Assembly: GCA_902810695.1 (NCBI GenBank)
Contig: CADDYV010000022.1
Location: forward strand, 1 to 52,194
Length of the DNA stretch: 52,194 bases
Reading direction: 5' to 3'
From: Actinomycetota bacterium
Lineage (GTDB): Bacteria > Actinomycetota > Rubrobacteria > Rubrobacterales > Rubrobacteraceae
In this document: positions 1 through 52,194 of the stretch, piece by piece
How the letters are laid out: the number at the start of each line of letters is the position of its first letter
Numbering within the stretch: position 1 is the stretch's first letter
Program-made: the position numbers and the translations under genes
The notes under the pieces: generated by a model
Told to the model about the DNA's origin: nothing
What the model saw: only the letters and a program-made list of their open reading frames with translations
The model's database searches: none

Positions 1-1
1 G

Positions 2-382
2 GGTATCGTCGCCGTGAGCGAAGGCGTTGTACTCTCCGAGGACTACATCACCCAGAACGCCGAGCGTGACGAGTTCGGCCACGTGAGGCTCGGCGGCATC
101 GGGGAGACGCTGGCCGGGGAGATCAAGGAGCGCACCGGCATAGACACCCGCCACGTCGTCCTGGGGCACCTCCAGCGCGGCGGCACGCCCACTGCCTTCG
201 ACCGCATTCTCTCCACCCGCTACGGCATCCGGGCCGCCGAGGCGGTCAAAAACGGCGAGTGGGGCCAGATGGTCGCCCTGCGCGGCAACGACATCGTAAC
301 CGTCTCGCTGGACGAGGCAACCGCCGAGACCAAAACCGTCCCCGACGACCTCTACCAGGTGCTCCAGACGTTCTTCGGTTAG
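2..382 (+). CDS. pfkA: ATP-dependent 6-phosphofructokinase, C-terminal part (5' end outside window)
   Basis: The open frame runs in from the left edge, so only the last 126 residues are present. Phosphofructokinase phosphorylates fructose 6-phosphate in glycolysis in the cytoplasm. The visible part contains the family's C-terminal signature around LGHLQRGGTPTAFDR, followed by an Arg-rich helix and the usual tail. A GTG at position 14 lies inside the gene and is not taken as the start, because the reading frame and family similarity continue upstream (GIVAVSEG). The ATP-binding N-terminus cannot be seen, so the choice between ATP- and PPi-dependent subtypes rests on family resemblance only. 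Confidence 0.9.
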   Translation, partial: GIVAVSEGVVLSEDYITQNAERDEFGHVRLGGIGETLAGEIKERTGIDTRHVVLGHLQRGGTPTAFDRILSTRYGIRAAEAVKNGEWGQMVALRGNDIVTVSLDEATAETKTVPDDLYQVLQTFFG

Positions 383-474
383 AGAACCGAAGCAGCTCGT
401 GAGGACTGCTGGCCTCATCGGGCGCAACCACGCTCACGAGCATGGCTCGCGAAAGAGAGTTCTGGGAGATGGTG

Positions 475-870
475 GTGAGTGGTAACCGGCAGAGGGTTTC
501 GTCGGGCTCTCCGTGGGAGCCCCGGCTGGGAAGCTCACGGGCGGTTCGGGCGGGCAATTTTATCTCGGTTGCGGGCACGGCGCCGCTGGGACCGGACGGG
601 AAGACCGTCTCTCTGGGGGATGCTCCGGCTCAGGCGTGGCGGTGTCTGGAGATAATCCGCGAGGCGTTGGAAGCCCTGGGAGCCTCTCTCGGAGAGGTCG
701 TACGAACTCGCATACTCCTGGTGCGCATAGAGGACTGGGAGAGCGTGGGCCGGGTGCACGGGGAGTTCTTCGGAGAGATACGGCCCGCGACCACGGTGGC
801 GCAGGTCGTCCGGTTCGCGGACCCAGAGTGGCTGGTCGAGATCGAAGCCGACGCGGTTATCGGGGAGTAG
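475..870 (+). CDS. RidA/YjgF-family protein lacking the canonical arginine
   Basis: This is a small cytoplasmic protein of the RidA (YjgF/YER057c/UK114) fold, about 131 residues. It has the typical order of an N-terminal strand, a central helix (ALEALGASLGEVVRTRILL) and the C-terminal block LVEIEADAV. Classical RidA enzymes hydrolyse reactive enamines/imines using an Arg in a PAR(S/T) motif. Here the equivalent stretch reads RPATTVAQV, so the Arg is Thr and imine deaminase activity is doubtful. The GTG at 475 is preferred because GGGAG lies 6 nt upstream; ATG 469 and ATG 442 are alternatives. It converges on accA with only 6 nt between stops. Confidence 0.8.
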   Translation: MSGNRQRVSSGSPWEPRLGSSRAVRAGNFISVAGTAPLGPDGKTVSLGDAPAQAWRCLEIIREALEALGASLGEVVRTRILLVRIEDWESVGRVHGEFFGEIRPATTVAQVVRFADPEWLVEIEADAVIGE

Positions 871-876
871 GTTTCG

Positions 877-1845
877 TCAGGTTTTCGTTTTTCCGACCTC
901 GGAGGCGTGGGAGCCGAGCTTCCGGTAGCGTTCGTATCGCGCGTCCACGAGCAGGTCGGGCTTCGCGTCTTTGAGGCCGGATATCACCCTCTCCAGGGTC
1001 TTGCCGACGGACTCGATGGCAGCTTCGGGATCGTTGTGCGCGCCGCCCAGAGGCTCGGGGATGACCTCGTCTATGACGGCGCGCTCTTTGAGGTCTCTCG
1101 CCGTCAGCTTCAGAGCCTCGGCAGCCTCGTCCGCGCGCGAGGGGTCGCGGAAGATGATCGAGGCGCACGACTCCGGGGCTATCACCGAGAGGTAGGAGTT
1201 CTCCAGCATCCCCACGTAGTCGGCGAGGCACATCGCCAGAGCGCCGCCGGAGCCTCCCTCTCCGATTATCACGGAGATCACCGGCACCGGCGAGCGGGCC
1301 AGCGCCAGAAGGTCTGAGGATATCGCCCACGCCTGCCCCCTCTCTTCCGCCTTGCGTCCGGCAAAGGCTCCTGGCGTATCCACTAGCGCGACTACCGGCA
1401 GCCCGAACTTGGCGGCGAGCCTGTAGAACCTCTCCACCTTGCGGTAGCCCTCCGGGTGGGCCATGCCGAAGTTCCCTCTGACGCGGCTTTTCACGTCCCG
1501 GCCCTTGTCGTGACCCACGAGCATGACGCTCTGGCCGCCTTTGAGCTTCGCAAAACCGCCCCGGATCGCCGGGTCGTCGCCGAAAGCCCGGTCTCCGGAT
1601 AGCTCGTAGAAATCCTCGGTCAAGGCGTCGCGGTAGGCGCGGAAGTTGGGACGGTCGGAGTGGCGTGATATCTGGACCCGCTGGTAGGGAGTCAGGTTGG
1701 TGTAGATGCGTTTCTTGGCCGCTGCGAGCGCGTCTTCTAGCTGGGATATCTCCCCCTGCAGCCCCTCGCTGGAGCCCGCCAGCCGTTGCAGCTCGCGGAT
1801 GCGGTCCTCAAGCTCCTTTATCGGGCGCTCGAAGTCCAGGATCAC
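877..1845 (-). CDS. accA: Acetyl-CoA carboxylase carboxyltransferase subunit alpha
   Basis: AccA (322 aa) forms the carboxyltransferase half of acetyl-CoA carboxylase with AccD and makes malonyl-CoA for fatty acid synthesis. The sequence has the N-terminal coiled region (IKELEDRIRELQRL), the crotonase-like core with GDRAFGDDPAI, VDTPGAFAG, and the oxyanion-type IGEGGSGGALA block. Length matches the bacterial family. Its ATG overlaps the accD stop (ATGA), so translation of the two subunits is probably coupled to keep them equimolar. It is the last gene of the minus-strand trp-acc run. Confidence 0.97.
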   Translation of the reverse strand: MILDFERPIKELEDRIRELQRLAGSSEGLQGEISQLEDALAAAKKRIYTNLTPYQRVQISRHSDRPNFRAYRDALTEDFYELSGDRAFGDDPAIRGGFAKLKGGQSVMLVGHDKGRDVKSRVRGNFGMAHPEGYRKVERFYRLAAKFGLPVVALVDTPGAFAGRKAEERGQAWAISSDLLALARSPVPVISVIIGEGGSGGALAMCLADYVGMLENSYLSVIAPESCASIIFRDPSRADEAAEALKLTARDLKERAVIDEVIPEPLGGAHNDPEAAIESVGKTLERVISGLKDAKPDLLVDARYERYRKLGSHASEVGKTKT

Positions 1846-2687
1846 GAGAGCAACCCCAGAAGCCTCTCCAGATCCACCCGCAAAGCCAGCCGGTGGACGA
1901 TCCTGTCAACCATCCCGTGCTCGCGCTGGAACTCCGCCGCCTGGAAGCCTTCGGGCAGCTTCTCCTTGGTCGCCCCTTCTATGACACGCGGTCCCGCAAA
2001 CCCGATCCTCGCTCCCGGCTCGGCCAGGATCACATCCGCCGCCGTTGCGAAGGACGCGGTTACCCCGCCGAAGGTCGGGTCCGTGAGGATGGAGACGTAC
2101 GGTTGCGACCCGTCGAGATAGCGCGAGAGGGCGACGCTGGTCTTCGCCATCTGCATCAGGGAGTAGATCCCCTCCTGCATCCGCGCGCCCCCCGAGGACG
2201 AGACGACTACGAGCGGCAGTTCCCCCGAGCGGGCCTCTTCTATGGTGCGCGCCACCCGCTCCCCGACCACGCCGCCCATCGAGCCCCCGATGAACCGGAA
2301 GTCCATGACGGCCAGGGCCACCCGGTGCCCCCCGATCTTGCCAACACCGCTCACGATGGCGTCCTCGAGCCCCGTCTTCTCGCGCGCCTTCTTCAGCCGC
2401 TTCTCATAACCCTCGAACGAGAGTACATCCGAAGCCGAAACATCCCGGTTCGACTCGACGAAGCTACCCGAGTCCACGAGGAGCCGGATGCGCTCCGGCG
2501 CGGAGAGCGGGAAGTGATGCTCGCAGTTGGGACAGACGTTGAAACGCGCCCGGAGATCCTTCTCGTAGACCGGCTCCTTGCAGCTCTCGCACTTGGTGAA
2601 GACGCCGTTGTTGATCTGTCCGAGGCCGCTCTCGGTCTCGGGTGTACTCCGGGAATACTCCCGCCGCTTGCTGAGCCAGTTCCTAAT
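1842..2687 (-). CDS. accD: Acetyl-CoA carboxylase carboxyltransferase subunit beta; probable ATT start
   Basis: AccD partners AccA in the carboxyltransferase. The frame encodes a full-length protein of about 281 residues only if read from ATT at 2687: the N-terminal zinc ribbon then contains Cys33, Cys36, Cys52 and Cys55 (KCESC and VCPNC). The core carries VVVSSSGGARMQEG and GGVTASFA. No ATG, GTG or TTG exists between the upstream in-frame TGA (2726-2724) and the first Cys pair. The first standard start, GTG 2477, would remove the whole zinc ribbon. ATT overlaps the trpA stop (ATTAG), which suggests translational coupling. The family call is certain; the start codon is inferred. Confidence 0.93.
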   Translation of the reverse strand: MRNWLSKRREYSRSTPETESGLGQINNGVFTKCESCKEPVYEKDLRARFNVCPNCEHHFPLSAPERIRLLVDSGSFVESNRDVSASDVLSFEGYEKRLKKAREKTGLEDAIVSGVGKIGGHRVALAVMDFRFIGGSMGGVVGERVARTIEEARSGELPLVVVSSSGGARMQEGIYSLMQMAKTSVALSRYLDGSQPYVSILTDPTFGGVTASFATAADVILAEPGARIGFAGPRVIEGATKEKLPEGFQAAEFQREHGMVDRIVHRLALRVDLERLLGLLS

Positions 2688-3466
2688 GACCCGCCCCCGC
2701 CTTCTCCGTGGAGATGGCGCGCTTCACCTCACGTAGCCACTCTCCCGCCCTTTCCGGCCCTTCCTCGGAGACGAGCCGCATGAGCTTGCTCCCGATAATG
2801 ATCCCATCCGCCTCACCCGCCGCTTCCGCAGCGGCCTCCGGAGTCCCGATGCCGAACCCCAGCGCAACTGGCGCCGGGGTCTTCGCCCGCACCCGCCGCA
2901 GCAGCGACACCGCTCCCGGCGGAAGCTTCTCCCTAACCCCGGTAACCCCCGCCACCGAGACGCAGTAGACAAAGCCGGTCGCCGCCCGGCCTACGGCCTC
3001 CAGCCGCTCGTCCGTGGAAGTCGGAGCGGCGAGTGGACAAACCGCCACCCCTTTCTGCGCAGCCAGCTCGCAGAACGCGGCGGCCTCATCAACCGGGAGA
3101 TCCGGGATCACAAACCCCGTAATGCCCGCGCCCGCCGACTCTTCGAGGAATTTTTCCACGCCGCGGGCATGAATGATGTTGTAGTAGACGAGGAACACGA
3201 CGGGCGCGCGATCCGCGAACCCGGAAGCGAGCTGCAGGCAGTAGTCGAGATCAGCGCCGTTTTCGAGGGCTTTCGCGGTGGTGTCCTGGATGGTCGGCCC
3301 ATCCGCCAGAGGATCGGAGAACGGGACGCCTATCTCGATGACATCCGCCCCGGCTTCCAGGTACGCCTCCCCAACTTTCCGGGCTCCGTCGAGCGTCGGA
3401 AAGCCTGCGGTGAGGTACGGGATCAGCGCGACCCGACCGCCCGAGAACGCCGCTCTCAGTCTCTCG

Positions 3467-3477
<11 letters not shown>
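2683..3477 (-). CDS. trpA: Tryptophan synthase alpha subunit
   Basis: TrpA cleaves indole-3-glycerol phosphate to indole and glyceraldehyde 3-phosphate and channels indole to TrpB. The protein has the TIM-barrel signatures PYLTAGFPT, the catalytic-Glu region [17 protein letters not shown] and the phosphate-binding [11 protein letters not shown] 3477 is chosen as start: it gives 264 residues, the usual family length, and overlaps the trpB stop closely. A longer reading from 3516 would overlap trpB by 50 nt and adds a basic, non-homologous stretch. It ends in a 3-nt overlap with the inferred accD start. Confidence 0.95.
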
Positions 3478-4646
<1,169 letters not shown>

Positions 4647-4666
<20 letters not shown>

Positions 4667-5264
4667 TTACGAACCTCCGGACCCGCTCGCCGTTCTTTTT
4701 TCCGGGCGCATCTTCCAGGGAGCTTGAGGCATCTACGCCGTAGGGACGCAGGAACTCGACCGCCTCCCGCACGTTCTCCGGCGTGAGCCCCCCCGAAACG
4801 AAAATGTTAACACAACCTTTCATCGCCTTCGCCAGAGCCCAGTCGAACCGCTCTCCGCTACCCCCCCGCACCCGCTCGCTGTAGGAGTCGAGCAGGAAGA
4901 AGTCCGCCCCGTACCCGTCCATCGCCGCCAGGGAATCCGCATCCCGCACCCGCAGCGCCTTTATGACCCCGAGCCCACAACTCTGCAGAGCTTCTACCAC
5001 ATCCGGCGCCTCATCGCCGTGAAGCTGGGCGTAGTCTAGCCCGACCGCCTCCGCGACCTCCAGGATCTCTTGAGGTTCCGAGTTCACGAATACCCCGACC
5101 TTCGAGAGGCCTTCCGGCAGCACATCGGCTATTCTTCGCGCCTGCTTTACCCCTATCCTGCGCGGGCTTTCGGCGAAGATTAGACCTATGGCGTCCGCGC
5201 CCGCGCTGGCTGCCAAGCGGGCATCTTCGGGGGTGGTTATGCCGCAGACCTTTACTCTGACCAT
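4647..5264 (-). CDS. trpF: Phosphoribosylanthranilate isomerase
   Basis: TrpF performs the Amadori rearrangement of phosphoribosylanthranilate, the step between TrpD and TrpC. The ATG at 5264 gives [15 protein letters not shown], the exact family N-terminus with the catalytic Cys in KVCGIT; an upstream ATG at 5324 adds 20 unrelated residues. The phosphate-binding end [11 protein letters not shown] and the catalytic Asp region GVDASSSLE are present. The 205-residue length is normal. It lies between the hydrolase gene and trpB. Confidence 0.94.
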
Positions 5265-5316
5265 CGTGGGCGAGATTGTACTCCCCACCGGGCGGTGAAG
5301 ACACCCCACCTTCTCT

Positions 5317-6270
5317 CTAGACAAAGTATTGCTCCAGGAAGCGGAGCACTCTCGGCCACGAGTCCGCGTTTGCTGCGCGATCCGCCTTTCCGGTCCCGCC
5401 CGGATCGAGGAAAGGTGGAAGGCGGAGTCTGTCGTAGACGTAAGGAAAGATCATATGCCCCGCATCTTCGTAGCACAGGTGCTCGTAGTAGAAGGGATGC
5501 TCATGCCTTCCGAGGCGTTCGATCGCCATCTCCGAAAGACGCGCCGAGGGCCACATCCGGTCCTTTGCGCCGGAGATGAGCATAACCGGACCCCGTATCC
5601 TCTCCACCGGGATGGTAGCCGCGGAGACTGCAGCCCCATCCTCGCCGAGCGGGCGCTCGTAGGAGCGCACCAGGGAGAAGGGGTAGTTGGGCAGGGGCAG
5701 GAGACCAAAGAAAGGCCACACCGGAAGCGGGTAGGTTCTCCAATCCACCAGTTCAGAGGGGCGGAACCAGCCGTCCACGAACGGCAGCGGTTCTCCGCCG
5801 AGCGTCCACGAGGAGCGTGAGCCAGAGTACCAGGGCTCGAAAGATATCCCCTGGTAGACGATCGAACTTGGCACGTAGCCCACGACCGCGCCGACATCCT
5901 CCGGGTAGGTTGCGCCGAGAAGCAACGCCAGCTCTCCTCCCTTGGAACCACCGAGCACGGCGATACGCTCAGGGCTGACCTCGCGGCGAGATCTCAGCAA
6001 CCTTATGGCCCCGGCAAAGTACTCCAAAGGTATCTCGACCAACTCGCGGGGCAGCAGGCCGTTGCCGAAATAAGCGAGCGCCAGCGCGACGAACCCCTGC
6101 TCCGCGAGTGCCGCGGCGCTTCCTTCCGGCAACCCTCCCTCCGACCCGCCCAGGACCAATACCCCTGGTCTCACTCCGGTCCCGGCCGGGCGAAATAAGA
6201 CGCCCACCAGACCGTCCTCTCTGACCACCTCGCGTATCGCCAAGCTGCAACCAACCTTTCCAAAAGACAT
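5317..6270 (-). CDS. Alpha/beta hydrolase of the acyl-CoA thioester hydrolase (BAAT C-terminal)/dienelactone type, inside the trp cluster
   Basis: A 317-residue cytoplasmic alpha/beta hydrolase. It shows an oxyanion-region GGSEGG near residue 41, the nucleophile elbow LGGSKGGE with Ser109, and a C-terminal Asp/His region (GAKDRMWPS, YEDAGHMIF). This pattern fits the BAAT/acyl-CoA thioesterase C-terminal family, but the thioesterase N-domain is missing. The substrate is unknown. It sits between trpC and trpF on the same strand, with an 81-bp gap before it and about 50 bp after. No tryptophan-pathway role is known for this family, so it may simply be a passenger. Confidence 0.8.
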   Translation of the reverse strand: MSFGKVGCSLAIREVVREDGLVGVLFRPAGTGVRPGVLVLGGSEGGLPEGSAAALAEQGFVALALAYFGNGLLPRELVEIPLEYFAGAIRLLRSRREVSPERIAVLGGSKGGELALLLGATYPEDVGAVVGYVPSSIVYQGISFEPWYSGSRSSWTLGGEPLPFVDGWFRPSELVDWRTYPLPVWPFFGLLPLPNYPFSLVRSYERPLGEDGAAVSAATIPVERIRGPVMLISGAKDRMWPSARLSEMAIERLGRHEHPFYYEHLCYEDAGHMIFPYVYDRLRLPPFLDPGGTGKADRAANADSWPRVLRFLEQYFV

Positions 6271-6351
6271 AGAGACATGGCGGGATCTTCCCGCGCAGTG
6301 TGCATCCTCCTTCGAGGCTATCGTGCCACGAGAAACGGTGCGCTCTTCAAC

Positions 6352-7125
6352 CTACCAGGGCATCCTGGAGAGCCTGGCGACGAGCGAGGGATCGCGCATC
6401 GCCGCTTCGCCTACCAGTACCGCGTCGGCCCCGGCGTCACGCAGCCTCCGGGCGTCCGCCATAGATCCCACGCCGCTCTCGGCGATGAGCGTAACGCCGC
6501 CGAGACGGGGGGCGAGCTTCTCCGTGGTTGCGAGGTCCACGGAGAAGTCCTTGAGGTTGCGGTTGTTGACGCCGACTATCTTCGCGCCGGCTTCGAGCGC
6601 GGCATCCGTCTCTCTTTCGTCGTGGACCTCCACGAGCGGGGCCAGCCCGATCTCTTCCGCAAGGGAGATGTAGCGGGCCAGCTCTCCTGGCTCGAAGAGC
6701 GCCACTATGAGCAGGACCGCATCGGCCCGCGTCCCGGCTTCGAGAACCTGCGCCTCATCCACGGTGAAGTCCTTCCTCAAGACCGGAAGGCCAACCTTCT
6801 CCCTCGCAGCGTCGAGGTCCAAGAGAGACCCCCTGAAGCGCGAAGGTTCGGTAAGGACCGAGAGGCAACGGGCGCCCTCCTGCTCGTAGCGGTCGGCCCA
6901 CTGTGCCGGGTCTATCTCCCGGATGTCTCCCGCCGACGGCGAGGCGCGCTTTATCTCGGCGATCACCGAGAGGCCCGGTGTTCTCAGCGCCTCGGCGAAG
7001 GGGCGCTTCTCGAACGATATCGCCTGCCTGTAGAGGATATCAAGTGAGGCGCTCCTCCGCAGTTGCTCCGCTCTCGTCTTCGCGGCCGCGGCAAGCTCGT
7101 CCAGCACTGTCGCGCTCTTCTTCAC
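6352..7125 (-). CDS. trpC: Indole-3-glycerol phosphate synthase
   Basis: TrpC (257 aa) closes the indole ring to form indole-3-glycerol phosphate. The TIM-barrel motifs are clear: VIAEIKRASPSAGDI with the catalytic Lys, VLRKDFTVDEAQV, VGVNNRNLKDFSVD and the phosphate-binding IAESGV. Its ATG overlaps the trpD stop by 4 nt (ATGA). It is the last gene of the trpGDC block before the hydrolase interruption. Confidence 0.96.
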   Translation of the reverse strand: MKKSATVLDELAAAAKTRAEQLRRSASLDILYRQAISFEKRPFAEALRTPGLSVIAEIKRASPSAGDIREIDPAQWADRYEQEGARCLSVLTEPSRFRGSLLDLDAAREKVGLPVLRKDFTVDEAQVLEAGTRADAVLLIVALFEPGELARYISLAEEIGLAPLVEVHDERETDAALEAGAKIVGVNNRNLKDFSVDLATTEKLAPRLGGVTLIAESGVGSMADARRLRDAGADAVLVGEAAMRDPSLVARLSRMPW

Positions 7126-8156
7126 GTCGTACTCCCGATTCCGGCCAGATGCCGGGTCGTCCTGACGAAGTTCTCCAAAGCCTCCCGCGCAGCGCCGGAG
7201 TCAACAGACTCCCTGGCGAGCCCTACGCCCTCTTTCACGCTCTCCGCCAGAGACGCCACGTAGATGGCGGCCCCGGCGTTAAGCAGGATTATGTCCCTCG
7301 CGGCTCCTCTCTCCTTACCGGAGAGGACGTCTTTGAGTACGCGGGCGTTCAGGTGGGCGTCGCCGCCGAGCAGGCCGTCCGGAGAGTGGCGGGCGAGACC
7401 GAGGTTTTCGGGTGTGATCTCGTAGTCCTCGATCTCGCCATCCTTTACCTCGGCAACGAAGGTGGGGCCGGTAACCGTGATCTCATCCATCCCGTCCGTT
7501 CCGTGTACCACCAGCGCGCGCTCCGCTCCCAGCTCTGCCAGGGCGTCCGCCACGGGCCGCACGTAGGCCCCGTCGAAGACCCCGACGAGCTGCCGCTTCG
7601 CCCCGGCGGGGTTGGTCAGAGGACCGAGCAGATTGAAGATGGTGCGGAACGGCAGCTCCGCCCGCACGGGAGCGACGTACCTCATCGCCGGATGGTGTGT
7701 ACGGGCGAACATGAAGCCCACCCCGGTCTGCGCGATGCACCTGCCGACCTGCTCAGGGCTCAGATCTATCTCGGCGCCCAGGGCTTCGAGCACGTCGGCG
7801 GAGCCCGAGCGGCTGGTGGCGGCACGGTTGCCGTGCTTGGCGATCCTGGCCCCCGCCCCCCGCGCCACGAAAGCCGCGGCGGTGGAGACGTTGATCGTAC
7901 CCTTCGCGTCCCCGCCGGTGCCGCAAGTGTCCACCACGTCGGGGGGAGCCTTCACGCTCTGCGCGAAGCGGCGCATCGCCCGCGCGAAGCCCACGATCTC
8001 CGGCACCGTCTCACCCCTCACCCGCAGGGCCGTCAGGAGAGCAGCCGTTGCCGCAGCGGGCGCGGTCCCTTCCATGACGATCTCCAGCGCGCGCTCGGCC
8101 TCCCCCTCGGAGAGGATCTCCCCAATGGCGACCTTGCGTAGCGTCTCGCGCAGCAT
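7122..8156 (-). CDS. trpD: Anthranilate phosphoribosyltransferase
   Basis: TrpD (344 aa) transfers phosphoribose from PRPP to anthranilate. It carries the PRPP-binding DTCGTGGDAKGTINVST, the KHGNRAATSRSGSADVLE loop and the FNLLGPLTNPA block. ATG 8156 is the start: it overlaps the trpG stop (TGATG) and gives MLRETLRKV. An open frame continues upstream to 8558, but that part is antisense-like noise over trpG with no family similarity. Confidence 0.96.
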   Translation of the reverse strand: MLRETLRKVAIGEILSEGEAERALEIVMEGTAPAAATAALLTALRVRGETVPEIVGFARAMRRFAQSVKAPPDVVDTCGTGGDAKGTINVSTAAAFVARGAGARIAKHGNRAATSRSGSADVLEALGAEIDLSPEQVGRCIAQTGVGFMFARTHHPAMRYVAPVRAELPFRTIFNLLGPLTNPAGAKRQLVGVFDGAYVRPVADALAELGAERALVVHGTDGMDEITVTGPTFVAEVKDGEIEDYEITPENLGLARHSPDGLLGGDAHLNARVLKDVLSGKERGAARDIILLNAGAAIYVASLAESVKEGVGLARESVDSGAAREALENFVRTTRHLAGIGSTT

Positions 8157-8719
8157 CAAATACCCAGGAAATTTCGAAGAAGGGCCTTGCCGCTTCCGGT
8201 CAGCACGCTCTCGGGGTGGAACTGGACGCCCTCGACAGGGTACTCCCTGTGCCTGACGCCCATGATCACACCGTCCTCGGTGCGCGAGGTTACGGCCAGG
8301 CATCCGGGCACGCTCCCCGGCTCTATGACGAGCGAGTGGTAGCGGGTGGCGACGAACCCCTGCTCCAGCCCGGCGTAGACGCCGGTGCCATCGTGGTGTA
8401 TCCGCGCGGTCTTTCCGTGAACCGGCTCGCCGCGCACCACCTTCGCTCCGAAAGCCTGGCCTATCGCCTGGTGTCCCAGGCACACGCCGAGGATCGGGAT
8501 CTCTTCGGAGACCTCTTCGATCAGTTTCAGGGAGACCCCCGCCTCGTTCGGCGTGCACGGCCCCGGCGAGACGACTATCCTATCCGGGCGGAGCTTTAGA
8601 GCCTCCTGGGGTGTAACCTCGTCGTTGCGCCGCACGAGGACCTCGGCCCCGAGCTCACCGAGATACTGGACCAGGTTGAAGGTAAAGGAGTCGTAATTGT
8701 CTATAACCAGAACCCGCAC
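8156..8719 (-). CDS. trpG: Anthranilate synthase glutamine amidotransferase component
   Basis: TrpG (187 aa) supplies ammonia from glutamine to TrpE (or PabB). The GTG at 8719 gives the standard start VRVLVIDNYDSFTFNLVQ. The class I amidotransferase triad is visible: Cys80 in ILGVCLGHQ and His168/Glu170 in QFHPES. It is the first gene of the minus-strand trp run. trpE is not in this window, so the partner is elsewhere. The promoter must lie in the 51-bp gap shared with the divergent ocd-like gene. No leader-peptide or T-box structure fits in that space. Confidence 0.95.
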   Translation of the reverse strand: MRVLVIDNYDSFTFNLVQYLGELGAEVLVRRNDEVTPQEALKLRPDRIVVSPGPCTPNEAGVSLKLIEEVSEEIPILGVCLGHQAIGQAFGAKVVRGEPVHGKTARIHHDGTGVYAGLEQGFVATRYHSLVIEPGSVPGCLAVTSRTEDGVIMGVRHREYPVEGVQFHPESVLTGSGKALLRNFLGI

Positions 8720-8770
8720 AACTCCGGGAATTTTAGCAGGCGGGCCGATATACCACAGAAAGGAGAGGCT

Positions 8771-9721
8771 ATGCCCTTGCTGCTGACCGAAGCCGAAGTC
8801 GAGAGCCTTCTGGACATGCCCGCCACCCTGGATGCTGTGGAGGAGGTCCTGCGCGCCCAGGCCGAAGGAAGGGCCACCAACCACGCCCGAAGGCGGGTCA
8901 TGCTCCCCACCGGGGGGCTAAACGTCATGTTCGCCGGGGCGCCGGATATCGGGGCCACTGGCCTCAAGGCGTACTCTATCTCGCGCTCCGGCGCCCGCTT
9001 CTACACCATGCTCTTCGACTCCGAGACGGGCGAGCTACTCTCCATCATGCAATCGGACAGACTCGGCCAGATGCGCACCGGCGCGGCGAGCGGCATCGCG
9101 ACGAAATATCTCGCCCGCGAGGACGCGACCACTCTGGGACTCTACGGAGCTGGGTGGCAGGCCGAGAGCCAACTCGAGGCTATAGCCTATGTCCGGAAGC
9201 TGGAGCGCGTGATCGTCTACAGCCGCACCGAGGAGTCGCGCAAGCTGTTCGCGGACAAGATGGGAGAGCTGCTGGGTATGGAGATAGAGACCACCCACTC
9301 CCCAGAAGAGCCCGCCGCCCAGGATATCGTCGTCACGATAACCTCCTCGCCGGAGCCCGTGCTGATGGGCGAGTGGCTCAGTCCCGGCGCCCACGTGAAC
9401 GCCGCCGGGTCCAACTTCCTGTTCAAGAGCGAGATAGACCGCGAGGTCGTAAGGCGCGCGAGCTTCGTGTGCGTGGACTCGCGCGAGGAGTTGGGGCTCG
9501 AAGCCGGAAGCCTCATGCGCCCGCTGGAGACGGGTGTGATCCTGCCCGAAGCCGTCTACGAGCTCGGCCAGGTCGTCGCCGGACAGGTGCAGGGTCGCCG
9601 GGGACCGGAGGACATAACGCTCTTTGCCAGTCAGGGCATCGCCCTCGAAGACATCGCCGCCGCCCGTCTCGTCTACGACCGGGCCATCGAGCAAGACATA
9701 GGGAGAGATGTAGAGTTCTAG
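8771..9721 (+). CDS. Ornithine cyclodeaminase / mu-crystallin family protein
   Basis: A 316-residue NAD(P)-binding protein of the ornithine cyclodeaminase/alanine dehydrogenase/mu-crystallin family. The Rossmann motif is LGLYGAGWQAESQLEA. The N-terminal MLPTGGLNVMFAGAPD and the LGQMRTGAASGIATKYLA block are family hallmarks. AGGAG 6 nt upstream supports the ATG at 8771. Members act on ornithine, lysine, proline-type imines or other keto acids; the substrate cannot be assigned from sequence alone. It is divergent from trpG. Confidence 0.88.
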   Translation: MPLLLTEAEVESLLDMPATLDAVEEVLRAQAEGRATNHARRRVMLPTGGLNVMFAGAPDIGATGLKAYSISRSGARFYTMLFDSETGELLSIMQSDRLGQMRTGAASGIATKYLAREDATTLGLYGAGWQAESQLEAIAYVRKLERVIVYSRTEESRKLFADKMGELLGMEIETTHSPEEPAAQDIVVTITSSPEPVLMGEWLSPGAHVNAAGSNFLFKSEIDREVVRRASFVCVDSREELGLEAGSLMRPLETGVILPEAVYELGQVVAGQVQGRRGPEDITLFASQGIALEDIAAARLVYDRAIEQDIGRDVEF

Positions 9722-9813
9722 GCTGTCTTCTGTCGAGAAGGAGAAGTTGCTTATCGCATAGATTCGCGGCTTCCTCCCGGGCGCAGTCAAAAATCGGATA
9801 AGAAGGAGGATCT

Positions 9814-12225
9814 TTGACCGAAGCATTCGAGATGCCGCCGGAGACGGGCGAGGGTTACGAACCGCTCGGCGCGGCGAAGCCGGTGGAGCGCAGCGACCGG
9901 AGCGTGCGTTTGAAGTCGGGGACGGCGACCGTGGAAGTCACCGCTCTCGCTCCGGATCTCTTCCGGGTCGGGATGTTCCCGGAGGGCCACCCGCCAGAGT
10001 ACGGCTCGTACGCCGTCGAGAAAAACGATTGGGAGCCCGTCAAGGCCGGGATCGAGGAGACAGAAGGTAGCATCACGCTCTCGACAGAGGCAGGCGCGGC
10101 CCGCCTCTCGCTCGACCCGCTGAGGATAGGCTTCGCCGATGCTTCGGGCAACATCTTCGCCGCGGATAACGAGAAGCTAGGGATGGGCGTTGGCAAGAGA
10201 TCCGAGAGCCTCCTTGGACCGCCGGTCAGGATGTACAAGCGGCGCGAGGCGGGCGAGCGGTTCTTCGGCTGCGGGGAGCGCACCAGCGGGCTGGAGAAGA
10301 CGGGCTCGCACCAGATCTTCTGGAACGTGGACCCGCCGCTGGGACACACCGCCTCCCTCAACAACCTCTACTCCTCCATCCCGTTCGTCCTCTCGCTCAA
10401 GGATGGCCGGGCCTACGGCCTCCTCTTCGATAACACCCACCGCTCGGAGTTCGATCTGGCCAAAGAGAGGCCGGATGTCGCCTACTACGGGGCCGAGGGT
10501 GGAAACCTCGTCTACTACGTCTTCTGCGGCCCCACGCCGCGCGAGGTCCTCGCCCGCTACACCGAGCTTACGGGACATACGCCGATGCCGCCGCTGTGGG
10601 CTTTGGGCTACCAGCAGAGTCGCTGGAGCTACGGCAGCGAGAAGAGGCTCAAGGACGTGGCCTGCGAGTTCCGGGAGCGCGACATCCCCTGCGACGTGCT
10701 CTACCTGGACATAGACTACATGGACGGTTTTAGGGTCTTCACCTGGAACAGGGAGAGCTTCACCCAACCTGGCAAGACCGTCTCCGAACTGAGAGAGCAG
10801 GGCTTTCGGGTCGTTACCATCGTGGACCCTGGCGTGAAGGTGGACGAGAACTACCCAATCTACACCGAGGGACGCGACCGCGGATTCTTCTGCCAGACGC
10901 GCGAGGGCACAGAGTACCGCAACGCGGTGTGGCCGGGGATATGTGCCTTCCCGGACTTCATGGACCCGAAGGTAAGGGAGTGGTGGGGAGAGAACCACCG
11001 GGTGCTCCTGGATGAGGGTGTGGCCGGGATCTGGTGCGACATGAACGAGCCTTCGCTGAACATACCCAAGCAGTCCACGATGCCGCCTGACGTGGTGCAC
11101 CCTGGTGGTGGCGACCCCGTATATCACGGTGAGATCCACAACGTCTACGGCACGCTCATGGCCCGCGCCGCGCGTGAAGGTCTCCTGAAGCACAGGCCGG
11201 ATGAGCGTCCGTTCGTCATAACGCGTTCCGGGTACGCCGGGGTACAGCGCCACGCGATGCAGTGGACCGGGGATAACTCCTCGTGGTGGGAGCACCTGTG
11301 GATGAGCATGCCCCAATTGCAGAACATGGGACTTTCGGGAGTTGCCTGGGCCGGGGTCGACATTGGGGGCTTCGGCGGCGACTGCGACGGTGAGCTTCTC
11401 GCCCGCTTCACCGAGTTCGGCGTCTTCCAGCCCTTCTGCCGTAACCATTCGGCGAAGGACACCCGCCACCAGGAGCCCTGGGCTTTCGGCGAGCCCTACG
11501 AGTCGGTGTGCCGCGAGATGATAAAGCTGCGCTACCGGCTTTTGCCCTACCTCTACACGCTCTTCGAGGAGTGCCACCGCACCGGAGCCCCGATCCTGCG
11601 CCCCCTGCTCTTCGAGTATCCCGCAGACGAAGCGACCTACGCGACGGACGACGAGTTTTTGCTCGGCAACTCCCTGCTCATCGCCCCGATCACACGCCCC
11701 GGTATCGAGCACCGGCACGTCTACCTGCCGGAAGGGACCTGGTTACACTACTGGAGCGGCGAGAGGTTCGAGGGACCGGCCCACATCCTGGCCCACGCGC
11801 CACTGGGCGAGCCCGCCATCTACGTCAGATCCAACCACGCCATACCGCTGGGACCGGAGGTAAACCACACCGGCGAGCGCCCGGCGGACCCGATAACCTT
11901 CCTGCTCTACCCCTCGGAAGGTGCAGGCGAGTCGGAGTTGTATGAGGATGCGGGCGAGGGCTTCGGCTACGAGGAAGGGGAGTACGCGCGGCGCAACATC
12001 TCCTGCGAGCGTTCCGGCGACGGAGTTACGGTAGGTATCGGGGCGCGCGAGGGGGACTTCGTCCCGGACCGGCGCAGCGTCCTGGTAGAGCTTCGGGGAC
12101 TGGACTTCCAACCGCAGGGCGTCTCGGTAAACGGCGCGGATGCGGACCGGCGCACGGAGAACGGGGACCTCGTGATCCCTCTCGAAGAAACCCCGGCGGC
12201 ACTGATGGTAGAGGTGCGCCCCTAG
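9814..12225 (+). CDS. Glycoside hydrolase family 31 alpha-glucosidase
   Basis: A large (803 aa) GH31 retaining alpha-glycosidase with no signal peptide, so probably cytoplasmic. It has an N-terminal beta-sandwich, the (beta/alpha)8 barrel with nucleophile Asp409 in GIWCDMNEPS and acid/base Asp487 in WTGDNSS, the DIGGFGGD signature and a C-terminal beta domain. The start is TTG with a strong AGGAGG 6 nt upstream. It probably releases glucose from alpha-glucosides or maltooligosaccharides. The convergent HAD phosphatase overlaps its stop by 4 nt. Confidence 0.94.
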   Translation: MTEAFEMPPETGEGYEPLGAAKPVERSDRSVRLKSGTATVEVTALAPDLFRVGMFPEGHPPEYGSYAVEKNDWEPVKAGIEETEGSITLSTEAGAARLSLDPLRIGFADASGNIFAADNEKLGMGVGKRSESLLGPPVRMYKRREAGERFFGCGERTSGLEKTGSHQIFWNVDPPLGHTASLNNLYSSIPFVLSLKDGRAYGLLFDNTHRSEFDLAKERPDVAYYGAEGGNLVYYVFCGPTPREVLARYTELTGHTPMPPLWALGYQQSRWSYGSEKRLKDVACEFRERDIPCDVLYLDIDYMDGFRVFTWNRESFTQPGKTVSELREQGFRVVTIVDPGVKVDENYPIYTEGRDRGFFCQTREGTEYRNAVWPGICAFPDFMDPKVREWWGENHRVLLDEGVAGIWCDMNEPSLNIPKQSTMPPDVVHPGGGDPVYHGEIHNVYGTLMARAAREGLLKHRPDERPFVITRSGYAGVQRHAMQWTGDNSSWWEHLWMSMPQLQNMGLSGVAWAGVDIGGFGGDCDGELLARFTEFGVFQPFCRNHSAKDTRHQEPWAFGEPYESVCREMIKLRYRLLPYLYTLFEECHRTGAPILRPLLFEYPADEATYATDDEFLLGNSLLIAPITRPGIEHRHVYLPEGTWLHYWSGERFEGPAHILAHAPLGEPAIYVRSNHAIPLGPEVNHTGERPADPITFLLYPSEGAGESELYEDAGEGFGYEEGEYARRNISCERSGDGVTVGIGAREGDFVPDRRSVLVELRGLDFQPQGVSVNGADADRRTENGDLVIPLEETPAALMVEVRP

Positions 12226-12869
12226 CGGTCCAGGAGATCGTAGAGCGCCGGGTCCGTAAAGTCCCGCACGGTCAGGAAGGCTCCGCTCTCCCTCAGCCTC
12301 TCGGGGTTGCCGGCAGAGGCTACCCCGACAGTCGGTATACCTGCGGTGGTTGCCGAGGATATCCCGGTCGGCGAGTCCTCGAAAGCGAGAGCCTCTTCCG
12401 GCTCGACCCCCAGAGACTTTATTGCCTTCCGGTAGGGCGTCGGGTCGGGTTTGCCCACGCCCACGTCGCTCGCGAGCACCGCGAGATCGAAGGTTTTCTC
12501 AAGAAGTAGAGCTTGCAGCACGCTCTGAACATTCTCTTCCGGAGCGTTGGTGACCAGCCCGAGGCTCAGGTCGCGTCTGCGGGTCTCTCTGAGGAACCCC
12601 GTAAGACCCGGCAGTGGTTCGAGCTTCGGCGTGAGCTCCCGGAAGCTGCGCTCTTTCGCATCGCCGATCGCCTCGCTTTCCTGCGGAGAGATGTCTGGCA
12701 GGAAGGTGCGGACGATCTCCGCCGTGGTACGCCCGACTATGCGTTGCTGGTAGAGTTTTTCGTCCACCTCGACGCCGTGAGGTTTGAAAACCTCGTTCCA
12801 CGCCAGCAGGTGCAGCGGGTCGGTCTCGGCGAGCGTGCCATCGAGGTCGAAGAGCAGGGCCCGGACCAA
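12222..12869 (-). CDS. HAD-superfamily hydrolase, beta-phosphoglucomutase/phosphatase-like
   Basis: A 215-residue HAD subfamily IA protein. Motif I is LLFDLDGTLAETD, motif II LVTNAP, the Lys motif GKPDP and motif IV FEDSPTGISSA. The cap domain (residues about 18-80) and length resemble beta-phosphoglucomutases and sugar-phosphate phosphatases. TTG 12869 is the only start near motif I; the longer frame to 13184 runs over the next gene. Proximity to the GH31 glucosidase suggests sugar-phosphate metabolism, but this is inference. It follows the small membrane protein gene by 5 nt, so the two are probably cotranscribed. Confidence 0.87.
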   Translation of the reverse strand: MVRALLFDLDGTLAETDPLHLLAWNEVFKPHGVEVDEKLYQQRIVGRTTAEIVRTFLPDISPQESEAIGDAKERSFRELTPKLEPLPGLTGFLRETRRRDLSLGLVTNAPEENVQSVLQALLLEKTFDLAVLASDVGVGKPDPTPYRKAIKSLGVEPEEALAFEDSPTGISSATTAGIPTVGVASAGNPERLRESGAFLTVRDFTDPALYDLLDR

Positions 12870-12874
12870 ACCAG

Positions 12875-13225
12875 TCAACCGTGGAAGAGGACCATGTTCA
12901 ACATACGGGTGACGATGAGCAGCGCGCCCAGGTAGAGCAGGATAACAAGGTGTCCGGGTTCGCGGTTTTTCCTCAGCGGACTCGTCCTGTACTCGGCCAT
13001 CCCGAAAATCAGACCGATGGCGCACAGGCCCCAGATCCAGTTGAAGACGATGTAGCGGGCGAAGTCTCCCGGAGCCGGGTGGGTGACGGCCCACACGTAG
13101 GAGCCGGTTACGATTGCCGCGAGCGCGACCGAGAGCATGAAGCATACCTTGTTCGCCCGATTGCGCCGCTTCCAGGCCAGCCACCCGGTAAGGACGCCGC
13201 CGATCCCGTGAAAGCTCATCTTCAT
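12875..13225 (-). CDS. Small integral membrane protein of unknown function
   Basis: A 116-residue protein with about four hydrophobic segments (near residues 7-15, 28-46, 61-78 and 92-112) and a basic loop (AWKRRNRANK). I do not recognise a family. It begins 53 bp from a divergent MFS gene and is followed almost directly by the HAD phosphatase, suggesting a two-gene operon. Its function is unknown. Confidence 0.65.
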   Translation of the reverse strand: MKMSFHGIGGVLTGWLAWKRRNRANKVCFMLSVALAAIVTGSYVWAVTHPAPGDFARYIVFNWIWGLCAIGLIFGMAEYRTSPLRKNREPGHLVILLYLGALLIVTRMLNMVLFHG

Positions 13226-13278
13226 GGCGTCTATATTAGCATTCCACTCCCTCGCTCCGGCGGGTTAGAATAGCGCCC

Positions 13279-14409
13279 GTGCGCCGTCTGCTGCTCCTCA
13301 CCTGCGCGATAGTTCTGGTAGACACGGTCTTCTACGCCGCGCTGGTCCCGCTCATCCCCTACTACAGCGAAGAGTTCGGCCTCTCCAAGTCTGCCGTGGG
13401 GTTCTTGAGCGGAGCTTTCGGGGCCGGGGTGCTCGCCGGTTCCGTTCCCGGCGGATACCTGGCTTTCCGGGCCGGGGTAAAGCCGACGGCGCTCGGGGGG
13501 CTTGCGATCTTCTCGGCCACCAGCCTGGCGTTCGGGTTCGCGGGCGGGCCGTACGCGCTCATCCTGGCGCGCTTCGGAGAGGGATTCGGGAGCGCGCTCT
13601 CTTGGGTTGCGGCGTTTACCTGGCTCGCCTACCGCGCGCCGGAGGAGCGGCGGGGAGAATTCGTAGGGACGATGCTCAGCGCGGCGGTCGTCGGCGCCCT
13701 GCTCGGTCCGGCTCTCGGAAGTGCCGCCGTCGCCGCCGGGGTCCCGCTCGCCTTCACCGCGATGGCCGCCGCGGGAGCCGGAATCCTGGTCTGGGCCGCC
13801 CTGGAACCCGCGCCGCAACCCGAAACCGGCCATACGTTTTCGGAGATGTTCCGGGGGCTTTTCAGAATACGGTTCGCGGGCAGCCTCTGGCTCATAACGA
13901 TATCACCTCTGATCTTCAGCTCTCTGACCGTGCTGATCCCGCTCGACCTCAGCGGGTTCGGGTGGAGCGCGGCAGCGGTAGGCGCCGTTTTCCTGATCGC
14001 CTCCGCCGCCGAGGCCGCCGCCCATCCACTGCTGGGACGGTGGTCCGACCGCAGCGGGTATCGTGGTCCCGTCTACACGGGTCTGCTCGGCTCTATTCTT
14101 ATCCTGCTCGCGTTGCCCTGGGCAGGAAGCCCGTGGCTGATATCACCGCTCGTCGTGCTCGCCGCTGCAGCCTTCAACGCTTCCCTGACACCTGGCACGG
14201 CTCTGTTCTCCAAAGACGCCGCGAAAGTTGGTGTGGATCAGGCGCTCGTCTTCGGCGCCGTGAACTTCACCTGGGCCCTGGGTTCTGCCGCCGGATCCCC
14301 GCTCGCAGGTTTTCTCGCGGATCTGCAGAGCGACGCGCTCACCTACCTGTTCCTCGCCCTGGTTTGTCTTGCTACGCTGGCTCTCCTGCTCCGGTTCAAG
14401 ATTCTCTAG
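13279..14409 (+). CDS. MFS transporter
   Basis: A 376-residue major facilitator with about 12 membrane segments. It begins with GTG and goes straight into the first helix (LLLLTCAIVLVDTVFYAAL). A DHA1-like antiporter motif C region (LSWVAAFTWLAYRAPEERRGEF) and a cytoplasmic loop with GRWSDRSGYR are visible. It resembles drug/proton antiporters of the DHA1 type, but the substrate cannot be inferred. It is divergent from the small membrane protein gene. Confidence 0.87.
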   Translation: MRRLLLLTCAIVLVDTVFYAALVPLIPYYSEEFGLSKSAVGFLSGAFGAGVLAGSVPGGYLAFRAGVKPTALGGLAIFSATSLAFGFAGGPYALILARFGEGFGSALSWVAAFTWLAYRAPEERRGEFVGTMLSAAVVGALLGPALGSAAVAAGVPLAFTAMAAAGAGILVWAALEPAPQPETGHTFSEMFRGLFRIRFAGSLWLITISPLIFSSLTVLIPLDLSGFGWSAAAVGAVFLIASAAEAAAHPLLGRWSDRSGYRGPVYTGLLGSILILLALPWAGSPWLISPLVVLAAAAFNASLTPGTALFSKDAAKVGVDQALVFGAVNFTWALGSAAGSPLAGFLADLQSDALTYLFLALVCLATLALLLRFKIL

Positions 14410-14520
14410 CTGGCTCTCCGAAAAATGCGAAGCACGACGCAAAAGTAATAAATAATGCTAACATTTACTTGTAAACGAGTCTTTCGAGCACCTGTTCGGC
14501 TACAGGAAGGATCCTGGCAG

Positions 14521-14733
14521 ATGAGATTAATGGGGTTGCCGAATGTCGCCCGCTACCCCGAGGCAACCGTAGCGCGCGGTGACGAAGCGATAGAGATCCA
14601 CTTCAGCGGCAACGATGGTGAGCAAACCATGAGCGTCCCCTTGAAGTACGTTGGCGAAGACGCTGAGCTGGCGGAGCTACGGTTGCTCGCGCAGCTCCAG
14701 GACATCGGTTATAGCGTCCAGCGAAGCACCTAG
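14521..14733 (+). CDS. Small conserved-looking hypothetical protein
   Basis: A 70-residue acidic protein starting MRLMGLPNVARYPEATVA, preceded by AGGAAGG about 10 nt upstream. The open frame extends up to 14455, but the upstream part is basic and reads through an AT-rich intergenic stretch. There are no membrane segments and no known motif. Two strands and a C-terminal helix (LAELRLLAQLQDIGYSVQ) look foldable. Its reality rests on codon character and the ribosome site only. Confidence 0.4.
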   Translation: MRLMGLPNVARYPEATVARGDEAIEIHFSGNDGEQTMSVPLKYVGEDAELAELRLLAQLQDIGYSVQRST

Positions 14734-14750
14734 CCAAGTCCGCCACGCTC

Positions 14751-14774
14751 ACTCGCGTACCTTTTTTCGCGAGT
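14751..14774. terminator. Hairpin, likely terminator after the 70-aa ORF
   Basis: A perfect 7-bp stem (ACTCGCG / CGCGAGT) encloses a T-rich loop containing six T's. It lies 17 nt after the + strand stop at 14733. The T run is in the loop rather than after the stem, so classification as an intrinsic terminator is tentative. Confidence 0.4.
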
Positions 14775-14858
14775 AAAGACCATATACCCCGAAGCGGTAG
14801 AGAAAACCGCTGGTACAAGAGGGGCCGGGATGGGCCCCGACCCCTTGCCCCTTGAATT

Positions 14859-14875
14859 CCCCGGACCTTCCGGGG
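14859..14875. terminator. Strong GC hairpin downstream of the formaldehyde dehydrogenase gene
   Basis: A perfect 7-bp stem (CCCCGGA / TCCGGGG) with a 3-nt CCT loop lies 19 nt past the minus-strand stop at 14894. Two more stems stand beside it: GGGGCC/GGCCCC at 14821-14838 and AGCGGT/ACCGCT at 14793-14811. Together they make a multi-hairpin end to the long minus-strand run. Confidence 0.55.
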
Positions 14876-14893
14876 CCTGCGCGGTTGTCTCTC

Positions 14894-16111
14894 CTAGGCG
14901 TTGGGGATCATGCCGTGCGGGTTGAGCACGAACTTCTTGGCCGCTCCCTTGTCGAAGTCCTTGTAGCCCTGCGGGGCGTCGTCCAGAGAGATGACGGTGG
15001 CATTGACAGCATCCGCGATGTGCGCCTTGTCGTGCAGGATGCTCATCATCAGGCCGCGGTTGTACCTCTTGACCGGGCACTGTCCGGTGAAGAAGACGTG
15101 GCTCTTGGCCCAGCCGAGGCCGAAGCGGATCTTCAGCGTCCCCTCCTGGGCATCCGGATCCGACGCGCCGGGGTCGCCGGTTACGTAGAGGCCCGGAATG
15201 CCGAGCCGGCCACCCGCGCGGGTTACCGTCTGGATGGCGTTCAGTACCGTCGCGGGAGCTTCCTGCGCACCCCGCCCATGTCCGCTTGCCTCGAAACCGA
15301 CTGCATCAACCGCGCAGTCTACTTCCGGCTCACCGACGATGTCGGCGATCTGTTCTTCGAGCGGAGTATCCTCGCCCACGTTTACGGTCTCGCAACCGAA
15401 GGATCTCGCCTGCGCCAGACGCTCTTCGTTAAGGTCGCCCACGATGACGACCGCCGCTCCGAGCAAATGAGCCGAATAGGCCGCGGCGAGCCCGACCGGC
15501 CCCGCGCCAGCCACGTAGACCGTCGAGCCCGTGGTTACGCCCGCGCTATACGCGCCGTGGTATCCGGTGGGGAAGATGTCCGAGAGCATCGTGAGGTCCA
15601 GGATCTTCTCCAGCGCCTGATCCCTGTCGGGGAATTTCAGGAGGTTGAAGTCCGCGAAGGGAACCATCACGTACTCGGCCTGGCCGCCGATCCAACCACC
15701 CATGTCCACGTAGCCGTACGCCGAGCCTGCCCGCGCCGGGTTGACGTTCAGGCATATGCCCGTCTTTCCCTCGTTGCAGTTACGGCAGCGCCCGCAGGCG
15801 ATATTGAACGGTACCGAGCAGATGTCGCCGATGTCCACGAACTGTACGTCGTTGCCCTTCTCGACGACTTCGCCCGTGATCTCATGCCCCAGCGTCTGCC
15901 CTACAGGCGCGGTCGTCCTGCCGCGTACCATGTGCTGGTCCGAGCCGCAGATGTTCGTCGAGACGATCTTGAGGATAACGGCGTGGGGAGCTTCCTTGCT
16001 CATCCCCATCGCCCTAGCAACGTCTTCAGGAACCTCTAGCTTCGGGTAATCAATGGGCTCTACCGCTACCTCGCCGGGCCCCTTGTACACAACTACCCTG
16101 TTGTCGGCCAT
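14894..16111 (-). CDS. fdhA: Glutathione-independent formaldehyde dehydrogenase (zinc alcohol dehydrogenase family)
   Basis: A 405-residue zinc MDR enzyme closely matching the glutathione-independent formaldehyde dehydrogenase family (Pseudomonas-type dismutase/dehydrogenase). It shows the catalytic zinc Cys in NICGSDQHM, LGHEITGEV, the four-Cys structural zinc loop (CGRCRNCNEGKTGIC), the family insert MGGWIGGQAEYVMVP and the Rossmann VAGAGPVGLAAA. It has a strong AAGGAGG ribosome site. It oxidises formaldehyde, possibly with aldehyde dismutation, in the cytoplasm. It ends the minus-strand run that starts at corA. Confidence 0.92.
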   Translation of the reverse strand: MADNRVVVYKGPGEVAVEPIDYPKLEVPEDVARAMGMSKEAPHAVILKIVSTNICGSDQHMVRGRTTAPVGQTLGHEITGEVVEKGNDVQFVDIGDICSVPFNIACGRCRNCNEGKTGICLNVNPARAGSAYGYVDMGGWIGGQAEYVMVPFADFNLLKFPDRDQALEKILDLTMLSDIFPTGYHGAYSAGVTTGSTVYVAGAGPVGLAAAYSAHLLGAAVVIVGDLNEERLAQARSFGCETVNVGEDTPLEEQIADIVGEPEVDCAVDAVGFEASGHGRGAQEAPATVLNAIQTVTRAGGRLGIPGLYVTGDPGASDPDAQEGTLKIRFGLGWAKSHVFFTGQCPVKRYNRGLMMSILHDKAHIADAVNATVISLDDAPQGYKDFDKGAAKKFVLNPHGMIPNA

Positions 16112-16244
16112 AAAGGTTATCCTCCTTTAGTTGGTTTCCGGGAACATCCCGTCTGCCTGCATTCCCACCCTGCTAGAAACCCTGATCGCACTTCAGGGGC
16201 ACCACCTCCGATCCCGTGAACTCTGTGACCAAACATCGGTGATT

Positions 16245-16640
16245 TTAGAAAGCTGCGGCGCCTGCCTCGGCGACCTCCTGATCCTGCTCGACCGTGCCGG
16301 TGCTGACGCCGATCGCCCCTACGACCGCTCCATCACGTTCGAGCGGGATGCCTCCTGCGAAGATCACAACCCGACCGCTATTTGTCGTGTTGATGCCGAA
16401 GAGCGGTTCTCCAGCCTGCGCCTGCTCGCCGAGATCTTTCGTTTGCGTTTCAAAGGCGATAGCGGTGAAGGCTTTGTTGATCGAGATGTCTATGCTCCCG
16501 ATGAATCCTCCGTCCATCCGCGCGAACGCCTTCAGGTTGCCGCCCGCGTCTACCACGGCGATGTCCATGGGCTGCCCGATCTCACGCGCCTTCTGCTGGG
16601 CGGCAGAGATGACCCTCTGCGCCTCTTCGAGCGTTATCAC
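16245..16640 (-). CDS. GlcG/HbpS heme-binding family protein
   Basis: A 131-residue member of the GlcG/HbpS family (Pfam Haem_degrading), with MDIAVVDAGGNLKAFARMDG, the SIDISINKAFTA helix and the GGIPLERDGAVVGAIGVSTG strand pair. HbpS binds heme and acts in redox sensing in Streptomyces; GlcG members accompany glycolate and diol-utilisation genes. There is no signal peptide. It starts with GTG after GGAGGAGAATTAG, 25 nt downstream of the solute-binding-protein-like gene, which suggests cotranscription. Confidence 0.85.
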   Translation of the reverse strand: MITLEEAQRVISAAQQKAREIGQPMDIAVVDAGGNLKAFARMDGGFIGSIDISINKAFTAIAFETQTKDLGEQAQAGEPLFGINTTNSGRVVIFAGGIPLERDGAVVGAIGVSTGTVEQDQEVAEAGAAAF

Positions 16641-16664
16641 ACCTAATTCTCCTCCTTTCTCTAA

Positions 16665-18278
16665 TCACCCGTTGCGCCGCGACCAGTGCCCCTCATCCAC
16701 CTCGGTCTCGGCAAGCTCCAGCGTGGTGGCGTAGCCATTGAACTTGACGTGGTTGTTCACGGCGTAGAGCGCCTGCGGGCAGCACAGGAAGACGCTCAGT
16801 GCCTCATCGTAGACGAGCCGGTCTATCTGCTTCCCCAACTCGCCCAGTTTGTTCGCGTCGGTCTCCACCAAAGACCTGGCGAGTAGATCCTCGAACTCCG
16901 GGATGGTCGGGCCGGCACGAAACGCTCCGCCGGAGTGGAAGTACTCGCGGTGTATTACCCCCGGTGGGTAGCCAGCGGCGAGGTCGAACCAGGCGTGCGC
17001 CAGAACGTCGAACGGCAGCGGCAGGTTCTTCTCCACCAGCGCGTGCTGCGCGGCGAGAAGCTCCTCGTCGGGGATCTCAATCAGCTCCACCGCGATGCCC
17101 AACGAGTCGCGGAAGTCCTCGGCCATCCGCCTCCCTACCGCGTCCACGTCGCTCGTGATCGCCAGCCGGAGCGCGCGGTCCTCGGGCCATCCAGCCTCGG
17201 TGAGCAGCCGCCGCGCCTGTTCGGGATCGTGCGGGTAGGGCTCTCTATCATCCGTCATGCCGCCGGAGTACGGCGGGGCCAGCGCGGCGACGGGGTGGGC
17301 GTATCCGGCGAACACCTCGTTTATGAGGCGGTCGCGGTCCACGGCGAGGTTGAGCGCCCGACGCACGCGCACCTCGCCCATGAAGCTGACGTTGCGGTTG
17401 ATGAGCCCAGAGACGACGCGCAGAGCATCCACTGCGACCAGGTGCGCATATTCGGAGCTCTCCACCCGCTCTGCGGAGGCGGGCGGGACCTCGGAGACGA
17501 TATCCACCTCTCCCTCGGTGTCACAGACTTTATCCAGCGCCTCGGCGGGGCTTATGTCGTTGACGTAGATAACCCTCTCCAGCCTGGGTCCCCGCTCTTT
17601 GTTCCAGTAGTCGGTGTTCGCTTCGAGGATCAGGCGGTCGCTGCGCGGCTGGTCTCTGTTCAGCCACGTACAGGTGAACGGCTCTGCCTCGACGAGTGCG
17701 ATCTCGTTATCCAGCGTGGAGTAGCCCTCGGCGAGGATGAATGGTCCCGAGCCCCACGGGCCCGGAGCGTCTATCACTCACCAGTGCCCCTCGCCGCTGC
17801 CGAGCTTGCGGTAACCGAACCCTTCCTCCTCCCAGAAGCGCGTCGAGGGGACGTGGAAGCCGCGGAACTTCGCCAGGGCGAGGCCGTCCGGTTCTGGAAA
17901 GTTGAACCTGATGGTGTAGTCGTCGGGCACCTCCACGGTGGTGTCGGGATGGAAGTTGAGGTACGTTCCCGGCGGATGCGGAGCCTTCCATTTCTGGACC
18001 TCATCAAAAGCGCGCCTGAGGCTGTGGGCATCCAGCGTCTCGCTGTCCTGGAAGCGAATGCCCTCGCGCACCTTCACGACGAGGGTACTCCCCTCCCAGT
18101 GGGAATCCTCCATGCACGCACCCACGATCCGGCCCCGTTCGTCGGTGCGCACCGGCTCCTCCATGGTGTTCCATGTAACAAAAAGCCAGTTCAGCGGGTT
18201 TGGATCGAAGACATGAACCGTACCTACGGGCGTACGATCTTCCCTTCCAACAGCAGACTCCCCTGTAGGCTGGACCAT
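16665..18278 (-). CDS. Family 5 solute-binding-protein-like gene without signal peptide; in-frame TGA at codon 167 (candidate selenoprotein or disrupted gene)
   Basis: Read through one in-frame TGA (17780-17778), the frame encodes a 537-residue SBP_bac_5 protein (oligopeptide/nickel-binding fold). The part before the TGA ends GYRKLGSGEGHW and the part after continues VIDAPGPWGSGPFILAEGY, the strand expected next in the family, without frame change. The rest is intact to the C-terminus, with no other stop and no decay in codon use. The start ATG at 18278 has AAGGAG upstream and enters the fold directly. No signal peptide or lipobox is present, and no permease or ATPase gene lies nearby. After the TGA comes an 8-bp hairpin with loop GUG. 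The TGA may encode selenocysteine, or be a recent nonsense change from TGG or TGC. Confidence 0.75.
17747..17765 (-). promoter_or_regulatory. SECIS-like hairpin after the in-frame TGA of the solute-binding-protein-like gene
   Basis: On the minus strand, 20 nt after the TGA begins a 3-nt loop GUG closed by an 8-bp stem, CCGGGCCC pairing with GGGCTCGG (one G-U pair). A flanking U-G pair could extend it. Bacterial SECIS elements are hairpins just downstream of UGA with a G at the start of a small apical loop, and this fits. The region is GC-rich, so a chance hairpin remains possible. Confidence 0.45.
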
Positions 18279-18379
18279 GCAGCCTCTCCTTTCCATTACC
18301 TTTCCCTACGAAAAGATAGTACCAGAGCCCGGGCCCCGCGCAAGGGCTCCCGGCGACCGGCCCGGAAAACCCGTCTTTC

Positions 18380-19957
18380 CTAGCTCACCTCGCACATAAA
18401 CAGCGGTGGGATGTGCATGTAGGTTACGCTCGGGTTCGGGCCCACGACGTCTTTCGCCCTCTCCAGGGCGTCGGCCACGGTGTCCGCCCGCTCGTAGCCC
18501 ATGCGAGAAGTCGTCTCGGGGTCCCCGCCGACGAAGATGGTTTTGCCAACGTAGTCCAGGGCGTGTGCGACCCAGTAGAGGACGGTGAACGGGTGCGCGC
18601 CGTGGTAGGCATAGGAGTGGCGGTAGAGCGTGCGGTACCAGGGATCGTAGGCATACTTCTCTTCGTAGCGGGCTGCGATCTCGTGCAGATCCGTGGTTTC
18701 GGGCAGAACCTCGTTGTAGAGGTCTATATAGGAAGGGTGGTGCACCTTGTGAAACTCGTTGGATACCGGGTGGGTCCCGATGACCACCCCGCCCTCCCGG
18801 ACGAGCGGCTTGCCCCTGTAGAGGTTGAACATATAGCCGAGGAGCATGTTCTGGACGAGGAGAGGGTTCATGATCGAACCCACGTTATACGGCCCGAGGT
18901 AGGGTACACCCATAATCAACACGTCCGACTGCCCCTCGACCGGGACGAGTTGCTGCCTGTAGCAGTTCTTCAAGGTCTCCTCGTGCACCGGGTCGGTCGC
19001 CCCAGCCTGGACGCTCGTCATCCCGTGCGGCGCCCGGATGGAGTGGAAGATGCGCCGCGCCACCTTCCGGGGCATCGCGGAGGTGGCCTTGTGATTGGCG
19101 AGGAAGTTGGCCTTCGTTACGACACTCCATTCGTGCTCGGGCTTCGCCATGAAGTCGAAGACGGGTGGGAAGGCCGCGTTGTTCAGGGTGCTCTCGATGT
19201 GGAAGACCTTAACGTTCTCGTCGAAGATCTTGCCCATGCGGTTCAACGAGCCGTGCATCGCGGAGTTGGGCGGGTCCATCAGGGAGCGGGTGTTCTCCAG
19301 TGTCCTGGGGTTGTGGTGATGCCGGATGGAGGAGTAGGGCGAGAGTCCGGTGTGGACCGACTTGTGGCCGCCGTCCATCGAGATGAAGTTTATATTGACG
19401 TAGACGAGCAGATCGCTCTCGGCGACCCGGCGGCTGACGCTCACCTCCTCCCCATGCTCTGTCTTCCCGATAACGACGTTGTTCTCCTCGTCCTCGGCGT
19501 CGTAGTTGTAGAGCCGGTTGGGGTAGAAGCGGTCCACGATCTTCTTGCCCAGGCAGTGCGCAAGCTCCGCCCGGGTCATCCGGCGGTGGAGGCCCAGGGC
19601 AGCTATGAGGTGGATGTCCTCGACCCCCTTCGCGTAAGCCTTCTCCAGCACCTTCTCGATCACGAGCTGGCGGATGTCCGGCTTCTGCATCGGCGGCAGC
19701 GGAATCGAGATGTCGTCGAAGGCGATGGTGAGCTTCATGCCGGGGTGCAAAAGCTCGTGCAGCGGCTCCATCCCCATCGGCTCCAGAAGCGCCCGCTCGA
19801 TGGCGACGTTGGGATCAGCAAGAGGGTTGAGCGGTCCGGGAGGGTAGATCACGCGCGTCCCCTCCGGCAGCTTCTCGTAGTGGAACCCGTCGCCTGCGTT
19901 GAACATCATCGGGGGGCTATTTTTCTCCAGCGTAATCGTAAAGCCCGGACGACTCAT
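18380..19957 (-). CDS. LarA-family (nickel-dependent lactate racemase domain, DUF2088) protein, long form
   Basis: A 525-residue protein with the LarA N-terminal domain: the DDISIPLPP motif (compare DDxTRP), the HLIAALGLHRRMTRAEL helix and the GGHKSVHTGLSPYSS block that holds the Lys/His region. LarA enzymes use a nickel-pincer nucleotide to racemise or epimerise 2-hydroxyacids. This one is about 100 residues longer than Lactobacillus LarA, with a distinctive C-terminal segment rich in Tyr/His. The substrate is unknown and no larBCE cofactor genes are in the window. It follows a zinc alcohol dehydrogenase and precedes the TGA-containing SBP-like gene. Confidence 0.82.
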   Translation of the reverse strand: MSRPGFTITLEKNSPPMMFNAGDGFHYEKLPEGTRVIYPPGPLNPLADPNVAIERALLEPMGMEPLHELLHPGMKLTIAFDDISIPLPPMQKPDIRQLVIEKVLEKAYAKGVEDIHLIAALGLHRRMTRAELAHCLGKKIVDRFYPNRLYNYDAEDEENNVVIGKTEHGEEVSVSRRVAESDLLVYVNINFISMDGGHKSVHTGLSPYSSIRHHHNPRTLENTRSLMDPPNSAMHGSLNRMGKIFDENVKVFHIESTLNNAAFPPVFDFMAKPEHEWSVVTKANFLANHKATSAMPRKVARRIFHSIRAPHGMTSVQAGATDPVHEETLKNCYRQQLVPVEGQSDVLIMGVPYLGPYNVGSIMNPLLVQNMLLGYMFNLYRGKPLVREGGVVIGTHPVSNEFHKVHHPSYIDLYNEVLPETTDLHEIAARYEEKYAYDPWYRTLYRHSYAYHGAHPFTVLYWVAHALDYVGKTIFVGGDPETTSRMGYERADTVADALERAKDVVGPNPSVTYMHIPPLFMCEVS

Positions 19958-19995
19958 ATGACTCTCTCCCTTCGTTAGCTAAAAGGTCTCGAATT

Positions 19996-21201
19996 TCATC
20001 TCAGATCGAAGGCGATCTTCACGCTTCCGGCTCTACCCGCGCCTTCTGCGGCGGCGATACCCTCGCGGTACTCTTCGAGGCGAAAGAGCGGGCCGATAAG
20101 CGTGTGGAGCTTGAGGGCGGGGGCTATCCTGAGCGCCAGCTCGAAGCTCTTTACGCGCTCTCCCCGGTACTCCTCGACGCCGTAGGCGTAGGTCCCCGCG
20201 AGCGAGACTTCCTTGTGCCAGAGCGGCGTAAGGTCCAGGCAACTCCTCACGCCGGGCATCCCGACCAGCGCCACCTCGCCGCCCGGACGGGTCAGCCGGA
20301 TCGCATCCTCGATGGTGCCCGGTGCGCCGACGCACTCGAAGGTCTTATCCGCCCCGCCGGGCACCACGGGACGCCCGATATCGGTCGCAAGGCTCTCCGT
20401 GCCGAGCATCCGCGGAAGCTCTCCATAGGTCTCTTTTGGATGAACTACCTCGTCCGCCCCGAGCCGTCTCGCCTCTTTTTTCTGCCTTTCGTGCTTGGCG
20501 ACGCACACGATGCGCCCCGCGCCAGTAAGCTCCCTCAAGGCCCCGACCACCAGCAGTCCGATGCTCCCGGCTCCCAGAACCAGTGTGGTCTCGTCCGGCT
20601 GCGGGTCCAGTTTTAGTGCGGCGTGGATGGCGCAGGCCAGGGGCTCTATCGCGACTGCCGCCTCGTCGGGGAGCGCCTCGGGAACGCGGTGGAGCTGGGA
20701 GCGGTGGGCAACCAGGGTCCCCTTTGACCAGCCGCCCCCTGTGTCGCGGCAGAACCCGGTCTGGACGCCGGGGGAGATCGAACCTCGCATAACGTTCAAG
20801 CACAGGGCATAATGACCCGTCGCACAGTAGCGGCACGGCGGATCTATCCCGCGCACCTCGCAGCCCAGGGCCGGTTCCACCACGACCCTCTGGCCTGCGG
20901 CGAAACCCTCAGCACCCTCTGCCAGCGTGCCGACGATCTCGTGTCCCATGACGAATGGCGGGGAGGTGATCGGGGAGAAATAAGGCGAGCTTTCGGCGTG
21001 CAGCGTGGCGAGATCCGAGCCGCAGATGCCCGCGAGCAAGGGTTTGACCCGCACCCACCCTGGAGCGGGGATATACGGCTCGGGTACCTCTTCGAGTTGC
21101 AGCGGGGCGAGGTGGCTCGTGCTCAGACCTTTCACCCGCTTCGCGGCGGCGCGCATCAAGAGATAGCGCGGCACGGACCTTCTGTATCGCAAAGCGAGCA
21201 T
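19996..21201 (-). CDS. Zinc-dependent medium-chain alcohol dehydrogenase
   Basis: A 401-residue MDR dehydrogenase: catalytic zinc region LAGICGSDLATLH, GHEIVGTLAEGAEGF, a structural-zinc-like cysteine loop with four Cys between about residues 119 and 139 (CEVRGIDPPCRYCATGHYALC), and the Rossmann motif VLGAGSIGLLVVGAL. The loop spacing is unlike the usual four-Cys pattern. It begins 3 nt after the acyl-CoA reductase fusion, so the two are likely coupled, and its substrate could be a fatty alcohol/aldehyde or a product of the LarA pathway. ATG 21156 is an alternative start. Confidence 0.85.
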   Translation of the reverse strand: MLALRYRRSVPRYLLMRAAAKRVKGLSTSHLAPLQLEEVPEPYIPAPGWVRVKPLLAGICGSDLATLHAESSPYFSPITSPPFVMGHEIVGTLAEGAEGFAAGQRVVVEPALGCEVRGIDPPCRYCATGHYALCLNVMRGSISPGVQTGFCRDTGGGWSKGTLVAHRSQLHRVPEALPDEAAVAIEPLACAIHAALKLDPQPDETTLVLGAGSIGLLVVGALRELTGAGRIVCVAKHERQKKEARRLGADEVVHPKETYGELPRMLGTESLATDIGRPVVPGGADKTFECVGAPGTIEDAIRLTRPGGEVALVGMPGVRSCLDLTPLWHKEVSLAGTYAYGVEEYRGERVKSFELALRIAPALKLHTLIGPLFRLEEYREGIAAAEGAGRAGSVKIAFDLR

Positions 21202-21204
21202 AGC

Positions 21205-23463
21205 CTAGGAAGCGGGGCCGTTTTTGCGCCAGCGCTGGATCCGCCACCCGCGCTTCTCCGCCGCAGCTTCAAGCCTGCGGTCGGGGTTCACGGCCACCGG
21301 ATTGCCGACGGCTTCGAGCATCGGCAGGTCGGAGATGGAGTCGGCGTAGGCGTAGGAGCGCGAGAGGTCCACGTTGCGCTTGCGGGCGAAGGAGGCGAGC
21401 ATACGGGCGCGCGCCTCTCCCGCCACGGGAGCGCCGGAGAGCTCGCCGGTATAGGTCCCGTCCTCCTCGGCGAGCCGTGCGCATAGCACGTCGTCGGCGA
21501 CATCCTCGAACGGCTCCAGAAGGAAATCCAGCGCTCCGGAGAGAAGCACGATGCGGTGGCCTTTCTCCTTGTGCTCGCGCAGCCTGGCGAGGGCATCCGG
21601 GTAGATGCGCTCCAGGGTGAAGCCGGGAAAGCTCTCCAGTCCAAGCCGCCGGGCGCGGGCGGGCTTCCAGCCCCGGTAGTTCTTGTAGAAGGCCCGGTTG
21701 AAGTGCGCCCGGCTGAGCTTGTCCAGCGCCCAGTAGTAAGGAATCTTCGGCAAGAATGCGGCGATCCAGAGCGGACGCGCCGCAGCCGGCATCTCGTGCA
21801 TCCTGAGCCAAGCGTAGTAGGAGACGACGTTCGAGCCGACGAGCGTGCCGTCCACGTCGAAGATCGCAGCCACCTCTCCCGGCTTCTCCTCAGAAACCCG
21901 CCTACGCGCCCTGCGGCCCGGCTTGGTCGTTATGGAGGGCAGATGGGCGCCCTGCAGCCACCCTCTCCAGTCTACCGCCGCGATGTCGAACGGAAATTCT
22001 TGCTTATCTTCCGGAGCCAGGGTCTCGTAGAGTTCCTGCGTGCGGGCGGTGGAGAACGTCGAGGATATGGTGGCGTATCCGCCGTAGATGCGGCTGTAGT
22101 AGAGGCTCATCCGGGCGCGCTTCTCGGCCCGGACGATCCTGCCGCGCGCATCGGTGACCATGTGCCCCTCCGGGAGGCGGGAGAGCACTTCGGATGCGAC
22201 CTTCAAGCCGACCAGCTCCGCCCTCAACCGCATCTCGACGCTCCGGCGGCCAGGGAAGTCCCACTCGGGGGGTACGATCGGACGCCCCCCGGAGCCTTTC
22301 AGGGGGTTCTTGATAAAGTAGCTTCTCACGTAGTCGTAGAGCTGCCGGTAGCGCAGGGGATTTCTGTCGCTGGAGGCAACGTGGAAGACCTCTGGCTCTC
22401 TCGGACGCCGGACGGCTGCGGCCAGGACCGCGTTTACGACGTGATCCACCGGGACGAGGTCTACCAGGCTCTCCGGGTCGCCGGGAAATTCGCGCAGGAT
22501 GCCCTTGGCATAGGCCATGATCAGGGGGTCGGCCATCTTGGAGCCCTGGATCCAACCGGGGTAAGGCTCGCGGAAGCTGCTCTCGATAATCGCTGGACGC
22601 AGGATGATGAGCGGCAGATCCCCCCTCTCTCTGAGCACCATCCGCTCGGCCAGCGACTTGGTAAAGGTGTAGACGTCGTGCCAGCCAAGCTCCCGGGCCC
22701 GGCTCGTCCCGCGCTCGACGAGCCGCTCGCGCATCCAGGCTCTCCGCAGCTGGTCCGCCCTCTCGGCCACCTCATCCTCGGCGCCGACCATCCCGAGCTC
22801 TCTGCGAGCCTCGGTATCGAAACGCCTCATGAGCGACCGCTCGCGCGAAGCCAGGTCCACCTCCTCGATCACGGCCTCAAGAGAGGCTATCTCCTCTTGA
22901 GGATCGAGCAGGGTTCCGTTCGGCGATATCTCCCCCGGCAGCTCTTCCCGGACGAAGGACGCGGAGATCCCGGCGACATATGCCGTGGAGACGTGCATGA
23001 ACAGCGGCTTCCTCTCCCACTCACGGGCCAGCGAGAGCAGGTTCAGGGTCCCCCGGACGTTCGCGTTCAGGGCGGCGTCGAGCGGCGAGTCGAAGATGAC
23101 CGAGGCGGCGGCGTGGACCACCACGTCCACCTCGCGCGAGAGTTCGTCCAACGCATCACGCTCCAGACCGAGCGACGGCGCGTAGACGTCGCCTTCCAGT
23201 ACCCTTACCTTCCCGGATACAAGTTCCTCGAACGCATCTCCGAACTTCTCCCTGAGCCCCGCGAAGGCTGCCGAGCCGAAGACGTCCTCTCTGAACCTCT
23301 CTTCCGCGCTCTTGTTGCGCGAGGGACGCGCCAGGAGATAGAGCCGCTTCAGGTCGGGCAGGCTGCGCAGGATCTTCTCGATCAGCGCCGTCCCGAGAAA
23401 CCCCGTCCCGCCGGTCAGCAGGATCGCCTTTCCCCGGTACTGCTCGCGCAACGTGCTGCTCAT
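21205..23463 (-). CDS. Fatty acyl-CoA reductase fused to a HAD-IB hydrolase
   Basis: A 752-residue two-domain protein. Residues 1 to about 520 are a Male-sterility/NAD_binding_4 reductase: Rossmann motif LLTGGTGFLGTALIEKIL, active site YTFTK, and a C-terminal sterile-type helical region. Residues about 555-752 are a HAD-IB (SerB-like) domain: motif I AIFDVDGTLVGSN, a cap of about 90 residues, then RIVLLSGALD and YADSISDLPML. Acyl-CoA reductases of this kind reduce long acyl-CoA to aldehyde or alcohol; HAD-IB domains dephosphorylate small or lipid phosphates. Its ATG overlaps the plsY stop (ATGA), placing it in lipid synthesis. The start at 23463 removes an upstream antisense-like extension. 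Confidence 0.88.
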   Translation of the reverse strand: MSSTLREQYRGKAILLTGGTGFLGTALIEKILRSLPDLKRLYLLARPSRNKSAEERFREDVFGSAAFAGLREKFGDAFEELVSGKVRVLEGDVYAPSLGLERDALDELSREVDVVVHAAASVIFDSPLDAALNANVRGTLNLLSLAREWERKPLFMHVSTAYVAGISASFVREELPGEISPNGTLLDPQEEIASLEAVIEEVDLASRERSLMRRFDTEARRELGMVGAEDEVAERADQLRRAWMRERLVERGTSRARELGWHDVYTFTKSLAERMVLRERGDLPLIILRPAIIESSFREPYPGWIQGSKMADPLIMAYAKGILREFPGDPESLVDLVPVDHVVNAVLAAAVRRPREPEVFHVASSDRNPLRYRQLYDYVRSYFIKNPLKGSGGRPIVPPEWDFPGRRSVEMRLRAELVGLKVASEVLSRLPEGHMVTDARGRIVRAEKRARMSLYYSRIYGGYATISSTFSTARTQELYETLAPEDKQEFPFDIAAVDWRGWLQGAHLPSITTKPGRRARRRVSEEKPGEVAAIFDVDGTLVGSNVVSYYAWLRMHEMPAAARPLWIAAFLPKIPYYWALDKLSRAHFNRAFYKNYRGWKPARARRLGLESFPGFTLERIYPDALARLREHKEKGHRIVLLSGALDFLLEPFEDVADDVLCARLAEEDGTYTGELSGAPVAGEARARMLASFARKRNVDLSRSYAYADSISDLPMLEAVGNPVAVNPDRRLEAAAEKRGWRIQRWRKNGPAS

Positions 23464-24056
23464 CTTCCCCCGGCTTTCTGTCCGACCTTGCGCTCGGTAC
23501 CCTTGATCAGGGCGCGCGCATTCTCCCGGTGCCGCCACAACACCAGGATGCCGCCGACGATCGTGTAGAGCACGTAGGGCAGCGGTTGCCCGGTGAGCCA
23601 GAACGCTATCGGGGTTACCACCGTGACGACGATGGCGGCGAGCGAGGTGTAGCGGAAGACGAAGGTCACGATCCACCACAAGGCGAACATCCCCAATCCC
23701 ACCGGCGGGGCGAGGGCTATGCTCGTCCCCGCTCCCGTTGCGACACCCTTGCCGCCCTTGAAGCGCAGGAAGATGGGCCAGCAGTGCCCGACGACCGCGG
23801 CGAGGGCGACGGCGGCGGGAATCCAGAGGTTGCCGGTAAAAACACGCGCGAGAGCGACCGGGATCATCCCTTTGAGCATGTCTCCGAGCAGCGTCAGAAC
23901 GGCGGCCAGCTTCCCCGCGCTACGCAGGACGTTGGCCGTCCCGATGTTCCCGCTACCGACCTTTCTCACGTCCACGCCGCGGCTCCATCCCGCGAGAAGC
24001 CCCGTCGGGACGGAACCCAGGATGTATCCCAGCAGGACGAAAAAGACCCCCAGCAT
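23460..24056 (-). CDS. plsY: Glycerol-3-phosphate acyltransferase PlsY
   Basis: PlsY (198 aa) is the integral membrane enzyme that transfers an acyl group from acyl-phosphate to glycerol 3-phosphate, the first step of phospholipid synthesis. All three family motifs are present: GSVPTGLL, GSGNIGTANVLR and GGKGVATGAGT, within about five membrane helices. ATG 24056 gives the expected N-terminus MLGVFFVLLGYILGS. It overlaps the acyl-CoA reductase/HAD gene by 4 nt and follows corA by 40 nt. Confidence 0.95.
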   Translation of the reverse strand: MLGVFFVLLGYILGSVPTGLLAGWSRGVDVRKVGSGNIGTANVLRSAGKLAAVLTLLGDMLKGMIPVALARVFTGNLWIPAAVALAAVVGHCWPIFLRFKGGKGVATGAGTSIALAPPVGLGMFALWWIVTFVFRYTSLAAIVVTVVTPIAFWLTGQPLPYVLYTIVGGILVLWRHRENARALIKGTERKVGQKAGGR

Positions 24057-24096
24057 GGCCCGAAGTATAGCGGAAGGAGTAAGAGTTGGCCGCTTC

Positions 24097-25176
24097 CTAG
24101 AGCAGCCCGCGCCGGTGTAAAAATATGGCCGCCACCACGACGAACACGACCTGCACCCCAATGAAGACCCAGAAGCCCGCAGGGTCGCCAGCACCGGGAA
24201 GGTGCTTGAAGTTGACCCCGTAGATCCCGGCCAAAAGCGAGAGCGGGGCGAAGAGCGCCGCCAGCACGGTAAGCCGCCGGATACCGACCTCCGTTCGCTC
24301 GTCCCGACGCATCCGGTAGGCCTCGATAGCACCATCCACGTAGTCGCGGGTGGCATCGGCCATGTCCACGGCCTCACGCTGGTTGTCCGCTGCATCAGAT
24401 AGGTAGTCGCGCAGCGGCGAGGCGCGTCCGAGACGGCGGATGATCTCCTGCTGGGCGACCGCCAGCCGCCGGAACGCCTGCAGATCCCTCTTCAGAGAGA
24501 TCAGATTCTCCAGAGCACCTATCGAAGCCCGCTGGTTCGTGGGATCGAGGGCTCCTTCGAGCTCCTCGGCGACTTCGGCGATCCCGACCAGCGCGGGCAG
24601 GTGCCCGTCCACGAGCGCATCCAGAGCCTCGTAGAGAAGCTCCTCTCCACTGCTGTTCTCCGAAAGCGGAGATCCCAACCTCTTTTGCAGCCTCTCCTGG
24701 ACCTCGGAGACCGGACAGTCGCGTACCGTAACCAGATAGTTCTCGCCCACCACCAGATCCACCTCGACTGCTCTGAGCTGGTTCCACTCCTCCCTCTCGG
24801 TCTGCGCGGCGAACGCCGCCACGAATGCTCCACCACCGGAGAACACGTCCACCTTGGGCATCCGCAGAGGCGAGAGACAGTCTTCCACGGTAAGAGGATT
24901 GAGATAGAGCACTTCCTCAAGAAGCGTATTGGACTGCTCTTGAGGCCGCAGCAGATCTATCCAGATCGCCTCCGCCTCCTCCAGGGCGGATTCGAGCTTC
25001 TCCAGCGGGATCTCCTGTGTCTCCTCCCCGTCCAGGCGCGCCAGGATGCGGATCTCCTCCTTCCCCGCTTCGATGGGAAGGCCGCTCCCCTCGCGCGCCT
25101 CGCCGCCGGTTGGATCCCATACCCCCAGATACCCTCGCCGCCGCAATCTGGGACCGAGTCTCCTCACGCCAAACAT
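24097..25176 (-). CDS. corA: CorA-family divalent cation transporter with a GVN variant of the GMN motif
   Basis: A 359-residue CorA-like channel: a cytoplasmic alpha/beta and long-helix domain (1 to about 295) and two C-terminal membrane helices (VLAALFAPLSLLAGIYGV, then VFIGVQVVFVVVAAIFLH). The signature loop reads YGVNF instead of the near-invariant YGMNF. Mg, Co, Ni or Zn transport is possible; the altered motif makes the ion uncertain. It is divergent from the TGA-containing glutaredoxin gene by 69 bp. Confidence 0.88.
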   Translation of the reverse strand: MFGVRRLGPRLRRRGYLGVWDPTGGEAREGSGLPIEAGKEEIRILARLDGEETQEIPLEKLESALEEAEAIWIDLLRPQEQSNTLLEEVLYLNPLTVEDCLSPLRMPKVDVFSGGGAFVAAFAAQTEREEWNQLRAVEVDLVVGENYLVTVRDCPVSEVQERLQKRLGSPLSENSSGEELLYEALDALVDGHLPALVGIAEVAEELEGALDPTNQRASIGALENLISLKRDLQAFRRLAVAQQEIIRRLGRASPLRDYLSDAADNQREAVDMADATRDYVDGAIEAYRMRRDERTEVGIRRLTVLAALFAPLSLLAGIYGVNFKHLPGAGDPAGFWVFIGVQVVFVVVAAIFLHRRGLL

Positions 25177-25245
25177 CGCCTTGAGTGTAACTTAAATGGG
25201 AGCGGGGTAGGAACATTGGTGCAAGCTACTGTCAGGAGGCAACAG

Positions 25246-25482
25246 ATGGCCGAGCATGAGGTAATCGTCTACCATCAGCCCGGTTGAGGCGCCTGCCGCC
25301 AGGAGATGGAGTTTCTATCTCAGAGAGGTATCGAGTTCACGGAGAAAAACATCCGCACCGACCTCGAGGCGATGCAGGAGATGGTGAAGATGAACTCTCA
25401 AGCCACCCCCACCACCGTCATAGACGGTGAGGTCATAATCGGGTTCGATCGGGAAAGAATCAGCGAGAAGCTAGGTCTCTAG
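25246..25482 (+). CDS. Glutaredoxin-like (NrdH/Grx) protein with TGA at the first redox cysteine: candidate selenoprotein
   Basis: Read through TGA 25285-25287, the frame gives a 78-residue thioredoxin-fold protein, the normal NrdH/glutaredoxin size. N-terminal MAEHEVIVYHQPG leads into UGAC, where glutaredoxins have CxxC, so the TGA (one base from TGC) stands exactly at the nucleophilic Cys14; Cys17 is kept. The later motifs are intact: RGIEFTEKNIR, the cis-Pro region ATPTTVIDG and the tail VIIGFDRERI. AGGAGG lies 6 nt before ATG 25246. No other stop or frameshift occurs, which argues against a decayed gene. An 8-bp hairpin with loop GUU starts 15 nt after the TGA. Selenocysteine would give a UxxC redox site; reading needs SelB and tRNA-Sec encoded elsewhere. 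Confidence 0.82.
25303..25321 (+). promoter_or_regulatory. SECIS-like hairpin after the TGA of the glutaredoxin-like gene
   Basis: GAGATGGA pairs with TCTATCTC (8 bp, one G-U pair) around the 3-nt loop GTT. The loop begins 23 nt after the TGA. This matches the general bacterial SECIS form: a hairpin inside the coding region, a small apical loop with G first and U second, about 16-37 nt from UGA. A bulged U like that of E. coli fdhF is not obvious. Confidence 0.6.
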
Positions 25483-25492
25483 CCTTATAAAA

Positions 25493-25604
25493 CGGATCTC
25501 CGAGGGAAGATTACAGCAGAACAGGGCCGCCTGTCCCAGAGGCCGTTACGAGTGACTGTAAGAGCACAGCCAAAGTCTAGCCTGACTGCTACACCGGAGA
25601 TCCG
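25493..25604. other. 112-bp intergenic element bounded by a perfect 10-bp inverted repeat
   Basis: CGGATCTCCG (25493-25502) is exactly complementary to CGGAGATCCG (25595-25604). The inside can form further stems, such as ACAGG/CCTGT around GCCG. It lies between the stop of the glutaredoxin-like gene and the stop of the convergent cupin gene. It could be a bidirectional terminator, a structured RNA or a small inverted-repeat element. It lacks a T-loop sequence, so it is not a tRNA. Confidence 0.4.
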
Positions 25605-25646
25605 GTATGCCAATTAATTTCGAACCGAGGTTTTGCGGAGCCTGCA

Positions 25647-26003
25647 CTACTCGACCTGTTCGCCGCCATCGGGGCCGTAGAAGATAACCCACGTCTGAAA
25701 ATCGTCGGTGAAGTCTTCGAAGCGGTGCGGTACGCCAGCGGGCACGAACAGCACATCACCCGGACCGAACGGGTGGCGATCTTCACCGTTGAAGAAGTAT
25801 CCACTCCCCGAAACAATTACGTACACTTCATCTTGCCTGTGCGGGGTTTGTGGATCCCCTCCCCGGGGAGCATAAAGCTCTACGAGGAGACTCCCTCGCC
25901 TCAGTAGCGTCGCGAAGCGCAGCGAACCCTCGTCCGGATCGGGGAGTTTCGCTGCTGCCTCATCAACGGTCGCTCGAAAAGCAGGTTTTGCGTTCAAAGG
26001 CAC
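25647..26003 (-). CDS. Single-domain cupin protein
   Basis: A 118-residue cupin. The first metal motif is PHRQDEVYVIVSGSGYFFNG and the second is FGPGDVLFVPAGVPHRFEDF, giving the His/Glu ligands of a small beta-barrel. Such proteins bind a metal and may be sensors, isomerases or dioxygenase-like enzymes. The substrate is not predictable. It is on the minus strand, convergent with the glutaredoxin-like gene. Confidence 0.85.
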   Translation of the reverse strand: MPLNAKPAFRATVDEAAAKLPDPDEGSLRFATLLRRGSLLVELYAPRGGDPQTPHRQDEVYVIVSGSGYFFNGEDRHPFGPGDVLFVPAGVPHRFEDFTDDFQTWVIFYGPDGGEQVE

Positions 26004-26036
26004 TCCTTACGCAGAACTACGAGACATGCCGGGATC

Positions 26037-26975
26037 TTACTCGATACGAAGCACGGCTTTGCCGGTGTAGCGCCGGTCGAGAAGGTCTTGGGCGGCTTTT
26101 CCGATGTTGTTCCAGGAATCATCCAGCCCAATATGCGTGTGAAGCCTCCCCTCCGCCACCAGGTGCGCTAGCCGGTCGAGGCCGTCGGAAGCGGGGTTTG
26201 CGCGGACTTCGTGGAAGAGTATGAACCCGTAGAGCCTCGCGCCGCCGGTGCCGTAGAAGCTCCTGATGTCGAAGGTGGCCTCGGTGGAAGCGGAGATCCC
26301 GAACGTCACGCAGGTCCCTTCTGGAGCGAGCATGCCCAGAACATCTCCCAGGATCTCCCCGCCCAGCGACTCCAGCACGAGGTGGTACGGGCCGTACTCC
26401 CGCGCGGCGGATGCGCCTTCTCCGATAGCGACCTCATGCGCACCGGCCTCACGGATCAGAGACTCGTGCTCCGGGCGGCGGATCAGAGCCACCACCCGCG
26501 CTCCGGATTGGCGGGCGAGCTGGATGGCGAAGTATCCTGCTCCGCCCGAGGCGCCGGTTACGAGGACCGTGCGTCCGAGCAGGTTTCCACCTTTCTCCAG
26601 CGCGTAGAGCGCCGTCAAGCCCGCGACCGGCAACGTCGCCGCCTGCTCGAAGGACACACCATCCGGCAGGACGGCGAGAGCGTCAGTCGGTACGGCGGCA
26701 AGCTCCGCCCACCCGCCGGATGAAAGAAACCCCACCACCCGCGAACCGGCTGGCGGTCCGGAACCATCATCCGCCGCGCGCTCGACCGTCCCGGCGAGAT
26801 CCCACCCCGGTCGAAATCCGGCTTCGGCAGTGCTCGCCACCTGGCGCACCTCACCCCGGTTCAGCGAGAATGCCGCAACCCGCACCAGGGCTTCTGAAGG
26901 CGCTGGCGCGGGCTCCTCAACCTCCCGGATAGCCAGGCGCCCCGTTGACTCCGGGTCCACAACAACCACGCGCAT
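26037..26975 (-). CDS. Quinone-oxidoreductase-type zinc-free MDR dehydrogenase
   Basis: A 312-residue medium-chain reductase of the quinone oxidoreductase group. It lacks structural zinc cysteines and has [19 protein letters not shown], and the NADPH-binding [19 protein letters not shown]. It probably reduces quinones or enoyl/enone compounds with NADPH in the cytoplasm. ATG 26975 is preferred over an upstream in-frame TTG because GGAGGG precedes it. It lies between the Usp-like and cupin genes on the same strand. Confidence 0.87.
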
Positions 26976-27030
26976 ATCTCCCTCCAAGACTCGTTTTCAG
27001 GAACGGCTCAATTTTACGAGGCAGAAGGGA

Positions 27031-27732
27031 TCAGACCAGAATCACCACGTCGCAGCCCACGTGGTCGGTGACGAACCGGGCCGTGTGTCCCAGGTGATGC
27101 TTCCTGGGTCCGTGTCCCGGCGGTTTATGCGCTTCCGTGGAAGCGCCGCTGGAAGGATCCTGGACAACATGGGCGTGGAGGTGACGACCGTGCCACTCCC
27201 CTGTAGCCGCCACCTGCATCCCCTGGCGGGCAACACTCTGGACCTCGCGTGCCCGGTGCGGCGGGAAGCGGACCTCGGTTCCATCTTCGAGATAGAAGCC
27301 GTCCAGATCTCCGGGCCTGTTCCACCGCCACTCCCGCAGAACTCCCGACACCGTTGCTGGAGCACCGGATTCCTGCGCCCCGCGTCCGACAAATACAACC
27401 CCAACCTCGTGCTCCCGGACCACCCTTACGAGCTCTTGTTCTGGAATCCCTTGCAGGACGAGCATCTCCGTGGTGATGTCGGGACATAGCTCGTCGAGGA
27501 GGGACCCGGCGCTGCTCAAGAGCCCCTCGGCGGCGGTCTTGGCAGCGTGCGCTATCTCCTCCGGAGACCGGGGGCGCCTCCCGAGCAAGCCGAGCATCGA
27601 GAGGTCGTAGCCACGCGAGGCGCGTTCGTCTATGGTGTGCGCCAGTATCACCTCTCCACCCTTCAGGTAGCGGGCGGCGCCCCGGATTACCCTCTCCCAG
27701 TCCCGTTCTTCGACGCATATCAAGGAGCGCAT
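27031..27732 (-). CDS. Universal-stress-like protein with a domain inserted in the nucleotide-binding loop
   Basis: A 233-residue protein. Residues 1-127 have the UspA start (MRSLICVEE, VILAHTID, GIPEQELVRVVREHEVGVVFVGRG). The last 28 residues are the Usp C-terminal end (GPRKHHLGHTARFVTDHV). In ordinary Usp the GxxG-9x-G(S/T) ATP loop joins these directly. Here about 75 residues (128-205) are inserted, with beta-rich text such as DGFYLEDGTEVRFPPH that resembles a small OB-like barrel. Binding of ATP is uncertain. It is between the quinone oxidoreductase and the ArsB-like permease on the minus strand. Confidence 0.72.
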   Translation of the reverse strand: MRSLICVEERDWERVIRGAARYLKGGEVILAHTIDERASRGYDLSMLGLLGRRPRSPEEIAHAAKTAAEGLLSSAGSLLDELCPDITTEMLVLQGIPEQELVRVVREHEVGVVFVGRGAQESGAPATVSGVLREWRWNRPGDLDGFYLEDGTEVRFPPHRAREVQSVARQGMQVAATGEWHGRHLHAHVVQDPSSGASTEAHKPPGHGPRKHHLGHTARFVTDHVGCDVVILV

Positions 27733-27749
27733 GTTACGAGTTTACCCCT

Positions 27750-29018
27750 TCAAACGCCGAAAATCCGCAGCGATATCCAGAGCCCCAGAGCCGCAGCGAG
27801 AAGGATCACGGGAGTAGCGATCACCCCCACCTTGAGGTAGTCCTTCGCCGTAACCTCCATTCCCCGCCCGCGGATGATGGAGAGCCAGATCAGGGTAGCC
27901 AGCGAGCCCACTACGGTGAGGTTCGGTCCGATGTTGGTCCCGAGCAGGGTCGCGTAGGCCGAGGCGGGATGCAACACTCCGCCGGAGAGTCCGTCGAGCG
28001 CCACCACCGTCATCGGGACGTTGTTGATGAGATTCGCACCCAGCGCGGTCCCCGCCGCCACGCTGAGGATCTGCGACAAGTCGTTCCCCGGAGCGGCCGC
28101 CTCGAATGCCCGGTGAACCATCCCCGCGAGCCCGGCGTTCTCCACACCCTGCACCACCAGAAACAGCCCCACCACCAGGACTATGAGCCCCCACGAAACA
28201 GAGCCCGCCACCTCGCGCAGACTGATCCAGCGCCGCGCTCTCGCCGCCGCGACCACGACTATCCCCCCGATGAGCGCCACAACCCCGATCTGGACCCCGA
28301 GAGCCGACGCCACGAAAAACCCCAGCAGCACCACTCCCACGCCGGTCGCCGCCAGCCGGAAAAACGTCGGGTTTTCCGGGATGAACATCGCGGGTTTGTG
28401 CTCGTAGTGTCCCGTGAGATCCCGACGAAAAATCCAGAAGAAAGCCAGGGCGTTAACTACTATGGCCAGGATGGCGGGCAGAAACATTATGATGGTGAAC
28501 CGCACAAACCCAAAGCCGAAAGCGTTGTAGACGAGAAGGTTGGTCAGGTTCGAGACAGGCAAGAAGAGTGAGGCGGTGTTGGCTGTGTAGGTGCAGGCGA
28601 ACATAAACGGAAGCGGTCTCAGGCGCAGCCGGGCCACCATCACGTACACCACCGGTGTGAGCACGATGGCCGTGGAGTCGAGCGAGAGGGCCGCCGTAAC
28701 GATCGTGCCGACCAGGAAAACGAAAGCGTAGAGCCTGCTGACGCTTCCGCCCCCGGCGCGGGAAGCCATCGCCGCCGCCCACTCGAAGAATCCCGCCTTC
28801 TCCGCCACGGCGCTCAAGGCCATCATGCCGACCAGAAACACGAGGGCGTCCTGGGTTTTTAGCAGGATGCCGCCAGCCTGCCGCAGAGATACCAGCCCCA
28901 GAACCAGAACCGCCGCGCCGCCAAGGGCTGCCCACCACGCCTCTCCCACGTTTTTCGGGCGCGTGAGGACGAAGGCCAAGGTAACCACGAAAATGCCTCC
29001 AGCCAGCAGCGCGTCCAC
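27750..29018 (-). CDS. ArsB/NhaD/SLC13-type anion permease
   Basis: A 422-residue membrane protein with about 11 helices of the ion transporter superfamily. It has an internal duplication: TANTASLFLPVSNLTNLLV in the first half and LGANLINNVPMTVVAL plus LLGTNIGPNLTVVGSLATL in the second. These match ArsB-type arsenite efflux and related carboxylate/Na+ carriers. No arsR or arsC is adjacent, so arsenite is only one possible substrate. The start is GTG. Confidence 0.85.
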   Translation of the reverse strand: MDALLAGGIFVVTLAFVLTRPKNVGEAWWAALGGAAVLVLGLVSLRQAGGILLKTQDALVFLVGMMALSAVAEKAGFFEWAAAMASRAGGGSVSRLYAFVFLVGTIVTAALSLDSTAIVLTPVVYVMVARLRLRPLPFMFACTYTANTASLFLPVSNLTNLLVYNAFGFGFVRFTIIMFLPAILAIVVNALAFFWIFRRDLTGHYEHKPAMFIPENPTFFRLAATGVGVVLLGFFVASALGVQIGVVALIGGIVVVAAARARRWISLREVAGSVSWGLIVLVVGLFLVVQGVENAGLAGMVHRAFEAAAPGNDLSQILSVAAGTALGANLINNVPMTVVALDGLSGGVLHPASAYATLLGTNIGPNLTVVGSLATLIWLSIIRGRGMEVTAKDYLKVGVIATPVILLAAALGLWISLRIFGV

Positions 29019-29157
29019 GTTAGAGATGATACACGCGCCCGAAAAGTAAAAACGTGCTCTAAAGAAAACTCGTCCTAACCTTCCCTGTCGAAGCTGCTAT
29101 CTTTGTGCAGGATGCAAAGTTTCGCGCGGTTTCGAGAGAACTTCGGGGGAGCCTGAG

Positions 29158-30234
29158 GTGCGTCCGGTACGCGGGATACTGCGCAACGTCATCTACCTCG
29201 TATCCATCGGGATCGCGCTGCATTTGATCCTGCCTCGCCTGCCGGGCCTGAAGCACTCCGCCCAGCTCGCCCTGCACGCCGCTCCCGTGCTGGTTGCTAT
29301 TGCCTTTGTCTCCGAGGCTCTGAGCGACATATGCTACTCGGAACTGGCCGGGCGTTCGGTAGCTCTTGCGGTGAGAAGTAGGACTTCTCTGAGGGCCAGG
29401 CGCAGGGCCGGTATCGGGTTCTGGTTCATGCTGCGGCTCACGCTCTCCGGGCTTGGGGCATCCCATGTTCTCCCCGGTGGTGGCGCGGCGGCAGCGGCTG
29501 TTACGTTCAGGGCGCTCAAAAACCGGAGGTTGACACCGCAGAGGATAGGGCTGGCGCTCGCGGCGGCTACGGCCCTCGCCTACGGCGCGCTGGGCCTGCT
29601 CCTGACCGGCAGCCTCATCTACATTCTCGCGCGTCACAAGCATGGACCCGTGGGCTCCGGCGCCGCGCTGGTGGCTCTGCTTTTTACGCTAGTTCTCCTG
29701 ATCGGAAGCTACATCGCCCACAGAAACCCGCGACCCATCCGGCGGGCACTGGGGCGTGTGATCTTCCTCGTATGGCGGATATTGCGGCGCAGGCGATCCC
29801 GGAGAGAGGCCAACGAGCGCGCCGGCAGGCTGGTGGAGCAGGTGCGGGGGGAGATCCGGGCGGCGCGCAGGGAGGTTCGAAATCGTCCCGGCGAAGCGGC
29901 CTCGCTCGCCGCGCTGGCCCTCGGCTACTGGGGCTTCGACGCGCTGTGCCTCATCGTGATGTTCCACGCTTTCGGGGTGCCGGCTGGAACCGTCGAGATT
30001 CTCGCGGCCTACGGAATCGCCACCGCGGTAGCCGCGCTGCCGCTGACGCCCGGAGGCATAGGGGTTTTCGAGACGACCGTGCTCGCCACTCTCGCCCTGC
30101 TCGGCGTGGGCTCCGACGCCACGATACCCGTCCTCGGCTACCGGATCTTCAACTTCTGGCTGCCCATACCGCTGGCCGCGATTCTCTACCCGACGCTCCG
30201 GATCAGGCTCAAAAAACCCATCAGGGTCAGGTAA
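29158..30234 (+). CDS. Lysylphosphatidylglycerol synthase TM/UPF0104 flippase-like protein
   Basis: A 358-residue protein with about eight membrane segments, matching the LPG_synthase_TM (AglD/MprF N-terminal) family. The most typical block is near the end: AALPLTPGGIGVFETTVLATLALLGVG. A basic cytoplasmic loop (RRRRSRREANER) interrupts the middle. Such proteins translocate or anchor lipids in the membrane. The GTG start is supported by GGGGGAG 6 nt upstream. It is followed by prsW, probably as a two-gene operon. Confidence 0.83.
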   Translation: MRPVRGILRNVIYLVSIGIALHLILPRLPGLKHSAQLALHAAPVLVAIAFVSEALSDICYSELAGRSVALAVRSRTSLRARRRAGIGFWFMLRLTLSGLGASHVLPGGGAAAAAVTFRALKNRRLTPQRIGLALAAATALAYGALGLLLTGSLIYILARHKHGPVGSGAALVALLFTLVLLIGSYIAHRNPRPIRRALGRVIFLVWRILRRRRSRREANERAGRLVEQVRGEIRAARREVRNRPGEAASLAALALGYWGFDALCLIVMFHAFGVPAGTVEILAAYGIATAVAALPLTPGGIGVFETTVLATLALLGVGSDATIPVLGYRIFNFWLPIPLAAILYPTLRIRLKKPIRVR

Positions 30235-30323
30235 GAACCAGAAGAGATTTTCAGGCCGGGAAAATAGCGGGAGACTATACTACCCGCAGAGCGTTATCCA
30301 CTAAATCAGCCGTGGAGGAACGG

Positions 30324-31133
30324 GTGGGTCTCATCAGGCGCAGGTGGTTCCAGATCTTCGCGAGCGGTCTGGTGTTGCTCTACCTCGTCGAGCGCGCGCT
30401 CGTGAGCACCGGAAACCCGAATTATGTTCCCTCGGTCATCCTGCTCGGGGCCTTTCTCGTCCCCGTGAGCTTCACCACCTACCTATATGAGCGGCTCCCC
30501 GACTGGGAGGTTTCTCTCCCTTCGCTCTTCGTGTGCTTTCTGTGGGGCGGGGTCGTGGGGACGGTTGTGGCCGGATCTCTGGAGTACCGGGTGCTCCTGA
30601 ACCTGGGCTTCGTGCCGTTGCTGGGGGTTGGTTTGATCGAGGAAGCCGCCAAGCTCATCGTCCCCGTGGTTTTCTACCTTCTGTGCCGGTATCGCTCGGA
30701 GGCTGACGGGATAGTGCTCGGCGTCGCCACGGCGATGGGTTTCGCAGCTCTGGAGACGATGGGCTACGGGTTCGTCACCCTGCTCCGCTCCGGAGGGAAT
30801 CTCGGTGTGCTCGACAGCGTGCTCCTGGTACGCGGCTTGATGTCTCCCGCCGGACACGCCGCCTGGACAGGGCTGGTGTGCGCCGTGTTGTGGCGCGAGC
30901 GGGCGAAGGCCGGGCGTCCGGTGCTGAACTGGCGCGTCGTCGGAGCATTCGTTACGGCGGTAATCCTGCACGCCCTGTGGGACACCTTCAACAGCCTGAG
31001 CAGCCCAGGAATCATCGGCTGGTCCATCGTTGAGCTTCTGAGCCTGGCAGTGGCGCTGGTGAGCCTGACGCTCCTGATCCTGCGCGTGAGGGAAGCAAGC
31101 AAGGCGCCCATCCCAAACGCCTCGCAGACGTGA
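30324..31133 (+). CDS. PrsW-family intramembrane metalloprotease
   Basis: A 269-residue membrane protein of the PrsW/CAAX-protease-like group, with several helices. The presumed active-site elements are GLIEEAAKLIVPV (the Glu pair), ALETMGYGF, SPAGHAAWTG and LHALWDTFN (conserved His). PrsW in Bacillus starts anti-sigma-factor cleavage, but no anti-sigma gene is nearby. GTG 30324 is preceded by GGAGG at 5 nt; the frame upstream belongs to the overlapping flippase gene. Confidence 0.85.
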   Translation: MGLIRRRWFQIFASGLVLLYLVERALVSTGNPNYVPSVILLGAFLVPVSFTTYLYERLPDWEVSLPSLFVCFLWGGVVGTVVAGSLEYRVLLNLGFVPLLGVGLIEEAAKLIVPVVFYLLCRYRSEADGIVLGVATAMGFAALETMGYGFVTLLRSGGNLGVLDSVLLVRGLMSPAGHAAWTGLVCAVLWRERAKAGRPVLNWRVVGAFVTAVILHALWDTFNSLSSPGIIGWSIVELLSLAVALVSLTLLILRVREASKAPIPNASQT

Positions 31134-31225
31134 GCCGGGACCATCCCTCTCTCCGCACGCTGCCAAGAACGCGCGTAAAATGCCTGTTGGCCTCGCATAT
31201 AAAAATCGGGGAAGGAGCTACCTGC

Positions 31226-32551
31226 ATGTCGCAGAATGAGAACAACCTGATCCACCAGGCGAAGAAGGTTCTGGAGTTCAACTGGACCGGGGAGTACACG
31301 ATGCCCGGTCCCAGGCTCTACCCCCACCAGTGGTCTTGGGACTCGGCCCTGATCGCCATCGGCTACGCCCACTACGACACCAACCGGGCGATTCAGGAAC
31401 TCTCGCACCTCTTCGAGAGCCAGTGGAAGAACGGGCTTCTGCCCCAGATCGTATTCAACCCGCATTTCGGCGGCTACTTCCCCGGCCCCGGCTTCTGGCA
31501 CGCCCAGGAGAGCCCCGACGCCCCCAAAGACCGCAAGACCAGCGGCGTCGTCCTGCCACCGGTCCACGCCACCGCCGTCCTGTACGTCTACCGTCACGCC
31601 GCAGACGAGGAGAAGGCCCGGAGGTTTCTCGAATACTCCTACCCACACCTTTCTGCCTGGCACGAGTACCTCTACCGCGATAGAGATTCCGAAGACGAAG
31701 GACTCGTCTACATCCGGCATCCGTGGGAGAGCGGGATGGACAACTCCCCGATGTGGGACGCCATCATGCAGCGGTTGCAGCTCCGCCCGAGTGAGATCCC
31801 GAAGTACAAGCGCGCCGACACCCATACAGTCTCGCCCGCCGACAGGCCGACCAGCGCGGCTTACGACCGCTTCGCCTGGCTGGTGAGGTTCTTCGCCGAC
31901 CGCGAGTACGATGAGGCCCGTATCCGCGAAGATTGTCCGTTTCTCGTGCAGGATGTGCTCTTCAACACGCTGCTGTGCAAGTCCTGTGAAGATCTGGCGG
32001 AGATCGCACGCATCCTGGGCGAAGATCCTTCCCCGCACGCGCAGCGATCACAGAAGACCGCCCAGGCCATAAACCAGAAACTCTGGGACGAGAAGCACGG
32101 TGTCTACCTCGACTACGATCTCCAGCAGAACTACCCTATCCGGGTCTACTTCACGGCCAACTTCTCGCCCCTCTACGCCGGAATCCCGGAAGCGAAACAG
32201 GCCGAGCAGATGGTTGACGCGCTGGAGAACGCCGGGTTCTATCTCTCCGACAAAAACGTAACACCCCTGCCCAGCTACGACATGCACGGCTTCGGGTTCT
32301 CGCCGGTGCAATATTGGCGGGGTCCGGTCTGGATCAACATAAACTGGTTTCTGATGAACGGGCTCAGGCGTTACGGCTACGACAAGCAGGCCGAGCACCT
32401 GCGGCAGACTATCACTGATCTCTGCGAGCAGGAGGGCTTCCACGAATATTTCGATCCCGTCTCCGGAGAAGGGCACGGCTCGGACTTCTTCTCGTGGTCG
32501 GCGGCGCTCTACCTGGACGCAGTGCTCGCTAACGATAAAAAGGAGGGCTGA
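31226..32551 (+). CDS. GH63-type glycosidase, mannosylglycerate/glucosylglycerate hydrolase-like
   Basis: A 441-residue (alpha/alpha)6-barrel enzyme. Motifs QWSWDSALIAIGYAHYD, RHPWESGMDNSPMWD and QYWRGPVWININW are those of the GH63 mannosylglycerate hydrolase group known from Thermus and Rubrobacter. It probably hydrolyses compatible solutes (2-O-mannosyl- or 2-O-glucosyl-glycerate) to sugar and glycerate in the cytoplasm. There is no signal peptide. ATG 31226 has AAGGAG upstream. The next gene, a glucose-dehydrogenase-like SDR, overlaps its stop by 1 nt (TGATG), which hints that the released sugar is oxidised. Confidence 0.85.
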   Translation: MSQNENNLIHQAKKVLEFNWTGEYTMPGPRLYPHQWSWDSALIAIGYAHYDTNRAIQELSHLFESQWKNGLLPQIVFNPHFGGYFPGPGFWHAQESPDAPKDRKTSGVVLPPVHATAVLYVYRHAADEEKARRFLEYSYPHLSAWHEYLYRDRDSEDEGLVYIRHPWESGMDNSPMWDAIMQRLQLRPSEIPKYKRADTHTVSPADRPTSAAYDRFAWLVRFFADREYDEARIREDCPFLVQDVLFNTLLCKSCEDLAEIARILGEDPSPHAQRSQKTAQAINQKLWDEKHGVYLDYDLQQNYPIRVYFTANFSPLYAGIPEAKQAEQMVDALENAGFYLSDKNVTPLPSYDMHGFGFSPVQYWRGPVWININWFLMNGLRRYGYDKQAEHLRQTITDLCEQEGFHEYFDPVSGEGHGSDFFSWSAALYLDAVLANDKKEG

Positions 32552-33318
32552 TGCAGCTGGAGAACAAGGTCGCCATCGTCACAGGCTCCTCGCTGGGGAT
32601 CGGCAAAGCCATCGCGATGGCCTTCGGCAAAGAGGGAGCTTCGGTTACCGTAGACTACCGCAGCCACCCCGACGAGGCAAAAGAGGCAGTCCAGGAGATC
32701 GAGAAGGTCGGGGCCAGGGCGATCTCCGTCCAGGCCGACGTATCCAAACCGGAGGACATCAAAAGCCTCATCCAGAAGACCGTCGAGGAGTTCGGGCGGC
32801 TGGACATCATGGTGAACAACGCTGGCATCGAGGAGAAGGTGCCATTTCTGGAGACGCCGCTGGAACTGTGGGAGAAGGTGATCTCCGTGAACCTCACCGG
32901 GGTGTGGCTGTGCTGCCAGGAGGCGGCCAAACAGATGGTCTCCCAGGGCGATGGCGGGCGCATCATCAACATCTCCTCGATACACGAAGAGATAACCATG
33001 CCCACCAACGCCCCCTACTGCGCGGCCAAAGGGGGTCTGAAGATGCTGATGCGTACCATAGCCGTAGAGCTCGCGCCACACGGCATCACGGTCAACAACA
33101 TCGGCCCCGGCGCCATCGAGACCCCGATCAACCGGAACCTCAAAGAAAACCCCGAGCAGATGAAGGAGTTGCTAGGCGAGATACCGCTGGGCCGTATCGG
33201 CCAGCCCGAGGACGTGGCATCGCTCGCGACGTTTCTCGCCTCGGACGCCGCCTCCTACATTACCGGCAGCACCTACTTCGTAGACGGCGGCATGATGCGC
33301 CAGTCGGGTAGCCTGTAG
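32551..33318 (+). CDS. SDR-family dehydrogenase, glucose 1-dehydrogenase-like
   Basis: A 255-residue classical short-chain dehydrogenase: cofactor motif TGSSLGIGKA, NNAG at about residue 90, catalytic Ser in NISSIHE and YCAAK. The tail GSTYFVDGGMMRQSG is typical of glucose 1-dehydrogenases. It is translationally coupled to the GH63 gene. Oxidation of glucose or another sugar released by that enzyme is inferred; the SDR substrate cannot be fixed from sequence. Confidence 0.88.
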   Translation: MQLENKVAIVTGSSLGIGKAIAMAFGKEGASVTVDYRSHPDEAKEAVQEIEKVGARAISVQADVSKPEDIKSLIQKTVEEFGRLDIMVNNAGIEEKVPFLETPLELWEKVISVNLTGVWLCCQEAAKQMVSQGDGGRIINISSIHEEITMPTNAPYCAAKGGLKMLMRTIAVELAPHGITVNNIGPGAIETPINRNLKENPEQMKELLGEIPLGRIGQPEDVASLATFLASDAASYITGSTYFVDGGMMRQSGSL

Positions 33319-33342
33319 GAAGATCTGCGGGAGCAGATCTTC
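33319..33342. terminator. Bidirectional hairpin between convergent genes
   Basis: GAAGATCTGC and GCAGATCTTC form a perfect 10-bp stem with a GGGA loop, starting on the base after the SDR stop (33318) and 18 nt before the convergent 33360 stop. There is no T run, so it may act in both directions as a structural or Rho-assisted end. Confidence 0.7.
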
Positions 33343-33359
33343 AGGCATCCGGGATAGAG

Positions 33360-33767
33360 TCAGGAGCTTTCGCCTTCCTCCCTCTCGGCTGCCCTTGATT
33401 GGCTCTGTCCGCGTTGTTGCTGCATGTCCCTGAGCATGGCCGTAACCAGCGGCAGGAGCACCTGCTCGATGTTGTTGTCCTGGCCGCCAGCAACCTCCTG
33501 ACTTTGAACCTGCGGAGGTTCGGGTTTGGCGCGTTTCTCGATTATTCCGCGCGCCCTCAATTCTCCGACCAGGCTCAGGGCGTACATGATGAGTCCCACC
33601 AGGGAGACCAGGATCAGAGCGATACCGGTCCAGAAGTCTGTTTTGGTGGCGTCAGCCCAGTTTGCACCCGAGGGCTGGTAGCCCTGGGCGAAGGGCGCGA
33701 GCATCAGCCACAGCCCTCCCAGGACGCCGAGCAGCGCGCCGACTCCTCCAACCACGTATTTCGTCAA
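33360..33767 (-). CDS. Small two-helix membrane protein with acidic cytoplasmic tail
   Basis: A 135-residue protein with two membrane helices (about residues 4-27 and 47-68) and a polar tail rich in Gln and Glu. I do not recognise a firm family. The TTG start overlaps the stop of the exporter gene (TTGA), so it is translationally coupled to the second exporter of the marR operon. It may assist or regulate that exporter, but this is only context. Confidence 0.6.
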   Translation of the reverse strand: MTKYVVGGVGALLGVLGGLWLMLAPFAQGYQPSGANWADATKTDFWTGIALILVSLVGLIMYALSLVGELRARGIIEKRAKPEPPQVQSQEVAGGQDNNIEQVLLPLVTAMLRDMQQQRGQSQSRAAEREEGESS

Positions 33768-35482
33768 TCTCTTTCCTCCCCTTCTCTTTCGGGTGCAGCT
33801 TTCTGCTTGTTCGAGAGGTAACTCCTCAGTAACCTGAAAGATAGAGGCTTGAGGATCTCCTCTCCGGCTTTCTTCGCCAGATCCTCCCGCCGCGAAGTCT
33901 CTCCGCTGGACTCGACGAGTTCGGAGGCGGCCTGGATCAGGTTCGGTGAGTCTCCGTTGGCCTCCTCTATCCTGCGGGCGGCGTACGCCAGGGTTACACC
34001 GGCGAGCAGTTCCTCCTCATCGGATACACCGTTCCGGCGGGCGGCCTCTCGTCCTTTTCGCGGGGCTTTCTTACCACGCACCAGGCTGGCGATAACGCCC
34101 AGAGCGCAGACCGCAACCGCGAAATACAGGGCGTCGTGGATAGAGAGGATGAGGGCGTCGCGGTGAGCGATAGGAGGAGACAAGCTCCGGCTGAGTTCCT
34201 TGATATGCACCGGGATGCGGCTGGCGAGGATCGCACCTCCTGCGGCCACTCCGAAGACCTGTCCCGTTATACGCATCTGGGCGACGGTCCCGGAGGCTGT
34301 TCCCAGGCGCGGTCTGGGCACTGAGCCTAGGATGGAACTCTGGTTGGGGCTGCTGAAGACTCCGAGCCCGAACCCGATCGTGGCGAATCTCCAGATGAGG
34401 CTCCAGCCGCCTGTGTGCGCGTCCACGCTGGTGAGCGAGAAGAGCCCCAGAGCGGTAATCGCCAGTCCTGCGGTCTCCAGAAATCTGCTTCCTATCCGGT
34501 CGGAGAGTGCCCCGCTGAACGGCGCGACTATCAGGGTGCTCAGGGAGAGCGGCGTGAAGAGCAGCCCGGCTTCGAGCACCGAGTAGCTCTGCCCGCGCTG
34601 GAGGTAGAACGGCATCAGAAACGTCGCTATGAACAGCCCTACGAAGATCACGAGCAGGCTGAGGCTGCCGACCGAAAAGTTGCGGATGGCGAAGAGGCGG
34701 AGGTCGAACATCGGCTGGCGCTTCTGCAACTCGACTGCGACGAAGGAGACCCCGAGCATTGCGAAGGCGGCGAAGAGTAAAAGGACGCGCGCGCTCCCCC
34801 ATCCCCAGTCTTTACCCTCGATCACGGCCAGAAGCAGGGATAGAAGCCCCAGACCTGCCAGAAGAGCGCCGGGAACATCGAGGCGCTGGCTGCCCCTGCG
34901 CCCGCCGGGAGAGAGCACCTTTAGAGCCCAGATCACCCCGAACAATCCGATGGGCAAGTTTACGAAGAAGATCCAGCGCCATGAGAACCACTCGGTCAGG
35001 ATGCCACCCAGAGTAGGCCCCAGCGAGAGTCCCACGGAGACGCTCACGGCGTTCAAGCCCAGAGCTTTGCCCCGCTCGGTGGGCGGGAAAGCCGCGGTAA
35101 CTATCGCCGGGCCGACGGCCTGTATCATGGCGTAACCCACGCCCTGCGCGACCCTCAGGGCGGTAAGCTCTCCGACGCTCTGCGCGATCCCGCACAGGGT
35201 GCCCGCTGCGGTGAAGAGCGCGAAGCCGCCTACATATACCCTCTTGTAGCCGAAGATGTCACCCAGCCGCCCGAAGGTGAGCAGCAGGCTGCCCGCGACG
35301 AGCAGGTAGGCCACCACGATCCACTCGATGTCCGATATCCCGACCCCGAAATCCTTCGCGATCGGTGGCAGGGAAATATTGACGATGCTGCCGCCGAGCG
35401 TGCTGATAAAGGTCCCGATGGAGATCGCAGAGAGTACGATCCACTTTCGGCTTTCCGTAGTTGGCACCTGCGCAGAGGTCAC
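33764..35482 (-). CDS. DHA2-type MFS multidrug exporter (14 TM) with C-terminal tail domain
   Basis: A 572-residue EmrB/QacA-type proton antiporter with 14 predicted helices: motif A FGRLGDIFGYKRVYVGG and motif C GYAMIQAVGPAIVTAAFPPTERG. After the last helix comes a cytoplasmic tail of about 110 residues that contains LLAGVTLAYAARRIEEANG and PNLIQAASELV. The same tail occurs in the neighbouring exporter. It probably exports hydrophobic or amphipathic compounds. It is the third gene of the marR operon. Confidence 0.9.
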   Translation of the reverse strand: MTSAQVPTTESRKWIVLSAISIGTFISTLGGSIVNISLPPIAKDFGVGISDIEWIVVAYLLVAGSLLLTFGRLGDIFGYKRVYVGGFALFTAAGTLCGIAQSVGELTALRVAQGVGYAMIQAVGPAIVTAAFPPTERGKALGLNAVSVSVGLSLGPTLGGILTEWFSWRWIFFVNLPIGLFGVIWALKVLSPGGRRGSQRLDVPGALLAGLGLLSLLLAVIEGKDWGWGSARVLLLFAAFAMLGVSFVAVELQKRQPMFDLRLFAIRNFSVGSLSLLVIFVGLFIATFLMPFYLQRGQSYSVLEAGLLFTPLSLSTLIVAPFSGALSDRIGSRFLETAGLAITALGLFSLTSVDAHTGGWSLIWRFATIGFGLGVFSSPNQSSILGSVPRPRLGTASGTVAQMRITGQVFGVAAGGAILASRIPVHIKELSRSLSPPIAHRDALILSIHDALYFAVAVCALGVIASLVRGKKAPRKGREAARRNGVSDEEELLAGVTLAYAARRIEEANGDSPNLIQAASELVESSGETSRREDLAKKAGEEILKPLSFRLLRSYLSNKQKAAPEREGEERD

Positions 35483-35527
35483 TATCGCCTTCCTTCGGAG
35501 ATCCGCGAGAAGCGAAGCTCTATCCGG

Positions 35528-37405
35528 CTACAAAGCCTCCTGCACCCCGGGCGCCACACTTCCATTCTCTTCTGCGCCGTTTTTCAAACCTCCGGGCTTT
35601 CCGTTGCGCTGCATGCCGGAGAGCAGGGCTTGCAGGGCGAGGGGTCGGATCACCTCGTTTGCGGCGAGCCGGGCACGTTCCTTGTCCGAGCTTCCATCTT
35701 CGGGAACCAGTCTGGAGGCGGCGGAGATCAAATTCGGGGCTTCGCCGTTGGCATTCTCCACCTTCCGGGCGAGATACTCCAGCGCCACGCCAGTAAGCAG
35801 TGCCCTCTGTTTTTCGTCAGAGGCTGGCTGCGGCGCGGCGGACATCGCCGCTCCCGGCTCTTCGAGGCGGATGTTCTTCATCAGGAGCGCCGCGAAGATG
35901 GTGAGCAGGAGAGCGAAGAGCGTGAAGACGAAGCCGTTGTGCAGGGAGTCCGAGAGCGCGTGGCGCGCCACCTGTATCACCTGCGCCAGAAGCTGCTCGC
36001 CGCCGGGGAAGGCGGAGACGGCGCGGGAGAGCGCCCTTCTCGCCTGGTCACTGACCAGCGCCTGCGGGTTCTGCAGGGCGTTCACCAGCCGGTGCGGAGC
36101 CTGCGCCGGGGCGTTCTTCGCCAGTTTGTCGGAGTAGCCCGAGGTAACGAGCGAGCCGACGACCGCCGTGCCCACCGTTGAGCCTAGCGAGCGGATAAAC
36201 TGTGTCGCGGAGGTGGCAACCCCGAGTATCCTCTTCTCGACCGTACTCTGCACCGAGAGAGTGGCGGTCGGCATGATCGGTCCGAGCCCTATTCCCACGA
36301 CGATCAGGAAAAGAGCTACGGTCGCCTGGCTGGAGTTGACGTCGAGGGTAGTCAGCAGGTAGACGCCGATGGAGACGATTATGGTGCCCAGGATCATGAA
36401 CGGCTTGACGCGCCTGACCCGTGAGACTATCTGCCCGACGATGATTCCCGTACCGGTCATGGTGAGTACGAGCGGGGTGAGGATGGTCCCTGAACCGGTA
36501 GCAGTCTGTCCCAGGACGCCCTGCACGAAGAGCGGCACGTAGAGGATGACGCCGAACATCCCCAGACCGACCAGGAACATCAAGAGCGCCGCCGAGGTAA
36601 AGACCCGGCTCTTGAACAGCGAGAGCGGGATGACGGGCTCCTTGGCCCTCAGTTCCACCGGGATGAAAGCCGCCAGAAGAATGCCTGCGACGATCAGACC
36701 CGCAACCACCCTATCGGCGCTCCAGTCGTAGCCCTCGCCAACCCAGGAGAGCGCCAGGAGCAGTGAGATTACCGCCGCGGTTATGGTAGCGGCCCCGAGA
36801 TAATCAATTACGGCCCTGCGCCGGTGACTGCTCTGGGGAAGCACGAACGGAATAACAATCAGGGAGAGGAGTCCCAGCGGGATGTTGACGTAGAACACCC
36901 ACCGCCAGGAGATGTTGTCCGTGATCCAACCCCCAAGAGCGGGTCCGATCACGCTGGAGAGCGCGAACACGCCGAAGAAGATACCCTGATAGCGGGCCCT
37001 GCGCGCGGGGTCGGGGAAAATGTCTGCGATGGAGGTGAAGGCGTTGGCGAAGATCATACCCGCCCCCAGCCCCTGCACGCCGCGGAAGATGATAAGCTCG
37101 TTCATCCCCCACGCCGCCCCGGAGAGCGCACTCCCGATAAGGAAAACGACGATCCCCGAGACGATGAACCACTTGCGGCCGTAGATGTCGCCGAACTTCC
37201 CGATGACCGGTATCGTGGCGGTGGAGGCCAGAAGGTAGGAGGTCGTAACCCACGAGTACTTGTCGAAGCCTTTGAGGTCGGCGATGATCTTGGGCAGCGC
37301 GGTCCCCACGATGGTCTGGTCCAACGCGACCAGGAACATCGCGAGCATCAGCCCCGCTATCGCCAGGACCGTCGCCCGAGTGCCGGGCTCCCTCAAGCGG
37401 GCCAT
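35528..37405 (-). CDS. DHA2-type MFS multidrug exporter (14 TM), paralogue of the next gene
   Basis: A 625-residue 14-TM exporter: motif A GKFGDIYGRKWFIVSG and motif C region GLGAGMIFANAFTSIADIFP. A long periplasmic-type loop precedes the final helices and a cytoplasmic tail follows, with LLTGVALEYLARKVENANG and PNLISAASRLV. It is arranged head to tail with a second exporter 45 bp downstream. It follows marR by about 60 bp, so it is likely repressed by it. Confidence 0.9.
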   Translation of the reverse strand: MARLREPGTRATVLAIAGLMLAMFLVALDQTIVGTALPKIIADLKGFDKYSWVTTSYLLASTATIPVIGKFGDIYGRKWFIVSGIVVFLIGSALSGAAWGMNELIIFRGVQGLGAGMIFANAFTSIADIFPDPARRARYQGIFFGVFALSSVIGPALGGWITDNISWRWVFYVNIPLGLLSLIVIPFVLPQSSHRRRAVIDYLGAATITAAVISLLLALSWVGEGYDWSADRVVAGLIVAGILLAAFIPVELRAKEPVIPLSLFKSRVFTSAALLMFLVGLGMFGVILYVPLFVQGVLGQTATGSGTILTPLVLTMTGTGIIVGQIVSRVRRVKPFMILGTIIVSIGVYLLTTLDVNSSQATVALFLIVVGIGLGPIMPTATLSVQSTVEKRILGVATSATQFIRSLGSTVGTAVVGSLVTSGYSDKLAKNAPAQAPHRLVNALQNPQALVSDQARRALSRAVSAFPGGEQLLAQVIQVARHALSDSLHNGFVFTLFALLLTIFAALLMKNIRLEEPGAAMSAAPQPASDEKQRALLTGVALEYLARKVENANGEAPNLISAASRLVPEDGSSDKERARLAANEVIRPLALQALLSGMQRNGKPGGLKNGAEENGSVAPGVQEAL

Positions 37406-37465
37406 CTTCTCACCTCTCCTTGCTCTATAAAACCTTTCATTTCTCAGAATCCTCTCTTTGAAAAC

Positions 37466-37924
37466 CTATTCAGCCATCGCTTCTGCCAGAAGCCCGAGCA
37501 GCCTTCGCAACTCCTCAAGCTCCTCTTTGCTCAAGACCTTCTGAACCCTGTTCCCGAAACTTTCATCCAAGTCCGGCAGCTTTTCGAGCATTTTCCGTCC
37601 CTCATCGGTCAGGTACATCCTGACTACCCGGTTATCCTCCGTGTCGCGCTCGCGCCGGATCAAACCTTCGCTCTCCAGAGACTTCGCCATCCTGGTGATC
37701 CGGGACGGGTCTATCTCGTGCGACTGGCTTATCTCACCCTGGCTTATGCCGTCGTTGCGCTCGAGCATCGCCAGGCAAAACCACTTCATCGCGTGAACCC
37801 CGGTCTCGCGCTCAATCGCCCCTACCGTCCGTTTGAACGCCAGCGCCAGCGGCCTCAATAACGCGTCCTCGCCGTATAAAATCTCTTCTCGCTGCCGGTC
37901 CTCTAACATCTTCTTCCTCTCCAA
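37466..37924 (-). CDS. MarR-family transcriptional regulator
   Basis: A 152-residue winged-helix regulator. The recognition-helix region is DGISQGEISQSHEIDPSRITRMAKSLE and the wing is LIRRERDTEDNRVVRMYLT. It is the first gene of the exporter operon and almost certainly binds its own promoter and is relieved by a ligand. The upstream region has inverted repeats suited to this (37935-37946 and 37959-37974). Confidence 0.88.
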   Translation of the reverse strand: MERKKMLEDRQREEILYGEDALLRPLALAFKRTVGAIERETGVHAMKWFCLAMLERNDGISQGEISQSHEIDPSRITRMAKSLESEGLIRRERDTEDNRVVRMYLTDEGRKMLEKLPDLDESFGNRVQKVLSKEELEELRRLLGLLAEAMAE

Positions 37925-37934
37925 AAATTAAAAA

Positions 37935-37946
37935 TTGCAACCGCAA
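37935..37946. promoter_or_regulatory. Candidate MarR operator
   Basis: TTGC and GCAA flank four bases, an inverted repeat 10 bp before the marR start. It is AT-rich relative to the genome. A related 12-mer (TTGTAGTCGCAA) stands at about 40158-40169, just upstream of the ABC transporter gene. Confidence 0.35.
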
Positions 37947-37958
37947 GAAGTATACGCA

Positions 37959-37974
37959 GAAAACTTGCATTTTC
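37959..37974. promoter_or_regulatory. Second candidate MarR operator/promoter element
   Basis: GAAAA and TTTTC flank CTTGCA, an inverted repeat in the AT-rich promoter region about 35 bp upstream of the marR start. Confidence 0.3.
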
Positions 37975-38015
37975 AACTTTTGTTTTTACAACATTTGTGA
38001 ACGCACATACAAATA

Positions 38016-38038
38016 TGCCGGCGCGGGTCACGCCGGCA
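38016..38038 (-). terminator. Terminator of the ABC transporter operon
   Basis: TGCCGGCG and CGCCGGCA form an 8-bp stem with a 7-nt loop. On the minus strand it follows the permease stop (38060) by about 20 nt and leads into a T-rich stretch (TATTTGTATG). Confidence 0.6.
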
Positions 38039-38059
38039 GGCGGGTTGGGAGGGGCGTTA

Positions 38060-39160
38060 TCAGTTAGCTCTGGGCTCCCAGCGGAAGAATCGGACGGCGA
38101 GGAACATGCCGACTATGGCGGTTATGATGAGAGCGAGGGCGTCTACCCAGAGGTGGGTTACGGAGGTGCCGTAGACCATGCTCTGCCGGAGTCCGTCGGC
38201 GAGGTAGGAGAGGGGCAGGACTTTGGCGATGTCCTGCAGCCAGGTGGGCGACTGATCCAGCGGGTAGAAGACGCCTGCGAGGAAGAGCATGGGGAAGGTT
38301 ATGAGGTTCCCTAAAGTGTTCGCGTTCTCGACCTTGCGCGATATCCCGGCCACGAAGAACCCCAGCGTCAGGAAGGCGAGTGCGCCCAGGATGGCGAAGA
38401 TGGCTACGTTCAGGGCAACGTCTGCGACGTTGCCACCGACCTGGAGGTTGAAGACCGCCTTGGCCATTCCGAGCAGGATCGCCACCTGGCAGAGGACCAC
38501 GATCAGGTTGGAAACTATGCGGGCTGCGATGAAGCTCAAAAGCGGGAACGGCGTAACCCGGATCCTTCGCAAAACCCCTCTCTCACGCAGGGTGACGAAC
38601 GCCGCGGAGAGGCCCAGGATACCGTTCTGCATGATGCTCATGCCCACGAAGCCGGGCACCAGGTAGTCCACGTAGCGCAGGTGATGGCTCTGGACACTCT
38701 GGGTGCTCACCGCGACGAGCTTCGGTCCCTTATTCGCGCCCTGGTTGAACTGCTGGGCGACTTGGTTGATCGCAGCAGAGACGGCCTGGGAAGTGGAGAG
38801 CTTGGATTTGTCCACGTAGGACTTCACCTGCAAGGTCTGGCCGGGAGAGACGTTTTTAGGGAAGACCAGGACGGCGTCTATATTGCCCTGCCTGAGCTTC
38901 TGTAGCTCTTCCTTCTTGCTTGCGGCGTAGTTCACGTGGAAGAAGCTCGACTTGTTCATCGCTTTGGTCATCTCTTTGGCGATGGGCGTCGAGTGGCCGT
39001 TTATCACGCCGACCGTGGCCGTGAAATCGGAGTTCTTTCCGAACAGAAACCCGAAGATCAGGATAAAGATCGCCGGGAAAGCTAGAAGCCAGAAGAGCGC
39101 GGTGCGGTTGCGCACCTGCATCTTGAGGTTGGCTTTTACCATGGAGACGAATGATTTCAT
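38060..39160 (-). CDS. ABC-2 type transporter permease
   Basis: A 366-residue ABC-2 permease (DrrB/YhgE-like): a basic N-terminus, one helix near residues 20-40, a large extracellular domain (about 45-165), then five or so helices in the C-terminal half. LPLSYLADGLRQSMVYG before the last helix is typical of the family. It forms an exporter with the ATPase encoded just upstream; the TAA of that gene overlaps this ATG (TAATG). Confidence 0.88.
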   Translation of the reverse strand: MKSFVSMVKANLKMQVRNRTALFWLLAFPAIFILIFGFLFGKNSDFTATVGVINGHSTPIAKEMTKAMNKSSFFHVNYAASKKEELQKLRQGNIDAVLVFPKNVSPGQTLQVKSYVDKSKLSTSQAVSAAINQVAQQFNQGANKGPKLVAVSTQSVQSHHLRYVDYLVPGFVGMSIMQNGILGLSAAFVTLRERGVLRRIRVTPFPLLSFIAARIVSNLIVVLCQVAILLGMAKAVFNLQVGGNVADVALNVAIFAILGALAFLTLGFFVAGISRKVENANTLGNLITFPMLFLAGVFYPLDQSPTWLQDIAKVLPLSYLADGLRQSMVYGTSVTHLWVDALALIITAIVGMFLAVRFFRWEPRAN

Positions 39161-40131
39161 TACTCGCGCAGGCTCCTTCCCGTATAGGAGATGAACACGT
39201 CTTCGAGGTTGGCGCTGCGGACCGAGAGGTTGTGCAGGCGCACCCCGCGCTCCGCCGCGAGTCCCATCAGTCCGGTTATGGTTTCCTGGGTGCTCCTGGT
39301 ACGGAGCCGTACTTCATTATCCTCACGCTCGACGTTATCCACGCCGGGCAGTTGCTCCAGGGTGCCGTCAAGGTCTCCCTCGACGGTAACGAGCACCGTG
39401 GCATCCACGTCGAGGGACCGGATGAGGGCCAGCGGCGTATCGCAGACCAGGATTTTGCCGTGGTCCATCACTGCGACCCGGTCGCAGAGTTCCTCGGCCT
39501 CCTCCATGTAGTGCGTCGTGAGGACGACCGTGCGGTCCTGGCGCTGGATGTCGCGCACCAGATCCCACATGTTGCGCCGGGCCTGCGGATCAAGCCCGGT
39601 CGTCGGTTCGTCCAGGAAGACCACCTTCGGGTCGTTTACCAGCGCGAGCGCCATCGAGAGCCTCTGCTGCTGGCCGCCGGAGAGCTGGTCCACGCGGGCC
39701 TTCGCCTTCTCGGTGAGAGAGACCATCTCCAGAAGCTTCCTGATGCGCTCCGGCGAGCTGTCTGCGCCGTAGAGATCCGCGAAGAGTCCCAGCGTCTCCT
39801 CGATGGAGAGGTAGTCGAAGAGCGCAGTGGTCTGGAGCTGGACGCCGACGATCTTCTTCAGCTTCTCGGTCTCCCTGACCGCGTCGTAGCCGGCGACCTC
39901 GATCTCACCGGAGTCGGGTTTTCTCAGACCCTCGATCATCTCCAGCGTCGTCGTCTTACCCGCGCCGTTGGGACCGAGGATGCCGAAGACCTCTCCCCGG
40001 CGCACCTCGAGGTCCACGCCGTCCACGGCTATAACCTTGCCGTAGGACTTGCGCAAACCCTCTATCCGGATCACGGCTTCCTCCGGATAATCCCGAACCC
40101 GCTCATTGCCGGTCGGTGTAGCCATTCTCAA
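39160..40131 (-). CDS. ABC transporter ATP-binding protein
   Basis: A 323-residue ABC ATPase of the DrrA/CcmA type. Walker A is GPNGAGKTTT, the signature is LSGGQQQRLS, Walker B is VVFLDEPTTGLDP and the H-loop is TTHYMEE. A C-terminal domain of about 90 residues is typical of drug exporter ATPases. TTG 40131 is preferred because AGGAGG lies 7 nt upstream; ATG 40125 is possible. A repeated inverted-repeat box lies about 75 bp upstream. Confidence 0.92.
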   Translation of the reverse strand: MRMATPTGNERVRDYPEEAVIRIEGLRKSYGKVIAVDGVDLEVRRGEVFGILGPNGAGKTTTLEMIEGLRKPDSGEIEVAGYDAVRETEKLKKIVGVQLQTTALFDYLSIEETLGLFADLYGADSSPERIRKLLEMVSLTEKAKARVDQLSGGQQQRLSMALALVNDPKVVFLDEPTTGLDPQARRNMWDLVRDIQRQDRTVVLTTHYMEEAEELCDRVAVMDHGKILVCDTPLALIRSLDVDATVLVTVEGDLDGTLEQLPGVDNVEREDNEVRLRTRSTQETITGLMGLAAERGVRLHNLSVRSANLEDVFISYTGRSLRE

Positions 40132-40202
40132 ATTCCAACCTCCTGAAGATGTAGATTTTGTAGTCGCAACCCGAAGATTACCCCGCGAAGGGATACTCTG
40201 GC

Positions 40203-40220
40203 ATCGGACAAAAGGCCGAT
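40203..40220. promoter_or_regulatory. Regulon box A (CGG-N2-AAAA-type inverted repeat)
   Basis: ATCGGACAAAAGGCCGAT is an 18-bp inverted repeat with ATCGG and CCGAT arms and an AAAA centre. It stands about 72 bp before the ABC ATPase start. It is one of five related boxes upstream of five neighbouring transcription units. Confidence 0.65.
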
Positions 40221-40248
40221 TTTGGGGAGATAAAAGCTCCCACCAAAG

Positions 40249-40902
40249 TCATGTGCCTTTGCGGAAGATAATGCGCCTCAGAGTCTCGGGCCGCGCGACG
40301 ACCAGGAGCAGCAAGGTGTACTCCGCCGTACCGGTGTCGAAAAAGGAGACGCCGATAGCGAGCGCGAAGACCGCGAGCATCAGCCACAGACGGCGAGTAC
40401 CATACCGGCGGACGGCCTGCGGGTCCACGCCCGGCTGCATCAGGTGCGGATTCTGCGAGGCATGCCGGCCCAGCCAAGTGAGGGTGAGGCTGGCGAGGAT
40501 CAGGTGCGACACGTAGATCACGAACGGAAGCTGGAGGTCGCCGTACTCGCCGATCAGTGACGACGAGAACGGCACCAGCACGATCCACATCAGGAACAGG
40601 AAGTTGATCCTGAGCAGCCCGCCGTCGTAGCCCCTTATGTAGTTGAAGATGCGGTGGTGCGCCATCCAGTAAGCCGCGATGACCCAGAAGCTGATCAGGA
40701 ACGTATAGAGCATGGGTAGCAGGCCGATCAGGTGCTGCAAGAGCTCTCCGGAAGCCAGGTTCTGCGGCAGCTTCAGCTCCAGGGCGAGCAGCGTGATCGC
40801 GATGGCTATCACCGCGTCGCTGAAGTAGATCGTGCGCTCGACATCGCGGCCGCGTTCGATCTCCTGCGGTTTCCGATCCGTTTCGGGGTTTTTCTCCGTC
40901 AT
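40249..40902 (-). CDS. TMEM175-family potassium channel (DUF1211)
   Basis: A 217-residue membrane protein of the bacterial TMEM175 family. The selectivity-helix signature FSDAVIAIAITLLALELKLP is in the first helix, followed by five more helices. Bacterial members form K+-permeable channels from two or more repeats. It is the third gene of the ybjQ-like operon. ATG 40902 is chosen; a GTG 12 bases upstream is possible. Confidence 0.85.
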   Translation of the reverse strand: MTEKNPETDRKPQEIERGRDVERTIYFSDAVIAIAITLLALELKLPQNLASGELLQHLIGLLPMLYTFLISFWVIAAYWMAHHRIFNYIRGYDGGLLRINFLFLMWIVLVPFSSSLIGEYGDLQLPFVIYVSHLILASLTLTWLGRHASQNPHLMQPGVDPQAVRRYGTRRLWLMLAVFALAIGVSFFDTGTAEYTLLLLVVARPETLRRIIFRKGT

Positions 40903-40941
40903 ATGGCTTTTCACAAGTTTATTTGACCACCGGGCGCGGGG

Positions 40942-41262
40942 CTACTTCTTCTCTTCGAGACCATCCGGTCCTGTCTCTTCTACCTCCACATAGTCGCGCT
41001 CGCCGGTCTCGGGATTGTAGCGGACCTCCATCAACTTGCCGCTAGTCGGGTCAACGAAGCGCTCGCCGGTGCGCTGCCAGCCGCTTCTCTCCCGGTCTAC
41101 CCGGGCGCGGTAGCGTCTGCGCTCGAAGAGGATGCCCGCGGTGAGCAGGCCCCCGATCGCGATCAGATACCCGGCACCAGCCACCGGTCCGTTCGCCAGC
41201 AGTAGATACACTCCCCCGACCAGACATAAGACTCCGATAACCAGCAAGGCCCGCCGGAGCAT
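40942..41262 (-). CDS. Small two-helix membrane protein with a soluble C-terminus
   Basis: A 106-residue protein with two membrane helices (about residues 4-23 and 30-45) and a charged C-terminal half (TGERFVDPTSGKLMEVRYNP). No family is recognised. It starts 6 bp after the ybjQ-like stop and is 40 bp upstream of the TMEM175 gene, so it belongs to the middle of a three-gene operon. Confidence 0.65.
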   Translation of the reverse strand: MLRRALLVIGVLCLVGGVYLLLANGPVAGAGYLIAIGGLLTAGILFERRRYRARVDRERSGWQRTGERFVDPTSGKLMEVRYNPETGERDYVEVEETGPDGLEEKK

Positions 41263-41268
41263 ATCCTG

Positions 41269-41592
41269 CTACCCTTCGGGCTCCACCACGACGGCTGTTC
41301 CGTAGGCGACGATCTCGCTCATCGTCTGTCCGATCTCCGAGGAGTCGAACTGCATCCTGACCACGGCGTTTGCCCCCATCGCCTGGGCATTCTTGACCAT
41401 CCAGTCCACCACCTGGCGGCGGGTGTCCTCCAGAAGCTGGGTGTATTCGGAGATCTCACCCCCGGCCAGAGAGCGCAGCCCTGCCATGACGTTGCCGCCC
41501 AACCCCCTGCTGCGCACCACCAGTCCGAAGATCTCTCCCTTGCTCTCCACGATCCGGTGTCCCGCTATCTCTTCTGTTGTCACGATTATCAC
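41269..41592 (-). CDS. YbjQ/UPF0145 family protein
   Basis: A 107-residue protein of the YbjQ (UPF0145, heavy-metal-binding domain) family, with MIIVTTEEIAGHRIVESKGE, GLGGNVMAGLRSLAGGEI and the C-terminal MGANAVVRMQFDSSEI. The family forms a pentameric dodecin-like ring whose job is unclear. GTG start. It heads the operon containing the TMEM175 gene and is controlled by box B. Confidence 0.85.
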   Translation of the reverse strand: MIIVTTEEIAGHRIVESKGEIFGLVVRSRGLGGNVMAGLRSLAGGEISEYTQLLEDTRRQVVDWMVKNAQAMGANAVVRMQFDSSEIGQTMSEIVAYGTAVVVEPEG

Positions 41593-41729
41593 GACAGCCT
41601 CCCGGCGAAATCAGCCAAAGACGGTTCCCGAGCGAGCATCACGCTCCTGCCCGAGGGTCCAGAGAATCTCTCCTTTCAGGAAAATTCTTTGCGGAAACGT
41701 GGTTAGATTATCCCAGAAAATACGTCCCC

Positions 41730-41747
41730 ATCGGCCAAAAGACCGAT
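41730..41747. promoter_or_regulatory. Regulon box B
   Basis: ATCGGCCAAAAGACCGAT is an 18-bp inverted repeat matching box A at 16 of 18 positions, about 138 bp upstream of the ybjQ-like gene. Confidence 0.65.
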
Positions 41748-41831
41748 TATGCTCGAAATTTCGTTCGCTTCACCAGGAGAGAAACCGTGGGGCACGGACA
41801 TGCCCCATGATCCCGGTCAGCTTTGCGGTTC

Positions 41832-42419
41832 CTACCTTTGAACCCTCAGAACCTTGATGGCCTTGGCGTAGTCGCCGCGAGGGGTGATGGCCGTGGCCAC
41901 GGTTGCCGCCAGGCTCCAAACCACCATCACCACGAAGAGAGTAAACCCCCCAGGGGTGTCGCTCTGCCAGGCATAGAGACCCGCGAGGATAGAGAAAACC
42001 GTCGTCGAGGTCTCGCCCGCGGCGAACATGAGGGCTCTGGAGAGCGGGCTCGCCATATTCATGCTCCTCTTTTCGGTCATCGCCGTAAAGAACGGCATGG
42101 CGGCCATGATCTGGCGTACTCCCGGCGGGTAGGTCTCGGGATGGTCGGTGCCGCGCAAGCCATAGCCGCGGAAGCGAATGCCCGCGAGCCTGCCGACTGC
42201 CCAGTGGGCGATAGCGTGGCAGCAGTCGTAGATCATGACGAAGCCGAAGAGCATCATGGCGACCCGTACCCCGCTTGCGCTCTGCACATTCGCCGCCAGG
42301 TACAGAAACGCGCCGCCGACTACGATCCCGGCGAGCTGCAAGGAGTTGCCCGCTCCCACGGACATCCTGAGCCAGAGCCCCGGACGCGGTGGTGCGGCGG
42401 GTTTGGCGGTTGTCGTCAT
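41832..42419 (-). CDS. Polytopic membrane protein of unknown function
   Basis: A 195-residue protein with four or five membrane helices and a short His-rich motif, DCCHAIAHW, in the third. The motif recalls metalloprotease helices but is not HExxH. No family is recognised. ATG 42419 has AGGAGACGGAG before it. Box C lies about 62 bp upstream. Confidence 0.65.
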   Translation of the reverse strand: MTTTAKPAAPPRPGLWLRMSVGAGNSLQLAGIVVGGAFLYLAANVQSASGVRVAMMLFGFVMIYDCCHAIAHWAVGRLAGIRFRGYGLRGTDHPETYPPGVRQIMAAMPFFTAMTEKRSMNMASPLSRALMFAAGETSTTVFSILAGLYAWQSDTPGGFTLFVVMVVWSLAATVATAITPRGDYAKAIKVLRVQR

Positions 42420-42480
42420 CTCCGTCTCCTTTCGGTTGCTCCGATACGAGCGTATGCTAGCTTCAGGCAACCGGACGGAC

Positions 42481-42498
42481 CTCGGTCGAAAGTCGGAT
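42481..42498. promoter_or_regulatory. Regulon box C (degenerate)
   Basis: CTCGGTCGAAAGTCGGAT shares the TCGG-C-(A/G)AAAG-C-GGAT framework of boxes A and B with weaker symmetry. It lies about 62 bp before the 42419 start. Confidence 0.5.
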
Positions 42499-42518
42499 TT
42501 ATCTAGAGGAAGAAAGTC

Positions 42519-43043
42519 CTAGCTGGCAGCGTGAATGTCCTTCCTGCTCAGCCAGACTATTCCCAGGTAGTAGAAAATGTAGTAGCTAAAGAACACCAGG
42601 AGCAGGCCCAGTGTGATCGGGTCGTGAACGTTCTGGAAAGACATGCTATTTGCCGCGTTCCCACTGCCGGAGAACCCGCCCTGGGAGTAAATCCCGAACA
42701 ACCTGTAGACGAGCCGCCCGATAAAGAGAGCGAAGACGAGGAGCCCGATGTAGAGGTTCGGTACGAAGTAAGCGCCTTCCGCGGCCTTCTCGAACCTGGT
42801 GTGCCTGATACCGAAGAAGGCGAGCGCCGCGCCCACCGCAAGGCCCGCTGCTGCTCCGCCAAGATCCAGCGGTTTTGCCGCCACCGGAACCAGAATCAAC
42901 GCACCGATCACAGCGAACAGGCCCGCCCTGAAAAGGAACCGTCCCGGCTGTACCGGCTGCCTGCCGATGGTCCTCCGCAACCGGCGGTAGATCCCGAACA
43001 CGATCAGAACGGCTACCGCAGCTACGCCTAGAGCTCCAGACAT
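42519..43043 (-). CDS. CcdC/DUF1453-like membrane protein
   Basis: A 174-residue protein with about five membrane helices. The stretch FFGIRHTRFEKAAEGAYF followed by VPNLYIGLLVFALFIGRLVY resembles CcdC/DUF1453 proteins. Its function is unknown. GGGAGGG precedes ATG 43043. Box D lies about 65 bp upstream. Confidence 0.65.
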   Translation of the reverse strand: MSGALGVAAVAVLIVFGIYRRLRRTIGRQPVQPGRFLFRAGLFAVIGALILVPVAAKPLDLGGAAAGLAVGAALAFFGIRHTRFEKAAEGAYFVPNLYIGLLVFALFIGRLVYRLFGIYSQGGFSGSGNAANSMSFQNVHDPITLGLLLVFFSYYIFYYLGIVWLSRKDIHAAS

Positions 43044-43108
43044 CTCTCATCCCTCCCGAGATAGAAGTTTTGTTCTCCTGAATATTGCGCCGAAGAAGTT
43101 TCCGCCGC

Positions 43109-43126
43109 ATCCGGCGAAAGTCGGAC
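43109..43126. promoter_or_regulatory. Regulon box D
   Basis: ATCCGGCGAAAGTCGGAC has inverted arms TCCG/CGGA around GAAA. It lies about 66 bp upstream of the 42519-43043 gene. Confidence 0.55.
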
Positions 43127-43170
43127 CTTTTGCACAGAAACGATTATGTCCGCCGTCACACGCCCTGGAC

Positions 43171-43833
43171 TCACGGAAGGTAGATCCAACCCCGCTCCAC
43201 CGCGTAGAGCGCCGCCTGGGTGCGGTCCCTGAAGCCCAGCTTCTTGAGGACGTTGGAGATGTGGTTCTTGACGGTGCCTTCCGTGATGTAGAGCTGTCTC
43301 GCTATCTCGCGGTTGGAGGCACCCGAGGCGACCAACCTGAGTACGTCCATCTCCCGCTCGGAGAGGGCTTCGGGATGAGGCTGTGGACCGCCGGGAGCCC
43401 TGGAGAGCCGCCCCAGCTCGGTAATGACTTTGGCCGTGATCGGGCCGTCCAGAACAGCCTCCCCCTGATGAACCTTCTGGATTGCTGCGGCCAGTTCCTC
43501 CGAGGGGGTGTCTTTGAGTATGTATCCCCGCGCCCCAGCCCTGAGCCCGTGAAATACGTACTCGTCATCATCGAAAGTGGTCAGAATGATGGGGGCTATC
43601 TGCGGGTACTCGCTGGCGAGGCGTTCTATCAGCGTGATCCCATCCATTCCAGGCATCCGCACGTCTACCAGCGCCACCTCGGGCCGCAGCTCGGGGATGC
43701 GCTCCAGCGCCTCTACTCCGTTGGCCGCTTCGCCCACCACCTCCACCCCTTCTTCGAGGTCCAGCAGGGTATGCAACCCCTGGCGCATGAGCGCCTGGTC
43801 CTCGACGATCATAACCCGCACCGGATTACCCAT
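43171..43833 (-). CDS. NarL/LuxR-type response regulator
   Basis: A 220-residue response regulator: receiver domain with phospho-acceptor Asp57 in LVDVRMPGMDG, conserved Lys in YILKDTPSEEL, and a LuxR-type helix-turn-helix (LSEREMDVLRLVASGASNR, then TEGTVKNHISNVLKKLG). It is coupled to the sensor kinase by an 8-nt overlap. It is the natural candidate to bind the boxes near the five transcription units. Confidence 0.94.
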   Translation of the reverse strand: MGNPVRVMIVEDQALMRQGLHTLLDLEEGVEVVGEAANGVEALERIPELRPEVALVDVRMPGMDGITLIERLASEYPQIAPIILTTFDDDEYVFHGLRAGARGYILKDTPSEELAAAIQKVHQGEAVLDGPITAKVITELGRLSRAPGGPQPHPEALSEREMDVLRLVASGASNREIARQLYITEGTVKNHISNVLKKLGFRDRTQAALYAVERGWIYLP

Positions 43834-45064
43834 ACGTCTTCACCGGAAGCTCGACCTCCAGCCTGAAACCGCCTTCGAGCGCATTTTCCGCCTTCATGCT
43901 TCCTCCCGCAGCAGCTACCCTCTCCCCCAGTCCCGTGATCCCGAACCCGCGATCTTTGAAGCTGCCCTCCGGGGCGCCGCATCCATTATCTGCTACCACA
44001 AGACGCACTTCTGAGCCCTCGAACATCAGTTCTGCCTGGATTTTACTCGCACCGGAATGCTTCACAGCGTTCGTCAGCCCTTCCTGCAGACCGCGGTAGA
44101 GGATCAGCTTCGTCTCCGGGCGCAGAGGGATTTCTTTCCCGGAAACGTCGAAGGAGACCGCCACTCCCCCGCCTCCGAACTCTCTTGCGAGAGCGGCCAG
44201 GGCTCCCGCGCCGTCCGCTCCCTCCACCGCCACAGGTTTGAGCGCCCGCACCGAGCGCCGGGCTTCGGAGAGGGCCGCGCTGGCGGAGCTTTTCGCCCGC
44301 GCCACGGCCTCGCGGGCCCGTTCCGGGTCGCGGTCCAGGAGCTTGCTCGCCGCCTCCAGTTGCACGTTAACCACCGTCAGGTAATGGCCGACGGCGTCGT
44401 GGATCTCGCGCGCCATCCGGTTACGCTCCTCGGATATCGCCAGCTCCCGGACCTGCTCGGCGTAGCGTTTCAGCTCCGCGTGTGCCTCTTCAAGCTCGGC
44501 AAGGAGGTCTTGCGTCTGCATCTGTTTCTTTACGGCCTCTACCGCCATGGTGCACATCCCGAGCACGAACGCGAAAGTCCCGCTCCAGGGAGCCGTCTCC
44601 TCCAGCGCCTGCACCACGCCCATCTCCGGCTTCGCCCACCATATATCGCCGAAGAGGAGGGCCAGGATCGCCACCGAATACGCTACTCCTCCGCGGAACC
44701 CGAACAAGAACACCCCGTTGGCAACCGAGACGCAGAAAAACCCCACGGAGAGCCCGACGCCGGTGAAGTGGACCGCCATGAACGAGGTCAGCGCGAACGC
44801 CGGGACCGCGAGTATCCGGAGGCCAGCAACGTCTTCCCGCTCCCAGCCCATGATTCTCCACAGCACCACGATGGCCGCGAACACGAGCGTTACGGGCCAG
44901 ATGCCGAACTTCCGCTCGCCGAAGAGGTACACCGCGTAGGTCGTCGCGACGTAGAGGAGGCCGACCATTCTCATAAAGAGCGCGCCGCGGCGGGCTTCGG
45001 GCGATACCCGGGCAAACCAGCCCCGGGGTCTTATCCCACCGGCTTTACGAGCAGCCGAGATCAA
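43826..45064 (-). CDS. DesK/NarX-type sensor histidine kinase
   Basis: A roughly 412-residue kinase. The N-terminal half has about five or six membrane helices. The HisKA_3 box is NRMAREIHDAVGHYLTVVNV, and the ATP-binding region has GLTNAVKHSG, DNGCGAP and GFGITGLGERV. TTG 45064 is preferred as start because GGGGGAT lies upstream; another TTG at 45118 lies inside an inverted repeat and has no ribosome site. It pairs with the overlapping response regulator. Membrane or envelope state is a likely input. Confidence 0.9.
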   Translation of the reverse strand: MISAARKAGGIRPRGWFARVSPEARRGALFMRMVGLLYVATTYAVYLFGERKFGIWPVTLVFAAIVVLWRIMGWEREDVAGLRILAVPAFALTSFMAVHFTGVGLSVGFFCVSVANGVFLFGFRGGVAYSVAILALLFGDIWWAKPEMGVVQALEETAPWSGTFAFVLGMCTMAVEAVKKQMQTQDLLAELEEAHAELKRYAEQVRELAISEERNRMAREIHDAVGHYLTVVNVQLEAASKLLDRDPERAREAVARAKSSASAALSEARRSVRALKPVAVEGADGAGALAALAREFGGGGVAVSFDVSGKEIPLRPETKLILYRGLQEGLTNAVKHSGASKIQAELMFEGSEVRLVVADNGCGAPEGSFKDRGFGITGLGERVAAAGGSMKAENALEGGFRLEVELPVKTYG

Positions 45065-45116
45065 CCTTCCATCCCCCAGATAGCCCTTTGTCTTCGTTTG
45101 CAAGGTAATATTCCGC

Positions 45117-45140
45117 AATAGTTGGTAGTGATCAACTATT
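45117..45140. promoter_or_regulatory. Inverted repeat in the kinase promoter region
   Basis: AATAGTTG and CAACTATT flank 8 bp. It is AT-rich, about 55-75 bp upstream of the chosen kinase start, in the region divergent from the MFS gene. Confidence 0.35.
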
Positions 45141-45209
45141 TGAATGCTACCGCGTAACGTCCTTTTCTACATGTGCCGAAAGTCATGCGAGAGTCATGTT
45201 TGCGCCGAT

Positions 45210-45227
45210 ACCGGCCAAAAACCGGGA
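45210..45227. promoter_or_regulatory. Regulon box E (degenerate)
   Basis: ACCGGCCAAAAACCGGGA shares the CCGG-C-AAAA-CCGG framework. It lies about 145 bp before the chosen kinase start and 104 bp before the divergent MFS start. Confidence 0.4.
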
Positions 45228-45330
45228 TAACGTCTCCCGAACGTTCATTAATGGCCCGCAACGCCTCTTCGGCTTCCCGGATTGAAATTTTTGCGGGACA
45301 TACGAGGGTTCTCAGGGTAGAGTAATCCCG

Positions 45331-46497
45331 GTGAGAGCAGACGGGCGCACATCCACGGAGGCCGGGCGGGATACGTTGCTCAGCTATCCGGTGATCCTTC
45401 TGACCCTCGCCGCCCTCGCTTCTTTTTTCGGTTTTCAGCTTTTGTTGCCGGTTGTTCCCCTCTACGCGGAGCAGAGCGGAGGCGGGAATACGGGGGCAGG
45501 GCTCGCCACCGCCGCGTTCATGTTCTCGACGGTGCTCACCCAGATCCAGATGCCCCGCGCGATACACCGCTTCGGATACCGTCCAATCTTCGCCGCGGGC
45601 CTCTTGCTCCTGGGAATCCCGATCTTCGCCTACCCATTCGTCCACACACTCGCTCCCCTGCTCGCGGTTACGCTGGTAAGAGGGGTGGGATTCGGGATCG
45701 TTACGGTATTGTTCTCGGTTTTGATCGTCGAGCTCGCTCCAGCCGAACGCCGGGGCGAGGCTATGGGGTTGCTGGGTGTCGCCATCACCCTGCCCACCAT
45801 CTTCTGCAACTCTTTAGGGCTGTGGCTGGTGGAGCACTCCGGCTACGGCGTAACCTTCCTGCTGGGCGGAGCCGCAACGCTCGTCGGGTTTGTCTTCGCC
45901 CTGGGTATCCGGTCGGTATCCGCCGCCGGTCCCGGTGAGAAGACCGGATTCTTCGCGGGGCTCAGGCGAGGCCCGCTTCTGCGAACCTTCCTCCTGTTCT
46001 CCGCCACGACGATGACGGCGGGGGTGATCGTAACCTTCCTGCCCATCGCCCGGCCCGGACCTGGGATATTCTCCGCAACCGGCGCGCTTCTCATCATCGG
46101 TGCTGCTTCCACCGCAACCCGCTGGTGGGCCGGAAGGTTCGGCGACCGCCGCGATGTCAGAAAGCTTATCCTGCCCTCCCTCGCTGCGGGGACACTCGGG
46201 ATGGCCGCACTCTCCTGGAGTACGGCGGGACTTCTTATCGGGTCGCTACTGTTCGGGGCGGGACTCGGGGCGATAGAGAACGCGACCCTGATCCTGATGA
46301 TGTCGCGGGTCCCGAAAGCGGAGTACGGGCTGGCGAGCGCGCTGTGGAACGCCGCCTTCGACAGCGGGACAGGCTTCGGGGCCCTCGTTTTCGGGCTTGT
46401 GATCGAGGGCAGCAACTTCGATACCGCCTTCTACCTCTGCGCCCTCCTCCTCGCGGCTTCGGCGATCCTCGTGCCGCTCGACCGCCGCCGGGAGTAA
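45331..46497 (+). CDS. MFS transporter
   Basis: A 388-residue, 12-TM major facilitator. Its first helix follows a short polar N-terminus. Motif-like elements are LPVVPLYAEQSGGG, the loop RAIHRFGYRPIF and ELAPAERRGEAMG. It resembles the YajR/drug-efflux DHA1 group. The GTG start is divergent from the kinase gene. The substrate is unknown. Confidence 0.87.
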   Translation: MRADGRTSTEAGRDTLLSYPVILLTLAALASFFGFQLLLPVVPLYAEQSGGGNTGAGLATAAFMFSTVLTQIQMPRAIHRFGYRPIFAAGLLLLGIPIFAYPFVHTLAPLLAVTLVRGVGFGIVTVLFSVLIVELAPAERRGEAMGLLGVAITLPTIFCNSLGLWLVEHSGYGVTFLLGGAATLVGFVFALGIRSVSAAGPGEKTGFFAGLRRGPLLRTFLLFSATTMTAGVIVTFLPIARPGPGIFSATGALLIIGAASTATRWWAGRFGDRRDVRKLILPSLAAGTLGMAALSWSTAGLLIGSLLFGAGLGAIENATLILMMSRVPKAEYGLASALWNAAFDSGTGFGALVFGLVIEGSNFDTAFYLCALLLAASAILVPLDRRRE

Positions 46498-46557
46498 ATT
46501 GATCTCGTTGCGGGCAAAATCCTTCCTGTAAAAGTAGCGAGAGAAGGGAGATAAGAC

Positions 46558-47007
46558 TTGACCGAGATGCCACTCCAGGGCCAGAACCTGCCGCCGCTCA
46601 GCCTTCTTACCGAAGAAGGCAAGACGCTCTCCACGGGCGACTTGAAGGGCCAGCCGACCATCCTCTACTTCTACCCCAAGGATGACACCCCAGGCTGCAC
46701 CAAGGAAGCCTGCGCCTTCAGGGACCGCATGGATGACTACCGGCAAGCCGGAATTCGAGTCTACGGGGTCTCGCTCGACTCTCCCGAGTCGCACAGGAAG
46801 TTCCGTGAGAAATACAATCTCAACTTCCCGCTGCTCAGCGACGAGGGTGGAAAGGTGGCATCGTCGCTGGGAGTGCTGGGAGATCGGGGCAAGGCCAGGC
46901 GCGTAACTTTCCTGCTCGGCGCGGACGGCAGAATCGCCAAAGTCTACCCGAACGTCTCCCCCGAAACCCACGCGGATGAAATCCTGAGAGACGCCGGAGC
47001 AGCGTAG
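46558..47007 (+). CDS. bcp: Bcp/PrxQ-type peroxiredoxin
   Basis: A 149-residue thiol peroxidase. Peroxidatic Cys47 is in DDTPGCTKEAC and resolving Cys52 lies five residues on, the PrxQ arrangement. It reduces hydroperoxides with thioredoxin as donor in the cytoplasm. TTG start after GGGAG. Cysteine, not TGA, occupies the active site, so this thiol enzyme is not part of the selenoprotein signal. Confidence 0.93.
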   Translation: MTEMPLQGQNLPPLSLLTEEGKTLSTGDLKGQPTILYFYPKDDTPGCTKEACAFRDRMDDYRQAGIRVYGVSLDSPESHRKFREKYNLNFPLLSDEGGKVASSLGVLGDRGKARRVTFLLGADGRIAKVYPNVSPETHADEILRDAGAA

Positions 47008-47023
47008 GAAACAGCCAGCCGCC

Positions 47024-47434
47024 ATGCCAGATACTGCGATCAACACCAGGGTCCAGAAGCGGTTGCGCGAAGAAGAGAGCGCCTGGATTACTACGGTGCG
47101 CCGGGATGGTCAGCCGCAGCCGGTGCCCGTGTGGTTCCTGTGGGACGGCGAGAGCTTCCTGATCTACTCCCCACCAGACCGCCAGAAGCTGCGAAATATC
47201 AGCGGCAACCCGCGCGTGGCGCTCAACCTGAACTCCAGCAGATACGGAGCCGACGTGGTGAGGGTGGAGGGTGAAGCCGAAATACTCGAAGATTTCCCGC
47301 CGGCCACCGGGGTTCCCGAGTACCTCGAAAAGTACCGGGAAGGAATAGCAAGGATCGGGCTAGACCCGGAGGGCTTCGCCCGATCCTACTCGGTTCCCGT
47401 GCGGGTCAGACCGAGGCGCTGGCAAACCTGGTAA
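47024..47434 (+). CDS. PPOX-class F420-dependent oxidoreductase (Rv3369-like)
   Basis: A 136-residue split-barrel flavin/F420-binding protein. Motifs EESAWITTVRRDGQPQPVPV and FLIYSPPDRQKLRNISGNP match the TIGR03667-type PPOX/F420 family of actinobacteria. It begins 16 nt after bcp, so the two are probably cotranscribed. The substrate is unknown. F420 use suits an actinobacterial host. Confidence 0.87.
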   Translation: MPDTAINTRVQKRLREEESAWITTVRRDGQPQPVPVWFLWDGESFLIYSPPDRQKLRNISGNPRVALNLNSSRYGADVVRVEGEAEILEDFPPATGVPEYLEKYREGIARIGLDPEGFARSYSVPVRVRPRRWQTW

Positions 47435-47442
47435 GGACTGCC

Positions 47443-48012
47443 TTAAGCGCGGGTTCCTCCACCGCCTTCTTCGCGCTCTTCCAGGATGTCCTCCACGCTT
47501 CGCGCCGCGTTCACGATGACCTCTTTGATCCGGCGCAGCTTCTCCCGGTCCACCCTCCCAGTCCGCATCTGGCTCCCAAAGAGCTTGCCGGCACGCTTTA
47601 GCTCGTATCTTATCTCCTGCATCTCTCTGGCGAACTCAAGGTCCCATCCCCCGCCCGCGCGGTCCCAGATGTCCTTGACGGACTCACGATGCTCCACGAG
47701 GAATTTACGCCCCTCGTCGGTTATCGTGTAGATCTTCTTGCCGTCCCGCTGGGTTAGGGTGACATATCCCAGGTCTTCGAGAAGCTGCAACGTCGGGTAG
47801 ACCGAGCCCGGACTGGGCGAGTAGAAGCCCCGGAAACGTTCCTCCAGAGCCCGGATCAACTCATAGCCGTGCGAGGGCTTGTCTTCCAACAGATCCAGGA
47901 GCACGTACTTGAGATCCCCCTTCTCGAAGACACGCCCGCGCCTCGGGTCAAATTCCCAGCCGCGTCCGCGATGCCCCCACCCGAAAAAGCCCTTCATCTG
48001 TGGTCCGAACAT
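47443..48012 (-). CDS. PadR-family transcriptional regulator
   Basis: A 189-residue PadR regulator: LKYVLLDLLEDKPSHGYELIRALEERF, PSPGSVYPTLQLLEDLGYVT and a C-terminal dimerisation helix region. It lies 27 bp after a companion winged-helix membrane protein gene. A PadR-type palindrome precedes the pair, so autoregulation is likely. It converges on the F420-type gene. Confidence 0.9.
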   Translation of the reverse strand: MFGPQMKGFFGWGHRGRGWEFDPRRGRVFEKGDLKYVLLDLLEDKPSHGYELIRALEERFRGFYSPSPGSVYPTLQLLEDLGYVTLTQRDGKKIYTITDEGRKFLVEHRESVKDIWDRAGGGWDLEFAREMQEIRYELKRAGKLFGSQMRTGRVDREKLRRIKEVIVNAARSVEDILEEREEGGGGTRA

Positions 48013-48039
48013 GACTAATCCAACTCCTTTCGATAAGCC

Positions 48040-48495
48040 TCAGTCTGTAAGCTCCCTGCGGTCGTGATCCCAGAGCGCGTACGCCAGCCTGCCCTCGCGG
48101 GCGCGCACTTCTATGTATCCGCTTTTCGCCAGATCGCCGAGTATCTGGTCCGCTTCGGCGACGCTCAGCGACGTCTCAAGCGCCGCCTGCGCAGCGGTGA
48201 TCTCACCGTGCCGCCCCAACGCCTCGAGAATCTCCTTTTCCTTGCGCTCCTTTTCATTCGATTGCCGGAAACTCCGCTCCGAAAGAGAGGCTACCCCTCT
48301 GGCCGAAGCCCTGATCACCGGCCCGATCACCAGAAAGGCCAGCCAGCCGAAAAGGAAGAGCGCCGGGAAGAAGTGGAAGAACATCGGACCAGACAAGAAC
48401 AACAGAAACAGCAGCCCGACCACAGCCACTACCGGAAACGACGGACCACCAGAACGCCTCCTGCCGATATAGCCAGCTCTGCACAGCCCCATCAT
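48040..48495 (-). CDS. Membrane-anchored winged-helix protein
   Basis: A 151-residue protein with two closely spaced membrane helices (residues about 20-37 and 41-62) and a C-terminal winged-helix-like domain (LGRHGEITAAQAALETSLSV, then LAKSGYIEVRAREGRLAYAL). AAGGAG lies about 9 nt before ATG 48495. It is upstream of padR in the same unit and may sense the membrane state. The family is not firmly recognised. Confidence 0.65.
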   Translation of the reverse strand: MMGLCRAGYIGRRRSGGPSFPVVAVVGLLFLLFLSGPMFFHFFPALFLFGWLAFLVIGPVIRASARGVASLSERSFRQSNEKERKEKEILEALGRHGEITAAQAALETSLSVAEADQILGDLAKSGYIEVRAREGRLAYALWDHDRRELTD

Positions 48496-48584
48496 CTCGC
48501 CACACTCCTTCCTCTCCGCTAAACCATCCGCCCGGCGAGTCTCGCTATCGAAAGCTGCCCGCACGGAGCTTTAAACGATCGCAG

Positions 48585-48607
48585 TATATCACGATATATC
48601 TTGATAT
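48585..48607. promoter_or_regulatory. Tandem AT-rich palindrome, candidate PadR operator
   Basis: TATATC-AC-GATATA (48585-48598) overlaps a second palindrome ATATC-TT-GATAT (48596-48607). It is 90-110 bp upstream of the 48495 start, in a GC-rich genome. Symmetry and context fit a repressor site for the adjacent PadR. Confidence 0.55.
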
Positions 48608-48657
48608 GGCGCGAATTTTGATTAAATTTTTACGAGAGATTCAGCGGTCAGGTTCTC

Positions 48658-49539
48658 TTACTGGCGTCGAGCGAGGTAGACGCCGGCGAGGATGATCGCA
48701 CCTCCCAAAATTTTGTTTATGGTCAGGGCTTCTCCGAGCAGTACGACGCTGGATACGACCCCGATCAGGGTTACGAGGTACTGGTAGACGAGCACCTGGT
48801 TGGCTCCCAGGCGCGACACCCCGCGCTGCCAGGCAAAAAACCCGTAGGCGGCGACCAAGATTGCCGAGTAGGCGAAGGCGCTCCACACCGACCATTCTGT
48901 GGATAGCCCATGTATATTTGTCAGCTCCCAGAGGGCGATCGGGGAGACGACGAGCCCTCCGAAAAACGTGGTGTAGGAGGCTACGGCCAGGGGTGGATAC
49001 CTGCGCAGCAGTCGCATACCGAGCACGGTATAGGAACCCCAGCAGATTGCCCCTCCCATAACCAGGAGATCCCCACTCAGGCTGGAATCGCCACTACCCA
49101 GGCCGCCATAAACGACGACCGCTACCCCTACCAGTGCGAGAGCCACCCCGAGCACACCCTTCAAGGCGGGACGTTCCAGCCCGAGCACGAAGCCCAAAAG
49201 CATCCCCCAGAGCGGCGGAGTTGCGTAGATAAGGGCCGTCTCGGAGGCGGAGGTCATGCTCACGCCCAGGGTAAAAAGCGTGTTGTTCAGCCCGACGCCG
49301 GCAGCCCCCACGGCGGCCATCTCCCAGAGGTCTCTCCCCCTGGGTCTGCTTTCCGGTTTTACGAAACGCAGCACCAGCCAGAGCAACACCCCGGCCAGGG
49401 TAAAGCGGAGGGCAACAAAGAACAGCGGCGGGACGTGAGCCACGACGTACTTGACCGCCACAGGATTGGTCCCGAGGAAAAAAGCCGCCAGAAGCAGTGA
49501 AGCCTCAAAGGCGATCGCTTCTTTCCTGGCGCCATCCAC
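48658..49539 (-). CDS. EamA/DMT-family transporter
   Basis: A 293-residue protein with ten membrane helices in two EamA repeats; the first helix contains LAAFFLGTNPVAVKYVV and the second repeat SGDLLVMGGAICWGSYTVLG. It belongs to the RhaT/EamA metabolite exporters, with unknown substrate. GTG start. It stands just left of the candidate integrative element. Confidence 0.88.
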   Translation of the reverse strand: MDGARKEAIAFEASLLLAAFFLGTNPVAVKYVVAHVPPLFFVALRFTLAGVLLWLVLRFVKPESRPRGRDLWEMAAVGAAGVGLNNTLFTLGVSMTSASETALIYATPPLWGMLLGFVLGLERPALKGVLGVALALVGVAVVVYGGLGSGDSSLSGDLLVMGGAICWGSYTVLGMRLLRRYPPLAVASYTTFFGGLVVSPIALWELTNIHGLSTEWSVWSAFAYSAILVAAYGFFAWQRGVSRLGANQVLVYQYLVTLIGVVSSVVLLGEALTINKILGGAIILAGVYLARRQ

Positions 49540-49739
49540 ACTGAAGATTCTACGCCGAATCGGACCCTGGAATGTGAACGCTTTGGGACGGCCTCAAATC
49601 CAGTTCCCAAAGATGTCAATGACCTCGCCGAAAGAGACACGAGTTGCCCGACCGTCAGGTCTTCGGTAGTACCAGCCACATCCACAACCAAAGCCCGGCT
49701 ATCGTCAAGAAGTTCCAGTCCCCCGCCGGAAAACAGAGT

Positions 49740-49756
49740 TGGTGGGACCCGCAATC
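49740..49756. repeat. Imperfect direct repeat of the tRNA-Phe 3' end (possible decayed att site)
   Basis: TGGTGGGACCCGCAATC matches the tRNA-Phe end TGGCGGGACCCGGAATC (51523-51539) in 15 of 17 positions and in the same orientation, about 1.78 kb away. Confidence 0.4.
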
Positions 49757-49871
49757 CTGTGCTCGCAGCGCACTCTCTGGGTTACGCGGTCAGCGCGCTC
49801 CACTTCTTACCTCTTTTGCTACCTGCCAGCAGGTGGTGGGTCAGGGGTTTTCCTCTGAAAGCAACCGCAAT

Positions 49872-49907
49872 AGCCCTGGACCTTAGTGTTCGCTAAGGCC
49901 CAGGGCT
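49872..49907 (-). terminator. Long-stem terminator of the beta-helix gene
   Basis: AGCCCTGG-A-CCTTAG pairs with CTAAGG-C-CCAGGGCT around TGTTCG: 14 pairs with one A-C mismatch. It starts 17 nt past the minus-strand stop at 49924. Confidence 0.65.
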
Positions 49908-49923
49908 TCTTGACGGACGGTTA

Positions 49924-51024
49924 TTATTTCGAAGTATTCGAGGAACAAACGTTGCCGTGCCAGCCGCAACCGCCATCCTGACCAGTAGCGACGATGTTCT
50001 CCCCGTGCAAGATGTTGTTCACGACGGTGGCGTCGTGCTGCGTCCCGCGTGAAGGATCACCCGAAGCGTGCAGCTCGATGCCGTCATTGCTCCCGTCGTG
50101 CATACTCCGGCCCGACATGCTCCGGCCCAGTACGTTGTAACGGACCGTCCCGTGCGCCGAGTCGGAGACAGAGATACCGCTATAGGCGTTGCCGTAGACT
50201 CGGTTGTGTTCTATGAGCGCCTTGACGTTATCACCAGGGTTCAAATCCGGCTTCGGAGAGTTCTCGTAGAAGATCCCGTGGCGGCTGTTGCCATAAGCTA
50301 CGGTGCTATGAACCCAGAAGCCGTGGGTGCGCGCCGCCTCGGACTGGCAGCCTACATCACACCACGCACCATTGCCGCCGTTGTTGTGCGTTACGACACG
50401 GTTGACCTCACAGGCGTAGTTGCACTTGATCCCTGCTGCTGTGCCCCCTACCTTGGAAGCGTCCCGGCCGTTGTGGGCAAGCTCGCTGTCCAAGAGTACG
50501 CCCTGCGCCTGCCCTATGCCGGAGCCTGCCGCTCCGTGAACGTACAGATGATCCATGTGCAAGCCGGAACCCGCGGCGATGGCAGTGATGCCCTGGTTGA
50601 CTCCCTTGGCGTCGAGTTCGAGCCAGGAGATGCGGATACGTTGCCCTCTGGCCTCGGGCCGGATCAGGGCGTTCTGGTTCGCGCCGGAGGCAAGGACCAC
50701 CCGGACTACGGGGTGCGGCTTGATCGCTGGTCCAACCTTCGTGCTCGTGCCAGAATCGCCCACGAGCGACTGGTTTCTCTCCAGCTTGATCTTGTTGTCT
50801 ATTACGTACGTCGTAGGGTTCTGGGGAGTAGCCTTCGGAGAGGCGTGCACCAGGATGGTGTCTCCCGGTCCCGCGGCGTTGGCTTTAGCGTCCAGATCGT
50901 CTCCTGGATTGACGTTGATGGTTGCAGCGGAAGCTACCCCTGCCATCACAGTGCTGGCCAGCACCAAAATTAAAGCCATACCTGGAAGTACGGCGAGTAC
51001 AGTGAACGTAACGAACTTCTTCAC
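49924..51024 (-). CDS. Secreted right-handed parallel beta-helix protein
   Basis: A 366-residue exported protein. GTG 51024 has GAGAGGGGG upstream. A Sec signal peptide (MKKFVTFTVLAVLPGMALIL, cleavage near GVASAA) is followed by GDDLDAKANAAGPGDTILV and NQSLVGDSG, the usual cap and first rungs. About 15 short repeats follow, such as GIFYEN and YGNAYSGISVSD, typical of pectate-lyase-like beta helices. Cys pairs (CNYAC, CDVGC and CGWHGNVC) suggest disulfides. It may bind or cleave polysaccharide; catalytic residues are not evident. It sits in a lower-GC island next to an integrase remnant. Confidence 0.8.
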   Translation of the reverse strand: MKKFVTFTVLAVLPGMALILVLASTVMAGVASAATINVNPGDDLDAKANAAGPGDTILVHASPKATPQNPTTYVIDNKIKLERNQSLVGDSGTSTKVGPAIKPHPVVRVVLASGANQNALIRPEARGQRIRISWLELDAKGVNQGITAIAAGSGLHMDHLYVHGAAGSGIGQAQGVLLDSELAHNGRDASKVGGTAAGIKCNYACEVNRVVTHNNGGNGAWCDVGCQSEAARTHGFWVHSTVAYGNSRHGIFYENSPKPDLNPGDNVKALIEHNRVYGNAYSGISVSDSAHGTVRYNVLGRSMSGRSMHDGSNDGIELHASGDPSRGTQHDATVVNNILHGENIVATGQDGGCGWHGNVCSSNTSK

Positions 51025-51099
51025 GCGTATTACCCCCTCTCTTCGGCAACCGGCTACCTCGCGCTGGAGGCCCCTGGTTTTGCGTCCCCGCCTCACGAC

Positions 51100-51207
51100 G
51101 GGTTTGCCCTTTCGGTTCCAATTAAGTTATCGGCACAAAGGAGGGGAAACTATAGCGTTCTCGAGAAAAATTTGTAAAAATAGTTTTTGATCGGTTAGGG
51201 CAAACCC
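51100..51207. repeat. 11-bp inverted repeat flanking the promoter of the beta-helix gene
   Basis: GGGTTTGCCCT (51100-51110) and AGGGCAAACCC (51197-51207) are exact complements 86 bp apart. The enclosed AT-rich DNA holds the presumed promoter of the beta-helix gene. The arms could be ends of a small mobile or regulatory element. Confidence 0.4.
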
Positions 51208-51212
51208 ATCTT

Positions 51213-51452
51213 TATCACCGAAAGAGAGCCGATCTACCCGACATCCGGCTCTACGACCTGCGCCACACCCTCGCCTCTTTAATGTTCGAGAACGACGAGG
51301 ACCTCAAGACCGTCGAGGAGGTGCTCGGGCACTCCTCGATCAAGCAGACCGCCAGGCCGCCCGCCTCAATGAGTTACTTACTCGCAAACTCTCCTGAGAG
51401 CATAAAAGTTCAGGGCGTGGCAGCAGTAGGGCAGCAAACCTGGTTGTGGTAA
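51213..51452 (+). pseudogene. Tyrosine recombinase (integrase) C-terminal remnant
   Basis: The frame reads LPDIRLYDLRHTLASLMFEN and then TVEEVLGHSSIKQTA, the box II region of phage integrases (Arg and His of the catalytic set). The N-terminal half and the catalytic Tyr are missing. After IKQTA the frame becomes unrelated, while the +1 frame continues with ARLNELLTRKLS, so there is a deletion or frameshift. It lies 71 bp from the 3' end of tRNA-Phe, the usual place of an integrated element. Confidence 0.7.
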
Positions 51453-51522
51453 AGATGTGGTAGCGGCCTTTCGCCGACGAAAGCGGGTGGCTCAAAACCG
51501 TCCGTTTGCAGGGGATTCAGAG

Positions 51523-51595
51523 TGGCGGGACCCGGAATCGAACCGGGGACACCGTGATTTTCAGTCACGTGCTCTACCGACTGAGCTATCCCGCC
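51523..51595 (-). tRNA. tRNA-Phe (GAA)
   Basis: A 73-nt cloverleaf on the minus strand: acceptor GGCGGGA/TCCCGCC with A73, D arm AGCTCAGTCGGTAGAGC, anticodon loop CTGAAAA (GAA at 51562-51560), and T arm CCGGTTCGATTCCGG. CCA is not encoded. Confidence 0.97.
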
Positions 51596-51604
51596 TCGCG
51601 GGGG

Positions 51605-51678
<74 letters not shown>

Positions 51679-51866
51679 GGCAAGCGGAAAGTTTAGCAAA
51701 CGGGCAGGAATATTTCTAACTATGCAGCGCAACCACAATTTCTGTCTGCTACAACAGAGTCCCTGATCTACATGGCTATAATTTGATTTTGCTGTGCGCC
51801 GAAATCTCAGAGCGTTGGTTTTGTCAGTTTAGAAGTGCGCGGGAGTTGCGCAGCGAGAAGAGAAAC

Positions 51867-52194
51867 GTGATCCGTACGAGAACTACTGCGAATTATAAGA
51901 CCTCGTGGGCTTATCGGGTGCTCGTTGCTGTGGCGCTCGCGGCGGTTGTGCTCGGGATTGTCGCCCGCCTCTACCATCTCGGCTATCCAGATACGAGGAT
52001 GTGGGATGAGGTCTACTTCCCGAAGTTCGCGTGGGATTATCTGCAGGGTAAACCGTTCTTCGACGTTCATCCGCCACTAGGGAAGTTCATCATCGCAGTA
52101 GGGATAATCATCCTGGGCAACGACCCTCTGGGATGGCGTATCATGCCAGATCTCTTCGGAGTAGCCATGATCTTCCTGGGCGCTTTTGCCGGAT
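51867..52194 (+). CDS. Dolichyl-phosphate-mannose-protein mannosyltransferase (PMT/GT39), N-terminal part
   Basis: The first 109 residues of a membrane O-mannosyltransferase, cut by the right edge. After a basic N-terminus and one helix (LVAVALAAVVLGIVARLYHL) comes the acidic-motif loop WDEVYFPKFAWDYLQ and FDVHPPLGKFIIA, typical of the GT39 catalytic site in actinobacterial Pmt. It glycosylates exported proteins from polyprenyl-phosphate-mannose. GTG 51867 with GAAGAG upstream is the likely start. Confidence 0.88.
   Translation, partial: MIRTRTTANYKTSWAYRVLVAVALAAVVLGIVARLYHLGYPDTRMWDEVYFPKFAWDYLQGKPFFDVHPPLGKFIIAVGIIILGNDPLGWRIMPDLFGVAMIFLGAFAG

Follow-up and report, generated by a model that had tools for sequence, protein, structure and literature searches.

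Glutaredoxins that carry selenocysteine (Sec) have been known from bacteria since 2005, when they were described from the Sargasso Sea (PMC1088965). A survey published in 2006 lists three of them, its table of selenoprotein-rich organisms naming a glutaredoxin in Geobacter, Alkaliphilus and Moorella, while its sole mention of Rubrobacter xylanophilus (five selenoproteins) concerns SelD (PMC1794560). The family as delineated in these two studies is marked by a UxxC motif, a bacterial SECIS (bSECIS) hairpin and widespread homologues with cysteine (PMC1088965, PMC1794560). A characterised native selenoprotein of this kind is cGrx1 of Clostridium (Alkaliphilus) oremlandii, with the active site U(C)PxC (PDB 7c10, 7c12; PMC7642778), for which a passage in PMC13188914 also cites Kim et al. 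2011. For the hairpin, a bSECIS model is available that comprises a loop of 3-9 nt with a G in its first two positions, a stem of 4-16 bp, a spacing of 16-37 nt and a minimum free energy (MFE) of at most -7.5 kcal/mol (PMC13188914).

Here we describe a gene of the Rubrobacteraceae (Actinomycetota) that shares the UxxC motif, the hairpin and the Cys homologues with the described family; that it joins the Sec-glutaredoxins of other bacteria is well supported. Our literature search, whose coverage was incomplete, returned no report of a Sec-glutaredoxin in the Rubrobacteraceae. The window, i.e. the whole stretch of 52,194 nucleotides analysed, belongs to a 3.59-Mb draft genome of 148 contigs that is 98% complete, and the features on which the following account draws are these:

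25234-25239, forward strand: Shine-Dalgarno sequence AGGAGG, 6 nt upstream of the ATG, as read from the sequence
25246-25482, forward strand: gene of a predicted UxxC selenoglutaredoxin of 78 residues, in which UGA stands for Sec and TAG is the stop (PF00462 match, TGA orthologues in the family, dN/dS)
25285-25287, forward strand: UGA of predicted Sec14, where CxxC glutaredoxins have their nucleophilic Cys (the codon is TGA throughout the Sec orthologues and TGT or TGC in Cys forms)
25294-25296, forward strand: codon of the resolving Cys17 of the UxxC motif, invariant in the orthologue alignment
25303-25321, forward strand: SECIS hairpin GAGATGGA-GTT-TCTATCTC, with the stem 25303-25310 / 25314-25321 and the apical loop GUU at 25311-25313 (folding, relatives, bSECIS model)
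25408-25410, forward strand: codon of Pro55 in the TPTTV motif, predicted to be cis and invariant in the orthologue alignment

The reading frame comprises 79 codons including the stop and is interrupted solely by the TGA at codon 14, just as the initial annotation had it when it placed a single TGA at the first Cys of a glutaredoxin; the ribosome-binding site that it gave upstream of the ATG is likewise present, and purine-rich sites of this kind also precede the genes of the relatives. Pro55 we take to be the cis-Pro from knowledge of the glutaredoxin fold. Scans for promoters and terminators around the gene found none. Among its neighbours, only a divergent plsY (in eight other genomes) and corA (in two) recur beside the orthologues, and these give no functional hint; the downstream cupin and quinone-oxidoreductase genes are not recurrent there. 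Elsewhere in the window, a c-di-GMP-I-GGC riboswitch aptamer lies at 51041-51117 on the reverse strand (RF03167, 63.4 bits at a cut-off of 59), and the frame at 49924-51096 (reverse strand), which overlaps and then follows this aptamer, appears to encode a secreted protein of parallel beta-helix-like type.

When translated through the TGA, the product matches the Pfam model Glutaredoxin (PF00462) at 43.5 bits (cut-off 22.9). The best match in NCBIfam, TIGR02196 (GlrX_YruB), scores 67.8 bits and stays below its cut-off of 88.55, and the name of this model is silent on Sec; the second-best, NF041212 (Uxx_star family glutaredoxin-like (seleno)protein), attains 53.3 bits (E 2.4e-14) without reaching its curated cut-off of 66. 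Structure prediction with AlphaFold (pLDDT 91) assigns to the 78 residues, with high confidence, a glutaredoxin fold with elements in the order beta-alpha-beta-alpha-beta-beta-alpha, in which residue 14 would lie immediately N-terminal to helix 1. Among solved structures, cGrx1 is the nearest in sequence (PDB match, 69 bits) and also among the best by fold, being second (TM 0.91, 50% identity) to the thioredoxin-like BC3987 (3zit) in a structure comparison of the model. The two proteins differ in their source, cGrx1 coming from Clostridium, and in the active site, which is U-P-x-C in cGrx1 and U-G-A-C in the window protein.

Close orthologues whose one TGA falls on this same codon occur in 14 of the 39 genomes of the family, including the present one, and a further one is held by a metagenome-assembled genome of Chloroflexi (L056). 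SelB was found in 13 of the 14 genomes with the TGA orthologue, the exception being an assembly that is 75% complete. An intact Cys form is present in three genomes, with TGT in G026 and G027 and TGC in G014, and all three retain SelA and SelB. Downstream of the TGA, comparison of the window gene with its Sec relatives yields dN/dS values of 0.09-0.36, so that the protein beyond the apparent stop is evidently maintained by purifying selection, which bears out the earlier argument that the absence of other damage speaks against decay. The homologues have either Cys or this one TGA at position 14 and are otherwise undisrupted, save for one frameshifted Cys copy in two genomes. This copy was found in G015 (L035 1426-1680), where it has a 2-base frameshift and is in its DNA nearly identical to the intact copy of G014 (L032), and in G025 (C4:193819-194051), where the same split match lies beside that genome's own TGA copy; it looks like a shared broken copy, and was perhaps transferred. 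In the tree, the inner branches are for the most part too weak to show which way, or how often, Sec and Cys were exchanged. A search of viral contigs found no relatives.

About ten genomes of the family hold further TGA-bearing glutaredoxins, which form a second group at a greater distance (L033, L034, L036 and L037; G012:C256, G028:C1:3912007, G035:C18 and G036:C14). Its members share about 40-50% identity with the window protein, have the active site QP(G/D)-U-LFC or VPC, and possess a hairpin of different sequence in a similar place. TGA-bearing glutaredoxins (UPxC) with hairpins of their own are likewise found in other families of the phylum (L081, L083, L086, L087).

The initial annotation had made its reading depend on selA, selB, selC and selD, all four of which are present in the genome. 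The tRNA-Sec (64.7 bits) has a UCA anticodon and forms one cluster with selB (SelB, 354 bits) and selA. SelD (341 bits) is encoded elsewhere (L046 1294-2436, reverse strand) and has an in-frame TGA of its own near the N-terminus, in the context AG-U-ASK; moreover, two formate-dehydrogenase-like genes (L089, L090) contain one in-frame TGA each together with a fitting hairpin.

The hairpin of the glutaredoxin gene has eight pairs, including one G-U, and its loop begins 23 nt after the TGA. It agrees with every constraint of the bSECIS model (3-nt loop GUU, G first, 8 bp, 23 nt, and an MFE of -7.6 kcal/mol for the bare hairpin); the MFE falls to -9.0 kcal/mol with three flanking bases on each side and to -14.6 kcal/mol for 46 nt. 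Its geometry, a 3-nt loop with G first, matches that of selD (8 bp, loop GGA, 20 nt after the TGA) and of both formate-dehydrogenase-like genes (stems of 7 and 8 bp, both with the loop GUC 19 nt after the TGA). Taken alone, the hairpin of this single sequence is weak evidence and within the range of chance: a stem of 8 bp or more lies in the matching range after 27 of the 1075 TGA trinucleotides of the window (about 2.5%), a stem of that length arises in 8% of synonymous recodings, and the z-score of the 46-nt fold is -0.95. Since these statistics are not significant, the hairpin alone was not used as an argument, and its significance derives from its conservation jointly with the TGA in the relatives.

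The hairpin is indeed conserved with the UGA. Among the Sec forms 98.2% of the hairpin cells are paired, as against 25-73% in slid-partner controls, scores that are inflated by the relatedness of the sequences. Covariation support is thin, consisting of one double change from U-A to C-G in two sequences, a count that 129 of 500 shuffles reach as well. For both reasons more weight was given to the choice of codons within the stem. Leu24 is encoded by CTA in 10 of the 13 Sec forms, with CTG and a matching change in two, and Ser25 by TCT in 12 of the 13, although CTA makes up 2% of the Leu codons and TCT 9% of the Ser codons in a reference set of nine genes from this genome. The three Cys forms, by contrast, have CTC with TCC or TCG and are without a clean stem. 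Rare codons that are kept in the Sec forms and absent, along with the clean stem, from the Cys forms indicate that a constraint at the RNA level travels with the TGA. Thus, of the SECIS-like 8-bp hairpin put forward in the initial annotation, the position, the GUU loop and the distance of 23 nt are confirmed, while its force as a single observation was overstated, and it is the relatives that restore the argument.

These data leave little room for other explanations of the TGA. The gene might be a pseudogene or truncated gene in which TGC or TGT mutated to a stop, since TGA is one base away from a Cys codon and the standard reading ends after 13 residues; but the same TGA recurs in the 14 family genomes and the Chloroflexi genome, in copies without further stops or frameshifts, and the selection acting downstream of it, the Sec machinery of the genome and the rare hairpin codons kept only where TGA is present render this explanation very improbable. 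That the codon is in truth TGC or TGT, misread in sequencing or assembly, might be suspected of a draft assembly, yet the TGA recurs across separate assemblies, among them several that are nearly complete (G009, G010 and G028, with 2-4 contigs), and its presence in 14 assemblies of the family excludes such an error in practice.

Two further explanations accept the TGA and deny it to Sec. Suppression or a reassigned code, by which UGA would be read as an ordinary amino acid, is possible in principle, and the frame is open across the codon. Against this, TGA serves as the normal stop in 4 of the 10 neighbouring genes, so the code is not reassigned; the genome has a dedicated tRNA-Sec(UCA) and SelB, the hairpin is conserved, and the UGA sits at the position of the catalytic Cys, which makes this reading even less credible than a pseudogene. 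Translation could also restart downstream, as the window has ATG at codon 21, and give a short protein. Its product would be devoid of strand 1 and of the active site, residue 21 of the relatives is variously M, V, T or K, and the alignment shows conservation of the codons ahead of the TGA as well, so that the probability of a restart appears negligible.

We therefore consider it nearly certain that the gene encodes a thiol-disulfide oxidoreductase of the glutaredoxin fold with a UxxC motif and Sec at residue 14; the selenoglutaredoxin proposed in the initial annotation is strongly supported by the TGA orthologues, the machinery, the conserved hairpin and the purifying selection. We infer the incorporation of Sec as well as the chemistry, partner and reductant of the enzyme, and the steps outlined here follow what is established about SelB-dependent decoding and glutaredoxin chemistry. 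SelB carrying Sec-tRNA-Sec would bind the hairpin downstream of the UGA, and Sec would be inserted during translation. The selenolate of Sec14 may then attack a disulfide or an oxidised (seleno)thiol of the partner, and Cys17 would resolve the mixed species. For cGrx1 the proposed partner is MsrA, which in C. oremlandii is a selenoprotein; the present genome has one match to MsrA, with no TGA in the matched stretch. A selenoprotein MsrA as partner, by analogy with C. oremlandii, is hence unsupported here, although a Cys-containing MsrA could still be the substrate.

Ordinary annotation would truncate the gene to 13 codons, and current NCBI family models match it below their cut-offs; the selenoproteins of the Rubrobacteraceae are, in the literature searched, little described. 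The Sec and Cys orthologues, whose genomes retain SelA and SelB, provide a compact test of when a catalytic Sec gives way to Cys and of how tightly the SECIS hairpin tracks the change. More tentatively, and with somewhat more doubt than conviction, we suggest that the Rubrobacteraceae may possess, across the lineage, two Sec-glutaredoxin groups that form a hitherto undescribed pair, one with QPG-U-xxC and its paralogue with QP(G/D)-U-LFC/VPC, in the first of which a switch between Sec and Cys, with the Sec machinery kept, would track the presence or absence of the hairpin, and whose partner would be other than the known selenoprotein MsrA. If this is true, the Sec/Cys switch of the first group would offer a natural experiment on the selective forces that favour Sec.
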